Virus record (IMG/VR): IMGVR_UViG_3300029286_000042
Coordinates: 1 to 59,293 of that record
From: a virus
DNA: 59,293 nucleotides
Reading direction: 5' to 3' (one strand)
Within the stretch, counting starts at the first letter, position 1, and every line of letters begins with the position of its first letter. The notes under the pieces are model-generated. The model was not told the DNA's origin. It did no database searches and saw only the letters and a list, made by a program, of their open reading frames with translations. Positions 1 through 59,293 of this stretch are shown here, one piece after another. Both the position numbers and the translations under genes were made by a program.

Positions 1-739
1 CGACGACCCGCGGATTCGGATGGAGCACGAAGTAGAAGTCTGTGTCAGGATACTCCTCCGCGAGCAACCCGAGCGCCCGGGCGATCTCCTTCAACGCATC
101 GCCCTGCGACTCGCGCCGGTGCGCGGTGACGACGACGTACCGTCTCTCATCCACCACCGGGAACACGAGCGCCGGTACACGGTCGATCGCCATGAGCGTC
201 GCATCGACCTCTGTGTTACCCACCACAGAGATGAAGCTCCGCCCAATCCCTTCCGACACCAGAGCGTCAGCCGCGCGCTCCGTCGGTGCGAAGTGCAACA
301 GCGCGAGCTGCGCGATTAGCCGCCGGTTGATCTCCTCTGGGAACGGGTTGTCATCATCCCACGTCCGCAAGCCAGCCTCGACATGAGCGACCGAGATCTT
401 GAGGTAGCGAGCCGCAAGCGCCATCATCAGCGCACTCGTCGTGTCGCCTTGGACGATCCAGCACTCGGGCGACGCAGAGAAGTCCTGACCGAAAGCCCAC
501 TCCGCAACCTTCGACATGAGCCTGCCGGCGAGTTCGAGAAGTGTCTGATCCGGCGCCATCGCCCAGAGGTTGAAGTCCGGCACGAGGCCGATCGCCGCCT
601 CTGACGAGCGGAGGAGGGTCGAGTGCTGCCCCGTGCACAAGACGAACACCTTTGCCCCATCACACCGCAGGCGGTGGATGACCGGCCACAGCTTGTGAAG
701 CTCCGGGCGCGTTCCGTAGGACACGATGAAGTCGCGCAC
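1..739 (-). CDS. wecB: UDP-N-acetylglucosamine 2-epimerase, C-terminus cut by window edge
   Basis: This enzyme interconverts UDP-GlcNAc and UDP-ManNAc in the cytoplasm for surface glycan synthesis. About 246 residues are visible before the frame runs off the left edge; the family is usually about 370 long. The frame carries the non-hydrolysing epimerase signatures: GTRPE at residues 9-13, QGDTTSA near 97-103, HVEAGLRT at 119-126, PFPEEINRR at 132-140 and TAHRRES at 205-211. The start is a GTG one base after the preceding stop, with a G-run as probable ribosome binding site. Together with the glycosyltransferases at 51.9-54.1 kb it suggests the virus alters host or virion glycans, but they are not adjacent. 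Identity is clear; the phage role is inference. Confidence 0.9.
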   Translation of the reverse strand, partial: MRDFIVSYGTRPELHKLWPVIHRLRCDGAKVFVLCTGQHSTLLRSSEAAIGLVPDFNLWAMAPDQTLLELAGRLMSKVAEWAFGQDFSASPECWIVQGDTTSALMMALAARYLKISVAHVEAGLRTWDDDNPFPEEINRRLIAQLALLHFAPTERAADALVSEGIGRSFISVVGNTEVDATLMAIDRVPALVFPVVDERRYVVVTAHRRESQGDALKEIARALGLLAEEYPDTDFYFVLHPNPRVV

Positions 740-740
740 G

Positions 741-1646
741 TCACCCCCCGCCGAGCTTCCTCAGCACCTCAAACGCCGTGCCCACTCGCTCGCGGAGCGA
801 CTTCTTCTGGATACGCCCCGAGTAGAGCGCCATCCGCCTCTCGCCATCAGACACCGGATAGCTCTGCGCCGCATCGAAGACCAGCGCCGCCCCTCCCTGG
901 ACCTCCTTCCGCAAGGCGAGCGCCGCATCCGGCAAGTCCGCCGCGGACTCCAGCCGCATGAACGTGATGTCCGGGCACGCGAAGCGCACCGCCGCCTCTG
1001 GCGCCTGTTCTGCCGGGAAGATGCCCTTCAGCGCATTGACCCGGTGAACGTACGGCTGGTCGGCGAGCGACTGCCCATCCACCGACACCAAGTCGAAGGC
1101 CGTGAGAAGGGTCGCCCCTTCCTTCGTCAGCGCCGTGCACTCCATCACACACTCGGCGCAACCGAACCCCTGCAAGGCGGCGATGAGCCCATCAGACGGG
1201 TACGCCTTCGGATCGCCCTCCACCCGCAGCCGGTTCGGGAAGATCCAGTCGACGAGAAGCCGCGTACCCGCGACATTCTTCACGACCGCGACAAGCCCCT
1301 CGCCTCCCTCCCACGACCCGAGCACCGCTCGCAGCGCCCCCTCTTCCTGCCCCTTGACGAAGATCGGCTCCTCGTTCAGCGCCGTTGTCGCGCACTCGAC
1401 GCCGGCCTCCTCGACCGCCTTCCGCACGTCGCCCTCGATCCCCCGAGCCTCCAGCCGCGCGACCTGCATCTTCTGGCAGAGCGCCGCGACATCTTCCGCC
1501 GTCAGGTCCGCACCGAGGTCGTTGGTGATGGTCCGCTCCTCACCATTCGCCAACGTGACGACAAAGCGCGGAGCCCCCTTCACTGACTCCGCCAACTCCT
1601 CACCCTCGCCACTGAACGCGCGTAGTACTACCTTCCCCGTCGTCAC
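741..1646 (-). CDS. Conserved-looking protein of unknown function, faint nucleotidyltransferase resemblance
   Basis: Predicted 301 residues from a GTG start that overlaps the previous stop as GTGA. No family was recognised with confidence. A central stretch (VECTALTK-like segment followed by LLTAFDLVSVDGQSLADQPY) resembles the middle of the adenylation domain of ATP-dependent ligases, where a glutamate-bearing strand is followed by FDLLYLDG and a hydrophobic pair. The catalytic KxDG lysine motif is not visible, so if related it would be inactive or highly diverged. It precedes wecB by one base and is probably co-transcribed with it. Confidence 0.6.
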   Translation of the reverse strand: MTTGKVVLRAFSGEGEELAESVKGAPRFVVTLANGEERTITNDLGADLTAEDVAALCQKMQVARLEARGIEGDVRKAVEEAGVECATTALNEEPIFVKGQEEGALRAVLGSWEGGEGLVAVVKNVAGTRLLVDWIFPNRLRVEGDPKAYPSDGLIAALQGFGCAECVMECTALTKEGATLLTAFDLVSVDGQSLADQPYVHRVNALKGIFPAEQAPEAAVRFACPDITFMRLESAADLPDAALALRKEVQGGAALVFDAAQSYPVSDGERRMALYSGRIQKKSLRERVGTAFEVLRKLGGG

Positions 1647-1918
1647 TTGTGGTCGACCTCCTTCTTCCCCGCCCGCCGATTCATTGCCCCGGACAAGCCC
1701 CGTGTCACAAGAAGTAGAATAGCCGAAAGCGCACCCGCGAGTATGAAAGCGGCAACCGCCCACCAGAGCAAGAACGCCAGCAACCACTCGTCAGCGAACC
1801 ACGCGAACGGCTTCATCCCCTTGCCCCGCATCCATCGCACGAGGTGCGCAGTCAGCCGCCAGCCGACAACCCACGCCACGAAGACGACGAGGAAGAGAGG
1901 GTGCGCAACGATGCTCAT
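1643..1918 (-). CDS. Small two-helix membrane protein
   Basis: Predicted 91 residues. Two hydrophobic spans, about residues 5-25 and 44-68, flank a basic loop, and the C-terminus is basic (RRAGKKEVDHK), which fits a small inner-membrane protein with a cytoplasmic tail. The start overlaps the upstream stop as ATGA. No family recognised. It could be an accessory lysis or superinfection protein, but nothing in the sequence shows that. Confidence 0.6.
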   Translation of the reverse strand: MSIVAHPLFLVVFVAWVVGWRLTAHLVRWMRGKGMKPFAWFADEWLLAFLLWWAVAAFILAGALSAILLLVTRGLSGAMNRRAGKKEVDHK

Positions 1919-2349
1919 CGGTCCGCAGGTGCCTTCTCCACCGCCGGGATGAGGACAGAGGAGAGCCCCTCATCCGTCAGCACGAGCCGCGTCAGCGCCT
2001 CCTCACCCGCCATCCACTTCGGGAACCCCGCCGCCACCAGCCCCCGGAAGACAATCCGCACCGTCCCGCGGCTCGGACGCTCTTCGACCGCGACCACGGA
2101 TTCGGCTGGCACCTCAAGTGCAAACCGCCCGATGCTCAGATCCTCAAGCGCGAAGCGCCCCTTCCTCTCCGGCACGCAACCGTCAGGCAGCTTGAAGTGT
2201 GTCGGGGTGAGATCACCCAGCGGCACGCGCACCGGCTCCAGATCCGCGCCATTGCATGGAGTGAAGGTCACCAGCCCAACGCCATCGACCTCCATAGTCC
2301 CGAGAACATCTGTCCCCACCAGCCGCCAAACCCTTTGCATCCCTTGCAT
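1915..2349 (-). CDS. Hypothetical protein
   Basis: Predicted 144 residues, rich in beta-prone segments, with no signal peptide or membrane span. It is followed by the small membrane protein through an ATGA overlap, so the two are probably translated together. No family recognised. Confidence 0.6.
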   Translation of the reverse strand: MQGMQRVWRLVGTDVLGTMEVDGVGLVTFTPCNGADLEPVRVPLGDLTPTHFKLPDGCVPERKGRFALEDLSIGRFALEVPAESVVAVEERPSRGTVRIVFRGLVAAGFPKWMAGEEALTRLVLTDEGLSSVLIPAVEKAPADR

Positions 2350-2368
2350 CCCTCGTCCCTCCTCCGCT

Positions 2369-2863
2369 CTACTTCTTCTGCTCCACTACCCGATGCCGAC
2401 ACGCGTCGCTACGCGGACACATCTCCGCCCGACAGATCGCTCCGCCCGCTCGCCACTCCTCCACCGTCTGGCCGCCAGTGATCTGCCAGAGCTGCGGCAT
2501 GCCGTCGACGTGCACGATGTCACCCGGCCACACAATCCGAACGCGACGCGAGCCGACGCACGGACCTGCGATTGCCGGCGAGCGCCTGGCGCACCACCGC
2601 ACCGCGCACCGCCCGGCGTACCGCGCCCAGATGACGAGCTGGACCTCCCACCACTTCGCGCGGCGGAACGCCCGCCAGCCCTCCCCCGGCCTCGTCGTCT
2701 CGACGATCCGCCGGCGCCTCGATTCCTGAGTCTTCGGGAGTCCCCCAGTATCCATCCGCAACACACCTCCCACCACACGCCCGATGCACCTACCATTCGC
2801 GAAGAGGCCGCCCGATGTGATGCGGTAGACATCGCCTCCAGGTACATCACCCGTCGACGTCAC
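2369..2863 (-). CDS. Hypothetical basic protein
   Basis: Predicted 164 residues from a GTG preceded by a GAGGGG ribosome binding site; a GTG 24 bases upstream is an alternative. The middle is very basic and tryptophan-rich (RRAKWWEVQLVIWARY), and the C-terminus has scattered cysteines (CRAEMCPRSDACRH) that could bind a metal. The last part (ITGGQTVEEWR) looks soluble. No family recognised. Confidence 0.5.
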   Translation of the reverse strand: MTSTGDVPGGDVYRITSGGLFANGRCIGRVVGGVLRMDTGGLPKTQESRRRRIVETTRPGEGWRAFRRAKWWEVQLVIWARYAGRCAVRWCARRSPAIAGPCVGSRRVRIVWPGDIVHVDGMPQLWQITGGQTVEEWRAGGAICRAEMCPRSDACRHRVVEQKK

Positions 2864-2898
2864 GCACCCCTCGTCTCTTCTCTCCACCGCCCCACCCC

Positions 2899-3156
2899 CT
2901 ACAGCATCGAGGCCCCGATAGCCCCGTCCTTCAGCTCCCACCCGATCAGCCCCGGCTGTCCCGTCTCCTCACAGATATAGAAGTGCGTGACCTCGAGCAT
3001 CCCCGGATTGCTCAGCTTGAGGAATTGCGTCGGCGCGTGGTGCGTCTTCCCACACCTCCGGCACCCGACAAGCTCCGAGATCGTCACGCAGGGAGTCGTC
3101 CGAATGTGTTGCAGATCCTGTTCCGTCGCCTTCTCGCTTACCTTCTCTTCGTTCAC
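2899..3156 (-). CDS. Small cysteine/histidine protein
   Basis: Predicted 85 residues. A GTG start is chosen because the nearby ATG is followed directly by a stop, while GAGGGG lies at proper spacing before the GTG. A CRRCGKTHH motif near residue 34 suggests half of a zinc site, and a later CEETG is less convincing. It lies between the DNA methyltransferase and an unknown gene in the same run. Confidence 0.55.
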   Translation of the reverse strand: MNEEKVSEKATEQDLQHIRTTPCVTISELVGCRRCGKTHHAPTQFLKLSNPGMLEVTHFYICEETGQPGLIGWELKDGAIGASML

Positions 3157-3170
3157 ATCCCCTCGCCTCC

Positions 3171-4433
3171 TTATTCCGCCCCGCGCTGTGCAAGTCTTGC
3201 CTTGGCGATCTCCACGTACTCCGCCTCGCGCTCGATCCCGACGACCTCTTCCCATCCAGCCTGTATCGCGCCGATCATCTCGGACCCGCTTCCCGCGAAC
3301 GGAACAAGCAGCCGCCTCGGCGCGGAGCACTCCGGCGGAAGGATCAGCGTCGCCAGGTAGCGCGTGATGGCGAGAGGCTTCACCGTAGGATGGTGATTAC
3401 GAGTACGGCTCGTCGTGTTCAGTCCGTTCGACGTTTCGGCACGAGAGATCTCTTCCCCGCGACCGTCCTTCGCCTGTGCCATGTTCGAGCGTGCCAGCAC
3501 ACGCATTGGAAGTCCGTCAAGGCCCGCCTCGCGCTCGGAACGCGACGCCTTAGCGCAGTAGAAGAACCGCGCGGCGGATCCAGGTTCGATGTAACGCGCC
3601 GTCGTCGCCCCATCCGCCCTGCCAAAGCAGGCGTGTTTCCCGAAGGCACCTCCATGCACTGGTGTGGCATGCGCTCGTCCAACGCTCTGCGGGAACAACG
3701 CCAACACCTCCGCGCTGCCGTCGTGGATCAGGTTCGCAGGCCAGCGGCCATTGTTCTCGACTACGTCACTTAGCCCAACCCTGCACCCATCCACGTTGAT
3801 CCCCGCCACGCCATGCTTGAGCGCGGTTCCCGCAAACGTCCCGTCGAGAGGCTTCATCGCTACGATGATCGGCTCCCAGGCGGGCTTGAGAGCAGTCCCA
3901 TAGCCAGACCAGGCACGCGCGGCAACCGTTGCCGGCGCTGTGATAGCTGTCGTACCTCCAGGCTCGACCGCCCCCAAGCCACCGCTGTACGACACATCGT
4001 TGTTCGCCTTTCCCCCAGAGCAAGGAACGCCCCAACAGTCTGAATCCGGGTAACCGATAGGCCGATGCCCGATGACTTCTCGTTCTGCCCCCGCCGCCTT
4101 GTCAATCGCCTTCGAGATATCCAGCGACTTAGGGAAGCCCGACCCGTAGACCCACATCAGCGTGTCGCGGATCTCAAGCCCCGCATCCTCCAGCGCGCAC
4201 GCCAGCCGATGCCAGGTCCGCGTGCCGCCGAACGCCAACACCATCGCGCCAGGCAGCAGATGCTCGGACAGCGCCGCCCACGTCTCAGGTTGGAAACTTA
4301 CTCCCTGCGCGTCCCACTTCTTGCCCATGAAGCCAAGCTCGTAAGGCGGATCGCAGAGCAAAGCATGGAACGGCGGACCAGAATAGTCTCGCGCCCAGCC
4401 AAGGACATCGACTGTGTGGATGGTGACGCTCAC
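3171..4433 (-). CDS. Site-specific DNA methyltransferase (DPPY type)
   Basis: Predicted 420 residues from a GTG overlapping the previous stop as GTGA. The catalytic motif DPPYELGF lies near residue 30 and the SAM-binding motif FAGSGSEMIGA lies near the C-terminus, the order of beta-class amino-methyltransferases, which methylate the exocyclic amine of adenine or cytosine. A HPTVKPL segment before the SAM motif is also typical of the family. The long middle probably holds the target-recognition region. No restriction endonuclease is next to it, so an orphan protective methylase is likely. Target base and site cannot be read from sequence. Confidence 0.85.
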   Translation of the reverse strand: MSVTIHTVDVLGWARDYSGPPFHALLCDPPYELGFMGKKWDAQGVSFQPETWAALSEHLLPGAMVLAFGGTRTWHRLACALEDAGLEIRDTLMWVYGSGFPKSLDISKAIDKAAGAEREVIGHRPIGYPDSDCWGVPCSGGKANNDVSYSGGLGAVEPGGTTAITAPATVAARAWSGYGTALKPAWEPIIVAMKPLDGTFAGTALKHGVAGINVDGCRVGLSDVVENNGRWPANLIHDGSAEVLALFPQSVGRAHATPVHGGAFGKHACFGRADGATTARYIEPGSAARFFYCAKASRSEREAGLDGLPMRVLARSNMAQAKDGRGEEISRAETSNGLNTTSRTRNHHPTVKPLAITRYLATLILPPECSAPRRLLVPFAGSGSEMIGAIQAGWEEVVGIEREAEYVEIAKARLAQRGAE

Positions 4434-4870
4434 TCCACCAGCCCTCCCCTGACCGCACTCAGCGCCACACCATCCGGCGCCTCCCAGTTCCAGTCGTCCA
4501 GCTCGGTGACCGTGACCTCGACTCGCGGTCGGTCCTTCGAATAGCCCTTGACGAAGCAGTTCTCGACGACGTGGTGATCGTTCGAGATGACACGCGCCTG
4601 CTGAAGCGCATCGAGCAGCAACTCCACCGACAAGTCGCCGCGCAGCCGCCACGGGTAGTAGACGATGCCGACGACTGACAGCGGATGCCCTTCAGAGCCG
4701 AGGCTCATCTTCAAGTCCGCAGGCACCTGGAAGGCCACGGCAGCGACGTAGGAGATTGCCGCCTCCGACTTGATCGACATCGGCTTGCCGCGCCGGCCAC
4801 GAACGATCCGCCGCTCGTTCTCCTTCCGCGGCAGGTGCCCCGCGATCACAAGGTGGACCTTCCTCCCCAT
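4430..4870 (-). CDS. RusA-like Holliday junction resolvase
   Basis: Predicted 146 residues. RusA-family enzymes are small dimeric endonucleases that cut four-way DNA junctions in phage replication and packaging. The frame has the expected N-terminal beta strand with a basic segment (RKENERRIVRGRRGKP), then GDLSVELLLDALQQARVISN and a late lysine, matching the family's D..NL.K...D.L...GVI.DD pattern, although the usual paired aspartates are changed to ND. The ATG overlaps the upstream stop by one base (TGATG). The altered acidic cluster makes activity uncertain. Confidence 0.65.
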   Translation of the reverse strand: MGRKVHLVIAGHLPRKENERRIVRGRRGKPMSIKSEAAISYVAAVAFQVPADLKMSLGSEGHPLSVVGIVYYPWRLRGDLSVELLLDALQQARVISNDHHVVENCFVKGYSKDRPRVEVTVTELDDWNWEAPDGVALSAVRGGLVE

Positions 4871-5589
4871 CAGCTCGCCACCCACATCGCTGTCAGTTCG
4901 TGCGCCGTCACCTTCAGCAGAGGAGCTTCCTCTTCCCCCTCGACCAAGAAGGTGCGGCGATCCTCCCGCCACTCCTCCACCCTGTTCCTGTGATCACGGA
5001 AGGCCGAGGCAAACGTCTCGAAGTCGCAAATCGGCGACGCCCCGTACTTCGCATTGAGCCCGCGAACGAGCGGCGCTACCAACACCGGACCAAGCTGGCG
5101 CCGAGCGACCATCTGCACTACGTCGGATGTCACCGGATCGACACCCATCAGCTCAAGTCCGCGTGCCGAGAGACAGAACAGCGCGTCGAGCCAAGCCACT
5201 TCCCACTGGCCCTCGACGAACTCCAGGAACCGTTCGACCGTCCCGAACCTCTCAGCCAAGAAGACGTTCGTCCCCCGCGTCACCTTATCGAGCGGCGCCG
5301 CATGGTTGTCGACCCAGAAGAGTTCTGGCGCATACGTCGGCCCGAGAATCGGCGGCGTCCGCGACTGGTTGACCGCTTGGCTCATCGTCACCCGGTTGAT
5401 CGCCAGCTTGTCGCCGAACACCACTTCCCGCAACGGCAGCAGCAGCTCAGGCTGGAGGAATCGAGTGCCGAGCATCCCGTCGCCGATCCCAGCCCCCGCC
5501 GCGATGCGCTGGTGGTGAACTTCCCCGATGACCTCCACCGGCTCCCTGAGCCACGCGAGGTCGATCAGGAAGCTGTAGAAGCGGCACAC
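4870..5589 (-). CDS. Hypothetical protein
   Basis: Predicted 239 residues, mixed alpha/beta, acidic at the C-terminus, with no membrane span or recognised motif. The MCRFYSFL start overlaps the end of the upstream gene by 25 bases. The N-terminal HHQRIAAGAGIGD segment is the only motif-like region. It sits in the methyltransferase and resolvase run, and no function can be proposed. Confidence 0.55.
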   Translation of the reverse strand: MCRFYSFLIDLAWLREPVEVIGEVHHQRIAAGAGIGDGMLGTRFLQPELLLPLREVVFGDKLAINRVTMSQAVNQSRTPPILGPTYAPELFWVDNHAAPLDKVTRGTNVFLAERFGTVERFLEFVEGQWEVAWLDALFCLSARGLELMGVDPVTSDVVQMVARRQLGPVLVAPLVRGLNAKYGASPICDFETFASAFRDHRNRVEEWREDRRTFLVEGEEEAPLLKVTAHELTAMWVAS

Positions 5590-5969
5590 GGCGCCCCCTC
5601 CTCAATCGGAGCCGGCTGCTCGCCAGGCAAAGCGAACGTCGCGACCTTCGGCCCTTCCCCGAGCAGCTCCTCAACCTGCACCACCGACCCGGCGAATCCC
5701 AACCAGACGTCGCCGACCGCCAGCTTCCCACGGTGCACGATCGACCAGTTGCCTACGCACTGGCATGGAGTCACCCTCCCCCGCTGGACATCCCATCCCC
5801 CGTGGCCGCGACCGTAGCACAGCCCACACTTCGGCGAAGGCAAGCGCGTCACCTTGAACACGTAGTCGCGGAAGAAGACCTCGGCGCCGACCGTCTCCTT
5901 GAGCCTCTGCTCCTGGTAGGCGATGCGCCGCCACTCTGCCTGCTGCTCCTTCCTGCTACGCTGAGCCAT
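5565..5969 (-). CDS. Small zinc-finger-like protein with CxxCxGxG motif
   Basis: Predicted 134 residues. The start ATG has a good GAGGGGAGG ribosome binding site. Residues around 48-72 read CGLCYGRGHGG and then CQC, one DnaJ-type CxxCxGxG repeat plus a second pair, so one structural zinc ion is likely. The N-terminus is basic and probably helical (RKEQQAEWRRIAYQEQRLKE). It overlaps the SAM methyltransferase end by 14 bases. Confidence 0.6.
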   Translation of the reverse strand: MAQRSRKEQQAEWRRIAYQEQRLKETVGAEVFFRDYVFKVTRLPSPKCGLCYGRGHGGWDVQRGRVTPCQCVGNWSIVHRGKLAVGDVWLGFAGSVVQVEELLGEGPKVATFALPGEQPAPIEEGAPCAASTAS

Positions 5970-6711
5970 GTCCTCCCCTCCACACCTTCCGAACGAGGCA
6001 ACCAGCCACCGGGCGCCCACCCTGAGTCCGAATGACATCCGCCGGCGGTTCGCCTTCCGGCACCAGCGCCTTGACCTTCTGGCAGGCGTCGACCGTCGCC
6101 ACGAGAATGCCCCCAGGGCGCAGTACGCGAAGGCACTCAGAGAGCGCCGATTGCAGATCCTCGCGGAGTAGGTGCTCGAATACCGAGATCGCAAAGACCG
6201 CGTCGAACATCTCCCCGGCGAACGTCATCGCCGTCATATCGCCGTGCACGAAATGGATACCGCGCGGTGCGAGACGGTCGGCGAGTGGCTCCTTCGTCTC
6301 CCACGACTCGTTGTCGAGCGCCCACACCTCCAGCGTGCGCCCCTCCCCAACCGCGACAAGACGGCGCCGCGACTCCGTGAGGCGAAGGGAGAGCGAGGCC
6401 AGGAACAAGGTGAATGGGCGGTAACCACACCCGACGTCAAGCACCCGGAGCGGCGAACCTCCCGTTCGCCCGTACGACTGCCAGAGCATCTCGACCGCGT
6501 ACCCGTACTCCCAGCGGCGCGTCGCCATGAAGTCCGAGTCGATGTCGAACGCCTTAGCCGTCTCCCCGTCGAGCTGCTCGGCCGCGATCAGCCGCTTGTA
6601 CCGGCGCATGTCGCTAGTCGTCGAGGCGAAGGTATCGCCCAAGAGGTCGCCAGGCACCGCCCAGACGCGCTCCACACCTTCTGGCAGCGCCAGGAGCGGC
6701 CCGCCGTTCAC
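5956..6711 (-). CDS. SAM-dependent methyltransferase (type 11 fold)
   Basis: Predicted 251 residues from a GTG that overlaps the upstream stop. Motif I (RVLDVGCGYRPFTLFLASL), a motif II acidic residue (ALDNESW), motif III (HGDMTAMTF) and the post-motif segments FDAVFAISVFEHL and ECLRVLRPGGILVATV are all present, so the Rossmann methyltransferase core is complete. These enzymes act on small molecules, sugars, lipids or proteins, and the substrate is not evident. An N-terminal part of about 90 residues is specific to this protein. Confidence 0.85.
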   Translation of the reverse strand: MNGGPLLALPEGVERVWAVPGDLLGDTFASTTSDMRRYKRLIAAEQLDGETAKAFDIDSDFMATRRWEYGYAVEMLWQSYGRTGGSPLRVLDVGCGYRPFTLFLASLSLRLTESRRRLVAVGEGRTLEVWALDNESWETKEPLADRLAPRGIHFVHGDMTAMTFAGEMFDAVFAISVFEHLLREDLQSALSECLRVLRPGGILVATVDACQKVKALVPEGEPPADVIRTQGGRPVAGCLVRKVWRGGHGSA

Positions 6712-6983
6712 CCTTCCACCCCATCGACCCGCAACGAGAACGACCCCGATACCCTGTAGAGCACCTTCTTCGGCTCGCACTCGCGGTCAGGTAGCCCGAC
6801 GTAAGCCACCTCCAGCAGCGCCGGCCCGCCTGCCGCCTCTGCGAGTAGCGCCAGCGACTGGATCGCGCGCCCGCCATCCTCCAGCGCCCCGTCGACCCGC
6901 AACGTGACCCCACCAACCTCGCACTGCACGTCGAGCGTCTGACCCTTCACCAGCTCCCGCGCTTTGTTTCCTTCGCCCGCCAT
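6708..6983 (-). CDS. Hypothetical protein
   Basis: Predicted 91 residues of short beta-prone segments with no cysteine cluster or membrane span. The stop overlaps the methyltransferase GTG, which suggests translational coupling. No family recognised. Confidence 0.5.
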   Translation of the reverse strand: MAGEGNKARELVKGQTLDVQCEVGGVTLRVDGALEDGGRAIQSLALLAEAAGGPALLEVAYVGLPDRECEPKKVLYRVSGSFSLRVDGVEG

Positions 6984-7004
6984 CTTGTCACCCCTTGAGT
7001 CGCG

Positions 7005-7214
7005 CTATTCTCTCGGCGCGAAGGTGATCCCATGATCGCCACGCACCCTCTTCTTGTGGAGGTCCTTTCCTTCCCATATCGCAGCCGGGATCAGTCCAAC
7101 GAACGCCTTGCAGCGCCTTCGCCCTTGCTGATGCAGGCACGCCCCGCACACCGGACTGTACGCCGGGAGCGACAACTCCTTGTCATCTATCCCGACGCCC
7201 TTCATTTTGCGCAT
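7005..7214 (-). CDS. Conserved small phage/bacterial cysteine protein
   Basis: Predicted 69 residues. The pattern CGACLHQQGRRRCKAF, then IPAAIWEGKDLHKKRVRGDHGI with a final F, matches a widespread uncharacterised small protein that carries CxxC...C and an 'IP..IW.G...H..P..GD.GI.F' tail. It probably binds a metal. It lies 30 bases downstream of the head morphogenesis gene. Family resemblance is from memory; function is unknown. Confidence 0.65.
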   Translation of the reverse strand: MRKMKGVGIDDKELSLPAYSPVCGACLHQQGRRRCKAFVGLIPAAIWEGKDLHKKRVRGDHGITFAPRE

Positions 7215-7244
7215 GCTTGCCCCCTAGGCTCGCAGGCTATTCTA

Positions 7245-9017
7245 TCACGCTTCGTGGAACTCCACTCGGTAGTCGAGATTGAACTTCTTCGCCAACTCTT
7301 CCCACACTCTGTGCCAGTACGAACGATTCGCCTCTTGCATCCTCACGGCTCTCTGCTCACCAACAAAGGTCGGCACGTCAATCGCCTGCACCTTCTTTTC
7401 GGCAAGCGCGATCTCCTGCTCCAAGTCCTTGATCGAGCCCAGGTTTTGCGACCCCATGACGTAAGTGCGGTCCTTGCCGACGGCGCGGATCTCCTTCGTC
7501 CCGGCTTTGCGCGCCAGCTTTATGTCATCGATCGAGAACGACTGGCCGTACTTATCCCACTCAGCGTTGTATTGCCAGCCGGGATGGTTGTGCGTGAGCG
7601 TCGCACCTCTCAGCTTCGCCATATCAGCAGGCGGAATCGCGCACGAGTCACGCCCACCCTTGAGGTGCGTGAGGACCTTCCCGCGCTCGTCGACAACGAC
7701 AACGTGCTCGATAGGAGCCGTTCGGATCTCCCACTCGGCCGTGCCGAGCGCCCTTTCGTACGCACGCGCAGCCACCTCGCCGCCCTTCCCCCCACCGACG
7801 CCCAGCACCTCCGACACCGTCGACGCCCCCGGCGTAGGCTTCTCCCACGACCACTGGAGATCTTCCTTCGTCGGCGCCGGCTGGAGCTTGAGCCCACGAT
7901 CTTCGAGCTTCTTCCTCTCCGATTCCGGGATCATGCTCTGGAGGCGCGGCATGTCCTCTGGCACCAGGTAGATCGTACAGCGGCAGTGTGGGTGAGCGGG
8001 CGGCGCATCATCACCCGACGCGAACGGCTCCTTCAGCTCGACACCCTGCCCATCGAGGCCAATGCAGATGTCGCACGTCCGCTCGTCGTAGGCGATCATC
8101 CAGAACTTCTTAGTGCCGGTACGCGCGAAGATCCCTTCATCCTGAAGCTGGCGCCATCCCTCAAGCTCGCCCTGATTGGACGCCCGGATGAGTTCGGTAC
8201 GCGCGATCATCCGCGCCCGGTAGTTGATGAGCTTCTCGTTGTACCGAGCGATGCGCCGCTCCGCAATCTCCGCCGGCAGGTTCCCGTAGGCATTCTCCGC
8301 GAACCGCCGCAGAGCAATCGCCTGCCGCCCGGTGACGCCGATTGACCCCCGGATCAGCGCCGCGGTCTGGTCGACCGACAGCCCTTCCCTGTAGGCCGTC
8401 GACAGCATCTTGCGAAGGCCATCCCTCGTCTCGTCGGTGATCGCCGTGACGAGCTTCGCGCCGTACGTCTCAATGAAGTGCTGGGAGCGCGGGTTGGTGA
8501 CCTTGAAGCTCAAGGCCTCGCCACTCCACTCCTTGACCGCACCGTTGCCCGCCTTCCGAAACTGAGCAAGGCGCGACTCTTCGATGTCGTCGAGTAACGG
8601 CTTAGCGATACCGTGCTCCCACTCCACCTGATCCGCGATCAGGATCGGGGTGCCACTCTCGATCGCCGTCTTGATGTCCGAGTTCGAGAGGAGATCCTTC
8701 TGCCCGTTGAAGATCGAGGCGACCTTCGCCGTGAGCTTGTCCTCATCCGCCGCCGTCGGCCCGGCCTTGTGGACCTCGACGACCTGGCCATCTCGCCAGA
8801 AGAAGACCGCAGCGCCCTTCGGCGGGTTCTGCGGCTCCCCGAGCTTCTTGTAGGCTAGACCCCCACGAACGAGAACGTCTGGGCGCACGAGCAACGAGAT
8901 TGGGAGAGAGCGGCGAACCTCGGCCGAAGACCCTTCCGGGTGCAGGGCAAGGATTCTCTGCGAGTCCTTCGGCTGTCCGAAGCGGAAGTACAAGCCGTGC
9001 GTGTAGCCGAGGCCCAT
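7245..9017 (-). CDS. Head morphogenesis protein (Mu gpF/SPP1 gp7-like) with C-terminal JAB-like extension
   Basis: Predicted 590 residues. Minor head proteins of this family sit near the portal and help assemble or load the capsid. The MuF signature occurs in the middle: ARTELIRASNQGELEGW, then CDICIGLDGQ and PPAHPHCRCTIYL, a compact domain with paired CxxC/CRC residues. After about residue 400 comes an extra domain with THNHPG at 475-480 followed by SFSIDDIKLA, the HxHP...S..D order of JAB/JAMM metal hydrolases, although spacing is long. The C-terminus is a helical tail. It follows portal and a small protein in the usual head-gene order. Confidence 0.85.
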   Translation of the reverse strand: MGLGYTHGLYFRFGQPKDSQRILALHPEGSSAEVRRSLPISLLVRPDVLVRGGLAYKKLGEPQNPPKGAAVFFWRDGQVVEVHKAGPTAADEDKLTAKVASIFNGQKDLLSNSDIKTAIESGTPILIADQVEWEHGIAKPLLDDIEESRLAQFRKAGNGAVKEWSGEALSFKVTNPRSQHFIETYGAKLVTAITDETRDGLRKMLSTAYREGLSVDQTAALIRGSIGVTGRQAIALRRFAENAYGNLPAEIAERRIARYNEKLINYRARMIARTELIRASNQGELEGWRQLQDEGIFARTGTKKFWMIAYDERTCDICIGLDGQGVELKEPFASGDDAPPAHPHCRCTIYLVPEDMPRLQSMIPESERKKLEDRGLKLQPAPTKEDLQWSWEKPTPGASTVSEVLGVGGGKGGEVAARAYERALGTAEWEIRTAPIEHVVVVDERGKVLTHLKGGRDSCAIPPADMAKLRGATLTHNHPGWQYNAEWDKYGQSFSIDDIKLARKAGTKEIRAVGKDRTYVMGSQNLGSIKDLEQEIALAEKKVQAIDVPTFVGEQRAVRMQEANRSYWHRVWEELAKKFNLDYRVEFHEA

Positions 9018-9033
9018 CCCCCTCCCCTCCCCC

Positions 9034-9510
9034 CTACTTCGGCACGATGAGCCCCGACCTCACCCAGCCGAGCGCACGCATCTGCCCCTCATCCAGCGCC
9101 CGGAGATCCATCGTCGGCGGAACATGCCAGAGCGCCGGCGCCAGGATGCCGCGCGTCGCCCAGAACTGCTCCCAGGACGCACTGATCGCCTGCCAGAGTT
9201 CCGGCGTGATCTCCCCGGTGAACACGACGACGTCGGTTGGCTTGAGGTTCAGGATCTTCGCCCCGCTCAGCTTCTCGAAGCCCTGCGCCAGCAGCTCTTG
9301 GAGCTTCATCACCTGGAGCCGAGCACCCTCCACCGCCGCCTGAATCTTCTCCTGCGACAGCTTAGGACCCGTCGGACCCGTGCCCCCAGTCGGCCCCGTC
9401 GCCGCGACCGCAGGCCCCCTTGCCCCAGCCGGCGCCCCTACTCCCTTCCCAAGCACCTCTGGCGTCCGCGCTTGCCCGCCTTCGAGATCAGATCTCAACT
9501 CTTCCGCCAT
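9034..9510 (-). CDS. Hypothetical head-region protein with collagen-like stretch
   Basis: Predicted 158 residues. An N-terminal flexible part contains a GPTGGTGPTGP collagen-like run near residues 39-49. A helical segment follows (QEKIQAAVEGARLQVMKLQE), and then a compact C-terminal region. It overlaps the end of the portal gene by 23 bases, and its position between portal and MuF suggests a head-assembly or connector role. That is inference from synteny only. Confidence 0.6.
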   Translation of the reverse strand: MAEELRSDLEGGQARTPEVLGKGVGAPAGARGPAVAATGPTGGTGPTGPKLSQEKIQAAVEGARLQVMKLQELLAQGFEKLSGAKILNLKPTDVVVFTGEITPELWQAISASWEQFWATRGILAPALWHVPPTMDLRALDEGQMRALGWVRSGLIVPK

Positions 9511-10912
9511 CCGCCACCCCTCCCACCTCTCTGTACGGTAGACGATACTTCAGCGCCCGACCCGCGAGCGTCGCGCCTTCGACCCCTTCCTCCGCCGACC
9601 CCATCGCCGCCTCGGCCGCTTCCGCCTCAGTAATCCCCGGCAGCCCCACCTCCTGGAGTACGCGGTTGACGAGGTTGAGGTTCGGGAACAGATCAGCGCC
9701 AGCCTTCGCCAGAGAGTCGATCGCCGTCATGATCTCTTCAACCGACGGCACCTTCGGCAGACTCACCTCGAGCCTTGGGTAGCGGGTCAAGCCAGGGAAC
9801 GCCTGCGAGTTGAAGTCGATCGACTTCGTGACGAGGTGGCGGCTCAAGACGCCGGCCATCCCCACGAGGTAGCCCATCGCCGCCGTGCGCGCCGTCTCCT
9901 GCTTCGACTCGATGAGCGCGTAGCTCCCTGCCTGCTCGTGACCGACCAACAGGAAGTCAGTGAGCAGCGCGATCATCATGTGCGCCGTGTGACGGTTCAC
10001 AATCTCCGTCGTATTGAACTGCCGGGTGCCGCCCGTCGACAACAGCTTCAGCTCGTACGCTTCGGGGTGGATCGGATCGCGCGGCATGAGGATGCCTTCC
10101 TGCTCGTCACGGCGCACGTTCCGCACGATCTTGTCGCAGGCGTCCTTGATCGACGAGAGCGCAGGGTTGGTCAGGACCTCGATCGGGACGTACATCACCG
10201 GCAACCCCGCAAGGTCGCGCTCGACACCGACGCCCTCGATCTGCTCGACATTCTTCTTGAAGAAGTACGGTCGGTAGGCATTCAAGAGGATGCTGCGACC
10301 CTCCGGGTTGCCCTTCGCCTCCCTCGTGCGGAAGAGGAGCAGCTTTTCAATCGGCACGAAGACCTGCTGGAAGCTCGCGCTGTTCTGCCACAGCCCACGA
10401 ATCCCGCCGCCCTCGTCGAACTCCCACTTCGCCAAGGACGTCTGGCCGCGGATCGCGAGCTTGCGCGGTGCGATGAGCCCATCATCGTACTGGGAAGGGA
10501 TCTCGCCCTTCGGCCCCTCCCTCTTCTTCCAGACGTGCTCGAAGGCACTCCACCCGAAGACGAAGAACGTGCAACACTCCGTGACGAACGACGACCACGA
10601 GTGCGACATATCGTCCATCCAGCTCTGGACGAACTCGACAGCCAGGTTGTCGCTGTCGGACTCTCCGTCCGTCTCCACGTTCCAGACAGCCGTGCGCATG
10701 ATGAGTTCGAGAACGAGCAGCGAGGCGCCGATGATCGGATCGGTCTCCGCCATCTCGCGGAAGATCTTGCGGCCCTTGTCGCCCTGAAGCTCCTTGACGA
10801 AGCCCTCCGTGACCTGCCCGCCCCACCGAGAGAGGCCCGTCGTCCCCAACTCGCCGAACGAGACCCGGATCTGCTCTTCCGTAGTCAGCGTGGTGCGTTT
10901 GTCGTCAGCCAT
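9488..10912 (-). CDS. Portal protein (Mu gp29/DUF935-like)
   Basis: Predicted 474 residues. The portal forms the dodecameric ring at one capsid vertex through which DNA is packaged and ejected. The central segment GNPEGRSILLNAYRPYFFKK matches the DUF935 hallmark, and an acidic, alanine-rich tail follows as in many portals. The N-terminal LSRWGGQVTEGFVKEL and DPIIGASLLVLELIMRT stretches fit the stem and wing helices of the family. Gene order terminase-portal-MuF is as in Mu-type heads. The ATG has a GGAGGACG-like site and is 21 bases from the terminase stop. Confidence 0.88.
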   Translation of the reverse strand: MADDKRTTLTTEEQIRVSFGELGTTGLSRWGGQVTEGFVKELQGDKGRKIFREMAETDPIIGASLLVLELIMRTAVWNVETDGESDSDNLAVEFVQSWMDDMSHSWSSFVTECCTFFVFGWSAFEHVWKKREGPKGEIPSQYDDGLIAPRKLAIRGQTSLAKWEFDEGGGIRGLWQNSASFQQVFVPIEKLLLFRTREAKGNPEGRSILLNAYRPYFFKKNVEQIEGVGVERDLAGLPVMYVPIEVLTNPALSSIKDACDKIVRNVRRDEQEGILMPRDPIHPEAYELKLLSTGGTRQFNTTEIVNRHTAHMMIALLTDFLLVGHEQAGSYALIESKQETARTAAMGYLVGMAGVLSRHLVTKSIDFNSQAFPGLTRYPRLEVSLPKVPSVEEIMTAIDSLAKAGADLFPNLNLVNRVLQEVGLPGITEAEAAEAAMGSAEEGVEGATLAGRALKYRLPYREVGGVADGGRVEI

Positions 10913-10933
10913 CGTCCTCCCAGTCCCCGCCCG

Positions 10934-12595
10934 CTACGACCCCAGCTTCCACCTGCTCTGCTTTGTCATGCTAGTGATACTGACTCCATCCGTCAACCGG
11001 CCGCTGACCCGCAGCAGTTTCTGGCCCTCCATCGCATAGCACCCCGCATCCGCCCAGTGGCAGACGCCCTTGTTGTACCCGCCACGGACTCCGGTCTGTG
11101 TGCGGACCTCCACCCGCTCCGGCGCCAGGAGATGACTGATGGCCTCCTCCGGGAGGTCGATAGGAAGCCGCACCGCCGAGAGCCCTGCGAAGAACTCATC
11201 GAACTGCCAGGTCATGTTGACGCGCAGAATCCGCTCGTCGTGCGACAGCTCCCAGCGGTCGGGCTTGCCACCGCCCTCCCTCTCACACACCCAAGCGTCG
11301 ATGCCCAACCCATCCCGGAAGTGGTCACGGATCTCGCGCGCCTTGTGAAACTCGGGGTCGGCATCGATCACCGCACACTTGACGTTGAACATCCGAGCGA
11401 AGTAGTCGAGTTCGCTCCAGCTCCCAACCATCCCCACCCGCACCACGAGATCGCCGCGCTGAATCCAGTAGTGGAGAGTGCCGCCAACGTCGATACCCAT
11501 TGTCGTCGGCCCCGGATCTTCATTCGCCATCGCCGGGTTGCCCTTCATCCGGGCCTCGATCTGCTCCTTCGACCGCTTCATGCCGCCGGCAGAGTACGGA
11601 AGGCCGAGCGCCGTGTTGTAGAACAACTGGAGGAGCAGCGGATTGCCCTGAGCGAGCACCCACTCCCTGGCGAACATCTCCAGGTGACCGACAGGCGAGA
11701 GCATCGCCGGGAACTGATAGCCGCGCACCGGGTTCCCAACGTCCGTGTCGCGGTACCTCCCACTGAGCAGCGCCTCCTTCGCCAACGCCCTCCCACACGC
11801 AGCGCAACGAAACGCGGTGAGGTCCTCTGAGACGTTGACCAGCACCCCGCGTTCATCCGCCCACACGAAAGGCTGCTCCTCATTGCAGTGAGGACAGGAG
11901 AAGACCCAGACGCCCATGGACGAGTTCTCGTATTCCTTCCAGATCCCCTTGCCACGGACCGTTGGATGGCTCATGTCGACCTGCCATGGATTGACCTGCC
12001 CCGTGAGCCTCTTCCTCGCAAGCTCCGCGTTGTCCTGGTTCTGGCGGTCCAACTCATCACGGATCAGGAGCCGAGCCGACAACTCTTCGAGCTGCGCCTC
12101 TGAGTTCGAGCCGCGGAGGTAGATGCCACCCGTCCGCGCCTTCTTCAGACCGACGTTCGAGATGTCAGTGAACAGCGCCGCCAGGTACGGCGAGTGCTGA
12201 ATGACCTCGTCGATGCGCATGTGCGCGAAGTCGCCGAGCTGGCTCTGGACCGGCAGCGTGTAGAGCGCGTTGCTCCTGAGCTTGTCGACGAAGAACAGCA
12301 AGAGGCTGATCGCGTACTCGGTGAGCCCGACCTGCGTAGGCTTCACCACCACCTGCCGTAATGCGCGGTGATAGACGAGCGCCTCCATCACGTCGTCGAA
12401 CAGCGGTTCGAGGAACGGGTAATGGCGTCCAGGCGCAAAGATCGTGTATGGAACCCACTCGCCCCTGTCGTTCTTGATGTACCGATACTCCATCGACCAC
12501 GCGAGTAGGTCGACGTCACCCACCGGCCACGACAGGGAGTGCGCTTGCGAGTCGTCTACGGTAGGCTGCGATGAAGGCGCGCCGCGTTTCAGCAT
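10934..12595 (-). CDS. terL: Terminase large subunit (GpA type)
   Basis: Predicted 553 residues. This is the packaging motor ATPase and nuclease. An atypical Walker A KPTQVGLTE lies at residues 85-93, in the GpA style, and the Walker B region LLIRDELDR is near 176-184. Two CxxC pairs (CPHCNEEQ and CAACGRA) form the zinc ribbon seen in GpA proteins. The C-terminal half holds the RNase H-like nuclease, beginning at TMGIDVGGT, with later VIDADP and CHWADA. The ATG at 12595 has an AGGAG site five bases upstream, so it is preferred even though it overlaps terS by 80 bases; a GTG at 12523 is the alternative. Confidence 0.92.
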   Translation of the reverse strand: MLKRGAPSSQPTVDDSQAHSLSWPVGDVDLLAWSMEYRYIKNDRGEWVPYTIFAPGRHYPFLEPLFDDVMEALVYHRALRQVVVKPTQVGLTEYAISLLLFFVDKLRSNALYTLPVQSQLGDFAHMRIDEVIQHSPYLAALFTDISNVGLKKARTGGIYLRGSNSEAQLEELSARLLIRDELDRQNQDNAELARKRLTGQVNPWQVDMSHPTVRGKGIWKEYENSSMGVWVFSCPHCNEEQPFVWADERGVLVNVSEDLTAFRCAACGRALAKEALLSGRYRDTDVGNPVRGYQFPAMLSPVGHLEMFAREWVLAQGNPLLLQLFYNTALGLPYSAGGMKRSKEQIEARMKGNPAMANEDPGPTTMGIDVGGTLHYWIQRGDLVVRVGMVGSWSELDYFARMFNVKCAVIDADPEFHKAREIRDHFRDGLGIDAWVCEREGGGKPDRWELSHDERILRVNMTWQFDEFFAGLSAVRLPIDLPEEAISHLLAPERVEVRTQTGVRGGYNKGVCHWADAGCYAMEGQKLLRVSGRLTDGVSITSMTKQSRWKLGS

Positions 12596-13178
12596 CCATC
12601 TCCTGAAGGACTTCTGCTACGTCCACGATTGCCTGCGTCTGATGAATCTCCGCACCAATGATCTGCGTCGGCTTCCCGAGTTCGAGCCGCTCCTCATCCC
12701 ACGTCCGGAAGATCAGCCCCATGACCTTGTCAACCTCTCCCAGGTTGATCGGCTCACCCTTCCCCGCAAGCTCCTTCTCCTGCCGCTCTTGGAGTTGCTT
12801 GAGACGTTCGATGCCGAGCCCTTCGAGCGCCCGGATCACCTTCAGCCGCTCGGCCCGCGATCTGACTAGGCTGCGAAGCTCCTCCACCTCCGAGACGACC
12901 TCGGCCTGGACCTCCGCCCCCGCCACCTCGACGACACCGCCCGGCCTCCTCACGGCATCGCCGACCGCCGCAGAATTGCCAGCGAGCTTCTGTTTCAGTG
13001 CTGCCCAGTTATGCCACCCGCAGTGGTACGGGCAGTCGTAGTCACCGCCCCAGATGGTGACAGTCTTGTGGCTCGGCATCCCTCTCTGCTTCCCCACCGC
13101 TCGGAATGATCCAAGCCTGAGCCAGAGATGGAAGGCGCGTTGATGATCCTTCGCCGTGAACGACTTCCCGGCTGCCAC
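12516..13178 (-). CDS. Putative terminase small subunit
   Basis: Predicted 220 residues immediately upstream of terL. The N-terminus looks like a helix-turn-helix DNA-recognition region (KDHQRAFHLWLRLGSFRAVG), and a CPYHCGWHNW segment near residue 50 resembles the 'gCPYHGWE.W' motif found after the HTH in some phage small terminases. A long helical middle rich in glutamate and arginine would form the oligomer core. Location and architecture support a role in recognising packaging sites; sequence similarity to a named family is only moderate. Confidence 0.7.
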   Translation of the reverse strand: MAAGKSFTAKDHQRAFHLWLRLGSFRAVGKQRGMPSHKTVTIWGGDYDCPYHCGWHNWAALKQKLAGNSAAVGDAVRRPGGVVEVAGAEVQAEVVSEVEELRSLVRSRAERLKVIRALEGLGIERLKQLQERQEKELAGKGEPINLGEVDKVMGLIFRTWDEERLELGKPTQIIGAEIHQTQAIVDVAEVLQEMDAETRRAFIAAYRRRLASALPVVAGG

Positions 13179-13412
13179 CTATCCGCCCCCCGCGCCACTC
13201 CCTGGTGTCACCACTGCCACCACCTCTGCCCGCGACCAGCGATCCGGTCGGCAGTCTACACGAAACCGGGGTGTTACGTCACCCCCATCCTCAACTCGCC
13301 GGAGCCGGTGGTAGGCGGTGGTGCCGCGGTGTAGCACACCACAGCCATCAGAAGCCCCGCCAAGCCCCTCTGTCGCGCCGGCCCCTCAACCCAACCACCC
13401 ACCGAACAAAGA
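13179..13412 (-). other. Intergenic region upstream of packaging genes
   Basis: A 234-bp stretch without a convincing gene. It contains a short dyad (GGTGT-AGC-ACACC, near 13329-13341) and a weak promoter-like pair described separately. This is the largest gap next to the terminase genes, so it is a reasonable place for the packaging (cos or pac) site or for a late promoter; neither is demonstrated by sequence alone. Confidence 0.5.
13253..13281 (-). promoter_or_regulatory. Weak candidate promoter for packaging and head genes
   Basis: On the minus strand TGACGT is followed after 17 bases by TAGACT. The -10-like hexamer is preceded by CGTG, as in the repeated promoters at 40-47 kb. The leader to the terS start would be about 70 bases. 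The -35 match is poor, so this is tentative. Confidence 0.3.
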
Positions 13413-13643
13413 TCAGAGGAGAGAACCAGGCAATGCGCCGCCGTCAGGGGTGAATGCTGGAGTCTTCCCACGACACGAGACGTGACGCTTCTCGATCTCC
13501 TTGGACCAGGTGACGAAGACGGGGATCGGCATGCCGGTTGGCGGGATGGCGACGACCTCATCCTTCCCGCACACCACACAGAAGAAGCGGTAGCCGCCAG
13601 CCACGTTCGAGACATAGATCGTCTCATCACCCTTCCGTGGCAC
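13413..13643 (-). CDS. Small zinc-ribbon-like protein
   Basis: Predicted 76 residues. A CVVCGK motif near residue 22 and a lone cysteine near 57 (HVSCRGK) could bind one metal. The sequence starts PRKGDETIYVSN. It overlaps the end of the coiled-coil gene upstream by 17 bases. Function unknown. Confidence 0.55.
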   Translation of the reverse strand: MPRKGDETIYVSNVAGGYRFFCVVCGKDEVVAIPPTGMPIPVFVTWSKEIEKRHVSCRGKTPAFTPDGGALPGSLL

Positions 13644-14058
13644 TTCGCACCTCGTCCTTCGGTAGAAGCGACTCGACCTGCAAGACCGCGGTGATTACGA
13701 AGTTCCCCGACGCCGCACCCGCCACCGCCTCCCGCGCGACGATGCACAGATTCTCGGCCCTCACATGAAGCAACGAGAGGGCCTCTCTGAGCCGCGCGTT
13801 CTCCTCGCGGAGGGAGGCGCATTCCTTGTCCAGCCGATCCCGCTCGAAGCCAAGGCAACAGATGTGGTCAACGATGTGCGTTTCTCTCTTTCCGACCCAT
13901 CCCGCGACGGTGTCCATGCCCCGGTCGTGCCAGTCAGCTTTGGCGCGCATGGCGGCGAGTTCGGCGCGGGCTGGCCCGATGACTTCGTGTTGTAGCTGCG
14001 ATTCCTTGCCACGATCATGGTCAAGATGCTGAATGGCCTTCTCAATCGCTCCGCTCAT
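13627..14058 (-). CDS. Hypothetical coiled-coil protein
   Basis: Predicted 143 residues. A leucine/glutamate heptad-like region runs from about 72 to 97 (RDRLDKECASLREENARLRE), typical of a short parallel coiled coil. A VDHICCLGFE segment precedes it. The start lies in an ATGA overlap with the upstream zinc-finger gene. No family recognised. Confidence 0.55.
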   Translation of the reverse strand: MSGAIEKAIQHLDHDRGKESQLQHEVIGPARAELAAMRAKADWHDRGMDTVAGWVGKRETHIVDHICCLGFERDRLDKECASLREENARLREALSLLHVRAENLCIVAREAVAGAASGNFVITAVLQVESLLPKDEVRSATEG

Positions 14059-14369
14059 TCGAGATCCCCTCCCTGGGCCGCAATCTCATCCTCAACCACT
14101 ACCCGAGCGCACGGAGGGCAGAGACTCCCAGCCGAAGCCCCCGGCACGAACACGTTTCGGCACCTCGCGCACTGGCGCACCTCAGCATTCGCCGCATCCT
14201 CCACGAGGCCAAGCACCCCACGCTGGCGCCGGATGATGTGGTCGTACTTCCCTTCCTTGATCCCCTTCGCCACACACTCCAGGCACAGACCACCCGCCGT
14301 CGTCGCCCCCGGCTTCTTGCACCTCGTACACTTCTTGTCTAGGTCGATGTTGATTGTGAACTCGGCCAC
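14055..14369 (-). CDS. Two-zinc-ribbon protein
   Basis: Predicted 104 residues from a GTG with GGGGGAG eight bases upstream. Two cysteine sets are visible: CTRCKK with CLEC, and CARC with CPPC, each spaced as a small treble-clef or ribbon. A basic helix (GKYDHIIRRQRGV) joins them. Such double ribbons often bind nucleic acid or proteins. The start lies inside the upstream gene, a 31-base overlap. Confidence 0.6.
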   Translation of the reverse strand: MAEFTINIDLDKKCTRCKKPGATTAGGLCLECVAKGIKEGKYDHIIRRQRGVLGLVEDAANAEVRQCARCRNVFVPGASAGSLCPPCARVVVEDEIAAQGGDLE

Positions 14370-14551
14370 GGCCACTCCCCCTCGCCGCCACTCGCAGCAC
14401 TCCCACAGTTGAACCCCATGATGAAGAGGCGCTCCGCCCACGTCATCCACGGCATCGGATACCGCCACCCCGGGGAAGCATCACCCCGCATCCCGGCTTC
14501 GTAGCCACGCTCCCATGGAGTCCGTCCATCTTCACTCAGCCGCAACGGCAC
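14339..14551 (-). CDS. Small protein with ribosome-modulation-like motif
   Basis: Predicted 70 residues. The N-terminal TPWERGYEAGMRGD recalls the 'GY.AG..G' motif of ribosome modulation factor-like phage proteins, followed by a tryptophan-rich segment. It overlaps neighbours on both sides. The resemblance is short and functional transfer is not safe. Confidence 0.5.
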   Translation of the reverse strand: MPLRLSEDGRTPWERGYEAGMRGDASPGWRYPMPWMTWAERLFIMGFNCGSAASGGEGEWPWPSSQSTST

Positions 14552-14927
14552 CCGGCACCCCCTTCACCCCGACGTAGATCGAAGGCGGCTCGGGGATCGG
14601 CGGTGTCGGAGCGATCGCCCGCCAGAGGTGAAGACAGTGCGGGTGGTTGTTCACGTACTCCGATGCCCTAGGATGGAGCTGCATCACGACTTCCTCATCC
14701 TCCCAGAAGAGTGCTTTGACGAAGCACATCTCCTCCCACGTCGGAGTACGGAACGCAGAGACGCTGACATGCTCCCATCCACCCGACGCCCCCGAGCTGA
14801 GGATCGTGAGCGTGACACCCTTCACCCGGTAGCGGAACGCACCCCACAGCGCCCCAGCCGGCGAATTGCCAAAGAACGGAAGCGCCACGCGCGCCCGCTC
14901 AAGAACGCCGCCCGCCTCAAGCCTCAA
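14532..14927 (-). CDS. Conserved phage protein (DUF7694-like)
   Basis: Predicted 131 residues from a TTG that overlaps the upstream stop (TTGA) behind a GAAGGG site. The segment WEHVSVSAFRTPTWEEMCFV, followed by FWEDEEVVMQLHP and YVNNHPHCLHLWR, matches a common phage family that keeps WeHVSVS, PTWeEM, E.v.Q.HP and LHLWRP. Those proteins are of unknown function and commonly lie among accessory genes. The N-terminal 40 residues are less conserved. Confidence 0.7.
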   Translation of the reverse strand: MRLEAGGVLERARVALPFFGNSPAGALWGAFRYRVKGVTLTILSSGASGGWEHVSVSAFRTPTWEEMCFVKALFWEDEEVVMQLHPRASEYVNNHPHCLHLWRAIAPTPPIPEPPSIYVGVKGVPGAVAAE

Positions 14928-15661
14928 CCCTTCCCCCTCTCATCGACTCCCGCCATCCACCCCTGCATGTAGTCGGCAACCGATCGCGCTTCACCCGTGT
15001 GATACTGGAAGAGATAGGGCGGCATGATGCCGCGCTTCGCATCATCCCGGCCCCTCTCCCACGCCGAACGCCTGGCGCTGGTCACCCTCTGGAGCAGTGC
15101 CTCATCAGCCAACACCTTACACGGAAGGCCCCCGGCAAAGATCGACGCGGTGCCCTCAATCGTCACCGTCCCCGGCAGGCGCCGGCAGTCGAATGGGATG
15201 CGAAACAGCGCCGCGACGAAGAACCGGAGGCGGTCCCATCTTCGCCACGCGATGTTGAGGAATGCGGACTGCCGCCATACCGCCGACCCCTGTTCGACGA
15301 CGACCCGCCGGCCCTCAACCTTTGACCGGAGGGAGCGTGCAAGGTGAATAACCGCCCGTGTCAGCACGTCGTCGCTAGGCTCGCCATTCGGCGAGAACTC
15401 CTCGTGGAACCCGACGCTGCGCAGCGTGATCTTGATCTCTCGCGAATCGAGCGAGCCGAGCACCTTCAGGCCAAGATCGCACGTCACCCAAGCCACGTCG
15501 TCCCGCTTCAAGATACTGACATGGCCCTTGACGTCGCGCGGTACGACGAAGACATCAGAGAAGCCGCACGAGAATAGATTCCAGACATCCGCAGGCCACC
15601 GCACCGTCAGCGAAGTCAACTCGACGCGCTGTGGCCGATCGAACCGGCGCCCCTCCTTCAT
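14924..15661 (-). CDS. Hypothetical protein with RMF-like tail
   Basis: Predicted 245 residues. The C-terminal part (SAWERGRDDAKRG, then ADYMQGWMAGVDE) resembles the repeated 'G...A..G' motif of ribosome-modulation-like proteins and echoes the 70-residue protein at 14.4 kb. The N-terminal two thirds are unknown. The start lies in an ATGA overlap with a membrane protein gene. Confidence 0.5.
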   Translation of the reverse strand: MKEGRRFDRPQRVELTSLTVRWPADVWNLFSCGFSDVFVVPRDVKGHVSILKRDDVAWVTCDLGLKVLGSLDSREIKITLRSVGFHEEFSPNGEPSDDVLTRAVIHLARSLRSKVEGRRVVVEQGSAVWRQSAFLNIAWRRWDRLRFFVAALFRIPFDCRRLPGTVTIEGTASIFAGGLPCKVLADEALLQRVTSARRSAWERGRDDAKRGIMPPYLFQYHTGEARSVADYMQGWMAGVDERGKG

Positions 15662-15990
15662 CTCACACAGCCTCCGCTCTCCTCCTCGTCAGGAACCCGG
15701 CGATGAGGGCGCCTTGCGAGTGCGAGCGCGGCGTCGACCTCCCGTTCGAGCATCCCGCCGAACCGCCCAATCGCGCAGGCCAACGCCACCCCAACGACTA
15801 CAGAGACTGCCAACGGCAACAGGACGAACGCCGCGACGTGGTAGAGCATTCGCCCGCCATCCGACTCCGGCTCGCCAAGCACCCCAAGCTGCACCTCGAT
15901 CCGTGTGATGATCGTGACGAGCATCCAGGTCCCGAACCACACCGCCGAGAACGCCAACCACTGCCCCGCACTGACTCCGCTCAGCTCCAT
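15658..15990 (-). CDS. Small membrane protein
   Basis: Predicted 110 residues with two hydrophobic spans at about 10-30 and 47-73, then an acidic-basic cytoplasmic tail rich in arginine. A run of seven G bases precedes the start and contains the ribosome binding site. No family recognised. Confidence 0.6.
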   Translation of the reverse strand: MELSGVSAGQWLAFSAVWFGTWMLVTIITRIEVQLGVLGEPESDGGRMLYHVAAFVLLPLAVSVVVGVALACAIGRFGGMLEREVDAALALARRPHRRVPDEEESGGCVR

Positions 15991-16005
15991 GCTCCCCCCC
16001 TCTTC

Positions 16006-16293
16006 TCAGACGAGCGTCGGCTCCTCAGCCGTTGCCCGCCCCACGATCCGCGTCTCTCCGCAGTTCACCGCCTGCGCACCTCTCTCCGTCAGCACATAAG
16101 CATAGGCAACATCCGACTGCTCGATGTACCCGAGGCGGATCAGCGCGTTGAGCGTCCTTCTTCGCTGCGAATCCTTCATCGCCTGGTCGAGCGATTCCAC
16201 GGTCACCCCCGCGCCAGGAATCCCCCGCCGATCCTTGTACAGCGGACTGCGGAACCACTCCAACAGCTCACGCTGCTGCCGGGACAGTGCCAT
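16006..16293 (-). CDS. Winged-helix-like small protein
   Basis: Predicted 95 residues. RQQRELLEWF, then LDQAMKDSQRRRTLNALIRLGYIE and VLTERGAQAV form the helix, recognition-helix and wing pattern of MarR-like or phage winged helices. It may be a small DNA-binding regulator. It overlaps the cysteine protein upstream by 26 bases. Confidence 0.55.
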   Translation of the reverse strand: MALSRQQRELLEWFRSPLYKDRRGIPGAGVTVESLDQAMKDSQRRRTLNALIRLGYIEQSDVAYAYVLTERGAQAVNCGETRIVGRATAEEPTLV

Positions 16294-16498
16294 CGCCCTC
16301 CCCCTTCTCAGCCAGAATGCAGCGGCACATCGGATGCAAAGGAAGCGCCATCTCGTAGTACGGAGGGCGCCCGCTCCCCGGACAAGGATCTGCCTTCGGC
16401 TCCTTCCTGAAGCCGTGGCGGAACATCACGCCGCCCCTGGTCACTGGCCCCGTATGGCTGCACTCCGAACACATGACGTGCCGCTTCTCAGCAGACAC
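16268..16498 (-). CDS. Small zinc-finger-like protein
   Basis: Predicted 76 residues. CSECSHTG near residue 10, then CPGSGRPP and CRC near the end, suggest a metal-binding fold. The start ATG overlaps the next gene upstream by 11 bases. Function unknown. Confidence 0.5.
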   Translation of the reverse strand: MSAEKRHVMCSECSHTGPVTRGGVMFRHGFRKEPKADPCPGSGRPPYYEMALPLHPMCRCILAEKGEGDGTVPAAA

Positions 16499-16715
16499 CT
16501 TGCAGCCTCCGCGCGCTCCGTTCTCTTTTCAGAAGCGCTTCGGCATCAGGATCGGCCCAGATCATCACTCCACCATAGACCGGGCACTTGAGATCCTTCG
16601 GGAAACATCTTGGCGACCGCCCGGAGACTCGTAGCGCATCGCACGCCTTGCAACGGTAGCTGCGCTCCATCACCTTCGCCCGCGCCCTCTTCGCTCGCCG
16701 CTCCTTGACTCCCAT
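16488..16715 (-). CDS. Small basic zinc-ribbon protein
   Basis: Predicted 75 residues. A strongly basic N-terminus (KERRAKRARAKVMERSYR) precedes CKAC and later CF/CPVY cysteines, so a basic nucleic-acid-binding tail with a small metal site is plausible. No family recognised. Confidence 0.5.
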   Translation of the reverse strand: MGVKERRAKRARAKVMERSYRCKACDALRVSGRSPRCFPKDLKCPVYGGVMIWADPDAEALLKRERSARRLQGVC

Positions 16716-16732
16716 TATCCCTCGCTTCTCTG

Positions 16733-17614
16733 TTAGGATCTTCCGAGAGATTCTACGCCTTCCCCGCCACGACTACAAGCGCCCTGCGCGCTGGCCCGCT
16801 CTGTTTTCTGCTGCTGCTCGGCGTATGCCTTGAACGTATCGGTGAGCCCCGCGACCGCATCCGTCACCCGGTCGACCACCCACTGTGCCCTGGTACCGAA
16901 CGCCAGCCGCTCTCTGATCTCGCGCACAGCGTCCTCGGTCGCCGTCTCCCCAGGAACGAGCCCCCACTCTCTGAGCGTTGTGAGAAGCGATTCCAGGCGC
17001 TCTGTGTCACGCTTGAGTTGTTCCGAGCGCCAGTGCAGCGAGCCTTCACGGTTGAGGAACGCCTCCCCCATCTTCCGGCTGACTTCCCTGCCAAGCGCCC
17101 GCTCCTCCTCCTTCGTCCGCAGCCACGCCCTCCAGTACTCGGCGTCACCCTTCTCCGGCTCGAACTCGCCGAAGATCTTGGCCCGGCTCATGAGGACGTA
17201 GATCATGGCCGCGATCGGGTCGACCCCCTCTTCCCGGTGTGGCGCCTTTCGCCTGGTAAAGAGGCGGGTCCCAGTCGACGCCACCTCCAGTAAGCCGACC
17301 GGCTCGCCCGCCAACTCATCCAGCGAGATGACACCCTTCGGCGCCACGAAGTAGAACTCGTGACAGTGTGCAAGGTACGCCCGCCACTTATTGTCGCGAA
17401 GGAAGTCTGGGCGGCTCACCTTGACCTCGTACCCGATCGTCGTCCAGTGAGCCCAACTCTTCGCCATCACCCACGCATCGAGTCGCCCCGAAGGCTCACT
17501 CGTCATCTGCGTTGGGCCGAACTTGCACTCAGGGACGAAGACATCAGCCTTGTGCTTCTCTCGGAGCAGCCCGATCACATCACGCGCCGCAACCATCGCC
17601 CGCACCTCGCTCAA
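16733..17614 (-). CDS. MmcB-like PD-(D/E)XK nuclease-fold protein
   Basis: Predicted 293 residues. The N-terminal 125 residues match the MmcB family: RLDAWVMAKSW, then TTIGYEVKVSRPDFLRDNKW, YLAHCHEFYFVAP and GLLEV. The EVKVS strand supplies the E.K of a PD-(D/E)XK active site and RLDAW supplies the acidic residue. The family is linked to DNA repair in some Alphaproteobacteria and is common in phages. The C-terminal 150 residues are helical and charged, probably coiled coil, ending in a QQQK segment. A role in processing or repairing phage or host DNA is inference. Confidence 0.72.
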   Translation of the reverse strand: MSEVRAMVAARDVIGLLREKHKADVFVPECKFGPTQMTSEPSGRLDAWVMAKSWAHWTTIGYEVKVSRPDFLRDNKWRAYLAHCHEFYFVAPKGVISLDELAGEPVGLLEVASTGTRLFTRRKAPHREEGVDPIAAMIYVLMSRAKIFGEFEPEKGDAEYWRAWLRTKEEERALGREVSRKMGEAFLNREGSLHWRSEQLKRDTERLESLLTTLREWGLVPGETATEDAVREIRERLAFGTRAQWVVDRVTDAVAGLTDTFKAYAEQQQKTERASAQGACSRGGEGVESLGRS

Positions 17615-17677
17615 CAGAAGAGGACCACCCCGCCGTCGTACTCGACGAGGTGGCCCAAGTCACAAGCCTGCCCGCAA

Positions 17678-18457
17678 CTACTTCGCCGGAGCGGGGTTGC
17701 ACGTCTTCGGCAGCATCGCGATCGACTGCCTCCAGTGCGACACGATGTCGTGGTTCGCCTGCGACCGGAATCGGAAGTCGAAGTCGAGCCACTCACACCC
17801 CTCTGGCACCTCCGCCTGCGACGCAAGCAAGACATGGCAATCGCCAGTGCCGCACGCCGCCTTCTCCTTAGCCGCAGCCGGAGCCCCGACAGCCCCCGGA
17901 GGCGGAGTATTGATCGGCGCGGACGGCGGCAGCGGATCGAGTTGCAGATCGAGAACCGCCTGCGCCTCACGCTGAGCGGCCCATGCCGCATCGTAGAGCG
18001 CCTGGATCTGCGGATTGCAGCTCGTCGGCTTGCCTTGGCCTGGGCGCTCCGTCATCGGGTAGATCGCGAACAGATTTTCGTCAGTCCACCGATCGTCGCT
18101 TCGGAGGCCCGTACCGTCGAGGTAGATAGCGCTTCTCTTCCCCGTCTTCCGGTGCGTCACCGTGATGTTGACCTCGTACGGCTCGGTGCCATTCGGCTCG
18201 ATGCCCGTGTACGTGATGTGAGGCCAGCACCCCAACTCTCGAAGGTGCGTACCGAAGCGATGGAGCCCACCCTCACCCATGTACGGAACGCCGAAGTACG
18301 CCCCCCAGAACCTGCCTGGAGTTCGCGTCTCGACCTCTCCCTCACCCTCCGCCGGCGGCTTCGGCGGAACAACTACCGCCGGGCGCCGTTTTCGCGTGAG
18401 GAGGTAGAAGGCGCCGACGACTACGACGATGACCAGAAGCCATCCGAGTCCGCTCAC
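17678..18457 (-). CDS. Membrane-anchored hypothetical protein
   Basis: Predicted 259 residues. One N-terminal hydrophobic span (about 4-21) is followed by RKRR and a proline-rich linker, suggesting an N-in single-pass protein with its bulk in the periplasm. The C-terminal half has a CGTGDC pair and later cysteine and could form a disulphide. Its ATGA junction with the holin-like gene ties them together. Lysis function is possible but not shown. Confidence 0.55.
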   Translation of the reverse strand: MSGLGWLLVIVVVVGAFYLLTRKRRPAVVVPPKPPAEGEGEVETRTPGRFWGAYFGVPYMGEGGLHRFGTHLRELGCWPHITYTGIEPNGTEPYEVNITVTHRKTGKRSAIYLDGTGLRSDDRWTDENLFAIYPMTERPGQGKPTSCNPQIQALYDAAWAAQREAQAVLDLQLDPLPPSAPINTPPPGAVGAPAAAKEKAACGTGDCHVLLASQAEVPEGCEWLDFDFRFRSQANHDIVSHWRQSIAMLPKTCNPAPAK

Positions 18458-18936
18458 TTCTGACCACCCGCCTCAGCCGCAGCCAACTTCGCCGCCGCCT
18501 CCTTCGCCGCCTTGACCGCCGTCGAGTTGAGGCCGAACTTCGCGCTGATCGTCGCGTAGGCCAGCGTCATGAAGCCGCCAGCCTGCAAGAGGCCCTTGAT
18601 CGCGGCCACCCAATTCGCAAAGAGCAGCGAGTACCCTCCCGTCACCAGGAACGCGAGCACCGCCGAGACGAACGACGCGAGGTACGCGATCCACGTCATC
18701 GTGCGCGTGGTCACCCACTTCGTCGGCAGCTTCTCCTTGATGAACTGGGCAATCGTCATGCCGAGCGTACCGGCGAGGACCGTCGTCGCGAGCTGCTCCC
18801 AGTCGCCGAGTCCAGCGCCGACCTCTGGATCACTCGCCGTCTGCGCGGCTACCGCCAGCGACACAGTCGCCGCGAGCAACACGCCCAGAAGTACGAGCAT
18901 TGCCAAGAGCCCTTTCGAGCATCTCCCTCTGCGCAT
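18454..18936 (-). CDS. Putative holin-like membrane protein
   Basis: Predicted 160 residues from an ATG with a GGAGG site. An N-terminal hydrophobic signal (about 9-31) ends near AVAAQ, then three further spans follow around 49-63, 80-102 and 104-130, and the tail is alanine/lysine-rich (KAAKEAAAKLAAAEAG). Length and topology fit a phage holin, which times membrane holes for lysis. No endolysin gene was recognised nearby, so this is a topology-based guess. Confidence 0.45.
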   Translation of the reverse strand: MRRGRCSKGLLAMLVLLGVLLAATVSLAVAAQTASDPEVGAGLGDWEQLATTVLAGTLGMTIAQFIKEKLPTKWVTTRTMTWIAYLASFVSAVLAFLVTGGYSLLFANWVAAIKGLLQAGGFMTLAYATISAKFGLNSTAVKAAKEAAAKLAAAEAGGQK

Positions 18937-19008
18937 AGCTTTCCTCCCTCTCCGCGCTTCGAATGGCGCGCCGTCTATCTTAGCACTTTGCGCCGCCACG
19001 CGGTAGCT

Positions 19009-19650
19009 TCACCCGGCAGGCCCATCTTCCGACAGCGACTCACGCCGCACGATCTCCCTCGTGAGAGCCGCCCTGAGCAGCCTGTAGACAGCGGCAGGGT
19101 GCGCGTCCATCGGCACGGTGAGCGATCCCTCATCCAACGGGTCGCGCGGGTCGCGCCACGCCTGTCCCTCCACCTCCGCCGCGATCCGTCGATCCATGAT
19201 CGCAAGCGCATTTCGCAGGTGCTCGTCGTGCATCTCCGCGATGAGAAGCGTCCGCCCGTCCCGCGTCTCCCACACCTCTGGCAGTCTCTCCAGCAGGATC
19301 GCTTCCCCAGCGTCACGCGGGCTGCCCTCCATCGAATCGCGGAGCGCGACGACTCGCCGCGACCACTTCCGCAAAGAAGAGATGACATCATCCATCTCCT
19401 CGCGCTCATCCTCCACCTTCGTATGGTGGTAGCGAAGCGACGACACCAAGCTGTCGGTGCGCGCAAGCACCTCCCCAAGCTCTGTGAGTCCCTGCACGCC
19501 GAGGTGCGCCAACTGAAGCTGTCGCTCGCCAAGCTCCCTTGAGAACGCTTCGAGCTTCTTGCGCAAGCCAGCAAGTTCTGCGTCCATTATCTCCGTCGCC
19601 GACAGCGGCCCACCAACACCCGTCGGCATCCCTTGCCCGTCGACCCGCAT
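19009..19650 (-). CDS. Hypothetical coiled-coil protein
   Basis: Predicted 213 residues from an ATG with AAGGGGGAG. A long helical middle (AELAGLRKKLEAFSRELGER and following residues) carries heptad-like leucines, then a region with VEDEREEMDDVISSL. The C-terminus is compact. Its position between membrane and nucleotidyltransferase-like genes gives no clue. Confidence 0.55.
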   Translation of the reverse strand: MRVDGQGMPTGVGGPLSATEIMDAELAGLRKKLEAFSRELGERQLQLAHLGVQGLTELGEVLARTDSLVSSLRYHHTKVEDEREEMDDVISSLRKWSRRVVALRDSMEGSPRDAGEAILLERLPEVWETRDGRTLLIAEMHDEHLRNALAIMDRRIAAEVEGQAWRDPRDPLDEGSLTVPMDAHPAAVYRLLRAALTREIVRRESLSEDGPAG

Positions 19651-19663
19651 CAGCTCCCCCTTC

Positions 19664-20275
19664 TCAGTCCCAGTGCACGCGCACCCGCTGTCCACCACCC
19701 GGAGAGATCTCGGACTGCTTCATGAGGGCGCCGACCCGATCCTCCCCCCCATCACCGACGATGCCCGTCGCCAGATCTCGGAGCGTCCCGATGCACGGCC
19801 AGTAGCCGGCCTTCGCATACTTGAAGGCACGGCGCAGCGAATCCAGGGCGAAGTCCGGGTCGATCCGGTTCACCGCGAGATGGCGGCGTAGGGTCGAGGT
19901 GATTGCCTCAAGCGTCGCCAGAAGTGTGCCGTCGCTTCCGACAATGAACTGGCAGAGGCAGAAGTCGAACGAGTCCACCACCTCACCCGGCGACCCAAAG
20001 AAGCGATGTTTGATCGCCTGAATCCGGCGAGGCGACTCCCACATCATGTAGGTGTCGGTCGTCACCGCCAGCTCGCGCTGTAGCCCGTTCAACTCGATGA
20101 AGGTGTCAAGCTCATCGACATCAGAGAAGAACACGTCGACGTCGCTCTCCTGCGGCTCGCCCGTGAACCAGCGACGCGCAGCCCCTCCCGCGATCCACGC
20201 ATTGTACGGCAGCTTCAGCGTTGGCTTCTCTCCCAGGCACTGCGACTGCGGGACGCGAATCAGCAGAGCAGCCAT
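19664..20275 (-). CDS. Nucleotidyltransferase-fold protein
   Basis: Predicted 203 residues from an ATG that overlaps the upstream stop (TGATG). AWIAGGAARRWFTGEPQESD followed by VDVFF is the Pol-beta superfamily signature: a GG(A)AxR turn and a DxD-like metal site, as at the N-terminus of tRNA nucleotidyltransferase-like and HEPN-linked NTases. Length is short for a CCA enzyme and no head-domain repeat is seen. It probably transfers a nucleotide to an unknown acceptor, or is a conserved phage NTase-like protein. Confidence 0.65.
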   Translation of the reverse strand: MAALLIRVPQSQCLGEKPTLKLPYNAWIAGGAARRWFTGEPQESDVDVFFSDVDELDTFIELNGLQRELAVTTDTYMMWESPRRIQAIKHRFFGSPGEVVDSFDFCLCQFIVGSDGTLLATLEAITSTLRRHLAVNRIDPDFALDSLRRAFKYAKAGYWPCIGTLRDLATGIVGDGGEDRVGALMKQSEISPGGGQRVRVHWD

Positions 20276-20793
20276 CAGCGCACCCTTCGATGCTTCGGAG
20301 ACAGCGCCATCCTCACAAGCACGGCAAGAACGAACAGCACCAGCGCGACGAGCACCCCGTTGACCTGGACCCATCCGAACGAAACCTGCCGCGCACGCTT
20401 GAAGAACTCCATCGTGTTGGTGAGCGTGTACTCGAACTCATCCTGCGTAAGCTGCATCATCCCTTGGCTGTAGCCTAGCGCCGAAGGATCGACGGCCGCC
20501 AGCTGTTCGCAGCGCACCGCCAAGCCCCGCAGAATGTCGAGCTGGTTCGACGTCTTGAGGTTGGCTCTCTTCACCACCCATGATCCGTACTCCGGGAGAC
20601 CGGCGTCCTCCGCCTCTCCAATGAACTCGCGGACGTACTTCGCCTTATCCCCAGGCAAACTCGCATCGTAAGCGAGCTGGAGGTTCGACGTGAACGCTTC
20701 CGCCTCCATGTGCCGCCACGCAGTCAGACCGCCCAACCCCAGCAACACCACACCGAGAACCACGACAACCAACGTACTCGCCCGCATAGTCAC
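20275..20793 (-). CDS. Two-span membrane protein
   Basis: Predicted 172 residues. Hydrophobic spans at about 6-24 and 142-162 bracket a roughly 115-residue soluble domain, which is probably periplasmic. The short basic C-terminus (KHRRVR) would be cytoplasmic. No family recognised. It could be an Rz/spanin-like or superinfection protein, but no motif supports that. Confidence 0.55.
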   Translation of the reverse strand: MTMRASTLVVVVLGVVLLGLGGLTAWRHMEAEAFTSNLQLAYDASLPGDKAKYVREFIGEAEDAGLPEYGSWVVKRANLKTSNQLDILRGLAVRCEQLAAVDPSALGYSQGMMQLTQDEFEYTLTNTMEFFKRARQVSFGWVQVNGVLVALVLFVLAVLVRMALSPKHRRVR

Positions 20794-21281
20794 TCCTCAT
20801 GCTCCTTGAGATCATCCAACCGCTTCGGGGTGAGGGCTTCCGCCAACTTCCCACCAAGCGGCACGCCGTAGACGCGCCACCCATTCGAGTAGCGGTACGC
20901 GGTCGCCTTCCCCACCTTCTCCGCCTCTGCCCTTGTCCCGTACACTTCGACAGTATCCCAGTTGTCGTTGTGCGGCCTTCTCTTCCCTCTTCGCGCTTGG
21001 AGCAAGAAGACCACATCTCTCGTGATCTCCGCTCGGATCTCCGCCCGTCTATCGCCAAGCGCCTCGATGATCGCGTCCGCCGCCCGTCGGAGTCGCAAGT
21101 ACGGCGCCATGTACTCGGCTAGCGACTTGTCGCCCAGACCTCCGCCGACTCTCCCACATCCCTCGCATGGATGCGTCCGATGGCTCAAGCACCCAGGATG
21201 CGAGCACGGCCCGCCAGGCCCCGTACTCGGCGGAAGCAGTTCAGCCGCTATCGGCCCTGGCTTTCCGAGAGACATGAGCAC
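20790..21281 (-). CDS. Cysteine-cluster hypothetical protein
   Basis: Predicted 163 residues. The GTG start lies six bases after GGAGG; an ATG two codons in is alternative. CSHPGCLSHRTHPCEGCGR near residues 26-44 holds four cysteines and two histidines and probably binds zinc. A charged helical region follows (AADAIIEALGDRRAEIRAEI). It overlaps the next gene upstream by 41 bases. Confidence 0.55.
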   Translation of the reverse strand: MLMSLGKPGPIAAELLPPSTGPGGPCSHPGCLSHRTHPCEGCGRVGGGLGDKSLAEYMAPYLRLRRAADAIIEALGDRRAEIRAEITRDVVFLLQARRGKRRPHNDNWDTVEVYGTRAEAEKVGKATAYRYSNGWRVYGVPLGGKLAEALTPKRLDDLKEHEE

Positions 21282-21540
21282 CGATCACCTCCGCGATTGT
21301 CATGTTCCCCCGCTTGTTCAGGCCCATGTCGTAGAGAGCATCGAGCAAGGCGAAGAAGGTCGAGCGCGGCAAGCATCCGCAGTTCCGGTACCATCGCCGC
21401 CCCTTCCCTCCATCGCTCAAACAGACCAGTAGCCAGCCCTTCCGAGAGGCGCGCAACGGAGCGACCTTCCCACACCCGATGCACGAGTGCTCGGACCGTC
21501 GGCGCTCAACTTCGAACGGCGCGGGCTTCCTCATCACCAT
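21241..21540 (-). CDS. Small zinc-finger-like protein
   Basis: Predicted 99 residues from an ATG overlapping the upstream stop by seven bases. A CIGCGK pair and later CGC could be one metal site, and the basic segment ERRRSEHS supports nucleic-acid contact. Function unknown. Confidence 0.5.
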   Translation of the reverse strand: MVMRKPAPFEVERRRSEHSCIGCGKVAPLRASRKGWLLVCLSDGGKGRRWYRNCGCLPRSTFFALLDALYDMGLNKRGNMTIAEVIGAHVSRKARADSG

Positions 21541-22322
21541 GGAGCCCTCGCGCATGCGTCCCGCATCTCTCGATGGCGCCCAGACCTCACCGCGTCGATG
21601 AATGCGCGCCCACAGTTCGTGCCAAGCCACTGGATGATCGACGCCGCGACCGTCGCATCACGCTGAGAGACGATGGCCCTTCCCCCACGCGGCGCCAAGA
21701 TCGAGACGAGCGCCGGCGGCGTGTTGCGCTTGCCATTCTCCCAGCGCCAGGCCTCCGCGAACTCCTTCTCCTCCACCGATACGCCCTGCTCCACCAGTTC
21801 AGGAGCGATCCGGTCGGCGTGCACCGCATCATGCTTCAGTTCATCGAACTGCGCCGGCACTCCGCGCGCCCTGAGTTCTTGGAGGACCGCCAGCCGATCG
21901 TCTGTCACCCGGTCGAGCTTCGCCCCCAGATCGCACAGTAACTGCTGAGCGATCTCCGGAGCAGCTCTGTCGAGGGCCGAGGCCAGCCACCCCTTGAGTG
22001 GGCTCTCGCTCTCGCCCATGAACGCCGGACGATGTGGCCTCACCGTGTACCGAACGACGACGGTCCCGGTGAGGGTCCTCTTTTCCTCGACTGTCACAAC
22101 GTCGTAATGCTCGCCGTCTTTGACGATACGATCCCCGACCCCCGCGTATCGCGAGTCGAGGTCCCCCCGCGTCTCGACGACCCACAAGAGAGAACCACGC
22201 TGGTCGACTACGATCTCGGAGAGGCTCCTCGTGCCCTTCTCCTTCGCGAAGAACTCTTCACGGATCGCAGCTCGCCCCGTCGGCCCGCGCCGACCCTCAC
22301 CCTCTGAAGAGATCAGACCCAT
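21534..22322 (-). CDS. Hypothetical protein
   Basis: Predicted 262 residues from an ATG with a good GGAGGGCGGGG site. The N-terminal 100 residues are beta-rich (VVTVEEKRTLTGTVVVRYTV). The remainder is mostly helical and charged. No signal peptide, metal cluster or recognised motif. Confidence 0.55.
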   Translation of the reverse strand: MGLISSEGEGRRGPTGRAAIREEFFAKEKGTRSLSEIVVDQRGSLLWVVETRGDLDSRYAGVGDRIVKDGEHYDVVTVEEKRTLTGTVVVRYTVRPHRPAFMGESESPLKGWLASALDRAAPEIAQQLLCDLGAKLDRVTDDRLAVLQELRARGVPAQFDELKHDAVHADRIAPELVEQGVSVEEKEFAEAWRWENGKRNTPPALVSILAPRGGRAIVSQRDATVAASIIQWLGTNCGRAFIDAVRSGRHREMRDACARAPW

Positions 22323-22336
22323 CCCCCCGCCCTCCT

Positions 22337-22876
22337 TCACTGCCCCAAGAACGGCCCGAGCGTCACCGAGTCCTCGTCGTACCACAGAGTGAACGGCTGG
22401 CGAATATCGATCGCCTCAGGCAGCGCAACCCACCCGATCACCGTCTCGTAGAGAAGGCCTCCGCCGAACGCATCATCCCACTTCATGACGTCAGACGAAG
22501 AGATCTCGAACTGCTTCCGACCCTGCGTGACGACAAGACGCAATGGGTGCCAGTAGAAGCGTCCAGGCTCAGGAGTGATGACCGTGACGAGTAGTGCTTC
22601 CCGCCCCGGCCACGTTCCGCCGAGGACCCGCATCACCGCAGATATGGCCGCGACCTCATCCGTCGTACTCGTCCCCCACGCCAGGGCCAGCGAGTCGCTT
22701 GTGCACCAGAATGCGTGTATCGTGAGCCCAGACGAACCAGACAACGTGTGGACCTGCAAGAACCCCTGCCAGCGATCCGGCAGCGCCCCCGGCCCCGCGA
22801 CGCCGAGTGCCATCACCCCGACCAGAGCCACCACCAACACCGCCACAAGAACGCGCCCAACGATTCCCCGCTCCAT
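22337..22876 (-). CDS. Secreted or membrane-anchored hypothetical protein
   Basis: Predicted 179 residues. A hydrophobic N-terminus (about 8-27) preceded by MERGIVGR could be a signal anchor. The rest is beta-prone with two WYDED- and FGGG-like turns. It is followed by the small unknown at 21.5-22.3 kb with a 14-base gap. No family recognised. Confidence 0.55.
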   Translation of the reverse strand: MERGIVGRVLVAVLVVALVGVMALGVAGPGALPDRWQGFLQVHTLSGSSGLTIHAFWCTSDSLALAWGTSTTDEVAAISAVMRVLGGTWPGREALLVTVITPEPGRFYWHPLRLVVTQGRKQFEISSSDVMKWDDAFGGGLLYETVIGWVALPEAIDIRQPFTLWYDEDSVTLGPFLGQ

Positions 22877-22891
22877 GTACTCCCCCTTCCT

Positions 22892-23362
22892 CTAGCTGAC
22901 CAGCACCGATTGAGGCGCCGGCACCTCTTCACGCTTGCCCCCGCGCAGTCTCGCAGCCCACGACCTCGCGTATCGCTCGATCTGGTTCAGCGAGGACCTG
23001 TTGCGCTCCTCCATCTCAGCCTTGAACGTCACCAACTTCTCAGGATCAGTGATCGCCTGGCACGCGGCGTCGTAGGTGCGCCGCTCCACCCTGCCGATCG
23101 TCGCGAAGGTATCGAGCGCCGCAGCGATCTCCTCGGCCCTCGCCGTCATGAACTCTGAGAGAGACATCCCCAACCACTCGCGACACGCCGCTTCGACCTG
23201 CTCCTCAGATGCCCCGAAGAGCATCCCTCCGCAGTCCTCGTAGCTTTCATCGTGCACCGAGTATTGGCCCTGTCCGACGATCAGCGCACACGCGCACGCC
23301 ACGGCGTTCGAATCCGCGAGGAATGTGATTGGATCGCTTGGGTTGATAAGTTCGTAGACCAT
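22892..23362 (-). CDS. Conserved phage protein (YELINPSD family)
   Basis: Predicted 156 residues. The start VYELINPSDPITFLADSNAV, then ACACALIVGQGQY, resembles a frequent phage protein beginning 'YELINPSD.yTF.A.d...A..A..lLG.G.YG'. The later part is helical and charged. The family is conserved but uncharacterised. A clear promoter lies about 75 bases upstream, so this gene probably begins a transcript. Confidence 0.65.
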   Translation of the reverse strand: MVYELINPSDPITFLADSNAVACACALIVGQGQYSVHDESYEDCGGMLFGASEEQVEAACREWLGMSLSEFMTARAEEIAAALDTFATIGRVERRTYDAACQAITDPEKLVTFKAEMEERNRSSLNQIERYARSWAARLRGGKREEVPAPQSVLVS

Positions 23363-23437
23363 CGCCCGCCCTCCACTCTAGACACCATAGCTGGCAGCCC
23401 TACCTGCCCAACGCTAACGACTCCGCTCGTTCAGCAC

Positions 23438-23466
23438 ACTATACCTGAAGGTCCCAACGGAAACAA
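23438..23466 (-). promoter_or_regulatory. Promoter with TTGTTT and TATAGT
   Basis: On the minus strand TTGTTT is separated by 17 bases from TATAGT, and CTTCAGG directly precedes the -10 box. The same arrangement occurs at 30995-31022 and, with TTGAAT and TAGAAT, at 37699-37727. It points to the YELINPSD-family gene at 22.9-23.4 kb. Confidence 0.7.
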
Positions 23467-23484
23467 GCCCGAGTGCGCAGCATC

Positions 23485-24411
23485 TCACTCATACCACGGC
23501 AGCGTGTCGTAGAGTATCCCCCCCAGGTGCCGCCCTGCGGCCTGCCGCCCTACCCGCTGCACGGTCACCGCCTGACCACGAGGACCGCGCGCCGCAGGGC
23601 GCGTCGCCCCATCGCGCTCGACGTAGAGCGCCGACTTCGCAGCCTGGACGCTATTCGCGACAGACTCCGGACACCACTCCCCCCAACCCTTGAACAGGAA
23701 TGGGATGCGTGCTCCTTCCATCTCCTTCGCCAACTCCAGCGGCCAGTCCGGGTGCATCGGTCGAGCGCCCCTTCCCGTCTCCCCACCGCAGACAACCGCA
23801 TCGAGAGCGAGTCCAGGTCTGTGCTTGAACAGCCCAACCTCACCCGTCAACTGCAAGGAACCGAGCATCGGCTCAACGCTCACCCAATGCCCGGCAGCAG
23901 GGCACTGCATAAGCCAGTCCAGCCGGTCGACGAACTGCTGTTCTTCGATCGTCGTCCCGAGCCACACGTTCGGGAGCGGATGATAGCCAGCACCCTCCTT
24001 CGCGAAGAACGCCGCCATGCGCTCTGGCCGCTTGGTCAGGATTAGGAATGTGTGCCGAGGGCAGTGCGCCGCCACCCCAAGCAACGCGCGTACCGCATCG
24101 TCCTCCACCCCCGGATGAAAGAGATCGTTCCACACGCAGAAGACCGTGGGGATCTTCGTCGATGTCGGGACGTTGAGTGCTTCATCCATCACCCGCACGC
24201 ACCCGTTGAACGCCCCGTCAGCACGGTTGAGCCCGTGGTACCGCATGACGATCTTCGGGTTGGACTGTGCCGCCCTCATCTTTGTCTGTGCCGCCGCCCA
24301 GCAATTCCTGCACCCCGCCGACACCGGCGAACACCCCTCGACGTACGACAGCGCCCTGTCCCAGTAAAGGCCGCGCGCTCTGCTCTCCGCCCGCTTTTCG
24401 TCGTCGTTCAT
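23485..24411 (-). CDS. DUF5131 (Gp37/Gp68) family protein
   Basis: Predicted 308 residues. The cysteine pattern in CSPVSAGCRNCWA near residues 27-39 equals the CxxxSxGCxxCYA motif of this phage family, with the preceding WDRALSYVEG in place of the usual 'TWNP..GC'. Further family blocks are FCVWNDLFHPGV, LILTKRPERM, PNVWLGTTIEEQQ, VSVEPMLG, VVCGGETG and ARPMHPDW. The family has a radical-SAM-like barrel and cysteine cluster, but its reaction is not known. The gene is complete. Confidence 0.85.
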   Translation of the reverse strand: MNDDEKRAESRARGLYWDRALSYVEGCSPVSAGCRNCWAAAQTKMRAAQSNPKIVMRYHGLNRADGAFNGCVRVMDEALNVPTSTKIPTVFCVWNDLFHPGVEDDAVRALLGVAAHCPRHTFLILTKRPERMAAFFAKEGAGYHPLPNVWLGTTIEEQQFVDRLDWLMQCPAAGHWVSVEPMLGSLQLTGEVGLFKHRPGLALDAVVCGGETGRGARPMHPDWPLELAKEMEGARIPFLFKGWGEWCPESVANSVQAAKSALYVERDGATRPAARGPRGQAVTVQRVGRQAAGRHLGGILYDTLPWYE

Positions 24412-24845
24412 TCAATCCGCCCCCACTCCACGACTTCTGACCGGACCCAGAGCTTTGGGAGAAAGCCTAGACCCTCTTCCATCCCCCAACCAGGGAACGC
24501 CGCATACGCCTTCGCGATGCCGTCGAGGTGTGCGACGAGAGGGAACCAGCGAGGCGAGTAGGCTAGGCTCCCCGACTCCACATCTCTGATGAGATTCATC
24601 GGATCGAGAACGACCCCGCCATGCACACGCTCAGGGTCCGCGATCATCGGATAGAGGCCAACCGTCGACGCCAAGAGAATGAACTCGCCCCGGACCTCGA
24701 GCCGCACCCCCGTCGGCAGCTCGCAGCGCCACGTCCCGAACTGATTCCACATTCGGCGAGGCGCAACTCCTTCTGGAAGGACAGGCGTGGCGACCGCATG
24801 CTTCTTCGCCGCGAGGAGGGCGCTACGATATTGCTCACCGTTCAC
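24408..24845 (-). CDS. Hypothetical protein
   Basis: Predicted 145 residues from a GTG that overlaps the stop of a possible short leader reading frame as GTGA; a TTG at 24863 is an alternative start. The protein is soluble, beta-rich, with VRLEVRGEFILLASTVGLYP and a tryptophan-rich end. A strong promoter lies about 100 bases upstream. No family recognised. Confidence 0.55.
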   Translation of the reverse strand: MNGEQYRSALLAAKKHAVATPVLPEGVAPRRMWNQFGTWRCELPTGVRLEVRGEFILLASTVGLYPMIADPERVHGGVVLDPMNLIRDVESGSLAYSPRWFPLVAHLDGIAKAYAAFPGWGMEEGLGFLPKLWVRSEVVEWGRIE

Positions 24846-24949
24846 AGAAACACCATCCCACAAAGGAGCAGCCGGTCCACCAGGCGGGCGACCCGGTGAG
24901 ACCGGCCTTTAGAGCGGAGTCGTCTGATCGTTTCAGGCGGGAGATGCAA
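24842..24949 (-). CDS. Possible 35-residue leader reading frame
   Basis: A TTG-initiated frame of 35 codons (starts LHLPPETIRRLRSK, ends LLLCGMVFL) lies just downstream of the 24962-24991 promoter and ends in a GTGA overlap with the following gene. No ribosome binding site is seen and the -10 box is only about 12 bases from the TTG, so it would be translated leaderless or not at all. Its basic-then-hydrophobic pattern is the only support besides coupling. Confidence 0.25.
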   Translation of the reverse strand: MHLPPETIRRLRSKGRSHRVARLVDRLLLCGMVFL

Positions 24950-24961
24950 GACGACGGCTGG

Positions 24962-24991
24962 ATTGTATGCGACACCAGCAACAGAGGTCAA
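24962..24991 (-). promoter_or_regulatory. Promoter TTGACC-18-TACAAT
   Basis: On the minus strand TTGACC and TACAAT are 18 bases apart, a near-consensus sigma-70 promoter. Its -35 element overlaps the end of the preceding gene. It should drive the 24.4-24.8 kb gene and perhaps the DUF5131 gene, which starts in an ATGA overlap. Confidence 0.6.
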
Positions 24992-25245
24992 GCCTCCGCC
25001 TCGTGCGCCGCCAGGACCGCCTTGACTCCTTCCAGTAGGCGCTTGCGACTCTCCCCCATGAATCTGAGCTTCCCAGCCGACGTGTAGACGAAGAGGTAGA
25101 GCTCCGCACAGTCCCGCACCTCGTAGACATCGCCGAGCGCCTCCATCGGCTTGCAACGCGCCCCACACGCCAGGTGCATCTCGGCGACCCCTTCGACTTC
25201 CCCCTTCTCCACTGGCCGACACTCCCGGTCGATGAAGTGAATCAC
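24988..25245 (-). CDS. Hypothetical protein
   Basis: Predicted 85 residues, one ATGA overlap with the gene upstream. The centre (CAELYLFVYTSAGKLRFMGE) looks like two beta strands, and the end is helical (RLLEGVKAVLAAHEAEA). Three cysteines are spread too widely for an obvious metal site. No family recognised. Confidence 0.5.
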   Translation of the reverse strand: MIHFIDRECRPVEKGEVEGVAEMHLACGARCKPMEALGDVYEVRDCAELYLFVYTSAGKLRFMGESRKRLLEGVKAVLAAHEAEA

Positions 25246-25463
25246 GAAGACCGCCTCCGGTGCTCAGAAGCCAGTGCCGAACGCGATTCCTGCTTCTTCA
25301 CATCCTCATCGTCCGGTGCATCGACGCGCACTGGTTTCACCGCACCACACTTTGAACACTCCGCCACCGTCTTCCCTCCCTGCACCTTCGCCCTAGGCCA
25401 GATCCTGAGGTAGCCAGTGTCAGCCCCGCACTCGTCGCACTTAGGGTTGCCCAGAATCTTCAT
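25242..25463 (-). CDS. Small zinc-ribbon protein
   Basis: Predicted 73 residues. CDECGADTGYLRIWP and CSKCGAVKPVRV give two CxxCG knuckles about 25 residues apart, a classic zinc ribbon. The rest is acidic then basic. It is ATGA-coupled to the helical protein upstream. It could be a transcription- or protein-binding adaptor, but nothing shows a partner. Confidence 0.6.
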   Translation of the reverse strand: MKILGNPKCDECGADTGYLRIWPRAKVQGGKTVAECSKCGAVKPVRVDAPDDEDVKKQESRSALASEHRRRSS

Positions 25464-25810
25464 GCGCCGACCTCCTCCCCTCGACAGAACGCCGCCGCCG
25501 CGCGTGACGCGATCTCTTCCAGAGTCTCGCTCGGATTCTCGCGGTAGCCTTCGATTCCTTCGGCAATAGAGCGCCAGAGTTCCGCGATCCACACCGCCGC
25601 CTGCTTGACCGCCAGAGAGAGCGCGCGCATCGCCTCACCCACCTCGTCCAGCGTCACCCCGATACGCGCCCGGCTCAGTGACATAGAGAGCACCGCGGCC
25701 CCATGCCTGCGCAGCCACTCACTCTCTCGGCGTGTTACCCTGGCATGTGGTTCGCCACGCGCTTCCGCCAACAGCTTCCCGACGAGCTTCGCCTGGCGCC
25801 TTTTGTTCAT
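25460..25810 (-). CDS. Helical hypothetical protein
   Basis: Predicted 116 residues, mostly alpha-helical. The basic N-terminus (MNKRRQAKLVGKLLAEARGE) is followed by repeated amphipathic segments such as MRALSLAVKQAAVWIAELWR. There is no metal or nucleotide motif. Neighbours on both sides are zinc-ribbon proteins. Confidence 0.5.
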   Translation of the reverse strand: MNKRRQAKLVGKLLAEARGEPHARVTRRESEWLRRHGAAVLSMSLSRARIGVTLDEVGEAMRALSLAVKQAAVWIAELWRSIAEGIEGYRENPSETLEEIASRAAAAFCRGEEVGA

Positions 25811-25813
25811 CTC

Positions 25814-26041
25814 TCATCCCCGCCCCTTCGTGTAGCCCTTCGCCCGATACCCTACCGCCACACGCGGAGGCAAGACCAGGACAGGCCCCAACATCTCACA
25901 GTACGGGCATGGATAGTGCCTCCGCGTCGAGAAGCCGATAGACGCATCATCCAACGGCAACGAAGCCGTGAACTCCTCCCCACACCCCGAACACTCCACA
26001 CGGCAGGACCGCGTCGCGCTCCGCTCATCGCTCGTCCCCAT
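25814..26041 (-). CDS. Small zinc-ribbon protein
   Basis: Predicted 75 residues. CSGCGEEFTASLPLDD and CPYCEMLGPV form a CxxC-x27-CxxC zinc ribbon. The C-terminus is basic (YRAKGYTKGRG). It overlaps the HNH-like gene end by 17 bases and is one of several ribbons in this stretch. Confidence 0.6.
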   Translation of the reverse strand: MGTSDERSATRSCRVECSGCGEEFTASLPLDDASIGFSTRRHYPCPYCEMLGPVLVLPPRVAVGYRAKGYTKGRG

Positions 26042-27098
26042 CTCCCTCCGCCCCTCCTTCTGGCGCCGGCAGCGTCTCTTCCGCCATCGGCAGCTCGGTG
26101 AGGTCGACGACCTTCAGCATGTTGCCATCGGCGTCTTGAAGCCCGCCCGTCTTGCCCCTCTTCCACTTCCAACCCTTCACAAGCCGCCCGAGGGCGAAGA
26201 CCACGACATCAGCCCCCTGGTTCTCAGGCTGTTCGAGAACCTTCTCCACATCGAACGCCCGGTAGACGCGGATCTGCGGATCGATCTCGATCTCTTCGCG
26301 CATCCCCGCCCCTTCGTGACCATCACACGACATCGGATCGGTGAACACCGCGTACAGCCCAGCCGTTCGGCTCGTGATCCCGAGGTCTGCGAGCTTCTGC
26401 TTCGCCTCCGCCTTCCCGAGGCCGACCATCTCCACGAGGAATGCCTGCACCCCGTCCCGGTCGAGCGTGCCGAACAGTCGTCGCGCCGAGCAGTTCATGA
26501 GGATCTCGACGAAGCTCGTGGGCAACCCTACCGGCCACGCCAAGTCGTGCTGCTCCAACCACTCCGCCGCCAGAGCCTCACGCATCGCCACTTCCGAGTC
26601 GAAGCCGTGCGCCCGGAAGAACGCCTCTGGACTCACCGCCTCCGGGTCCAAGAGATCGAAGCCCCGGTAGAGTTCGAGCATCGCGCACGCCCTCGACCCC
26701 TCAACGCGCTGCACTCCCTCCATCGACCCGAGAATCGCTCGCAACCGCTTCACGCGCTGTAGGACGTGAACGTAGAGCTGGTCATGAGGAACACGCACGC
26801 CGTCGCGATCTTCGACTTCCAAGATCGGCGCCGGCCTCCCATCCTCGTCCGTGTGCGCCATGTCGCAAGCCACAATCTTGAATCCATCCAGATGCAACTT
26901 CTGCGGATGGCACAACGGGCACCCGAGATTGAGCTTCTCTGGCTGGTTGCACTCCGCATCTTCCGGCATCCCGCCCATCCCCTGATGGTCCGAGTGCACG
27001 AGGTGAACGCCCTCTGTGTAGGCGTGACGATGGAAGAACGCGCACGCCCCTTCTGTTCTCTCCGTGACCTGCTTCCTTGTCTGATCGCTGACTGGCAT
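26025..27098 (-). CDS. Protein with HNH-like N-terminus
   Basis: Predicted 357 residues. The first 80 residues contain EGACAFFHRHAYTEGVHLVH, then HQGMGG, NQPEKLNLGCPLCHPQKLHL. This is the order of an HNH nuclease (EIHHR, asparagine, CxxCH, final histidine) but it reads LVHSDHQG and CPLCHPQ, so the domain is probably intact or slightly degenerate. The central part (about 120-290) is alpha-rich and unknown; the end is acidic. It could be a homing-type or accessory nuclease. Start chosen because the upstream stop is two bases away. Confidence 0.6.
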   Translation of the reverse strand: MPVSDQTRKQVTERTEGACAFFHRHAYTEGVHLVHSDHQGMGGMPEDAECNQPEKLNLGCPLCHPQKLHLDGFKIVACDMAHTDEDGRPAPILEVEDRDGVRVPHDQLYVHVLQRVKRLRAILGSMEGVQRVEGSRACAMLELYRGFDLLDPEAVSPEAFFRAHGFDSEVAMREALAAEWLEQHDLAWPVGLPTSFVEILMNCSARRLFGTLDRDGVQAFLVEMVGLGKAEAKQKLADLGITSRTAGLYAVFTDPMSCDGHEGAGMREEIEIDPQIRVYRAFDVEKVLEQPENQGADVVVFALGRLVKGWKWKRGKTGGLQDADGNMLKVVDLTELPMAEETLPAPEGGAEGDGDER

Positions 27099-27100
27099 TG

Positions 27101-27751
27101 CTACACCCTCCCCGGCTTCTCGACGAGCTTCTTGTCGCGCCCCTGACCGACGAGAATTGTCTCCCACTTCAAGACCAAGAGCCACGGATTGAGCCTCGCC
27201 GGCCCGTGTAGGTCGGCGAACCACAGCAAGAAGTCCTCGACGCTCTCCGCCCCCTCTTCTCGGGCATCAGACTCCGTGAGATCGTTGAGTCGCTCCAGCT
27301 GCACGCTCGTCAAGAAGACGAGGAAGCGCGCCGCCCAATTCGGGAGGTGGAGCGATGGGTGACCGCCTTCCAACCGCTTGAAGTGCGCGAGGGTTTCGAG
27401 CATCTCCGGCTCAGGCTCGAACCCGTCGCCGCACACCGGATCAGACGCCGTGAACGTGATACGGCCACCGTGGAACGACCACGGCTCCCTGATCCAGAGC
27501 ATCGACTTCGCGCCACCGTACGGCGAGTCGACGACAACCTCTTCACCAGTCCGCGTATTCCTCAACTCCCACCGCCGCGTGCCGTTGACGGGCTCGCCTC
27601 CCGGAGCCCGCACGATCCACTCATCCGGCCTGATGTTGATCTCCGAGAGGCATGCAGGCATGCGCCGCGTCTGCCACTTCCTCCGCTCGCAGATCGCCCT
27701 CACGCCGCGCTCACACATCAGGAGCTGCTGCTTCTTCTCATCACTCGACAT
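27101..27751 (-). CDS. Conserved phage protein (ASCH/PUA-like)
   Basis: Predicted 216 residues. The beginning LLMCERGVRAICERRKWQTRRM resembles the frequent phage pattern 'PILF...MV.AIL.GRKTQTRR', and SMLWIREPWSF corresponds to the family's 'lWVRETW'. FLTSVQLERLNDLTESDAREEG followed by the C-terminal NPWLLVLKWE fits the same family, thought to have a PUA/ASCH RNA-binding fold. Function unknown. Overlaps the dnaB end by 11 bases. Confidence 0.72.
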   Translation of the reverse strand: MSSDEKKQQLLMCERGVRAICERRKWQTRRMPACLSEINIRPDEWIVRAPGGEPVNGTRRWELRNTRTGEEVVVDSPYGGAKSMLWIREPWSFHGGRITFTASDPVCGDGFEPEPEMLETLAHFKRLEGGHPSLHLPNWAARFLVFLTSVQLERLNDLTESDAREEGAESVEDFLLWFADLHGPARLNPWLLVLKWETILVGQGRDKKLVEKPGRV

Positions 27752-30392
27752 CCGACACCCCTTCCTCGCTCACCGCTTCGTAGAACGTCGCCGACCGCTT
27801 GATGAAGACGACCTTCACCGCGCCAGGAGGCCCGTTCCGCTGCTTCGCGACGATGACCTCCGCCGGCACGCCATCGCGCACCCTCCCATCCTCCGGCGGA
27901 CCATCCTGCGAGTCGCCACGGTAGACGAAGAGGACGACGTCCGCATCCTGCTCGATCGCCCCCGAGTTATGATTCACGAGCCCGTCAGCTAACCACGAGG
28001 CAGGACCAGGAACCGTCAGATCGTAGACCTGCTCCTCGCCGTCAGGTTCGATGCTGACTATTGTGTCCCAAAAGAGGTCGTCCGTTGCCGCGCGCCGCAG
28101 CTCCGCATCGTTGAGTATCCTAGCGTAATCTAGGATCGTGCTTCGCGAGGGAGCGAACTTGAAGTGCGCCGATCCACCATAAGCAGTGCCGCGCGCCGAA
28201 GCCATTGCTCTGGTCGTGATACCCTTCGCCACCATCACTGCGCGAACCCTTGAGAAGATCTCTTTTGGAAGTGTGTCGATATTCGTGTTCACCGACGTTC
28301 GCGCGAGCATGTCTTCGAGCCTCCGCGCGTTATCCACGCGCGGGCCGAATGCTCCGACAAACTCAAGGAACCTCCGCTGATCCGGCGAACCTGAGACGTC
28401 CACCGTGTACAAGGTCGATCCCTTCGACGCGACTGTGCGAATCCGCCCAACGATCCTGAATCGAAGCAGCAAAGCAGCGACGTCCTCAACCAACGCGCGG
28501 CTGCACGTAGCGAAATAGACTCTCGCCCGCTCTGGAGTGATACCGCTCGGCGAGACCCATATGCAGCCGTCCGTAGCCCACAGGTGGCGCAGCAAGAGCG
28601 CGATCTGATCATTCCGAAGACAGAAGACGGCACCAGGGAGATGCTTTTCGTGAGATCGCTGGTTCCAGATTCCCAATTCGCGGAGCCAGGCATTCACTCC
28701 GGCACGATGCCATCGGTTCCCGTTGCCTTTGATGACGAGTTGGTGCCAATTCCCACGCCCTGCGTGTCGGGTGGATTCGCAGCCGAATCCACGCAGCGCA
28801 GCGGTCACAACAGCCTCGCTATTCTCTTCGGAAGAGGTAGTGTACCTGAGGGGACGGTGGGTCAGATAACTGCCATCGCCAACAAGATGCCCAAGCAGAA
28901 TGACTTTCTCCTCTTCCCATACCTCAGGAGCAGATGGCTCAGGCGCCACACGCGCCATCGCCATTCGTTCTCCGACCGCCATGCTCTCGATGCGTCGCCA
29001 ACCGCGTCCCGTTAGGAATCGATGCCGTGCAGTCACTCGGATGAAACGCCCGCTTGAGGTGGTTATCTTGAATACAGGCCGCACGCCAACGGGCCACACA
29101 GCATCGCTCTGAGCCCGCACGACAGAGCCGGCTTCCGATACGGCAAGCACTTCCGGAGACTTGCCTGTTAGGTCTGAGATGCTCACGCGCCGCCCATCTG
29201 CGAGCATTACCCTCGTCTCGCCTGTCACGCATTCCCTCAAGTCTGAGAGCCGAGGCCGCTTCGAGTCGCGCTTCTCCACCTCGCGACTGAGCTGCGACAC
29301 GGCGACGACCGGAAGGTTCAACTCGCGCGCCAACTTCTTGAGCGACCGTGTGATGTACGCGACCTCCTGCTCACGCGACGGCGTTTTGACTCCCGCCTCC
29401 ATGAGCTGAAGGTAGTCGACGAGTATCATGCGCAGATCAGGGTATTGGGCACACATCCTCCGCGCCCTAGCTCTGATGTCCACCACCGTCGCCCCCGGCG
29501 AGTCATCGATGAGCATACTGCCCAGGCGCAGACGCGGGACAGCAGAAACGATCTCGCGCCAGTCCTTTGTCTCCAAGAACCCCGTCCGCATCTTGTGGAG
29601 ATCCGTCCCCGATTCTCCAGTGAGCAGGCGTTCGAGCACTTGCTCCTTGGACATCTCCAGCGAGAAGAAGCCGATGGTCCCCTGGCTCTTCGTCAGCATG
29701 TTGCGGGCAAACGCCAGGACGAGGCTCGACTTCCCCGTTCCCGGTCGGCCAGCGACGACGATGAGATCCGACGGCATAAGGCCACCCGTCAACCCATCGA
29801 GCCGAGCGAAGTGGGTACGCACTCCGACACATCTCCCAGGGTCCTTGTGCCGCGCCTCCAACTCGCCGATGTGTTCGACGAAGAACGATTCAGCGGAGAC
29901 GAACGTCCGGCTTGTGCCACGGTTTGCGATGTCGAAGATCTCCGATTCCGACGCGTCGACGAGTTCAGCGACAGGCGACTGTTCATCGTACCCACGCTCC
30001 GCGATGATCCCACCGGCCTCGATCAGCGACCGGCGCATCGCCTTGTCACGGATCACCTTCGCGTAGTATTCGAGCGCCGTTACCGAAGCCCCCCTCGACA
30101 GCAGCTCGTTCAAGTAGAGGCGCCCGCCAGCCCTCTCCATCTCGCCCTGCGCCTCTAGATAGTTCGCGAGGAGGATGACGTCAATCGGCTCCCCTTCAGC
30201 GAACATCTGGACGAGCGCCCGGAAGATGACTCGATGCTTCTGGAGATAGAAGTCCGCCGCCTTGAGCGCCTCAACGGCAAACGGCACACCTTCCCCCTGA
30301 TACAGCAAGCAGCACCCGAGCAGCAGTTGCTCCGCCTCCACATTCTTCGGCAGCTCTCGTACGCCGCCGGCGCCCTCATCTTGCCCCGCCAT
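27741..30392 (-). CDS. dnaB: Replicative DNA helicase DnaB with intein
   Basis: Predicted 883 residues including a 422-residue intein; the spliced helicase would be about 461 residues, the usual DnaB size. DnaB hexamers unwind DNA at the fork. The N-terminal domain (VEAEQLLLGCCL onward) is typical, Walker A AGRPGTGKSS lies at about 214-223, and the Walker B/H2 region is MILVDYLQLM. The arginine-finger end reads QDADVVLFVYR. The intein interrupts RLSDLRE/SGAIEQDAD, a well known DnaB insertion point. The ATG at 30392 (GGAGG nearby) is preferred to an upstream TTG. The helicase loader gene is 27 bases upstream. Confidence 0.92.
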   Translation of the reverse strand: MAGQDEGAGGVRELPKNVEAEQLLLGCCLLYQGEGVPFAVEALKAADFYLQKHRVIFRALVQMFAEGEPIDVILLANYLEAQGEMERAGGRLYLNELLSRGASVTALEYYAKVIRDKAMRRSLIEAGGIIAERGYDEQSPVAELVDASESEIFDIANRGTSRTFVSAESFFVEHIGELEARHKDPGRCVGVRTHFARLDGLTGGLMPSDLIVVAGRPGTGKSSLVLAFARNMLTKSQGTIGFFSLEMSKEQVLERLLTGESGTDLHKMRTGFLETKDWREIVSAVPRLRLGSMLIDDSPGATVVDIRARARRMCAQYPDLRMILVDYLQLMEAGVKTPSREQEVAYITRSLKKLARELNLPVVAVSQLSREVEKRDSKRPRLSDLRECVTGETRVMLADGRRVSISDLTGKSPEVLAVSEAGSVVRAQSDAVWPVGVRPVFKITTSSGRFIRVTARHRFLTGRGWRRIESMAVGERMAMARVAPEPSAPEVWEEEKVILLGHLVGDGSYLTHRPLRYTTSSEENSEAVVTAALRGFGCESTRHAGRGNWHQLVIKGNGNRWHRAGVNAWLRELGIWNQRSHEKHLPGAVFCLRNDQIALLLRHLWATDGCIWVSPSGITPERARVYFATCSRALVEDVAALLLRFRIVGRIRTVASKGSTLYTVDVSGSPDQRRFLEFVGAFGPRVDNARRLEDMLARTSVNTNIDTLPKEIFSRVRAVMVAKGITTRAMASARGTAYGGSAHFKFAPSRSTILDYARILNDAELRRAATDDLFWDTIVSIEPDGEEQVYDLTVPGPASWLADGLVNHNSGAIEQDADVVLFVYRGDSQDGPPEDGRVRDGVPAEVIVAKQRNGPPGAVKVVFIKRSATFYEAVSEEGVSDVE
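27966..29231 (-). mobile_element. Intein with LAGLIDADG-type endonuclease domain in DnaB
   Basis: A 422-codon in-frame insertion begins with CVTGETRVMLADGR and ends with LADGLVNHN before the serine of the extein. The first cysteine, penultimate histidine, terminal asparagine and +1 serine are the splicing residues, so it should be active. Block B lies near RVTARHRFLTGRGW. The middle has LLGHLVGDGSYL, a LAGLIDADG (DOD) motif, and LLLRHLWATDGCIW, a second one. The endonuclease probably homes into the conserved P-loop helicase site. Codon use resembles the host gene. Confidence 0.93.
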
Positions 30393-30419
30393 CTCCCTCC
30401 CGCCTGAACTCCTCAACCC

Positions 30420-30968
30420 CTACGCACTCGCCACGCCAAGCGCCTCCATCCTCCCATCAACCGGGAGGGCGAAAGGCGCCGAAAGGCGCTGCGACGCGAA
30501 CAGCTCAACCTGCGCCGCGTAGTAGCGGGAGAACGCAGAACGAACCGCCGCCCGGTTCTCGCCTTCCGCCAGCTCGCGGTATCCGACCTGCTTCGCCGCG
30601 CTGCGAATCGCAGGGTCAAGAGACAGGAACGTATCCCAAGCGCCGTCATCGAAGACCTGAGCGCGCTCAAGACCTTCGCGGCACGCCTTCACCGCGCGCT
30701 CGAACGCCTCACCCTCCGTCGGCTTCTCGGATTGAATCAGAGCCACCGCCTCCTGGTAGATCGCACCAGGCGCGAGAGGATAGCGCCGCGTGGCCTTCCG
30801 CACAGCACTCACCGTAGCCCGCAGCAAGAGATCGTCAGGGACGCCCGCGAACATCTCGTCCCACGTCTTCCACATCTCCTGCACGCTCTCCTCGTTATCA
30901 GGAAAGGTGAAACCGACGGTGGCATGCAACATCGACGCAGCTTTCAAGAGCCCAGCTTTGGTCGCCAT
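30420..30968 (-). CDS. Putative helicase loader (G39P-like)
   Basis: Predicted 182 residues. The N-terminal TVGFTFPDNEESVQEMWKTW, DLLLRATVSAVRKATR and PLAPGAIYQEA match the small helical loaders that bring the DnaB-type helicase to the origin in phages such as SPP1 ('fP......v..W...f.d.p.e.l..Av......k..yPPtiaei'). Its immediate neighbour is dnaB and it follows a promoter, which supports the role. The C-terminal 90 residues are divergent. Confidence 0.7.
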   Translation of the reverse strand: MATKAGLLKAASMLHATVGFTFPDNEESVQEMWKTWDEMFAGVPDDLLLRATVSAVRKATRRYPLAPGAIYQEAVALIQSEKPTEGEAFERAVKACREGLERAQVFDDGAWDTFLSLDPAIRSAAKQVGYRELAEGENRAAVRSAFSRYYAAQVELFASQRLSAPFALPVDGRMEALGVASA

Positions 30969-30994
30969 CGCGTTTGTCCACCTCCTTGACGCTC

Positions 30995-31022
30995 AGTATA
31001 CCTGAGGACCACAATGAAACAA
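30995..31022 (-). promoter_or_regulatory. Promoter TTGTTT-16-TATACT with dyad
   Basis: On the minus strand TTGTTT is followed after 16 bases by TATACT, with CCTCAGG just before the -10 box. A dyad CTCAG-GTATA-CTGAG covers the -10 element, a plausible repressor site. It should drive the helicase loader and dnaB; a GGAGG lies near the gene start at 30968. Confidence 0.72.
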
Positions 31023-31063
31023 AGCGCCACGCCCCGCATTGTTTCCCCGCCCCCTCTCGAATC

Positions 31064-32053
31064 TCATGCACCATCCGGCGACGACTCCCCCTCTTGCAGC
31101 CACCGCGTCGTGCCGTTCCGCGCCGCATCCATCGGGTCGAAGGACTTCCTCCCAGCGCGATCCCACTCCCTGGCCTCACCGAGATAGCCCGGGAACTTCT
31201 CCTGCCCGAAGATCGTCTGCGGGCGGTAGTAGCCTGACATTGCCGGGTCGCTCCCCCAGTGCGCGTGCTGATACTCCACGACGAGCAAGATGTCTTCGCG
31301 AGTCGCCCCTTCCGCCACCCGCGCCTTGAGCCCGCTGCCAACACGCCACCGCGCCGCGCCCGTCCTCCCGGTGAGCGCGTTCATCAGGTCCAGCGCCTCC
31401 ACTTCAACCGCTTCCGCCTGCGTCAGAGGATCGTCCACCGACTGCGGCTCCTCCCCTCTCCCTGCACCCTCACCCCCAGAACTAGACGAAGACCTAGAAC
31501 TAGACCTAGAACTAGATGTCGAAATAGCCCCCTGCCTCGCGGTCACGTCAAGGACTCCAGAAGGACTCCTCTCGGACTCCCCTGAAAGCCCTTCCGGACG
31601 CACTTCCATGCCGAAGAGAGTGTCGCTATGGCTCATCTCTTGAATCGAATGGAGTAGGTGTCGGAGGTTCGGCGCGTGCTCGCGGACCGCCGCGAACAGC
31701 CGGGCGATGAGCGGTGATCGAGGAAGCTGCCGAAGGTCGTCGATCGCCCCCTTCTCACAGGCCCCAGCCGACAGTCGATGCCACTTGAAGTAGGTAACGA
31801 CGAACACCAACCGCCCCGGCTCATCGAACGCGATCAGCCCGCGCCTCTCCAGCTCTGCGACCGCCTCTTCCACCTTTGCCAACGGCCACTCAAGATCGTC
31901 GGCCATGTACGGAAGTGGAAGCCTGTAGTAGCCCAGCATGTTCGCGTGCTTGTTCGCCAACAGGTACCCGAAGGCGAGCTTCCCTTGGTCAGATAGCCCG
32001 CGTACTGAAGGACTTTCCCACATCCTGCATTGGATCATCCCGAATGACAGCAT
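31064..32053 (-). CDS. Replisome organizer-like protein
   Basis: Predicted 329 residues from an ATG with GGGGAAGGGGCGGGG. The N-terminal winged-helix-like region (MIQCRMWESPSVRGLSDQGK, then LGYYRLPLPYMADDLEW and VAELERRGLIAFD) fits phage replication initiators. A serine-rich linker follows (about 190-215) and then the C-terminal family motif YYRPQTIFGQEKFPGYL. This arrangement is the pattern of conserved phage replisome-organizer proteins that load helicase at the origin. The origin itself was not identified. Confidence 0.75.
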   Translation of the reverse strand: MLSFGMIQCRMWESPSVRGLSDQGKLAFGYLLANKHANMLGYYRLPLPYMADDLEWPLAKVEEAVAELERRGLIAFDEPGRLVFVVTYFKWHRLSAGACEKGAIDDLRQLPRSPLIARLFAAVREHAPNLRHLLHSIQEMSHSDTLFGMEVRPEGLSGESERSPSGVLDVTARQGAISTSSSRSSSRSSSSSGGEGAGRGEEPQSVDDPLTQAEAVEVEALDLMNALTGRTGAARWRVGSGLKARVAEGATREDILLVVEYQHAHWGSDPAMSGYYRPQTIFGQEKFPGYLGEAREWDRAGRKSFDPMDAARNGTTRWLQEGESSPDGA

Positions 32054-32060
32054 CCCCGCC

Positions 32061-32129
32061 CCTTCCCCTCTGAGTGGGAAGGCAGGCAAGGCCCTCCGCT
32101 CAGAGACAGGCTGTTGTCAGCCTACGGAG
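32061..32129 (-). promoter_or_regulatory. Structured leader with hidden ribosome binding site
   Basis: The RNA upstream of the replisome-organizer start can fold two hairpins. One pairs CCTTCCC with GGGGAAGG and so covers the ribosome binding site (32061-32082). The other is AGGCTG-ACAA-CAGCCT (32108-32123) inside a CTCCG/CGGAG outer stem. Such sequestration could adjust expression by temperature, ribosomes or a protein; only pairing is seen. Confidence 0.4.
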
Positions 32130-32146
32130 AGCCCGCCGCCCGTTTC

Positions 32147-32485
32147 TCATTCTTCCGCCGCCCCGAAAGAGAGCCGCAACTCTTCAGGCACCACCCGGAC
32201 GAGCTTGTAGCGCCAGTCCTTTGCCCCGAATCGCTTCGCCGGCTCCAGGCGCATGCCGTGTTCTGGTTTCGACTCCAACTCCCGGCGGATCGACGACATA
32301 TGCGTGGAGATCGCCGTCGTCAGCCCACAGACCCGAACCACCTCACCCGCCGACACGTACTCGCCAAGGTGAGCGTAGAGTAGTCTGAAGATCTGCTCTT
32401 CAACCGTTCCCGGATGAGTGATCGACCCGCCGAGATGCCCTTTGCCACGCTCCGCATTGCGAACCCGCTCGCTCCGCTCCTCCAT
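32147..32485 (-). CDS. Winged-helix DNA-binding protein
   Basis: Predicted 112 residues. VEEQIFRLLYAHLGEYVSAG, VVRVCG, AISTHMSSIRRELESK and a WRYKLV wing are like the C-terminal winged helix of response regulators, where the recognition helix begins 'HI..LR.KL'. It may regulate replication or recombination genes. It lies 25 bases from the -10 of the 32517-32545 promoter. Confidence 0.6.
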   Translation of the reverse strand: MEERSERVRNAERGKGHLGGSITHPGTVEEQIFRLLYAHLGEYVSAGEVVRVCGLTTAISTHMSSIRRELESKPEHGMRLEPAKRFGAKDWRYKLVRVVPEELRLSFGAAEE

Positions 32486-32516
32486 CTTCCCCCCACTTCC
32501 CCCGCCCTAGACTCCC

Positions 32517-32545
32517 ACCATACGGCTCGCCCGGCGTCGGTACAA
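32517..32545 (-). promoter_or_regulatory. Promoter TTGTAC-17-TATGGT
   Basis: On the minus strand TTGTAC and TATGGT are 17 bases apart in the 136-bp gap before the winged-helix gene. Expected transcription start leaves a leader of about 25 bases, enough for the GGGGGAAG binding site. The gap holds no other feature I can see. Confidence 0.5.
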
Positions 32546-32621
32546 CGTCACCCCCACATCTCCACCGCCAAGCCAAGCGAACCGATTCCCGGCCCCTCCC
32601 CCTTCACCATACGCCCCGCCA

Positions 32622-32948
32622 TCACCGAGTCGACGCCCCCACAATCTCGTCGCGGATCACACACCGCGAAGCGCGTTGCCGAGACTTCTGGAAGCGCCTA
32701 TGCGCTCGCACCACCCTCAACCCTTCCGCCGTCAGCTTCGCGTGGAAGTACGGCAGGCGCCCCGCTCCGTCGTAGTCGCGAGTGCAAGCCGTGATCTCAA
32801 TGAGGCGCGGTGCGTGCTGTTCAACGAGCCGCAACTCCTCCGCCTCGCGGCGCCCGAACACGTCGACGCCACCGACCACCCCCAGGAGTACGTTGTAGAC
32901 GTCTCGCGGAAACTCTATCTGTACGTCGTCCTTCTCCTCTCGGCTCAT
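32622..32948 (-). CDS. Hypothetical protein
   Basis: Predicted 108 residues. IEFPRDVYNVLLGVVGGVDV and KLTAEGLRVVRAHRRF hint at an alpha/beta fold. It is very basic at the end (RRFQKSRQRASRCVIR). It overlaps the start of the SbcC-like gene as ATGA and is probably co-translated. Confidence 0.5.
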   Translation of the reverse strand: MSREEKDDVQIEFPRDVYNVLLGVVGGVDVFGRREAEELRLVEQHAPRLIEITACTRDYDGAGRLPYFHAKLTAEGLRVVRAHRRFQKSRQRASRCVIRDEIVGASTR

Positions 32949-34291
32949 GCCTTTTCGCCCTCCTCTTCAACGACGACCCCCTGGTTCATCGTGAACGAGA
33001 CTTCAGGACCGGAACCGACCCGCGCCATGAGCACGAGCTTCCCAACCTTCTCCGCAGCCCCCTTGATACGGAGAAGCGCATGCGCATCGAAGACAGACCC
33101 TTCGTCGACAATGATCGCCGGCGCCCTCGGGTTCAGCGCAGCCGCCAGGTAGACGGCGACCTCCGCCTTCTCCCCCGTCGACGCCTGGGCGAACGGCACG
33201 CCGTTGTAGAGGAGCCCTCCATCCTTGAACGTCAAGCCCTCCACTCCGAAGCTCGCCTTCGCAATCGCCTCTTGCCGACTCCGGTCGTGCGCCGCGAGCT
33301 GGTTGGACAACTCCTCGGCAAAGGACACCGCCGCGCGATACTCGTCTCCGAGCTTCCCGCGCTTCTCCTGCTCGCGGACGCGATCGTTGATCCACCCGGC
33401 CTCTCGGATGCGAGTGGAAATAGAATCTGTCTCCTCATCCTCCAATGCCTCGGCCCGCATCACCTGCTCGTTCGTCTCCTCCGTCAGCTTCGAGAGCTGA
33501 TCGTCGAGTGTCGACAGCACCCGGCTCTGCTCCTCCTTCTTCGCCATCAGGTCGTCGATCTGCTCGGTGATCCGGTCGATCTCCCCCGCCGTCTGCCGGC
33601 GCACATCCTCTGCCGTCCGCAGAGTTCGCAGCGCATCCTTCCCCTTCTCGCGCTGGCGATCCTTCTCCCGGTTCTCCGCGTGCCGCCGATCGAGTTCTTG
33701 CGTCAACGCCGTGACATCCACCGGCTCGACTGGCTCATCCAACGGCAACAGGGCGAGCGCCCCCTCCAGCCGCTTGACCTCAGCGTTCGCCACAGTCCGA
33801 CGACTGTAGATCTCCTCTCTCGTCTTCTTGAATTGCGCCGGGTTGATGCCGGCAGCCAGCGCGCACACCTCATCGACTTCGCCTGGCTTCATCTGCAAGA
33901 ACCTCGATGGATCGAATGCCGGGATCGCTCCATCCTCCCCACCGAAGAGGCGCTGGAGAACCTGCGCCGGCGGCTCCATCCGCGTCCCATCCTTCTTCCG
34001 TACAGTGAACGTCGGGCGCTTCCCAGGCTTCCACTCCCGGCGCACCACCAGATCCGTGAACCGGCTTTCGACGAAGCCTTCATCCGTCCCCAAGCGAAGC
34101 GGCGCATCTGGCATGTTCCGCGCCCCGTAGATGCACGCGGTCACCACGCCAAGCGCCGAACTCTTCCCCGCCCCATTCTCCCCACCGAAGATGATGAGGT
34201 CACCACGCGTCGTGAAGTCGACGTCAACCCTCACCAAGCCCAAGTAGTTTGCCGCCGCGATGCCCTCTAGCTTCTGACCTTCCTCTGACAT
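32945..34291 (-). CDS. SbcC/RecF-like ATPase
   Basis: Predicted 448 residues. These SMC-like proteins join a nuclease in processing DNA ends and replication forks. Walker A GGENGAGKSS lies at 36-45, the ABC signature region is ASTGEKAEVAVYLAAAL, Walker B PAIIVDEGSVFD follows, and the H-loop region is GKLVLMARVG, without an evident histidine. Between them is a charged coiled coil of about 150 residues. It lacks the long arms of cellular SbcC, as typical of small phage versions. It sits next to the Cas4-like nuclease and putative annealing protein. Confidence 0.82.
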   Translation of the reverse strand: MSEEGQKLEGIAAANYLGLVRVDVDFTTRGDLIIFGGENGAGKSSALGVVTACIYGARNMPDAPLRLGTDEGFVESRFTDLVVRREWKPGKRPTFTVRKKDGTRMEPPAQVLQRLFGGEDGAIPAFDPSRFLQMKPGEVDEVCALAAGINPAQFKKTREEIYSRRTVANAEVKRLEGALALLPLDEPVEPVDVTALTQELDRRHAENREKDRQREKGKDALRTLRTAEDVRRQTAGEIDRITEQIDDLMAKKEEQSRVLSTLDDQLSKLTEETNEQVMRAEALEDEETDSISTRIREAGWINDRVREQEKRGKLGDEYRAAVSFAEELSNQLAAHDRSRQEAIAKASFGVEGLTFKDGGLLYNGVPFAQASTGEKAEVAVYLAAALNPRAPAIIVDEGSVFDAHALLRIKGAAEKVGKLVLMARVGSGPEVSFTMNQGVVVEEEGEKA

Positions 34292-34489
34292 GCTCCGCTC
34301 CTCCTCTCTCCCTCACAACAGACTGCACGGCTGGCCGGATTCCCCACTCGGCTCCGCGACTGATGCCACGTAGCGAACGTAGCCACTGGGCGCTGTTCTG
34401 ATTGCAGGCCCTCAAACGCTCCCGTCAGGGACGCCGACCTTGCCACGCCCAGCCTTACCCGGTGCTGACGCACCGCAACCCCGCAGTCC
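34292..34489 (-). other. 198-bp gap upstream of the SbcC-like gene
   Basis: No convincing gene. A GGTGC-GTCA-GCACC hairpin near 34454-34468 is the most obvious structure. No promoter with good -35 and -10 boxes was found. It may be a regulatory leader or contain an unrecognised RNA; a GGAGGAGCGGAGC-type ribosome binding site lies before the ATG at 34291. Confidence 0.4.
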
Positions 34490-35485
34490 CTACTCCACCG
34501 CCGTCGGCCCCGGAGTCCCGCTGAGCGGCGTCACCTTCCGCTGCCAGAAGCGCGTATCTTTGACCTGATACCCTGCCCGCTCGATCCACTTCCCCTCAAC
34601 CAACCAGTCGCCGACGATCGCGACCTTCCCCTCCAGCAACTCCTTGAGTCGCTTGTCGACTGCGTTGTACTCCGCCTGCCCTTCCTTCAGCGCGAAGTAG
34701 CGACGTAGCAGTTCCTCGATCTCCGCGTTCTGCTCGATCGACAGGCCCGGAGAATCCGAGCAGATCGTCGGCTTGCAATCCAGCATATGCGAGCAGCGCC
34801 GGCACTCCCCCGACTCCAATCGGTCAGGCGCCTCGCCCGAGGCGACCGCCCGGTTCACCTCGCGGAGCTTCGCCTCGATCCGAGCGAAACGCTCCTCGTC
34901 GTAGGTCACCCAAGTGCCCTTGAGATCGAGAGCGATCTTGTTCTTCGGCACGAGCAGCCCGTGGAAGCTCTCATCCATCCGCAAGTAGCACGTCATCTGG
35001 TCGACGTACCCGCGGTGCCACGCATGGTCAGAGCGCGTGAAGTCCTCGACGCTGTTCACCCCAGCGTAGAGCCACGGCGACATGGACTTCACATCGAACG
35101 GCACCACCGCGAAGTCACCGGTCGCCGCATCCCGAGGCCAGTCGTCCAGTTCATCCGGCGCGAACAACTCAGGGCGCGGCACCATCTTCCCGTCGATATG
35201 CCCAGAGAGCTGAAGGTCGGCCAGCCAGAACGGTCGCTGTTGCTCGACGATCCGGAAGCCCATCCTCTGAAGCGCAGCGACCGCCGTATCCTCCTGCGCA
35301 TCTCCCTCAGCGAAGATCTGCAAGAGCCCGACATCCGGCAGCAACGCCGTCTGCCACGCCGTGCGGTCGTAGAACAGTCGCCGCACGCAGTCCGTACCAA
35401 CACTCGACGCCCGGTTCGCGTGGCACGGCCTTGGCTCTCGGTCCGCTTCCATCACCTTGAGAAGCCGTTTCCTTAGATCGAACAC
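34490..35485 (-). CDS. Cas4/RecB-like PD-(D/E)XK nuclease with Fe-S-type cysteines
   Basis: Predicted 331 residues. A strong AAGGAGGTGGGG site precedes the GTG at 35485. The nuclease core is shown by CVRRLFYDR, GHIDG (metal aspartate), PFDVKSMS (D.K motif) and GYVDQMTCYLRM (Q...Y). A later cluster CRRCSHMLDCKP with ICSD provides three or four cysteines, and the early CH/CVRR cysteine could complete a [4Fe-4S] site as in Cas4 and AddB. Role: resection of DNA ends for recombination with the neighbouring annealing protein. There is no CRISPR array in the window. Confidence 0.8.
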   Translation of the reverse strand: MFDLRKRLLKVMEADREPRPCHANRASSVGTDCVRRLFYDRTAWQTALLPDVGLLQIFAEGDAQEDTAVAALQRMGFRIVEQQRPFWLADLQLSGHIDGKMVPRPELFAPDELDDWPRDAATGDFAVVPFDVKSMSPWLYAGVNSVEDFTRSDHAWHRGYVDQMTCYLRMDESFHGLLVPKNKIALDLKGTWVTYDEERFARIEAKLREVNRAVASGEAPDRLESGECRRCSHMLDCKPTICSDSPGLSIEQNAEIEELLRRYFALKEGQAEYNAVDKRLKELLEGKVAIVGDWLVEGKWIERAGYQVKDTRFWQRKVTPLSGTPGPTAVE

Positions 35486-35683
35486 GACACCCCACCTCCT
35501 TCGGACAACTGCCTGCCGGAGTTCCCCGGCCCGGTTTCCGCCCATCCCGGCGCTCGCCCATTGACCCCGTTCAGCAGACTGGTCGGCCTTGAAAGCAGCG
35601 CCACCCAACGAGCACGCTGCACATCCCGAACGGCTTGCGCCACCGGCACCCGCGAGGCAGTTGTTCCTCTTCACGCCTCCCCG
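35486..35683 (-). other. 198-bp gap upstream of the Cas4-like nuclease gene
   Basis: No supported gene. The frame of the nuclease stays open upstream to a possible start at 35674, but no good ribosome binding site is there, unlike at 35485. GGGCCGGGGAACTCCGGC and other short GC hairpins can form near 35503-35530. Its length equals the gap before the SbcC-like gene; whether this is meaningful is unclear. Confidence 0.4.
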
Positions 35684-36550
35684 CTACTTCGCGCCCTCTC
35701 CCGCCGCCTTCTGGAACGCCGTATAGAGCTTGCTCACCTTGTCGAGGTTGATCTCCAACCTCTTCCCACGGAGCCGCGCGACGTCACGGACACCACGCAC
35801 GTCGCTGAACGCCGACAGCTTCTCCAACTGGTCCATGGCCGCCTGTTCGTTGCCCCCATTCATCTCGACGAGCATCTGCTTGATCCTCGTCTGCGTGGCG
35901 ACATCTTCCGGCGTCGCCTCCGTCTGCGCCCCGCGGTAGTCGACGCGCTTCGCTTGATCCTTTGTGATCTTCGCTTCCGCCAGATCCTCCCACGTCAAGC
36001 CACGCAACCCGAGGATGCGGGTGATCGCGCCCACCTCGCCGTTGGTGTACGCACCCTTCGCCACATCCGCCTCGTCGATCTCTTCGATCAGCCGAAGCTC
36101 CGTCCCCTTCTTCGCGTAGAACGGATCGCTAGAGGAGCGAGTTCCGATGACCTCGATCTCCCTCCCCCAAGGGGTGCGGATGACGAGCGTGCAACTCATG
36201 ATGAAATGCCCCGCCGCCCCCGTCGGTGTCTTCTGAATCGGCCCCTTGATCGCCCAGGACAACCGGAAGACGTCGGCCACCTTCTCCGCGCCAGGCGCCG
36301 TCAGGTACGGAGCGCCGCCCTGGTCGACCCAGTCATCCTGCGCCGTCAACCGCAACGCCGCGAGCTTGATGCGCTTGTAGGCCTCTGCCCGCTTGTCCGC
36401 AGTCTCAGCCATGTGCAGAAGCATGTCCGTATCCTCGATCCCGAGGACCGTCGTTCCACCACGCCGCTCGACAAGCTCCGCGCCTTCCGCCTGCGGCACG
36501 TCATCGTCGGACGGCCTTTGCCCTGCCCAGAATGTTCCTTCGCCCGCCAT
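35684..36550 (-). CDS. Putative single-strand annealing protein
   Basis: Predicted 288 residues. The core ALRLTAQDDWVDQGGAPYLT, AEKVADVF, CTLVIRTPWGREIEVIGTRS, FYAKKGTELRLIEEIDEADV and ILGLRGLTWEDL resembles phage annealases that pair single strands during recombination (Rad52-like superfamily). The C-terminal KLSAFSDVRGVRDVARLRG segment is extra. The surrounding genes are a Cas4-like exonuclease and an SbcC-like ATPase, so a recombination-dependent replication module is likely. Family assignment is by pattern only. Confidence 0.55.
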   Translation of the reverse strand: MAGEGTFWAGQRPSDDDVPQAEGAELVERRGGTTVLGIEDTDMLLHMAETADKRAEAYKRIKLAALRLTAQDDWVDQGGAPYLTAPGAEKVADVFRLSWAIKGPIQKTPTGAAGHFIMSCTLVIRTPWGREIEVIGTRSSSDPFYAKKGTELRLIEEIDEADVAKGAYTNGEVGAITRILGLRGLTWEDLAEAKITKDQAKRVDYRGAQTEATPEDVATQTRIKQMLVEMNGGNEQAAMDQLEKLSAFSDVRGVRDVARLRGKRLEINLDKVSKLYTAFQKAAGEGAK

Positions 36551-36565
36551 GCCTTTCCCCCTTAG

Positions 36566-36745
36566 CTAGTCGCGGATGATTGCCCGCGGATACTCGGTGA
36601 AGACCCCACGCAGCTTGTCGAGGTAGATCTCAAGCGGCTTCGTCTTCGCCTTCTCGTAGTTGTTCACCGTGTCCTGGTTCATGCCCGCCAACTCCGCGAG
36701 CAGGCGCATCGACCACCTCGCCCCCGTCGGCTTGCGCCGCGCCAT
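36566..36745 (-). CDS. Small XRE-like helix-turn-helix protein
   Basis: Predicted 59 residues. WSMRLLAELAGMNQDTVNNY and EKAKTKPLEIYLDKLRGVF match the Cro/CI-type HTH with its 'la...gvs..tis.wE.g' core, where the NNYEKA matches the recognition helix end. It could be a small repressor for the neighbouring promoters. The predicted product is just the HTH domain. Confidence 0.7.
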   Translation of the reverse strand: MARRKPTGARWSMRLLAELAGMNQDTVNNYEKAKTKPLEIYLDKLRGVFTEYPRAIIRD

Positions 36746-36782
36746 CCGTTCCTCACGAATCCACCCCCCGGCCCCGCACGCC

Positions 36783-37649
36783 TTATCCGATGGGTGCGTC
36801 TCCGGTGTGACCTTCTGCTGGACTCCTCTCCGTGTTGACGTCACTTCCCTCCTCCTCCTTTGGTCCACCAGGCCCCGTAGGCCCCGGCCCGTCCTGACAC
36901 CCCTCCGGTCCCTCCGGCCCAAGAGGACCAGGTTGGCCCTCCTCCGGCCCGACTTCGACAATCTCCAAGAGCCCCGCCGCTCTCCACTCATCCATCGCGC
37001 TCGGCATCGTCCGCATGTCATCAGGCTTCGTGTAGAAGACGTCCGTGACGTAGGCGTACCCGAAGATGACAGGCCCCTTCGACTCTGTCCCGTCCGGGTT
37101 GCGAATTGTCCCCGCCTTGTGTGCGAGGAAGACGCGCGTATATCCCGGCAGGATGCGAGGCGGCTTTCGCATCGCCAGTCGCTTGTTGAGTCCCTGGAGG
37201 ACAACTTCATCGACGAAGTGCTGCGGCGTCGGGTAGTAGCTTTCGCCGACCCACATCAGCAAGTCGAACGCCTCCATCGCCTCGACGAGCGGCCGAACGC
37301 TGACCGACGCCTCCTGCCGCAACGCAGGGGCAAGCCACGCCGCCAGTCGGAAGTCGTGGCGCTGCTCTTCCGTCTCGAACGCGATTCCACACCGCACCCC
37401 GAAGTCGCTCGCGTACCCGGCGTTCGCATCATCACTCCACGGCAAGACGGTCACCGGCCCCAGCAACGTGTCGAACTGAAGCCCGTTGATCGCCTTCCAT
37501 CCCCTGAAGTGCTCCTCCGGCCACGGAAGCGCCGGCTCGAACAGCACGATCGGCGGCAAGACTCCGCCCTCCGAAACCTCGCTGTGGAGATAGACGGCGC
37601 CCTTCTTCAAGTGCCCGCAGCCGCGCTGCTTGTTTACAAGTACCCGCAT
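36783..37649 (-). CDS. Hypothetical protein with collagen-like tail
   Basis: Predicted 288 residues. The bulk is unknown (VNKQRGCGHLKKGAVYLHSE at the start, then FDLLMWVGESYYPTPQHF). The last 50 residues have a GPxG-rich tract (PGPLGPEGPEG, GPGPTGPGGP), which in phages often forms triple-helical stalks. The start follows the 37699-37727 promoter by about 50 bases. A second collagen-like protein is encoded near the portal. Confidence 0.55.
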   Translation of the reverse strand: MRVLVNKQRGCGHLKKGAVYLHSEVSEGGVLPPIVLFEPALPWPEEHFRGWKAINGLQFDTLLGPVTVLPWSDDANAGYASDFGVRCGIAFETEEQRHDFRLAAWLAPALRQEASVSVRPLVEAMEAFDLLMWVGESYYPTPQHFVDEVVLQGLNKRLAMRKPPRILPGYTRVFLAHKAGTIRNPDGTESKGPVIFGYAYVTDVFYTKPDDMRTMPSAMDEWRAAGLLEIVEVGPEEGQPGPLGPEGPEGCQDGPGPTGPGGPKEEEGSDVNTERSPAEGHTGDAPIG

Positions 37650-37698
37650 GCCCGCTCCTTTGCTCCCTCTCGGTATTCTTCCGCAATCCAGCTTCGTT

Positions 37699-37727
37699 AT
37701 TCTACCTGAACAGTCAGGCACATTCAA
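37699..37727 (-). promoter_or_regulatory. Promoter TTGAAT-17-TAGAAT
   Basis: On the minus strand TTGAAT is separated by 17 bases from TAGAAT. The spacer ends GTTCAGG and holds a CCTGA-CTGT-TCAGG dyad. It shares the TTCAGG next to the -10 box with the promoters at 23438 and 30995. Confidence 0.6.
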
Positions 37728-37770
37728 CCCGGACCGCCCAACGCTTTCGTGACAGCGACCACCTCCCCCG

Positions 37771-38402
37771 TCAACGGAGACGCGAATCGTGCATCTTCAG
37801 AGCCGAGACGATTCCTTCCTCCTCCACCCGACGGCGCACCGCACTCAGCGCCGCCTCGATCTCTCTGTGGAATGGGAGCCAAGCGATTGCCCCTGCCCTC
37901 TTCCCCGCCTCCCACGGAGAACCTTCGCCGCACTCCGGGAACTTCTCTGGAAGAGGCTTGAGCGCCCTGCACCCCGTCGGCCTCTCTTCGAACGACCATG
38001 CGCACCCATTCGGCCCGAGGAACACGCACGGCGTCTCCCGCCACGAAGCGTGCGTCGGCCATGTCCCATCCCTCCCCATAGGTCGGAGGTACCAGCCACG
38101 CCCCACCAGATCGTCGCATGGCCGTCGCCCTTCCCGAGAGAGCGCCGCCCGGTACTCTTCCCCTGGAACTCCGACGGCTTCAGACGGCGGCGAGGATCGC
38201 CCTCCCACCAATCGAACGTGAAGCCGCCCGTCCACAGAATCCGGGCCAGCGCATCGCCCATCGTCTGCTCGCCAGGGAGGAGCTGGACATCCTGCGGCCA
38301 GACGGCCCCCGGATACCGCTTGCAGCACTCTCCTCTACACTCCGCACAGCACGGCGCCGCGTCGTAGTAGAGCCCCGTGGTAGAGATCACGGCGCGCGTC
38401 AT
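37771..38402 (-). CDS. YkgJ-like CxxCxxxCC protein, frameshifted
   Basis: Two frames together give one protein. The 38402 ATG frame begins STTGLYYDAAPCCAECRGEC with the CxxCxxxCC cluster, then FTFDWWEGD and LKPSEFQG. At a GGGG run (38160-38163) the reading must move back one base to continue EEYRAALSREGRR, WYLRPMGRDG and CVFLGPNGCAWSFEERPTGCR, the matching second half of the iron- or zinc-binding cysteine cluster family. Each half is short without the other; together they give about 210 residues, the usual size. Cause of the shift is not known (sequence error, programmed slip or inactivation). Confidence 0.65.
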
Positions 38403-38887
38403 CCGCCCTCTCCCTCATCCTCAACGATCACCGTCCGCCCCGCTGCCCACTCGTTCCACTCACTCACAGAACACGCGAAGCCCACAGCCTCCCCAGGACG
38501 CGAGAAGGCGACGATGTGCTTCCCACGATGGCGAACGACACGATCCTCGATCGTCTCCGGCGCCCCCTCCTTTGCCGGCTGGCTCGCCTTCAGATGGTCG
38601 CCAGTTTGCGGGTCCCGTCGCGGGTCGCGTTCCTCATCACACACCGTGCACCGCATGACGGCGTACTCGGCAGGCGCCGTGCATGTTCGCTTCATCGTGT
38701 GCGGGAACCCGTTGAGGCAGTCCGCTTTGAACAGGTCGTGAGAGATCGAGATCGACGCCGTGTAGCCGAATGTCTTGCCGCACGCCCAGCACACCTGCTC
38801 GAAGACCTTCCCCTCTGTGTAGCCGTAGCCGTCGTCGTGGCAGATGTCCACCTCAGCCGTACAGTACGGGCAGCGATCTTCTGTCAC
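38399..38887 (-). CDS. Conserved phage zinc-ribbon protein
   Basis: Predicted 162 residues from a GTG overlapping the upstream stop (GTGA). CPYCTAEVDICHDDGYGYTE, then CWACGKTFGYTASISI, KADCLNGFPH and CTVC fit a common phage family with CPYCGAEVEINHDDGYG...E.eC..CgKtF...ts. and YKADCLNG. Two zinc sites are probable. Function unknown. Confidence 0.75.
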   Translation of the reverse strand: MTEDRCPYCTAEVDICHDDGYGYTEGKVFEQVCWACGKTFGYTASISISHDLFKADCLNGFPHTMKRTCTAPAEYAVMRCTVCDEERDPRRDPQTGDHLKASQPAKEGAPETIEDRVVRHRGKHIVAFSRPGEAVGFACSVSEWNEWAAGRTVIVEDEGEGG

Positions 38888-39348
38888 GTATCCCCCTTCT
38901 CCTCTCCCAAGAACTCCAGCGCATCGCCCAAGAACTCCCGCACCAACCATCGCAAGTCTGGGTCGACAAGGACGTTCAGCGCCCGGCGGATCGCATCAGG
39001 CGCATCCTTCGGCCCTTCTGCGTGCAGGCTTCTCTTCCCCTCCTTCGCCTTCGTGATCGGTTCAAGGACGCGCCCGACGCCGTGGCACTGTGAGCACTCT
39101 TCCAACCTCACACGCACCAAGTCCGCGACCGGGAACTCCAAGACATCTCCCGGCCCCGCGTAGCTCTGAGTGCCACCCCCCAAGACAAGTCGTTCCGTCT
39201 TGAACTGGTCGAGAGGCAAGGCGAAGCGCTTGCACACCTCCACCATGCAAGTGACGGTCTCCCCCCCATCGTCGCGGAGCGCCATGAGCTTCGAGCCTGT
39301 TGTGATGTGGATCAGCTGCTCGTTCGCCGTCGCCTTCGTCCTCGTCAT
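38884..39348 (-). CDS. Hypothetical protein with CxxCxGxG motif
   Basis: Predicted 154 residues. CSQCHGVGRVLEP near residue 86 is a single DnaJ-type CxxCxGxG knuckle. A helical C-terminus (DPDLRWLVREFLGDALEFL) ends the protein. It is ATGA-coupled to the 59-residue frame upstream. No family recognised. Confidence 0.55.
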   Translation of the reverse strand: MTRTKATANEQLIHITTGSKLMALRDDGGETVTCMVEVCKRFALPLDQFKTERLVLGGGTQSYAGPGDVLEFPVADLVRVRLEECSQCHGVGRVLEPITKAKEGKRSLHAEGPKDAPDAIRRALNVLVDPDLRWLVREFLGDALEFLGEEKGDT

Positions 39349-39524
39349 TCCGCCACCACCAACAGCCCCGCCTCCACCAGCCCCGCAAGGACTTCATCCG
39401 CGAACCGCCCATCGACCCACAACGTCACGCCGAGCCACTGCCAGCCCTCGCTCACCAATCGCTCGTTGATCCACTCCCTGGCGTCATCGGAGTGAAGCCA
39501 ACCATCGACCCTGAGCGCGCACAC
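39345..39524 (-). CDS. Small hypothetical protein
   Basis: Predicted 59 residues (GTG start, begins CALRVDGWLHSDD, ends VEAGLLVVAE). Its stop overlaps the next ATG as ATGA. Amphipathic composition (REWINERLVSEGWQWLGV) and the coupling support it. The ribosome binding site, GGAGG about 15 bases upstream, is distant. Confidence 0.5.
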   Translation of the reverse strand: MCALRVDGWLHSDDAREWINERLVSEGWQWLGVTLWVDGRFADEVLAGLVEAGLLVVAE

Positions 39525-39555
39525 CGCACGTCGGCAACTGCCTCCGCCCGTTGGC

Positions 39556-39612
39556 TCACTTCACAACCTCCCACGGCCCAAGCCACTTGATGACCCGGTA
39601 CTTCTTCAGCAT
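39556..39612 (-). CDS. Possible 18-residue leader peptide
   Basis: An ATG with GAGGAGGTGCGGAG just upstream encodes 18 codons (LKKYRVIKWLGPWEVVK after the start) and stops in a GTGA overlap with another frame (39452-39559). It follows the terminator directly, so it could only be translated on read-through or from an unseen promoter. Support is the strong ribosome binding site. Confidence 0.3.
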   Translation of the reverse strand: MLKKYRVIKWLGPWEVVK

Positions 39613-39627
39613 CTCCGCACCTCCTCA

Positions 39628-39661
39628 GGAAGAAGGCCGAGGCCGTCACCAGGCCCCGGCC
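39628..39661 (-). terminator. Rho-independent terminator
   Basis: A GGCCGGGGCC stem pairs with GGCCTCGGCC (one G-T) around a seven-base loop, followed by TTCTTCC on the minus strand. It lies just after the ribbon-helix-helix gene and should end transcripts from the ArdC-like gene and its upstream operon. Confidence 0.65.
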
Positions 39662-39672
39662 CTTCCCGTCCG

Positions 39673-39858
39673 CTACTTCCTCGCCTCCTCGCGGTCGAGG
39701 TATTGGAGGATCGCGTCAACGACGAGATAGTTGACCGAGCGGTCCTTCTTCGCGCCGAGCGCCAAGAGCCGTTGGATTGGCTCTTTCGGCAGCTTCGACT
39801 TCGGGATGTAGATCGACAGCTTGTCGAGCAATTCCTTCTTTGGCATCTCTCCGCTCAC
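39673..39858 (-). CDS. Ribbon-helix-helix-like small protein
   Basis: Predicted 61 residues. LSIYIPKSKLPKEPIQRLLA, then LGAKKDRSVNYLVVDAILQYLD fits a CopG/Arc-type fold with a short strand and two helices. Such proteins repress their own promoters or act with toxins; no toxin partner is visible. It is ATGA-coupled to the ArdC-like gene. Confidence 0.65.
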   Translation of the reverse strand: MSGEMPKKELLDKLSIYIPKSKLPKEPIQRLLALGAKKDRSVNYLVVDAILQYLDREEARK

Positions 39859-40660
39859 TCCTTCACAGCAGCGGCCCCATCTGGAGCCGCAGAGAAGATC
39901 TCCCTGAACGCCCGTTCGATGCGCGGCAGGAGCCGACGCACCGCTTGCTCAGGGTTCTCGGTGTACTGACTGACGTACTTCCACGCATGCGCGTCGATCC
40001 GCGCCCCGAACAACCGGGCGAGAACCGCCGCCCCGAGTTCCGCTACCGCTTCTTGATTCGCGTCCTGACCTCCCTTCCACTCCGCCTGACACCGAGAGTC
40101 CGCAGCGTGCATCAGCTCGTGAAACAGACCCCCTCTGAATAGCTCAGCAATGTGATTGCCTGCGCCTTCTTCCCGAACGCCCCGAGGTACGGCGCCCCAC
40201 CATTCGGCTGCCACGTCACCGAGATGCCCCACGCCCTCGCCACTTCCATGAGCGGCGGCATCTCCTTCGGCGCAAAGTCTGGAAGCGGCTCGCCTTCCGT
40301 ATCCTCGACACCGAACACCGGGAAGCACCGGAACCCCGTGATGACGACCCGCTCCTCGCCCTTCTCCTGCCCTGGCTTCGCCTTCTCCTCCACCTTCTTC
40401 GTGTTAGGTGCCAAGAGACAGAACGAGTGCGAGCCAGCCTTGACGAAGCGCCCAACCTCGCGCCATTGGTTGAAGGTGCGCGCATCCGCCGTTCCATTCA
40501 TCGCGCAGATCATCCGGTTGCACAGCGACCAACGGCTCAGTGGACGCCCGTCATCGCCAGGGATTGCCGCGATCGCCACGGTGTCGACAAGGACCTCTGG
40601 AGTCCTGAAGAGGTCCGCGAGTTCGCTCAACGCCAGCAGTGCCTTCTCGGTCGTCGCCAT
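39855..40660 (-). CDS. ArdC-like antirestriction protein, frameshifted at a G-run
   Basis: The first frame from 40660 begins ATTEKALLALSELADLFRTP and includes FNQWREVGRFVKAGSHSF and ITGFRCFPVFGVEDTEGEPL, the N-terminal ArdC domain that binds single-stranded DNA. It then reads AQAITLLSYSEG and would stop soon. Moving back one base at the GGGGG run (40129-40133) gives GLFHELMHAADSR, the zincin HExxH motif, and the downstream E. Together they form about 268 residues, as in ArdC proteins. ArdC protects incoming DNA from restriction and can be a metalloprotease. Whether the shift is real needs raw reads. Confidence 0.7.
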
Positions 40661-40661
40661 C

Positions 40662-40922
40662 TCACTCCACCTCCAGAGCCTTCCAGGCGTTGTGGCCCGT
40701 GAGATTCCCCATAAAGTCGTAGTGATCGGAGTAGCCACTCTCGTAGTGGACAACCATCCCACCAGCCGAGTGCTCAATCGGATAGCCGGCGACAACCTTC
40801 GACCCGACGACGTGTGCGAGTGTCGTGGCGACCTTCTGCATCGCAATCGCTCGCCCTCTCTTCTCCCAGTATTCGCGCTTCGCCTGGTGGTCGTTCCGCC
40901 CACTGCTCCTGAGTCCGTTCAT
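40662..40922 (-). CDS. Hypothetical protein after repeated promoter 1
   Basis: Predicted 86 residues. The start has the shared GGGAGGCAGGAAC leader. KREYWEKRGRAIAMQKVATT is helical and IEHSAGGMVVHYESGYSDHY is beta-like. No family recognised. It is one base upstream of the ArdC-like gene and is probably in the same operon. Confidence 0.55.
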   Translation of the reverse strand: MNGLRSSGRNDHQAKREYWEKRGRAIAMQKVATTLAHVVGSKVVAGYPIEHSAGGMVVHYESGYSDHYDFMGNLTGHNAWKALEVE

Positions 40923-40956
40923 GTTCCTGCCTCCCTTTTCCTTCCTCGATACACTC

Positions 40957-40984
40957 ATTATACACGGATCGTCAAGGAATACAA
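40957..40984 (-). promoter_or_regulatory. Repeated promoter cassette, copy 1
   Basis: TTGTAT and TATAAT are 16 bases apart on the minus strand, with TTGACGATCCGTG as the spacer end. The leader continues to GGGAGGCAGGAAC-ATG, the same in all four copies. A GCCCC-GTGC-GGGGC hairpin (40985-40998) touches the -35 box and its following T-rich bases, so it may also end upstream transcripts. Confidence 0.75.
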
Positions 40985-41030
40985 GCCCCGCACGGGGCGC
41001 AGTCAACGACCACGCCCCGCCGGATGCCGT

Positions 41031-41402
41031 CTACTGATCGTCGTCCTCCTCCTCAAACGCCGCCCGCGTCTCTTCCTCGCAATCCGAGAAATCGATCACG
41101 AGCCGGACGATGCGCCCCTCCGCGTTGTAGTCGGCGTAGACCGGGTATTCCCCATCCCCGTAGCCGCTGGACGCGACGACCGCCAAGAACCCGCCAAGCG
41201 CCCCACCACTCTCCGGCGCGTAGCACGTCTCTCGGCACGCGCCGTCGTAGTCGAACGCCTTGGTCCGATACTCCTGGGTGACCCCACCCGCGAACTCGGT
41301 ATCCTTCCAGTCGTTCAGGTAGCAAGGGTCGCAGACCATCACCTGCCCCGAATCCACGCCGATGCTTCCGAGCTTCTTCCTCTGGACGATCCGCTCTGCC
41401 AT
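41031..41402 (-). CDS. Conserved protein with DUF4241-like C-terminus
   Basis: Predicted 123 residues. The segments IGVDSGQVMVCDPCYL and GYGDGEYPVYADYNAEGRIV followed by LVIDF resemble families of small bacterial and phage proteins that use 'vDaG...v.DP.y' and 'sGyGDG.Y.vy'. No catalytic residues can be named. It lies in the short-gene region; an acidic tail EEEDDDQ ends it. Confidence 0.62.
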   Translation of the reverse strand: MAERIVQRKKLGSIGVDSGQVMVCDPCYLNDWKDTEFAGGVTQEYRTKAFDYDGACRETCYAPESGGALGGFLAVVASSGYGDGEYPVYADYNAEGRIVRLVIDFSDCEEETRAAFEEEDDDQ

Positions 41403-41451
41403 GTTGCTGCCTCCCTCTTCCCGCGCGACTCCCAACGAGCCGCGCACTTCG

Positions 41452-41607
41452 CTACTCCGCCTGCATCCAGAACCGGCGCCCGCTGCGCGTGAAACGAAAC
41501 TCCGCGCACCCGCCGCTCGTCTCCCGCGTCCACTCGCTCATTTGCTCCATGCGCCCCTCGCGGCACCACTGCGCTGCTTGCTCTCTGGTCGCTCGCATCG
41601 TCCTCAT
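41452..41607 (-). CDS. Small hypothetical protein
   Basis: Predicted 51 residues from the shared-leader ATG. TREQAAQWCREGRMEQMSEW is helical and ends with CAEFRFTRSGRRFWM. It follows promoter copy 2. No family recognised. Confidence 0.5.
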   Translation of the reverse strand: MRTMRATREQAAQWCREGRMEQMSEWTRETSGGCAEFRFTRSGRRFWMQAE

Positions 41608-41641
41608 GTTCCTGCCTCCCTTTTCCTGCTTTGATATTATG

Positions 41642-41669
41642 ATTATACACGGATCGTCAAGGAATACAA
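41642..41669 (-). promoter_or_regulatory. Repeated promoter cassette, copy 2
   Basis: The same TTGTAT-16-TATAAT unit and leader as copy 1, with identical GACGATCCGTG spacer, leading to the 41607 ATG. The upstream gap to 41781 contains a CCGGC...GCCGG stem but no gene. Confidence 0.75.
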
Positions 41670-41781
41670 GCACCCGGCACGCGAAGGATTAGTAGCACAC
41701 GGAAGCAGAGGCCAGAACCTCACGCAAGAAATGCCCGCGCCCCGGCCTGAAGCTCAGCCGGTCACGACACCCCAGACGCCG

Positions 41782-42189
41782 TCACACGCCTTCTGGATGC
41801 CTCGCGTTGTCCGCGATCATCATCGCGAAGTTGGCGACGTCCGCAGCCTCTCTCTCGATCTCCTCAACCGCGGCCCCTTGCTCAACGGCAGCGAATAGCT
41901 CCTCCGCTTCCTCGCGGAGCCTCCGCATTAGGTAGGCGTCGTCGCGGCCTCTCCAATGGCCCTTGTGGTCGTTCGCTCGTAGCCGCACCTCCATCACACC
42001 AGCGAGTCGAAGCACCGGCTCTCGGAGGTTCAGCGTTCGCGCAGCAGCCACCTGCACGCACTCCTCACAGATGTCGACCTCAATCGCCAAGTCGTGACCA
42101 CCCGCCCGCCCGACGTCATACCGCCGGACCGGCAACGGCTTCGAGCACTCCCCGCACTTCACGCCGAAAGATACCTTGATCTGGTCCAC
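41782..42189 (-). CDS. Zinc-ribbon and MazG-like NTP-pyrophosphohydrolase fusion
   Basis: Predicted 135 residues. The first part has CGEC and CEEC pairs, a zinc ribbon. The second part, VRLRANDHKGHWRG, LREEAEELFAAVEQG and EIEREAADVANFAMMIADN, matches the all-alpha MazG-like fold (EExxE and ExxD metal sites). These enzymes hydrolyse NTPs or dNTPs and clean the nucleotide pool. The GTG start is just downstream of a run of ten G bases. The fusion of ribbon plus MazG is unusual but resembles some phage proteins. Confidence 0.72.
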   Translation of the reverse strand: MDQIKVSFGVKCGECSKPLPVRRYDVGRAGGHDLAIEVDICEECVQVAAARTLNLREPVLRLAGVMEVRLRANDHKGHWRGRDDAYLMRRLREEAEELFAAVEQGAAVEEIEREAADVANFAMMIADNARHPEGV

Positions 42190-42204
42190 CTCCGCCCCCC
42201 CCCC

Positions 42205-42414
42205 TCAGCGCCAAGACGCGCCGTTCGTCATCTGCCAGTACTCGACGACCGCCTTCGCCTCCGCCGTCGTCAGGCTCGCGAACTCCGCTTCGAGCGCCCG
42301 CCGCGCCGTGGAACGCCCCTTGTACTCCTTCGTCGTTGCCCACCACTGATCGAGGAACGTCAGGTGATCGTCTTGAACGACCGACGGCCTCAGACTGCCC
42401 CGCGGGTCTGACAC
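42205..42414 (-). CDS. Small hypothetical protein
   Basis: Predicted 69 residues, helical. LDQWWATTKEYKGRSTARRA, then LTTAEAKAVVEYWQM. No metal motif. Overlaps the next gene by 25 bases. Confidence 0.5.
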   Translation of the reverse strand: MSDPRGSLRPSVVQDDHLTFLDQWWATTKEYKGRSTARRALEAEFASLTTAEAKAVVEYWQMTNGASWR

Positions 42415-42626
42415 TTCTCCGCCCCCTTCTCCCTTCCGATCGTCGCCCGCGTCTCGGCTCGCGCCTCCGACAGCGCCCGGTCGAGCTTCTTGAGTTGTTC
42501 CAGTGGCACGCGCTTGTCCGACAGCATGAGAGAGCGGACGTAGACAGCGGACTCAGCGACTCGCGCGAGGCTCCGCTCGAAGTCCACCCAGGCCCTGCGC
42601 GCCTCTTCCTTCTCCTTCGCGTTCAC
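42390..42626 (-). CDS. Helical hypothetical protein
   Basis: Predicted 78 residues from a GTG overlapping the upstream stop (GTGA). It is highly charged (AKEKEEARRAWVDFERS, PLEQLKKLDRALSEARAE), likely a short coiled coil. No family recognised. Confidence 0.5.
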   Translation of the reverse strand: MNAKEKEEARRAWVDFERSLARVAESAVYVRSLMLSDKRVPLEQLKKLDRALSEARAETRATIGREKGAEKCQTRGAV

Positions 42627-42871
42627 CCCTGCACCTCTTCCGCGTCGAGCTTCTGGATCGCCGCGCTCAGCGTCCCCCTGCGGAAGAATTGCGACCGCGA
42701 CCCCAAGCGCCCGATGTCGCGGAACGCCGGCGGCGAGAAGATCTCCCCTCCCCTTCGGACGTAACCGTTCTCGTCCACCATCAGCCCCCGCGCCTCCAGA
42801 CCCTTCGCGAACTCCTTCCGCGAGATGTCGTGAGTCGCCCGCTTGAGTGTGTCCGTTGGCACCTCTCTCAC
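42623..42871 (-). CDS. Small hypothetical protein
   Basis: Predicted 82 residues (GTG start, coupled to the acidic zinc protein). DTLKRATHDISRKEFAKGLE and GYVRRGGEIFSPP look soluble. No family recognised. Confidence 0.5.
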   Translation of the reverse strand: MREVPTDTLKRATHDISRKEFAKGLEARGLMVDENGYVRRGGEIFSPPAFRDIGRLGSRSQFFRRGTLSAAIQKLDAEEVQG

Positions 42872-43038
42872 TCCTCCTCGTCGCCGTCATCAGCTTCTTC
42901 GTCGACGACATCATCATCCTCGTCCTCGATCTCTTCTGGATCGAACTCGCCACCGCACCCCTGGCAGATGTACCAGTCAAGCTCGTCGTCGTACTTGAGT
43001 ACGCCACCGCAGTCTGGACACAGCTTCCCCTCTCGCAT
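42868..43038 (-). CDS. Small acidic zinc-ribbon protein
   Basis: Predicted 56 residues. CPDCGGVLKYDD and CQGCGGEFDPEE form a compact zinc ribbon, and the tail is almost all acid (EDEDDDVVDEEADD). The acidic end may mimic DNA; that is speculation. It is the first protein gene after the two tRNAs. Confidence 0.62.
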   Translation of the reverse strand: MREGKLCPDCGGVLKYDDELDWYICQGCGGEFDPEEIEDEDDDVVDEEADDGDEEE

Positions 43039-43086
43039 AACGCCTCCTTGTACGCTCTGCGCTCCTTCTCCTCCGCTCCTTCTCTG

Positions 43087-43163
43087 TGGTCGGAGAGGCG
43101 GGATTCGAACCCGCGGCCCCTCGCTCCCAGGGCGAGTGCGCTGCCAGGCTGCGCTACTCTCCG
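43087..43163 (-). tRNA. tRNA-Pro (UGG) with C33
   Basis: The cloverleaf is complete: acceptor CGGAGAG/CTCTCCG, D arm GCGC/GCGC, anticodon arm CTCGC-CCTGGGA-GCGAG, T arm GCGGG-TTCGAAT-CCCGC, discriminator A and encoded CCA. The anticodon is TGG (Pro). Base 33 is C rather than the nearly universal U. It is 72 bases from tRNA-His. Confidence 0.9.
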
Positions 43164-43235
43164 TGCGCCCCGGGTCGCCGTCAATTCTCGCCGCAGACTG
43201 GCTGTCCTCGCCGGCGGTCTGCAATTCCCCGGAGC

Positions 43236-43309
43236 TGGTAGGTCGGACGGGAATCGAACCCGTATCCCAAGGACCACAGCCTTGTGCGCTTCCTTTGCGC
43301 CACCGACCT
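43236..43309 (-). tRNA. tRNA-His (GUG)
   Basis: The cloverleaf is complete: acceptor AGGTCGG/CCGACCT, D arm GCGC/GCGC, anticodon arm CAAGG-CTGTGGT-CCTTG, T arm ACGGG-TTCGATT-CCCGT and encoded CCA. Anticodon GTG is His. The discriminator is A, with a G in the -1 position of the genome. A73 is unusual for bacteria except Alphaproteobacteria. Phages supply tRNAs to match their codons. Confidence 0.9.
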
Positions 43310-43321
43310 CGACTTCAAGCC

Positions 43322-43936
43322 CTAGACCTTCCACACCGGCTCTTGAAGCGCCCCAGGTATCCCAAGGCCCCGGAAGCGGACGGTCTGATCGACGGCCTCC
43401 TCCACCCCAAGCCGCAGCACTCCGTCGGCGCCGACCGCCATCGGGTACTGATGCTCGCCCTTGAGCCCAACGATCCTATGCACCGCTACGAGTCCGAAGA
43501 GACTGAACACCTCGCGCCCCTCGTGTTCCTTCCCCGTCTCCCGAACTGCAATCGTCCCGGTCGCCGCCATCTCCCCACGGAGCAGCGTAGGCACCGCCCC
43601 TGCGCCATCCCCTCCCATCTCAGGAAGGCCGTGGAGAACGGCGCGGATCGACGAACGCATCTGGTCGACGCGGTCGTGTCCCACGTTGTCGTCAGCCTGA
43701 AGACAGCTATGAGCAAGCCATGACAGCGCCTCATCCGCTTCGCCGAGCGTCTGCACGAGGTCAGGGAGAGCGGCTACGAGGTCAGCGTTCGTCCACGCCT
43801 CCTCCAACTCCTCCGCTGTCCCAGACGACGGGAAGCACTGCGCGATCATCCTCCCGGCGACCATCGGGTTTGCTCCTTGGTACACGATGTTGCCGTACTT
43901 CCTCGTCCACGGTCCCGGCGTGCATCTCCTCACCAT
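43322..43936 (-). CDS. Conserved phage protein (TPGPW start)
   Basis: Predicted 204 residues. CTPGPWTRKYGNIVYQGAN, then TNADLVAALPDLVQTLGEAD, recalls frequent phage proteins whose N-terminus reads 'TPgpW.....' and which contain 'NA.lia.aPel'. The later GKEHEGREVFSLFGLVAV part is unknown. It lies between the tRNAs and a 266-nt non-coding stretch, and has a GAAGGAGCGGAG site. Confidence 0.6.
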   Translation of the reverse strand: MVRRCTPGPWTRKYGNIVYQGANPMVAGRMIAQCFPSSGTAEELEEAWTNADLVAALPDLVQTLGEADEALSWLAHSCLQADDNVGHDRVDQMRSSIRAVLHGLPEMGGDGAGAVPTLLRGEMAATGTIAVRETGKEHEGREVFSLFGLVAVHRIVGLKGEHQYPMAVGADGVLRLGVEEAVDQTVRFRGLGIPGALQEPVWKV

Positions 43937-44202
43937 CTCTCCGCTCCTTCGCTACCAATAGGGAGGCAGGGCAGCGGTTCGGGAGCTTGCGGCGTTGCGC
44001 CGGCATACCCGCGAGCGGGTTATCAGGCCGCTCGGCTCATGTCCCCTGACTTCAGGAACCCCGCTGCTCGCCAGCTTCATCGCCCCCACAGCATAGGGAG
44101 GCGAGGCGACAGGACTCCACCTGGCGACCTTCAGAGAGGTCGCGGTGCTGCTTGGACGCGATTCCGCGCCGCTCAGGTTCCGTGTCTCTGCCGCCCGCAT
44201 CT
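43937..44202 (-). ncRNA. Candidate structured RNA (266-nt gap near tRNAs)
   Basis: There is no convincing gene. An open frame of 84 codons exists but has no plausible ribosome binding site or protein composition. Several stems can form: GCGACCT-CTCTGA-AGGTCGC, ACCCG-CTCG-CGGGT, GGCG-CAA-CGCC and CCTGA-AG-TCAGG. The element GCCTCCCTAT occurs twice, about 125 bases apart. It could be a phage non-coding RNA or a long structured leader for the next gene. No known family was recognised. Confidence 0.35.
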
Positions 44203-44442
44203 TCATTCGACGACCAGCCCACTCTCGCCAGCAGAGGAGAAGAATCTCCCTGCCCTCTCCACGCTCGCGAGCGCGATGTTCATCCGCACCAGGTCGTACG
44301 GCTGGAGGTGGTTACGATCTGTGATCTCCAGCGCCGTTCGGCCCTCGCCCCGTCCGTCATCGTCCGCCTGCTCCAGCACCTCGCGGAGCGTCGCTACCGT
44401 CTCCCCACATCCCGGTGCCACCCACCTCGTGCCACATCTCAT
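44203..44442 (-). CDS. Small hypothetical protein
   Basis: Predicted 79 residues, ATGA-coupled to the upstream gene. CGTRWVAPGCGETVATLREV and LEITDRNHLQPYDLVRMNI appear in it. Two early cysteines might bind metal. It ends ESGLVVE. No family recognised. Confidence 0.5.
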   Translation of the reverse strand: MRCGTRWVAPGCGETVATLREVLEQADDDGRGEGRTALEITDRNHLQPYDLVRMNIALASVERAGRFFSSAGESGLVVE

Positions 44443-44717
44443 CGCCCTGCCCTCTGGAGCTTCGACATCACATCTTCGCGGAACGCCCTTCGCGCCGACG
44501 CGAGGACGAACCGTGGATTGCACGTCCCGTTGTAGGTCGTGCCAATTCCAAGTTCCGACACCCAGAACGCGCGCCCGTCGTCCAACCCGACCAACCACTC
44601 GCCATTGCGCGGCCCTGCGATGACCGCTCCGCACCCTTCCTGGTTGGCCATGTCGCCGGTGTAGTAGATCTCCGTTCCGATCTCGATCGTCTTCTCACTC
44701 TGGTCGTTCTTGTTCAT
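44439..44717 (-). CDS. Hypothetical protein after repeated promoter 3
   Basis: Predicted 92 residues. It starts with NKNDQSEKTIEIGTEIYYTG behind the shared leader, and IAGPRNGEWLVGLDDGRAFW suggests a small SH3-like beta barrel. No known partner or family. Confidence 0.55.
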   Translation of the reverse strand: MNKNDQSEKTIEIGTEIYYTGDMANQEGCGAVIAGPRNGEWLVGLDDGRAFWVSELGIGTTYNGTCNPRFVLASARRAFREDVMSKLQRAGR

Positions 44718-44751
44718 GCTCCTGCCTCCCTTTTCCGGCCTCGATATCATG

Positions 44752-44779
44752 ATTATACACGAACCGTCAAGGAATACAA
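44752..44779 (-). promoter_or_regulatory. Repeated promoter cassette, copy 3
   Basis: TTGTAT-16-TATAAT as in copies 1, 2 and 4, with two changed bases in the spacer (GTTCGTG in place of ATCCGTG). The leader GGGAGGCAGGAGC-ATG is conserved. Drives the 44.4-44.7 kb gene. Confidence 0.75.
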
Positions 44780-44845
44780 GCACGGCGCACGTCGAGGCAT
44801 CACTTCCACAGAGCTAGAGGCAGGAAGACCATTTGCGCCCCAGCA

Positions 44846-45193
44846 TCAACCACGCTGCGCCTCTCGGCGGACGCATGCGAAGTGGATTCTCTTCCCATCC
44901 CCCGACTCGAATGACCGCTCGCTCCCGATCTGCACGCCGCACACCGAACACCGCTCTGCCCAGCTTGGCCGAAGCTCAGACGGCAGGGCGATCCCCCAGA
45001 CCTCGTAGACCGCAGCCTCCCACTCCTCCCACATCGGAGGGACCAGCACCTTGAACGCCTTCCCGTGCTCGTCGAACACCTCACCAGACATCTGGCTGAG
45101 CCGAGCCAAGCATCCGGGCTCGCCGTTCACCCAGACGACCTTGCCATCGGTCGTCGCCTCCCACTTCACCCCACGGCACGTCGTCCCCTTCAT
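44846..45193 (-). CDS. Hypothetical protein with zinc-like cysteines
   Basis: Predicted 115 residues. The first part has GKVVWVNGEPGCLARLSQ. The end carries CSVCGVQIG and FACVRRE, a probable zinc knuckle plus cysteine. A basic stretch ends it. Its start overlaps the next gene upstream by ATGA. Confidence 0.55.
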   Translation of the reverse strand: MKGTTCRGVKWEATTDGKVVWVNGEPGCLARLSQMSGEVFDEHGKAFKVLVPPMWEEWEAAVYEVWGIALPSELRPSWAERCSVCGVQIGSERSFESGDGKRIHFACVRREAQRG

Positions 45194-45384
45194 CGCTTGC
45201 CCTCCGAACTCTTCGACTCGCGGTATGCAGCGAGCAGCTGCTTCCGCTCCGACCTGAGCGCCGCCCGCTCGTTCTTCTCCTTCCTCACCAACGGGCCACT
45301 AGCCTCGATCCGCTCAAGAGCCACGAGCCGGTCATCGATCGCCCGAAGGCGCAGCACCGCCTCCTCATGTTCAGCCTGTGTCAT
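45190..45384 (-). CDS. Small coiled-coil protein
   Basis: Predicted 64 residues, nearly all helical: AEHEEAVLRLRAIDDRLVAL and KEKNERAALRSERKQLLAAY. It is ATGA-coupled to the SprT-like gene. No family recognised. Confidence 0.5.
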   Translation of the reverse strand: MTQAEHEEAVLRLRAIDDRLVALERIEASGPLVRKEKNERAALRSERKQLLAAYRESKSSEGKR

Positions 45385-45950
45385 TGGCCCTCCCCCGCAA
45401 AGAAGTGCGCGAGTTGCAAGAGCGCCGCTTCTGGCTTCTTGACTAGGCGCTTCCTCGCCTTCTCCTTCGCCTTGTATACCGCGTCCTGAGCGCGAATCTC
45501 CTCCGGTCGCCTCTTCCAAGCACACCGACGCCCCGACGCCCCGGGCTTCGACCAGGCAAGCGCCGGCGTCCCGTAGAGCGGACTCTGGTAGTCGGCGATA
45601 TGCGCCCACTCATGCAGCGCCGTCTCGTAGACCTCTTCGGCCAACTTCGTGCCGTGGTACAGACCAGCAGTCGCCTCGATCCTTCCGACCGTCATCGTGA
45701 AGTAGCCGCCATCCGTTCGGCCCCATCGCGCGGTGCGCTGCGCCTCCGGCGACTTCGGGCAACTCTTCCCCATGAGGAACCAGTGGCGAATGTGGGTGCA
45801 CTTCTTCGCAACTCCGCTGACGCAGTACGAGCGGCCCCTGGTCACCTTCGCAACGACACCGCTCGTCCGCGCCCCGACGTTACGCCCCGCCTGGACGATG
45901 ATCGCCTCCAGAACTTCCGTTGGGATCGTGGTCCGGTTGTAGAGCTTCAC
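45381..45950 (-). CDS. SprT/zincin-like metallopeptidase-fold protein
   Basis: Predicted 189 residues. The HEWAHIADYQ motif near residue 113 is the HExxH zinc site, preceded by YETALHEWAH and followed by a helical, arginine-rich tail. A CTHIRHWF segment might be a second metal ligand. SprT-like proteases act on DNA-protein crosslinks or are used by phages against host proteins. The full SprT domain is not evident, so this may be a smaller zincin. Confidence 0.62.
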   Translation of the reverse strand: MKLYNRTTIPTEVLEAIIVQAGRNVGARTSGVVAKVTRGRSYCVSGVAKKCTHIRHWFLMGKSCPKSPEAQRTARWGRTDGGYFTMTVGRIEATAGLYHGTKLAEEVYETALHEWAHIADYQSPLYGTPALAWSKPGASGRRCAWKRRPEEIRAQDAVYKAKEKARKRLVKKPEAALLQLAHFFAGEGQ

Positions 45951-46123
45951 TGCTCATCCCTCCCCGGCACCGCCGCCACACACGTCCCGTTGTCCCCATC
46001 CTCCAGCCGCTCGATCCGTCGACACACCGTACGCCACAAGCAGCCGCCGCACGTCACCTGGCTGTCTTCGCGGCGCATCGTCTCGAAGATCTCCCGCACC
46101 GCCTGCATCGTTACGCTCTGCAT
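45947..46123 (-). CDS. Small cysteine-rich hypothetical protein
   Basis: Predicted 58 residues. CGGCLWRTVC and a third later cysteine suggest a metal-binding fold such as a minimal Fe-S or zinc site. The start ATG overlaps nothing upstream. It is ATGA-coupled to the SprT-like gene downstream. Confidence 0.5.
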   Translation of the reverse strand: MQSVTMQAVREIFETMRREDSQVTCGGCLWRTVCRRIERLEDGDNGTCVAAVPGRDEQ

Positions 46124-46136
46124 CTCCCTCGCCCCC

Positions 46137-46409
46137 TTATGCCTTCGGCTGAACGACTGCCGCCAGGTAGCTCTGAGTCGGCCAGGATCGGTACTCGTCA
46201 AGCGCCGCGCACACTTCCCAACCAGCAGGCAGCGCCTTCTGGACCAGATCAGCCCACCGCTTCGCCGTCAGCCCGCCGTGGTAGAAGTAGGAGCGCCGAA
46301 ACTCGACCGTGCCATTGCCCCGGCACACGACGCTGTCGATCCGCGCCCCGCCGAGAACCTCCCACTGCTGGAGGACTTCCCGCTTGAGCTCCGCTTGCAC
46401 CTTCGTCAT
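46137..46409 (-). CDS. Hypothetical protein
   Basis: Predicted 90 residues. TKVQAELKREVLQQWEVLGG is helical, then VVCRGNGTVEFRRSYFYHGG. The C-terminus (EYRSWPTQSYLAAVV) is beta-like. It follows the promoter-4 gene by two bases. No family recognised. Confidence 0.5.
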   Translation of the reverse strand: MTKVQAELKREVLQQWEVLGGARIDSVVCRGNGTVEFRRSYFYHGGLTAKRWADLVQKALPAGWEVCAALDEYRSWPTQSYLAAVVQPKA

Positions 46410-46411
46410 GG

Positions 46412-46648
46412 CTACTCCTCACCAACCGTCTGCCGGATCGCTTCCGCGCATTCGTCAACCTTCTGCGCGACGACCCCCATCATCAAGCAGAGTTCCAGCG
46501 CCTTCCCTGACGTCCCGGTTAGCTTCTCGGCCAGCTGGTTCGCGCGCCGGGCTACCCGTACGCACTCGCGCATAATTGCCCGCGCCTCTTCCGGCAGATC
46601 CTCGATCGGGTGCATCCTTCCGCCTTGGCCTACGCTGCTCTGGTTCAT
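46412..46648 (-). CDS. Helical hypothetical protein after repeated promoter 4
   Basis: Predicted 78 residues, mostly alpha-helical with EDLPEEARAIMRECVRVARR and MMGVVAQKVDECAEAIR. The start has the shared GGGAGGCAGGAAC leader. No family recognised. Confidence 0.55.
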   Translation of the reverse strand: MNQSSVGQGGRMHPIEDLPEEARAIMRECVRVARRANQLAEKLTGTSGKALELCLMMGVVAQKVDECAEAIRQTVGEE

Positions 46649-46682
46649 GTTCCTGCCTCCCTTTCAACGCCTTGATGTTATG

Positions 46683-46710
46683 ATTATACACGGATCGTCA
46701 AGGAATACAA
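46683..46710 (-). promoter_or_regulatory. Repeated promoter cassette, copy 4
   Basis: TTGTAT-16-TATAAT with the same spacer as copies 1 and 2. The leader to ATG 46648 is GGGAGGCAGGAAC. It starts the short-gene operon downstream of the parB-like genes. Confidence 0.75.
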
Positions 46711-46740
46711 GCACGATAAGCAGTCACACCAACCACCAGC

Positions 46741-46771
46741 AAAAGGAAAGGCGGAGCGCACGGGCCCCGCC
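46741..46771 (-). terminator. Possible terminator after ParB-like gene
   Basis: A five-base GGCGG/CCGCC stem around a 12-base loop is followed by TTTCCTTTT on the minus strand. It follows the second parB-like gene and precedes promoter copy 4, where the long modification operon should end. The stem is short. Confidence 0.4.
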
Positions 46772-46799
46772 ACACTTCCACGAACCAGCCTCGACCTCG

Positions 46800-47489
46800 C
46801 TATTCCGTCGGCTTCGCGCTCCCCAGTCGCTCGAACGCCCCCAGGAGCAAGAGGAGAGCCTTGCCCCTTCCGACGACATCATTCATCCCCCCCGAGAGGC
46901 GGATGATGCGGGAAAGCGCCAGCTCGACCTCGGCCTGCTCTAGATCGTTCGCCAGGGTGACGATGAGTTCCGGCTTCTCCTCCCGTGTGACTGGCGCATC
47001 CTTCTTCTGCCCGAACCCATCCCATTTGAACTCCGTGAGCGAGGCTAGAAGAGAGATCCTCGTTGCCGACAGTGGGATGCTACGCGCAAGGTCGTCGACG
47101 CCACGCTTCGCCACAAGCTCCTTGATGACCGGAGCCTGCCTCCCTGCCTCGACATCGAACATCTCGACAAGCTCCTGTGCGATCTTCATCCCCTGCTCAA
47201 CTGTGAGCGGCCCGTGGTTCAGGACCACCACCTCGTCGACCGCCATCTGTTGGAGGCTCACGATGCGATGGTTCCCATCCAACACCTCGTAGCGCCCGTC
47301 CTCCTTCTCCCTGACGTTGAGGTTCTGGATCTGGCCGTTCTGCTTCAAGCTCTCAGACAGCGTGGCCTGTCGCTCCGGGTTCTCACCCCGGAAGTTCCAC
47401 GGCGCCGGATCGCACAACGCGACTGGGAGCACGGTGAGCACCGGAACCGGGAACCGCGGCGCCTTCGCCTTAGCCTTAGCCTTGGGCAT
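46800..47489 (-). CDS. ParB-like protein 1 (DpdB-type candidate)
   Basis: Predicted 229 residues. After a lysine/alanine-rich start comes VLPVALCDPAPWNFRGENPE, RQATLSESLKQNGQIQNLNV and YEVLDGNHRIVSLQQM. This is the ParB/sulfiredoxin fold with the GNHR box in place of GEHR. A helical part (about 90-190) follows. In bacterial dpd clusters a ParB-like ATPase, DpdB, acts with DpdA to insert a 7-deazaguanine. Here two ParB-like genes follow dpdA directly, so they may do the same. It lies three bases after the frameshift-corrected end of its paralogue. Confidence 0.72.
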   Translation of the reverse strand: MPKAKAKAKAPRFPVPVLTVLPVALCDPAPWNFRGENPERQATLSESLKQNGQIQNLNVREKEDGRYEVLDGNHRIVSLQQMAVDEVVVLNHGPLTVEQGMKIAQELVEMFDVEAGRQAPVIKELVAKRGVDDLARSIPLSATRISLLASLTEFKWDGFGQKKDAPVTREEKPELIVTLANDLEQAEVELALSRIIRLSGGMNDVVGRGKALLLLLGAFERLGSAKPTE

Positions 47490-47515
47490 GACTCACCTCC
47501 GGCAGCAGCTTCTCG

Positions 47516-48184
47516 TCAGGTACTTCCTGTGACATGCGAGCAAGGTGGAGAACAGCTTGGCCTCTTCCATCCTTCCCCCCCTCGAGCGCCAATGGCGCGG
47601 GCGACCGTCGACAACCCATCCACCGCCCCGTCACGCTCGGCCTTGTCGCCGAACAAGAAGGTGAGCGTCGGCCGCTTCTGCTTCCCTCCGCCGCCACCAT
47701 CGCCCTCGCCTTCACCCTCCCCCGGCTCCGGCACCTTCTCGATGCCCCCGAGATCCATCCGCGTGACAATCCCGCGAAGCTCGGCCTCACTCCACCGCGT
47801 CGTGCGCGAGAGTTCCCCGATCGTCACCCCGCTCGCCGTGAGCCGCTCGATCACGAGGCGATGCTTTTCGCGGTCGACATCGAAGTGCGGCAGGAGCTGA
47901 TGGGCGATGAGCTTGCCCTCCTCCTCCGAGATCGGTCCGTGGTTGTAGGCCAGCACCTGCCCGATCTCCAGATCGAGGAACACGTCGAGACGGTGGTTGC
48001 CATCCAGAATCTCGTAGGTGCCATCCCCAAGCTCGCGGACGTTGCACGACTTGATGACGCCGTTCTCTGTCATCGACGCCTTGAGCTTCTGCGTCTTCCC
48101 CGCATCATCCCCCTTGATATTCCAAGGGGCCTTGCGCATTTGTGCCACCTCGACGACCTGGAAGCGTTCGAGCAGATCACTCAT
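47516..48184 (-). CDS. ParB-like protein 2, probable C-terminal frameshift
   Basis: Predicted 222 residues as read, paralogous to the neighbour: VVEVAQMRKAPWNIKGDDAG, KLKASMTENGVIKSCNV, YEILDGNHRLDVFLDLEIG and HGPISEEEGKLIAHQLL. The last 22 residues after GARGG look unnatural (proline and cysteine-rich). Moving back one base at the GGGGGGG run (47575-47581) gives EEAKLFSTLLACHRKYL and a stop at 47493, just before the next gene. The start overlaps the end of dpdA by eight bases, so it is translated with it. Confidence 0.72.
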   Translation of the reverse strand: MSDLLERFQVVEVAQMRKAPWNIKGDDAGKTQKLKASMTENGVIKSCNVRELGDGTYEILDGNHRLDVFLDLEIGQVLAYNHGPISEEEGKLIAHQLLPHFDVDREKHRLVIERLTASGVTIGELSRTTRWSEAELRGIVTRMDLGGIEKVPEPGEGEGEGDGGGGGKQKRPTLTFLFGDKAERDGAVDGLSTVARAIGARGGEGWKRPSCSPPCSHVTGST

Positions 48185-49037
48185 CCCACGACACCCCCCG
48201 CAGCGCCCAGATGCGCGTTAGATCCTTCTCAGCCTTCAGCATCTCCCCGACGTTCCTCCTCAACCGGGCCAACGACGGCCCTGTCCCGCGGCCACGCAGC
48301 GCAGGATCGACTGGTAGATCCGGCTCCTCGCTCAGCCTGTTGTACGCGAACCCCTCTGGATTGCCCGTCCACGTGATGATGATACCGTAGCCCGCACAGA
48401 TCGAAGTCGACGCGCTGTCCACAGAGAACCAGGGCAGAGCGAGCATCTCTCGGAGCCCGGTCACCGCCAGCCCGTGTACGCGAATCCTCCCCGACCGGAA
48501 CGCCTCGACGTGCCGCCCGATACACTCCTCGTAGAACGCCAGGTGCGAGTTTGTTCCCAACCCATTCTGCGGCGAGATACAGAAGCGTGGTCGCTCCTCC
48601 ACCATCCTCTGAAGCCAGGCGAATCCCTCCCCTTGGTGGTAGACCGGCAGACACGGGAGGCCAGCAGCTTCGATCTCCGCCATGTTCTCCCAGCCCTTCT
48701 GCGCGCTGTACTCGACCTCCTTCTTCGTCGGCTTGTCTCCGAACCGCCCCGGAATGACATCCAGGTTGATGAACTCCAGGCACCGCGCTTGGGCGACCTC
48801 CTTCAGCGCCTTGCCGAACGCCACGTAGTCGGCGAGAGGGATTGTCGCTCCCTTTGTCCACGCGCTGAAAGCCCCCGAGTCGATGATGACGTCACCAGGG
48901 AACAAAGCGATCGACGACAGCAGCCGGTCTGCCGGCCCAAGAGTCCGCAGGAAGTGGTACGAGATCAGCATGTGCGGCGTGATCTCTTCGACTGCATCCC
49001 ATCCGAACGAGTTCGCAACAGCCTGGTAGATTCGCAT
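48177..49037 (-). CDS. dpdA: DpdA-type DNA 7-deazaguanine transglycosylase
   Basis: Predicted 286 residues from an ATG that overlaps the upstream stop (TGATG). Phage DpdA is a paralogue of tRNA-guanine transglycosylase that swaps guanine in DNA for a 7-deazaguanine. Family blocks: LISYHFLRTLG, VIIDSGAFSAWTKG (aspartate-53 region), FINLDVIPGRFG, LPCLPVYHQGE, ISPQNGLGT, VHGLAVTGL and ALPWFSVDSASTSICAG. The barrel is complete. Adjacent folE, queD, queE, queC and queF supply its substrate. TGT zinc-binding cysteines are not apparent, as in other DpdA proteins. Confidence 0.85.
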   Translation of the reverse strand: MRIYQAVANSFGWDAVEEITPHMLISYHFLRTLGPADRLLSSIALFPGDVIIDSGAFSAWTKGATIPLADYVAFGKALKEVAQARCLEFINLDVIPGRFGDKPTKKEVEYSAQKGWENMAEIEAAGLPCLPVYHQGEGFAWLQRMVEERPRFCISPQNGLGTNSHLAFYEECIGRHVEAFRSGRIRVHGLAVTGLREMLALPWFSVDSASTSICAGYGIIITWTGNPEGFAYNRLSEEPDLPVDPALRGRGTGPSLARLRRNVGEMLKAEKDLTRIWALRGVSWDE

Positions 49038-49936
49038 CAGAGTGTGTAGAGGTACGCTCCCACCTCGTAGAAGGGCCAGCCATGCTTGAACGTCCCGAGC
49101 CTCTTGTTCAGAGTCAGCCCGCCGTTCACCCACTGCACGCCGCGCTCTGCGACTTCGCGCAGCACCCAGAGCTTGACGTAGTTTGCCACCTGCGAATGAG
49201 CCCCCTCCACGAAGTGCAGCGTCGCGTACGTCATGTCGAACGCCACGGCGCCGTCGATGTAGAGACAGCAGATCGCAAACGGCTTGCCTTCAACCATCAC
49301 CAACCGGATGTGCGCATCGAAGAACGCCCGGAACTCCTCCAGCCATCTGACGATGACTCGCCAGTACCCGGACGCGACGAACTGCCGAAGGTCGAACGGG
49401 TTCCGCTCAGAGATCCGCCGCGCCTTGTCCGCGGCCCATCGGTCGAAGAGATCCCTCATCACCGGCAAGAACTCCGCGGCGTTCCCCGGCGTCACCTCGA
49501 TGCTCTCGCAGCCATGATCCGCCAGCCAGCGCAACGGGTAGGTGAGGTGGTTGTAGCGACTCTTCTTCCCATCATACGCCTGCGGGTCGAACACTCGCCC
49601 GAGATCCCAGAGTGTCTCCTTCTGCTGCGTACCATGAATCGGAGTCCGTAGCTGATCACTCGACAGCAGCTTCAGCCCCTCCACCTCAGCGGCGAGCCGC
49701 CCCGCTACCACCCCGTCGACGCAGTACGCCGTGCACCCCGTGGTAGTGTCCATGATGACCGCGCCAGCCGAGAGAAACGCGCGACCAGCCCTCATCTGAT
49801 CCAAGAGTCCGTGATACCCGCACAGCACCGGGAACGCGAGGTCGTGAATCCGCGTCCTCGGACTCTCTGCTCGCCACTCTTCGAACGACAAGAGGAGGGC
49901 AGAGTGCTGGTCGCAGAACTCCTGAACCGACGTCAC
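49037..49936 (-). CDS. GNAT-fold acyltransferase-like protein
   Basis: Predicted 299 residues from a GTG two bases after the queF stop. The N-terminus is VTSVQEFCDQHSALLLSFEE. The C-terminal half, IRLVMVEGKPFAICCLYIDG, AFDMTYATLHFVEGAHSQVA, NYVKLWVLREVAERGVQWVN and GGLTLNKRLGTFKH, resembles GNAT-like domains of the FemX and DUF2156 type, which transfer acyl or aminoacyl groups to amines. Because it lies between queF and dpdA it may decorate preQ1 or modified DNA. The donor is not predictable and this role is inference. Confidence 0.6.
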   Translation of the reverse strand: MTSVQEFCDQHSALLLSFEEWRAESPRTRIHDLAFPVLCGYHGLLDQMRAGRAFLSAGAVIMDTTTGCTAYCVDGVVAGRLAAEVEGLKLLSSDQLRTPIHGTQQKETLWDLGRVFDPQAYDGKKSRYNHLTYPLRWLADHGCESIEVTPGNAAEFLPVMRDLFDRWAADKARRISERNPFDLRQFVASGYWRVIVRWLEEFRAFFDAHIRLVMVEGKPFAICCLYIDGAVAFDMTYATLHFVEGAHSQVANYVKLWVLREVAERGVQWVNGGLTLNKRLGTFKHGWPFYEVGAYLYTL

Positions 49937-49937
49937 G

Positions 49938-50366
49938 CTATTCCTCCGCCGCCTCTTCCTTCCCACTCTCCGCCACCACCCGCGTCGTGATCCCGCCGCG
50001 AGCGTTGAAGTCCCCGACGACCATGATCCACCGCGGACTGAGGAGCGCCACAAGGTCGTCGCAGATCTTGTTCGTGATCGACTCCATGAATCCCTGGAAG
50101 CTGCGGAAGGCGAAGAGGTAGAGCTTCAGCGACTTCGACTCGACGCACAACTCGCGCGGCTGGTAGACGATGGTGATCGTCGCGAAGTCAGGCTGACCGG
50201 TCACCGGACACAGAGACGTGAACTCCGCAGTCTGAAACTCGACTTTGTACGGACGCCCCGGCGCCTTGTTCGAGAACGTCTCCAAGATCGAGACATCCGG
50301 CGCCGTCGGGTAGCGCGTCTCCTTCGCCCCCAACGATTGCAGCCCCTCTCCTTCCCTCTGCGTCAT
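49938..50366 (-). CDS. queF: NADPH-dependent 7-cyano-7-deazaguanine reductase QueF
   Basis: Predicted 142 residues, a unimodular QueF. It reduces the nitrile of preQ0 to the aminomethyl of preQ1 with two NADPH. FTSLCPVTGQPDFATITI contains the nucleophile Cys53 and the acid Asp60. ESKSLKLYLFAFRSFQGFMES is the QueF motif for NADPH and substrate. RWIMVVGDFNARGGI ends the T-fold. The start overlaps folE's stop (ATGA). Its presence means the base placed in DNA could be preQ1, not only preQ0. Confidence 0.92.
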   Translation of the reverse strand: MTQREGEGLQSLGAKETRYPTAPDVSILETFSNKAPGRPYKVEFQTAEFTSLCPVTGQPDFATITIVYQPRELCVESKSLKLYLFAFRSFQGFMESITNKICDDLVALLSPRWIMVVGDFNARGGITTRVVAESGKEEAAEE

Positions 50367-50953
50367 CTCCGTCCTCCTTCGATCAGGCTGAAGAACTCCG
50401 CTCGCGTCGTCGGCTCATCTCGGAACGTCCCGAGAAGGCACGACGTCGCCATCTCTCCCTCAGACTCCGCGCCGCGGAACCTCATGCAACTGTGCGTCGC
50501 TCGGACTACCACCCCGACACCCGCCGGCCTGAGAACCGGGTGCCCAGCCAACGCCTCCGCGATCTGCTGCGTCATGCGCTCCTGGATCTGGAAGCGCCTA
50601 GCGAACGCCTTGACGAGACGGGCGATCTTCGACAAGCCGACAACCTTTCCCCCCGACGGCAAGTAGCCGACGGACACCGTTCCCCAGAACGGCATGAGGT
50701 GATGCTCGCACGTCGAGACGAAGTCGATGTCCCTGACCACCACCATCTGGTCGTAGGACGAGGAGAACACACGACTGAGGAGCGCATCGACGTCCACCGC
50801 CGCGCCGCTCGTCAGCTCCTCCCACATCCGAGCGATGCGCTCTGGCGTTCCCCGGAGGCCATCACTCTGCGCCATCTCCTCGCCGACGAGCAGTGTCACA
50901 GCCTCCCCGAGCTTCTCGACCAACGCCTGATGCGCCATCTTCTGTTGTGCCAT
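50363..50953 (-). CDS. folE: GTP cyclohydrolase I
   Basis: Predicted 196 residues, usual length. It converts GTP to dihydroneopterin triphosphate, the first step to 7-deazaguanine. Zinc ligands are CEHHLMP (Cys82, His85) and SCMRF (Cys156). GYLPSGGKVVGLSKIARLVK, RRFQIQERMTQQIAEAL and GVGVVVRATHSCM are family blocks. The start is an ATG ten bases after queE. It is one of five consecutive steps in this operon. Confidence 0.93.
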   Translation of the reverse strand: MAQQKMAHQALVEKLGEAVTLLVGEEMAQSDGLRGTPERIARMWEELTSGAAVDVDALLSRVFSSSYDQMVVVRDIDFVSTCEHHLMPFWGTVSVGYLPSGGKVVGLSKIARLVKAFARRFQIQERMTQQIAEALAGHPVLRPAGVGVVVRATHSCMRFRGAESEGEMATSCLLGTFRDEPTTRAEFFSLIEGGRR

Positions 50954-50963
50954 TTGTGCTCCC

Positions 50964-51578
50964 TCACCTGATCCCCAACAGCTTGTGCAGTTGGACGCTG
51001 ACCCGCCATCCTTCGACACGATACGCGAGTTCCAGCGCCCGCCTGACGTTGTCCTGATTGATCTCCCATCCATCAAACACCGGCGACAGGATGTGCTCCG
51101 CATCAGGATACGCAGAACGCAAGTGCAAGAGCCAACCTTCCCCCGTCTCCTTCGTCACCGGGACGCGGATCTCGTCCACCTCTCGCGCCACGCTCGCATC
51201 GAGCGGCGCCCCAACCTTCGGGCTGACCGTCACCCAGTCGAGTTCGTCCTCCGGGATACAGAGCGTGCCGTTCGTTTCGAGCCCTTGCCACCATCCTAGG
51301 TGGTGGAATCCAGAGAGTAGCTCGCCACTCAGCTGGAGGAGAGGCTCACCGCCCGTGAAGATCACCCGCTTGCTCGTTCCGTAGAGATCGGCAGCACGCG
51401 CCTGATTGATGATCTCCTCCGCGCTCATCTCCACGACATCCGTCACCGGCTGATCGCACCACGGGCACTGGAGGTTGCAGCCTGCGAATCGTACGAAGAC
51501 CACCGGCACCCCGACGTTCGCCCCTTCGCCCTGGAGCGAGTAGAAGATCTCCATGATCCTGTAGCTCTTCTCAGGCAT
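50964..51578 (-). CDS. queE: 7-carboxy-7-deazaguanine synthase
   Basis: Predicted 204 residues. This radical SAM enzyme makes 7-carboxy-7-deazaguanine from CPH4. The cluster motif CNLQCPWC (Cys34, Cys38, Cys41) is the CX3CX2C form. IFYSLQGEGANVG opens the family fold, VIFTGGEPLLQ and LETNGT follow, and HILSPVFDG and VSVQLHKLLGIR close it. It overlaps queD by eight bases. Confidence 0.93.
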   Translation of the reverse strand: MPEKSYRIMEIFYSLQGEGANVGVPVVFVRFAGCNLQCPWCDQPVTDVVEMSAEEIINQARAADLYGTSKRVIFTGGEPLLQLSGELLSGFHHLGWWQGLETNGTLCIPEDELDWVTVSPKVGAPLDASVAREVDEIRVPVTKETGEGWLLHLRSAYPDAEHILSPVFDGWEINQDNVRRALELAYRVEGWRVSVQLHKLLGIR

Positions 51579-51954
51579 AGCACGGCCCCTCAGTCATCCC
51601 ACCGATCACTGCTTGCGCGTAGCTTCCGACCGTCTCCCAGACCCTGACGCAGGCCCCATGCTTCTCCCCGCCACACGGAAGCGAGAAGATGTGCGCAGCG
51701 ATGATCCTCGCCATGTTCTCCGCCGTCGGCTCCACACCCTTCTTGAACTGCGGCATGTCATTGAGGAGCTGATGGTCGAAGAGGCGCACCAGCGCGCCGA
51801 TCTTCGCGAAGTCGACCAGCATCCCATCCGTTCCGATCGCCCCATCGACCCAGACCTCGACCTTGTACGAGTGCCCGTGCATCCGCTGGCATGCCCCCTC
51901 GTACTCAGGCAGCTTGTGGGCCGCTTCGATCATCAGCGTCTTGTAGACTCGCAT
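51571..51954 (-). CDS. queD: 6-carboxytetrahydropterin synthase
   Basis: Predicted 127 residues. It turns dihydroneopterin triphosphate into CPH4. Zinc ligands His13, His26 and His28 (AAHKL and MHGHSY) and the catalytic Cys22 are visible. LVDFAKI, FDHQLLND and PTAENMARII are family blocks, and RVWET contains the conserved glutamate. The gene overlaps the end of the glycosyltransferase by 50 bases. Confidence 0.93.
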   Translation of the reverse strand: MRVYKTLMIEAAHKLPEYEGACQRMHGHSYKVEVWVDGAIGTDGMLVDFAKIGALVRLFDHQLLNDMPQFKKGVEPTAENMARIIAAHIFSLPCGGEKHGACVRVWETVGSYAQAVIGGMTEGPCYA

Positions 51955-52924
51955 CTGTCTCCTCCTTCTCCATCACCCATGCGCGCCTCACTCGTCGGAG
52001 GAACGCCGCTGCCGCCTTTCCGCTCGACCCGCGCAACTCGACCGGCAGGTAGCTGTCGATGAATCGCTTCTCCTCTTCCGTGATCCCCTCGTTCACCGCT
52101 TCCCTGACAGCCGCCGGGAAGTCCTCCGGCGACTGGACATGCCTCCCGATCCCCTCAGAATAGACCCTGCCGAGCGGCGCGTCCCCGCACTGCGCGACGA
52201 CGAACTCTCCGATAAGCCAGTCCGGGAACACCACCGGCACCCCCAGCGCCCATGCCTCGAACACGGTCCCCGAGACATCGCCGATGCACGCCTTCGCGAA
52301 GTGGAGGACGTCGCGCGCCAGAACACTTGACCGCCCCGACACCGCAGGGTGCCCTACCCTGACAATCTCATGCGCCGCGTCGAGCGCCTTCGAGAAGTAG
52401 AGCGGCGGCAGGACGTACTCGCCGATGAACGCACTGTGCGACGGCGCCCAGAGGACAACCGGCTTCGGATTCTTCGCCGCGAGCCTCGCATCTCGAAGAA
52501 CGTGCTGCCCGTAGAACTCTTTGAGCGCAGGATCAGAGGCGAACGCCTGATGCCAGCGGAACGCCTCGTCGAGGCCCGGATGGCCGACCGTCACCATCTT
52601 CGCCCGCTCCACACCTCTCGCCGCCAAGCAGTCCGCGGCCATCGGCCCGGGTACTCCGATGTAGTCGAACTGCGACAGGCGTTCGACCGTCGTCCCCAAG
52701 ACCTTCTGCAAGATCCCGTGCGATATGTAGAGGTCGCAGCACTCCCTCGGCCTCCCGAAGACGTCCGTCTCCTCGCGGAAGAAATGGACGTTGAACCGCA
52801 ACGGGTCCGCAGCAGCCCCGACGCTCACCTCAACCTCAGGCGGCAGGTGTTTGGCAATCGCCCAGACAAACATCGAAACGAGGTGAGCGTATCCAGCCCC
52901 AGGATTGATGAAGTGGACGCCCAC
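51905..52924 (-). CDS. GT-B fold transferase, CDP-glycerol glycerophosphotransferase-like
   Basis: Predicted 339 residues from a GTG with GGGGAGGTG upstream. LYISHGILQKVLG, FDYIGVPGPMAAD, PVVLWAPSHSAFIGEYVLPP and KACIGDVSGTVFEAWALGVP followed by VVFP match TagB/TagF-type enzymes, which move glycerol-phosphate or similar from a CDP carrier to glycan. With the LicC-like gene nearby, a CDP-alcohol pathway is possible. UDP-sugar transferases of related fold are an alternative. Confidence 0.65.
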   Translation of the reverse strand: MGVHFINPGAGYAHLVSMFVWAIAKHLPPEVEVSVGAAADPLRFNVHFFREETDVFGRPRECCDLYISHGILQKVLGTTVERLSQFDYIGVPGPMAADCLAARGVERAKMVTVGHPGLDEAFRWHQAFASDPALKEFYGQHVLRDARLAAKNPKPVVLWAPSHSAFIGEYVLPPLYFSKALDAAHEIVRVGHPAVSGRSSVLARDVLHFAKACIGDVSGTVFEAWALGVPVVFPDWLIGEFVVAQCGDAPLGRVYSEGIGRHVQSPEDFPAAVREAVNEGITEEEKRFIDSYLPVELRGSSGKAAAAFLRRVRRAWVMEKEETDASLQDADDRSGPQAA

Positions 52925-52926
52925 GC

Positions 52927-54051
52927 TTAGAACACCTCCCCGATGACCTGCTCCCACTTCCCTCGCCATGTCCGGTAGTCGAACGCCGAGCGGACCACTT
53001 CGAGCGCACAGTCCGCAAACCGCAGGCGCTCGCCCCGATTCTCGTACGCTCTACGAATCGCCGCCACGAGTTCCGGCACCGTCGGCTGGACCAGGTAACC
53101 GTTGAACCCGTCGACGATCATGTTCGGGAGCCCGCCGACGACCGAGGCCACCACCGGCACACCACTCGCCATCGCCTCCAGGCAACTGAGTGATGTTCCT
53201 TCCGCCCCACGCGTCGGGATGAGCGCGAGATCCATTCCCCTGTAGGCTTCGGGCATCTTCGCCATGTCCAGGCCACGGAACGAGACTCGGCCCATTGCCT
53301 CCTTTGCCAGGAGAGCGATCTCCCTCTTCCATCTTTGATCGCCAGCACCCGACGCCGTGGACCCGAAGAAGTCGAAGTGAATGTCAGGGATCTCAGGGAG
53401 CAAGAGCCGCGCCGCCTCGATCGTCAGGTCCACTCCACGCGCCTCGCATAGTCGCCGTGGGAACATGACGTGGAACCCTTGGTGCACCCCATCCCCGGGC
53501 GTGAAGAGTTGGGTGTCGACATAGTTCGGGATGTAGCAGAACTTCGTATCGAGCCCCGGCGCCACGCCACGGACGTAGTTGATGATGTTCGTGTCATTCG
53601 CCACAACCCTCGCCAATGGCCTGATCGCGTCGGTCACGGCCTTCGACCCCTCTGGCTCACGGAAGGCGTTGCCGGCGGGTCCCCGGAGATCCCACCACAC
53701 ACCATGCGAGACACCGATGCTCCGCTCCTTTGGAGACGGCCCGCCGAGATCGAAGCGGAAGTAGATTGCGCGCTCCACATCCCGTGTCGCCGCTTCGAAC
53801 GCCTCCCCCAGCTTCCCATCAGGCGTGAACAGAGAGGTCGCCACTCCCAACGAGCGGACCTCCATGCGCTTGTAGTAGGCCGTCCATGGCTCATTAGTCG
53901 ACGCCTGGTACACGAGGACGTCGAACCCCATCTCTCGAAGCAACTGGCGAATGTCGACGAGATACCGCTCCCCGCCTCCCATGCACACGGACCCACCCGA
54001 GAGATCGAAGAAGCTCGGCGTCAGGATCGCTACACGCTGCCGCTTAGCCAT
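52927..54051 (-). CDS. Glycosyltransferase family 4-like
   Basis: Predicted 374 residues. The GT-B fold has an N-terminal Rossmann region (AILTPSFFDLSGGSVCMGGG) and the C-terminal family block AEGTSLSCLEAMASGVPVVA followed by SVVGGLPNMIVDG. FPRRLCEARGVDLTIEAARL binds the nucleotide sugar. It transfers sugar to an unknown acceptor, such as surface glycan or, less commonly, modified DNA. It overlaps the LicC-like gene end by 22 bases. Confidence 0.85.
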   Translation of the reverse strand: MAKRQRVAILTPSFFDLSGGSVCMGGGERYLVDIRQLLREMGFDVLVYQASTNEPWTAYYKRMEVRSLGVATSLFTPDGKLGEAFEAATRDVERAIYFRFDLGGPSPKERSIGVSHGVWWDLRGPAGNAFREPEGSKAVTDAIRPLARVVANDTNIINYVRGVAPGLDTKFCYIPNYVDTQLFTPGDGVHQGFHVMFPRRLCEARGVDLTIEAARLLLPEIPDIHFDFFGSTASGAGDQRWKREIALLAKEAMGRVSFRGLDMAKMPEAYRGMDLALIPTRGAEGTSLSCLEAMASGVPVVASVVGGLPNMIVDGFNGYLVQPTVPELVAAIRRAYENRGERLRFADCALEVVRSAFDYRTWRGKWEQVIGEVF

Positions 54052-54698
54052 CTGAAAGGACCTCGCTTCGCCATCTCCACGCAGTCGTCAGGCGTATCTA
54101 GTTCAAGGATGAACTCGCTCGGAACACCGACAGTCGCCACCGCCCCCAACTCCCCGCAGTCGAAGAGATGCCGCTGCTGGAAGCACCACTCCCCTGTGCG
54201 CCCCAAGAGCTTCGCCATCACCGCACGGACCCGCTCCGCCCCCTCCGTCCTCCCCACCGCGAACACGCCGGCGTGATCGCTATCCTCCCTCACAAGCCGA
54301 GAGACCCCGACATCCTCCGCCTTCTCCATCAGCCGCAGCAAGAGGTACGGCGCCACCATCGTATCGCCGTTGATGACAACCGTCGGCGCCTCGATCCGGT
54401 CAGCAACCAACGACAGCGAGTAGAGGTTATCAGACGTCTGCCAGTCAGTGTTGTAGAAGACTTCCAACCGGGAAGAAAGGCGACGCGCCTCTTCCTGAAG
54501 CTCGCTCGCATACCGCCCGCCGACGATCACCACATCCAACGCCTCGCCGCGCGCAAGAGCGACCTCCGTCATCGCTCCGACAATCTCCGCGAGGACCGTC
54601 CTCCCATTCGGCGTGTAGAGGAGGGGCTTTGCCACTCCACCTCTGACGCTCCCCGCCATCCGCCCGCCGTCGCCCGCAGCCAAGATGATTGCCCGCAT
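54030..54698 (-). CDS. LicC-like NTP transferase
   Basis: Predicted 222 residues, ATG overlapping phnE's stop (TGATG). MRAIILAAGDGGRM with AKPLLYTPNGRTVLAEIV is the nucleotide and metal-binding part. VFYNTDWQTSDNLYSLSLVA recalls LicC and AEP cytidylyltransferases, which attach CMP to phosphocholine or 2-aminoethylphosphonate. VVINGDTMV is the metal-binding DxD-like site. It may make a CDP-alcohol for its neighbour; UDP-sugar pyrophosphorylase is the alternative. Confidence 0.7.
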   Translation of the reverse strand: MRAIILAAGDGGRMAGSVRGGVAKPLLYTPNGRTVLAEIVGAMTEVALARGEALDVVIVGGRYASELQEEARRLSSRLEVFYNTDWQTSDNLYSLSLVADRIEAPTVVINGDTMVAPYLLLRLMEKAEDVGVSRLVREDSDHAGVFAVGRTEGAERVRAVMAKLLGRTGEWCFQQRHLFDCGELGAVATVGVPSEFILELDTPDDCVEMAKRGPFRWLSGSV

Positions 54699-55486
54699 CA
54701 CAGCCCCCTTGTCTCCCCTAGTACCTTCCTCCTGATGACCGCGCTCCCCCGATCCATCAAGAAGACCGCCGCCAAGATCACGAGCATGCACGCCGCAACT
54801 TCCTTCGGCCTGAACAAGCGTATCGACACAAGGAGCGGCACACCAATTCCCCCCGCCCCGACTAGGCCGAGCATCGTCGAGCTACGGACGCAGTATTCCA
54901 GGTAGTAGAGAACATAGCTGATGAGCAGGTAGCTCGTCCCCGGCAACAGGACGTGAACGACGATCTGGAACCGCGACGCTCCATCCACCTTCGCCGCCTC
55001 GATTGGCTCCATGTCTGCGGCCTCGAACGCCTCCGCGAAGTATCTGCCCATCGCCCCGGTGCAGTGGAAGACGAGTCCCAAGACGCCAGGAAACGGCCCG
55101 AGGCCGACCATCGACACAAAGAGCAGCGCGTAGAGAAGCGACGGGATTCCGCGCAGCACGTTGAGCACCATCCGCGCCCCGTGGTAGAGCCACGGCCACG
55201 GACAGACGTTCCGCGCAGCGCACAGGCCCATCACCACGGCACCGAGCGACGCCCAGAACGTCGCAACGAGAGCAATCGCCAAGCTCTCCCCCAACGGCTT
55301 GAGGAGACTCGGCACCTTCGCCCAGGCCGGCGGCCACATCGAGGCGATGTACTGCACGATGTTCGGGAACCCCTTGACCAAAGCGACAGGGCTCGTCTCC
55401 GTCTCCACCATGCACCACGAGACGAGGGCGAGCCCCAACGGCAGGACAAGCCACCAGACACCCCTATGCGTCAGGTGCGTAGTCAA
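54698..55486 (-). CDS. PhnE-like ABC transporter permease
   Basis: Predicted 262 residues from a TTG, overlapping phnD's end by 23 bases. At least five hydrophobic spans are seen. The EAA loop MEPIEAAKVDGASRFQIVVH and RSSTMLGLVGAGGIG are typical of phosphonate permeases. It forms the channel that works with PhnD and an ATPase. No phnC ATPase gene lies in the window, so the host enzyme or a gene beyond the edge would be needed. Confidence 0.82.
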   Translation of the reverse strand: MTTHLTHRGVWWLVLPLGLALVSWCMVETETSPVALVKGFPNIVQYIASMWPPAWAKVPSLLKPLGESLAIALVATFWASLGAVVMGLCAARNVCPWPWLYHGARMVLNVLRGIPSLLYALLFVSMVGLGPFPGVLGLVFHCTGAMGRYFAEAFEAADMEPIEAAKVDGASRFQIVVHVLLPGTSYLLISYVLYYLEYCVRSSTMLGLVGAGGIGVPLLVSIRLFRPKEVAACMLVILAAVFLMDRGSAVIRRKVLGETRGL

Positions 55487-56339
55487 GCTCGTCGACGATC
55501 TGACGAATCACTCCGAACGGGTCAGGAGCCGCCGACGCGAATCCATCCAACGCAAACGGCGCGCACGCTTCCTTCGGCACACTCAACCACGCCGCTGTGA
55601 GTCGCGCGAGAAACTCTGGTGCGAACCCCGGCCGCACGATGACCGCGTTTGTCGGAATCGGGTCCGACTGTAGGGCGACAACGAACTGCCCATCGGCGAT
55701 GTTCCCCGCCGCGAGATTCTTCCCAAGCCGGAAGTCGTTGCAGCACGCGAGATCGACCGTCCCCTGCGCCAGAGCGATGATCGCCGCATCGTGCGATCCC
55801 GCGTAGTAGACCGTGGAGAAGTCCTCATCCTTCAACCCGAGGCGCTGGAGCATCATCCGAGGCACCAAGCCACCCGTCGTCGACGTTGGATCGACATACG
55901 CCAACCGCAGGCCCCTGAGCTGGTCCGCCGTCGCGCTCCCCGACTGAATCCCGAGGTCCGTCCGGGCAAGGATCAGCGCGTAGTCGAAGGGCTGGTGCGT
56001 GTTCGCCTTCACATCCACCACCAAAGCCGAGGCACCGAACAACGCTTCAGCCTGGACCACGTTGAACGCGCCGACGCGCGCAAGGTCTGCGAAGCCGAAC
56101 CTCATCGCCTGAAGTACCGCCGCGTAGTCTGTCGCCACCACGTACTTGACAGGGATGCCGAGCTGGTCACTCACCCACGCAAGGATGGGCCGGAACGCCT
56201 CGACATCATCCGACGCGCTCCCCGACGGCACGTTGACGAAGGTCAGTTCCGATGGATCAGCTTGCTGTCCGCTCGCCACAAAGAGAACCGTCGCCACGAC
56301 CAGCGCGACGACGATGCTGATGCCCGCTACCCGCTTCAT
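55464..56339 (-). CDS. PhnD-like periplasmic phosphonate/phosphite-binding protein
   Basis: Predicted 291 residues. An N-terminal hydrophobic signal (about 5-23) targets it outside the cytoplasm. VKYVVATDYAAVLQAMRFGF, LARVGAFNVVQAEALFG, YVDPTSTTGGLVPRM, VYYAGSHDAAIIALAQGTVD and QSDPIPTNAVIV match PhnD/PtxB-type proteins that bind phosphonate, phosphite or phosphate. Such a subunit is rare in phages and lies between queC and phnE. Confidence 0.85.
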   Translation of the reverse strand: MKRVAGISIVVALVVATVLFVASGQQADPSELTFVNVPSGSASDDVEAFRPILAWVSDQLGIPVKYVVATDYAAVLQAMRFGFADLARVGAFNVVQAEALFGASALVVDVKANTHQPFDYALILARTDLGIQSGSATADQLRGLRLAYVDPTSTTGGLVPRMMLQRLGLKDEDFSTVYYAGSHDAAIIALAQGTVDLACCNDFRLGKNLAAGNIADGQFVVALQSDPIPTNAVIVRPGFAPEFLARLTAAWLSVPKEACAPFALDGFASAAPDPFGVIRQIVDELDYAPDA

Positions 56340-56353
56340 CTCTCCCCCTTCTC

Positions 56354-57010
56354 TCACTCGTACTCTGTCGGGTCTATGACTCCTGCCAACCGGAACGCAG
56401 CACGACGCTCCACGCATGTGCCACAGACGCCGCAGTGCTTCTCCCTCCCATTGTAGCACGACCACGTCAATCCGAACGGCGCACCGACCTCCGCACCCTG
56501 CGCGACGATCTGTGCTTTGGTCATGTAGAGGAACGGCGTGAGGAGCAGGATCGGTTCCCAGTCACAGACTGCGAGCGCCCCAGTCATCGCCAAGACGAAC
56601 GACCCCCGACAGTCAGGGTAGATCGCGTGGTCGCCGGCATGCGCCCCGTACGCCACCGCATTCGCCTGCGAGTTGATCGCGTACGCCGCAGCCGCCGCAA
56701 GCAGCAGCATGTTCCGGTTCGGGACGACCGTGGACTTCATCGAGTCCGCTTCGTAGTGGCCTTCCGGGATCGCCTGGCCGCTCGCCTCGATCAGCGACGA
56801 GCTGTCGAAGATCGAAGAGAGCGCCGACAGGTCGAGCCGCTTCCCTTCCACCCCGAAATGTCGCCACACATCCTCTGCCGCCTGAAGCTCGCGCGCATGG
56901 CGCTGGCCGTAGTCGACGGAGAACGGAAGAACCTCATGGCCTTGTGCCACGAGGCTCGCCAGCAAGACAGTCGAATCTAGCCCGCCGCTGTGAACGACGA
57001 CCACCCGCAT
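56354..57010 (-). CDS. queC: 7-cyano-7-deazaguanine synthase
   Basis: Predicted 218 residues from an ATG; a GTG three codons earlier is alternative. It converts 7-carboxy-7-deazaguanine to preQ0 using ATP and ammonia. SGGLDST is the PP-loop. VPNRNMLLLAAAAAYA and AHAGDHAIYPDCR are family blocks. The zinc site is CYNGREKHCGVCGTC at the C-terminus. It opens the modification operon. Confidence 0.93.
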   Translation of the reverse strand: MRVVVVHSGGLDSTVLLASLVAQGHEVLPFSVDYGQRHARELQAAEDVWRHFGVEGKRLDLSALSSIFDSSSLIEASGQAIPEGHYEADSMKSTVVPNRNMLLLAAAAAYAINSQANAVAYGAHAGDHAIYPDCRGSFVLAMTGALAVCDWEPILLLTPFLYMTKAQIVAQGAEVGAPFGLTWSCYNGREKHCGVCGTCVERRAAFRLAGVIDPTEYE

Positions 57011-57034
57011 GGTCGACACCCCCTTCGCTCCGCT

Positions 57035-57487
57035 CTACCGCAGAATGGTGAAGACGTTCGACGAGAAGGAGAGCTTTCGAGCAACTCCCGGCCCCACCTT
57101 GAACACCAGAAGCCCGTCGTAGCGGTACGAACCGCAAACGAGATCACGCGGCAGGTCGATTGTGATCTCGATCTCACGCTCACCACTTTCGAGGAATACC
57201 GGCTGGCGCCACGTGTGGACTTCCTTCTCCGCCCCATCACGCAGCACAAGGTCGAGGAACATCTCGCCCACGAAGTCCCCGGTACTGTAGCGATCCAGGA
57301 GCAAGACCTGCACCTGCTGTCCCTTCTCCACACACTCCGCGGCGAATCCCTTCACCTCGACAAAGGCCGAGACAGGGACGTACCGATAGTAGACAATCGG
57401 CAAGACGACGCCCAGCAAGAGCGCCACGACGAGTCCACCACCAATCCCGAGGAGCCAGTATCGAATCCGCGTCCTGTCCACCGCCAT
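57035..57487 (-). CDS. Single-pass membrane protein
   Basis: Predicted 150 residues. A hydrophobic segment at about 12-33 follows a short basic start (AVDRTRIRYW). The remaining 115 residues are beta-rich (VFLESGEREIEITIDLP) and probably outside the cytoplasm. No family recognised. Confidence 0.55.
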   Translation of the reverse strand: MAVDRTRIRYWLLGIGGGLVVALLLGVVLPIVYYRYVPVSAFVEVKGFAAECVEKGQQVQVLLLDRYSTGDFVGEMFLDLVLRDGAEKEVHTWRQPVFLESGEREIEITIDLPRDLVCGSYRYDGLLVFKVGPGVARKLSFSSNVFTILR

Positions 57488-57497
57488 AAGCCCCCCC

Positions 57498-57806
57498 TCA
57501 GCCTTCCTTGTCCGTCTTCCGTCTCTTCTGCGTCTTAGCCGCTTGCCTGCGAGAGTAGAGGTCCTCGCCAAAGACCCAGCCGACAACCGTTCCCGCCAAC
57601 CCGTGCAAAGCCAGAGGTACTGTGAAGTCTGCACTCATCAGCGAGCGGATATTGAAGCCGAGCCAAACGATGATGACGATCACCGCCACGCCACGCCTGA
57701 GATACGACATGCGCTCTCTGAAGAACCCAGACAGCAAGAGCCCCACGCCTACACCGGCAGCGAACGCGGCGATTGCCCAGAGAACTGCGCGAGTGATCGG
57801 GATCAT
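57498..57806 (-). CDS. Small multi-span membrane protein
   Basis: Predicted 102 residues. Three hydrophobic segments at about 5-27, 37-52 and 63-80 and a basic tail (RRQAAKTQKRRKTDKEG) give a holin-like or accessory membrane topology. No family recognised. Confidence 0.55.
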   Translation of the reverse strand: MIPITRAVLWAIAAFAAGVGVGLLLSGFFRERMSYLRRGVAVIVIIVWLGFNIRSLMSADFTVPLALHGLAGTVVGWVFGEDLYSRRQAAKTQKRRKTDKEG

Positions 57807-57858
57807 GCAGTGACACCCTCCCGTCGGTTCGGATCATTCCAGTCGATCTCCCTCGTTC

Positions 57859-58251
57859 CTACCGTACCGCAGGAGGTTCACTAGAGGCAAGGGTTTCATG
57901 GTCCCGTTTCTCCATCCCTTCCCCTTCTCCCTCTCCCGCCCCCAGCTGTGCATCATCCGGCCACTCGACAAAGCTCTTGGACGGATCGTCTTCGAGCCTG
58001 ACAGAGATCTTGGCAATGCCTCCCACCGCCCCCGCTCGCGCGCACAGGTCCGCGAACGCCGCCTGGTAGACTGCGTGCGCCTTCTTCGCGGCGAGCGCCG
58101 CCTGATCCACGGCCCGGTGCTCGTCCTCAAGCTGCCGGCGCAGGTGCGCCGCGTGCTCCTCGTGCGCAGCGCGCTCGGCGTTCGCCCGGCTCGTAGCCTC
58201 CCTGAGCGCCAAGAGCTTCCAGTGGTCCGCTTCCGAGATCCCTGCCCGCAT
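57859..58251 (-). CDS. Hypothetical coiled-coil protein
   Basis: Predicted 130 residues. The first 60 residues are helical and alanine/glutamate-rich (EATSRANAERAAHEEHAAHL). The end is acidic and flexible (GAGEGEGEGMEKRD). It lies just downstream of the fibre-like genes and may be a structural or assembly protein. Confidence 0.5.
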   Translation of the reverse strand: MRAGISEADHWKLLALREATSRANAERAAHEEHAAHLRRQLEDEHRAVDQAALAAKKAHAVYQAAFADLCARAGAVGGIAKISVRLEDDPSKSFVEWPDDAQLGAGEGEGEGMEKRDHETLASSEPPAVR

Positions 58252-58263
58252 GGTCCTCCCCCC

Positions 58264-58881
58264 TCAGTACGTGTCGATGTAGAGCAACTTCCGCCCATCG
58301 TCCAGATCGTTCCGCAGCTCCCAGTACCACGAGTAGTAGGTACCGTTCGGCGGTCTGGTGTTCGCCGCCGACGTGTGCGCCGTCTTGCAGCGGTAGAGGC
58401 GCACTAAGGACAGGTCGTCACGGAGCGCCCAGTACGTCGCCCAACTCGCACCAGATGTCGGCCTCGTAGTCGATCCCGATGTGTGGTTCGAGATGCAGCG
58501 GTAGCAGACGTTCGCCGCGCTCCCCACGACCAAGTCGCCAGTGTAGTACGTATTTGCCGTCACCCAGTCAGGCGCCGCCGCGCCGACTACCTTGTTCCCA
58601 ACCGCATACGCCGTAGACACCACCCACTGAGGAGCGTTCGCCGGGTCCCAGTAGAGCGGGATGCGCGTGCCGCCTACCGTCAGGATGCGCTTGTCAACGC
58701 CATTGACGAGCACCCAGATCCAGCGGGAATTGGTACCCGGCGTAGTGAACCCGGTGTAGCCGGTGAACGTGATGTGGTTCGACGACCACTCGTAGAACTG
58801 AATCCCGGCCCCCCGCAAGATGACCGCTCCATCCTCCGCCGTGATCTCGATAGCACCATCCGCGGTCAGAGAGATGCTCAT
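58264..58881 (-). CDS. Tail-associated protein with CBM5/12-like repeats
   Basis: Predicted 205 residues. After a beta-rich start (SISLTADGAIEITAEDGAVI) come WVVSTAYAVGNKV, WVTANTYYTGDLV, CYRCISNHTSGS and RLYRCKTAHTSAANTRP, repeats resembling chitin-binding ChiC domains, where W.....Y..GD.V..... Y.c...H.s is typical. It is probably a receptor-binding or fibre component. ATGA overlap with the truncated fibre gene. Confidence 0.68.
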   Translation of the reverse strand: MSISLTADGAIEITAEDGAVILRGAGIQFYEWSSNHITFTGYTGFTTPGTNSRWIWVLVNGVDKRILTVGGTRIPLYWDPANAPQWVVSTAYAVGNKVVGAAAPDWVTANTYYTGDLVVGSAANVCYRCISNHTSGSTTRPTSGASWATYWALRDDLSLVRLYRCKTAHTSAANTRPPNGTYYSWYWELRNDLDDGRKLLYIDTY

Positions 58882-59293
58882 GTCGTGGTCACCTTGATGT
58901 AGCCCCAGACAGTCGTCGCCGGAGGCGCAGAGGTGTAGACACCCTCCCAAGAAAGCGTCGTACCTCCGAAGTCCATGGTGAGGCGAGTCGTGTAGCTCAG
59001 CGTGATCGTTCCCGCGCCAGCATCAATGTCGACGTCGCCCTCACCAGAGGTGAGGGTTATGCCCCCCCCAGGGCTTCGATCAGTACGCTACCGGCAGCGT
59101 GCAAGTTGACGTGCGAACCAAGCGACTCGCCGCTGTAAAGATCAATCCCCCCTCCCAAGCCGTAGCCATCCAAGATGATGCGCGTCCCGTCATCCGGCTT
59201 CTCGGTGCTCGCGAAGAGCCGGTAGACCCCGATGATGTCGTGGATGTTGACCGTCGTATCGCCCGCCGTGAAGTCCCAGTAGTTATTGAGCGC
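58878..59293 (-). CDS. Tail fibre-like beta-structured protein, cut by edge and frameshifted
   Basis: The visible part in the upstream frame reads NNYWDFTAGDTTVNIHDIIG, then IDLYSGESLGSHVNLHAAGS and IEALGGA before a stop at 59057. The reading must go back one base at the G run (59062-59069, eight bases) to continue ITLTSGEGDVDIDAGAGTIT and end KVTTT at 58878. Repetitive beta-strand composition fits a phage fibre or baseplate spike. The N-terminus is beyond the window. Whether the G-run length is real is unknown. Confidence 0.6.

What the first reader, a model, noticed from the sequence alone, without database searches (positions are those of the whole stretch)
54698..56339. PhnD and PhnE transporter genes embedded in a phage operon
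The pair has correct signal sequence, binding motifs and EAA loop, so it may function with a host ATPase. Phosphonate or phosphite uptake could supply phosphorus during infection. They are flanked by queC and a LicC-like gene with overlaps, so gain was not random at the operon end. The ATPase gene is absent in the window.
Basis: partly seen in the sequence, partly recalled or inferred. Interest (0 to 1): 0.7.

Follow-up and report, generated by a model that had tools for sequence, protein, structure and literature searches.

The report
Phage transporter pair lacking its motor
This phage carries two of the three parts of a bacterial importer for phosphonates or similar phosphorus compounds, next to surface-sugar and CTP-activating genes, so it probably helps decorate a surface with an imported phosphorus group rather than feeding the phage phosphorus.

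Summary
PhnD (55464-56339) and PhnE (54698-55486) are intact genes inside a genuine phage record, directly upstream of a LicC/PntC-like cytidylyltransferase (54030-54701). No ABC ATPase gene was found in the record, nor in a 99.5% identical contig that extends it by 7.9 kb.

The P-nutrition reading is not the best one. Four other phage contigs carry close relatives, also without PhnC. PhnE from these five contigs forms one supported clade. Its sister clade is the PhnE of DPANN, Patescibacteria and Chloroflexota loci built as phnD-phnC-phnE plus a LicC-like gene. A LicC-like gene lies within 2.5 kb of phnE in 18 of 21 loci of these two clades and 0 of 24 other phnE loci. All 16 cellular genomes lack C-P lyase and a bona fide phosphonatase. 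The phage neighbourhoods hold glycosyltransferases, LicD or a TagD-like cytidylyltransferase.

The best model is that PhnDE borrows a host PhnC to import an organophosphorus headgroup, which is activated with CTP for glycan or surface decoration. This is inferred. PhnD keeps the oxyanion site but lacks both the phosphite cap and the E. coli 2-AEP cap, so the ligand is open. It is a new variant of a known kind.

The parts
55464..56339 (-). phnD: periplasmic/anchored phosphonate-type substrate-binding protein (291 aa)
   Evidence: PF12974 1.5e-48, TIGR01098 over cut-off; oxyanion-site residues Tyr72, Ser153-Thr-Thr and His183 kept
54698..55486 (-). phnE: PhnE-type ABC permease (262 aa)
   Evidence: TIGR01097 249.7 bits over cut-off 216.7; the coupling-loop positions A164, G169 and P182 are invariant in alignment A6
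54030..54701 (-). LicC/PntC-like CTP-dependent nucleotidyltransferase, overlaps phnE by 4 nt
   Evidence: PF12804; AF2 model pLDDT 85, best PDB folds include LicC 1jyl and PntC 6pd2; profile of the family hits LicC 7.5e-30 and PntC 9e-24
52927..54051 (-). GT4-type glycosyltransferase
   Evidence: PF13692/PF00534 about 1e-22
51905..52969 (-). unassigned protein in the same run of genes (possible GT-B type transferase; TagF/Glyphos_transf tested and not found)
   Evidence: no Pfam match over cut-off, no PF04464 match, AF2 model useless (pLDDT 40)
56354..57019 (-). queC, upstream neighbour (14-nt gap)
   Evidence: TIGR00364 over cut-off
49938..51954 (-). queD, queE, folE, queF: rest of the 7-deazaguanine set that encloses the cassette

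Best explanation
phnD and phnE are a phage-specific, ATPase-less importer pair belonging to an organophosphorus 'salvage and tailoring' cassette. PhnD captures a small phosphonate (2-aminoethylphosphonate-like) or a phosphomonoester headgroup outside the membrane. PhnE passes it inward, using the host's PhnC-type ATPase. The overlapping LicC/PntC-like enzyme couples the headgroup to CMP. Glycosyltransferases and, in some relatives, a LicD-type transferase move it onto a glycan of the infected cell or virion. Shown: gene identity, recurrence, clade membership, absence of PhnC, cytidylyltransferase fold, conserved oxyanion site. Inferred: use of host PhnC, the ligand, CMP activation, the acceptor.
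For: A PhnD/PhnE pair without PhnC occurs in L014, L016 and twice in L017, and L015 begins inside phnE; no ABC_tran over cut-off in any of those records. PhnE of the window, L014, L015, L016 and L017a form one clade (99/89), sister (99/94) to DPANN/Patescibacteria/Chloroflexota PhnE; nutritional PhnEs (C-P lyase, phnX, PtxD) fall outside. A LicC-like gene lies within 2.5 kb of phnE in 18/21 loci of the two sister clades against 0/24 other phnE loci. The window enzyme's nearest solved folds include LicC and PntC, and it keeps the catalytic Arg and Lys named for PntC (PMC6697681). LicD over cut-off lies just upstream of phnD in L016, a TagD-like cytidylyltransferase in L017, glycosyltransferases and epimerases in L014/L015. 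The sister-clade genomes have no PhnJ (0/16) and no phosphonatase over cut-off (0/16); two have PEP mutase, one beside its phnDCE. PhnD keeps Tyr, STT/STS and His that bind PO3.
Against: No LicD or PEP mutase in the window. The window cytidylyltransferase is only 19-21% identical to those of L014/L015, so substrate identity cannot be assumed. PhnD lacks the E. coli 2-AEP cap (T/E/D becomes S/F/N). GpxB shows that this transporter family can carry glycerol phosphates (PMC12718374). The DPANN LicC-like enzymes next to phnE lack the catalytic Lys. The host, and whether it has phnC, is unknown. All phage records may be fragments.
Confidence: 0.58

Rival explanations
1. Phosphorus-supply AMG: PhnDE works with a host PhnC to import phosphonate, phosphite or phosphate for nucleotide synthesis during infection, as proposed by the first reader.
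For: phnD has been listed among viral P-acquisition AMGs (PMC10987575). PhnCDE can carry phosphate (title of PMC6469041). A different phage, L019/L020, carries a complete phnD-phnC-phnE-phnE operon next to ribonucleotide reductase, which looks nutritional.
Against: The window PhnE lies outside the nutritional PhnEs sampled. No C-P lyase or phosphonatase in these phages or in the 16 sister-clade cells. Neighbours are LicC/LicD/glycosyltransferase genes. The phosphite cap is absent.
Confidence: 0.2
2. The transported and activated compound is a phosphomonoester such as glycerol phosphate, phosphoethanolamine or phosphocholine, so the route is tag/lic-like and not a phosphonate route at all (a version of the best explanation with another cargo).
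For: GpxB of the same transporter family binds G1P/G3P (PMC12718374). L017 has a TagD-like cytidylyltransferase beside phnD. L016's LicD also matches a cholinephosphotransferase model, below its cut-off. LicC is the best fold match.
Against: PhnD scores as phosphonate/phosphite type. The GpxB Arg/Thr pair is not seen at the aligned positions (Phe/Asn). PEP mutase sits beside phnDCE in L040.
Confidence: 0.3
3. The orphan pair titrates or jams host PhnC or blocks host uptake, acting as an inhibitor instead of an importer.
For: Lack of the ATPase across the phage clade.
Against: PhnD's oxyanion site is conserved and under purifying selection, and the linked cytidylyltransferase implies use of cargo.
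Confidence: 0.06
4. Chance host-derived passenger or assembly chimera.
For: Only about five such IMG/VR records were found in repeated pattern scans of the viral set.
Against: Phage-only clade, recurring two-gene unit shared by otherwise unrelated phages, overlapping frames, uniform base composition.
Confidence: 0.04

Closest known systems
PhnCDE / PtxABC phosphonate-phosphite ABC importers
   Same: PhnD and PhnE families with conserved PO3-binding residues and coupling loop
   Different: no PhnC; distinct clade; phosphite and E. coli 2-AEP caps both missing; no catabolic genes
Pnt (phosphonyl tailoring) pathway with PntC (PMC6697681)
   Same: LicC/PntC-type cytidylyltransferase, glycosyltransferases, LicD in one relative
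   Different: headgroup would be imported, not made (no PEP mutase in the phages)
lic1 phosphocholine pathway (import, LicC, LicD)
   Same: logic of import, CTP activation and transfer
   Different: importer is an ABC-type PhnDE pair, not the choline permease LicB; no LicA kinase noticed in the window
Phage P-acquisition AMGs (pstS, phnD; PMC10987575)
   Same: phage-borne binding proteins that would need host transporter parts
   Different: linked to glycan/CTP genes, with permease but no ATPase
GpxBCD glycerol-phosphate importer (PMC12718374)
   Same: same transporter family
   Different: has its own ATPase; different tail-binding residues

Membership tests
Phosphonate-bd / PhnD-type SBP | family profile PF12974 / TIGR01098 over cut-off | tested here: met
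   165.7 and 151.3 bits
Phosphonate-bd / PhnD-type SBP | PO3-binding Tyr, Ser-Thr-Ser/Thr, His | tested here: met
   compared with PMC5700983
PhnD equivalog (TIGR03431) | curated equivalog score | tested here: not met
   168.6 against 261.1
PtxB-type phosphite SBP | capping Tyr and lobe-1 Asp | tested here: not met
   Asn and Ser at these positions
E. coli-type 2-AEP PhnD | Thr14/Glu177/Asp205 cap | tested here: not met
   Ser/Phe/Asn
GpxB glycerol-phosphate SBP | Arg/Thr pair at the same places | tested here: inconclusive
   Phe/Asn at aligned columns, with an Arg one residue later
PhnE permease | TIGR01097 over cut-off and conserved coupling loop | tested here: met
   249.7 bits; loop positions A164, G169 and P182 invariant
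Complete PhnCDE importer | PhnC ATPase encoded with it | tested here: not met
LicC/PntC cytidylyltransferase | fold | tested here: met
LicC/PntC cytidylyltransferase | catalytic Arg and Lys of GxG(T/S)Rx(4-8)PK | tested here: met
   Arg and Lys kept in GDGGRMAGSVRGGVAK, read from alignment A8; Gly and Ala replace T/S and P
LicC/PntC cytidylyltransferase | substrate (P-choline or AEP) | not testable with these tools
   needs assay
Pnt tailoring pathway | PEP mutase | tested here: not met
   none in eight phage records
lic/pnt pathways | LicD-type transferase | tested here: not met
   none in the window; present in L016's record only

The most novel reading that the evidence does not exclude
A lineage of phages has turned a phosphonate importer into a two-part, host-ATPase-dependent device that salvages phosphonates to put phosphonyl groups on virion or host glycans. 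It matches an undescribed salvage-tailoring locus (phnDCE plus LicC-like enzyme) in DPANN archaea, Patescibacteria and Chloroflexota.
Probability: 0.33. Interest if true: 0.85.

Novelty: new variant of a known kind. Interest (0 to 1): 0.62.

Why it matters
Phage phosphonate-transport genes are counted as phosphorus-nutrition AMGs in viromics. Here a phage-only clade lacks the ATPase and travels with CTP-activation and glycan genes, which points to surface chemistry. If right, it changes how such AMGs are read, predicts CMP-linked headgroups and phosphonate- or phosphate-headgroup-bearing glycans in infection, and points to a parallel uncharacterised locus in DPANN and Patescibacteria with no recognised phosphonate breakdown.

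Tried and rejected
Phosphite specificity: rejected, cap residues absent. TagF/CDP-glycerol transferase for 51905-52969, suspected by eye: rejected, no PF04464 match; its AF2 model was too poor to use and it had no PDB sequence match. PhnC outside the window: none in the 7.9-kb extension held by G009. Bacterial contamination of the contig: rejected. Phage-collection hits in Pseudomonas phage Y12 (flagged UNVERIFIED) and the unannotated Staphylococcus 'phages': set aside, not used as evidence. L018: no phage genes seen and PhnE outside the clade, treated as probably cellular. Single-protein pattern scans found nothing; alignments were needed. L017b sits on a very long branch, so its place in the tree is not trusted. 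LicD in L014 is a motif-level resemblance only.

Full report
1. Observation. The window is one linear IMG/VR virus record of 59,293 bases. Nearly all genes read on the minus strand, and the record carries terminase, portal, head-morphogenesis, DnaB-helicase and DnaD-like genes. PhnD (55464-56339) and PhnE (54698-55486) are real and intact. phnD and phnE overlap by 23 nt, and phnE and the next gene by 4 nt; queC and phnD are separated by 14 nt. No ABC ATPase over cut-off occurs in the record. Contig G009 is 99.5% identical over window 21792-11 and continues 7.9 kb beyond the left end with no ABC ATPase. Base composition is even.

2. Neighbours. AlphaFold2 on an alignment gave pLDDT 85. Foldseek ranked LicC (1jyl) first, with PntC, the 2-aminoethylphosphonate cytidylyltransferase, fourth at the highest query TM-score among the listed hits (0.74). 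A family profile finds LicC at 7.5e-30 and PntC at 9e-24, then other nucleotidyltransferases from 1.5e-20. That profile and model are dominated by the cellular relatives, so this identifies the family, not the substrate. The Arg and Lys shown to matter in PntC (PMC6697681) are present in the window enzyme. Further downstream lie a GT4 glycosyltransferase and an unassigned protein. The cassette sits inside a full 7-deazaguanine set (queC, queD, queE, folE, queF, DpdA-like).

3. Recurrence in other phages. Alignment-driven scans of the IMG/VR set found L014, L015, L016 and L017 as close relatives. L014 has PhnD 56% and PhnE 62% identical to the window. Between the window and its record G001, DNA similarity is confined to phnD-phnE (1,466 nt, 65%). 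L015 starts inside phnE (69%) and follows with a nucleotidyltransferase overlapping by 4 nt, an epimerase and a GT2. L016 has LicD, phnD, phnE and a glycosyltransferase-like gene set between capsid and tail genes. L017 has two PhnD/PhnE pairs among glycosyltransferases, a TagD-like cytidylyltransferase and a LicC-like protein, in a record with terminase-, portal- and tape-measure-like proteins (structural genes judged by eye). None of these records has an ABC ATPase over cut-off. A separate low-GC phage (L019/L020) carries the complete phnD-phnC-phnE-phnE operon beside ribonucleotide reductase and replication genes: a nutritional type exists, but the window is not of it.

4. Cellular relatives. 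The genome scan returned DPANN archaea, Patescibacteria and Chloroflexota as the nearest cells (41-45% PhnE identity). Their loci read phnD-phnC-phnE followed by a LicC-like gene, often with a second nucleotidyltransferase or a CTP_transf_like gene upstream of phnD. L040 also has a PEP mutase with a fused cytidylyltransferase domain close by. In a tree of 39 PhnEs the phage sequences from five contigs form a clade (99/89), sister to these cells (99/94); PhnEs linked to C-P lyase, phnX or PtxD are outside. The cells were found with the phage PhnE as query, so closeness is partly by selection, but the gene-content association was not selected. A LicC-like gene is within 2.5 kb of phnE in 18/21 loci of the two clades and 0/24 others (Fisher p about 8e-10; related loci are not independent, and the profile was built from members of these clades). 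Of 16 genomes, none has PhnJ, none has a phosphonatase over cut-off, and two have PEP mutase; these are mostly MAGs of unstated completeness.

5. Ligand. The window PhnD keeps Tyr, Ser-Thr-Thr and His at the PO3 site. It has Asn where PtxB has the capping Tyr and E. coli PhnD has Asp205, and Ser and Phe at the other cap positions (read against PMC5700983). So it should bind a PO3-bearing compound, is not phosphite-specific by sequence, and has an unknown tail preference. GpxB in the same family binds glycerol phosphates (PMC12718374), so phosphomonoesters remain open.

6. Mechanism and confidence. Shown: identity, recurrence, clade, absence of PhnC, cytidylyltransferase fold, purifying selection (dN/dS about 0.2, with dS near saturation). 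Inferred: import with host PhnC, CMP activation, and transfer to a glycan. The cargo could be a phosphonate or a phosphomonoester; my shares are about 0.33 and 0.3, both counted inside the overall 0.58 for tailoring (rounded). Nutrition gets about 0.2.

7. Literature. phnD is already listed among viral P-acquisition AMGs (PMC10987575). I found no paper in the held library describing phage PhnDE without PhnC, or its link to LicC-like genes; the library lacks most subscription papers.

Noticed in passing
window 48177-57019: Complete preQ1-type 7-deazaguanine set (queC, queD, queE, folE, QueF-II) plus a DpdA-like transglycosylase gene: probable dPreQ1-type DNA modification.
   Followed up: partly
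window 49037-49966: Gene between queF and the DpdA-like gene with no Pfam or PHROG match; looks GNAT/FemAB-like by eye and might further modify the base.
   Followed up: no
window 40919, 41604, 44714, 46645: Four copies of a 78-bp direct repeat (83-87% identity to the reference copy) spread over 5.7 kb, possibly promoter/operator units.
   Followed up: no
L019 5871-9412 (also L020): A different low-GC phage carries a complete phnD-phnC-phnE-phnE operon next to ribonucleotide reductase.
   Followed up: partly
L025-L040: DPANN, Patescibacteria and Chloroflexota share phnDCE plus LicC-like loci without C-P lyase or a phosphonatase over cut-off; the LicC-like enzyme after phnE has Gln or Val where the catalytic Lys is expected.
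   Followed up: partly
window 43087-43309: tRNA-Pro(TGG) and tRNA-His(GTG) genes side by side.
   Followed up: no
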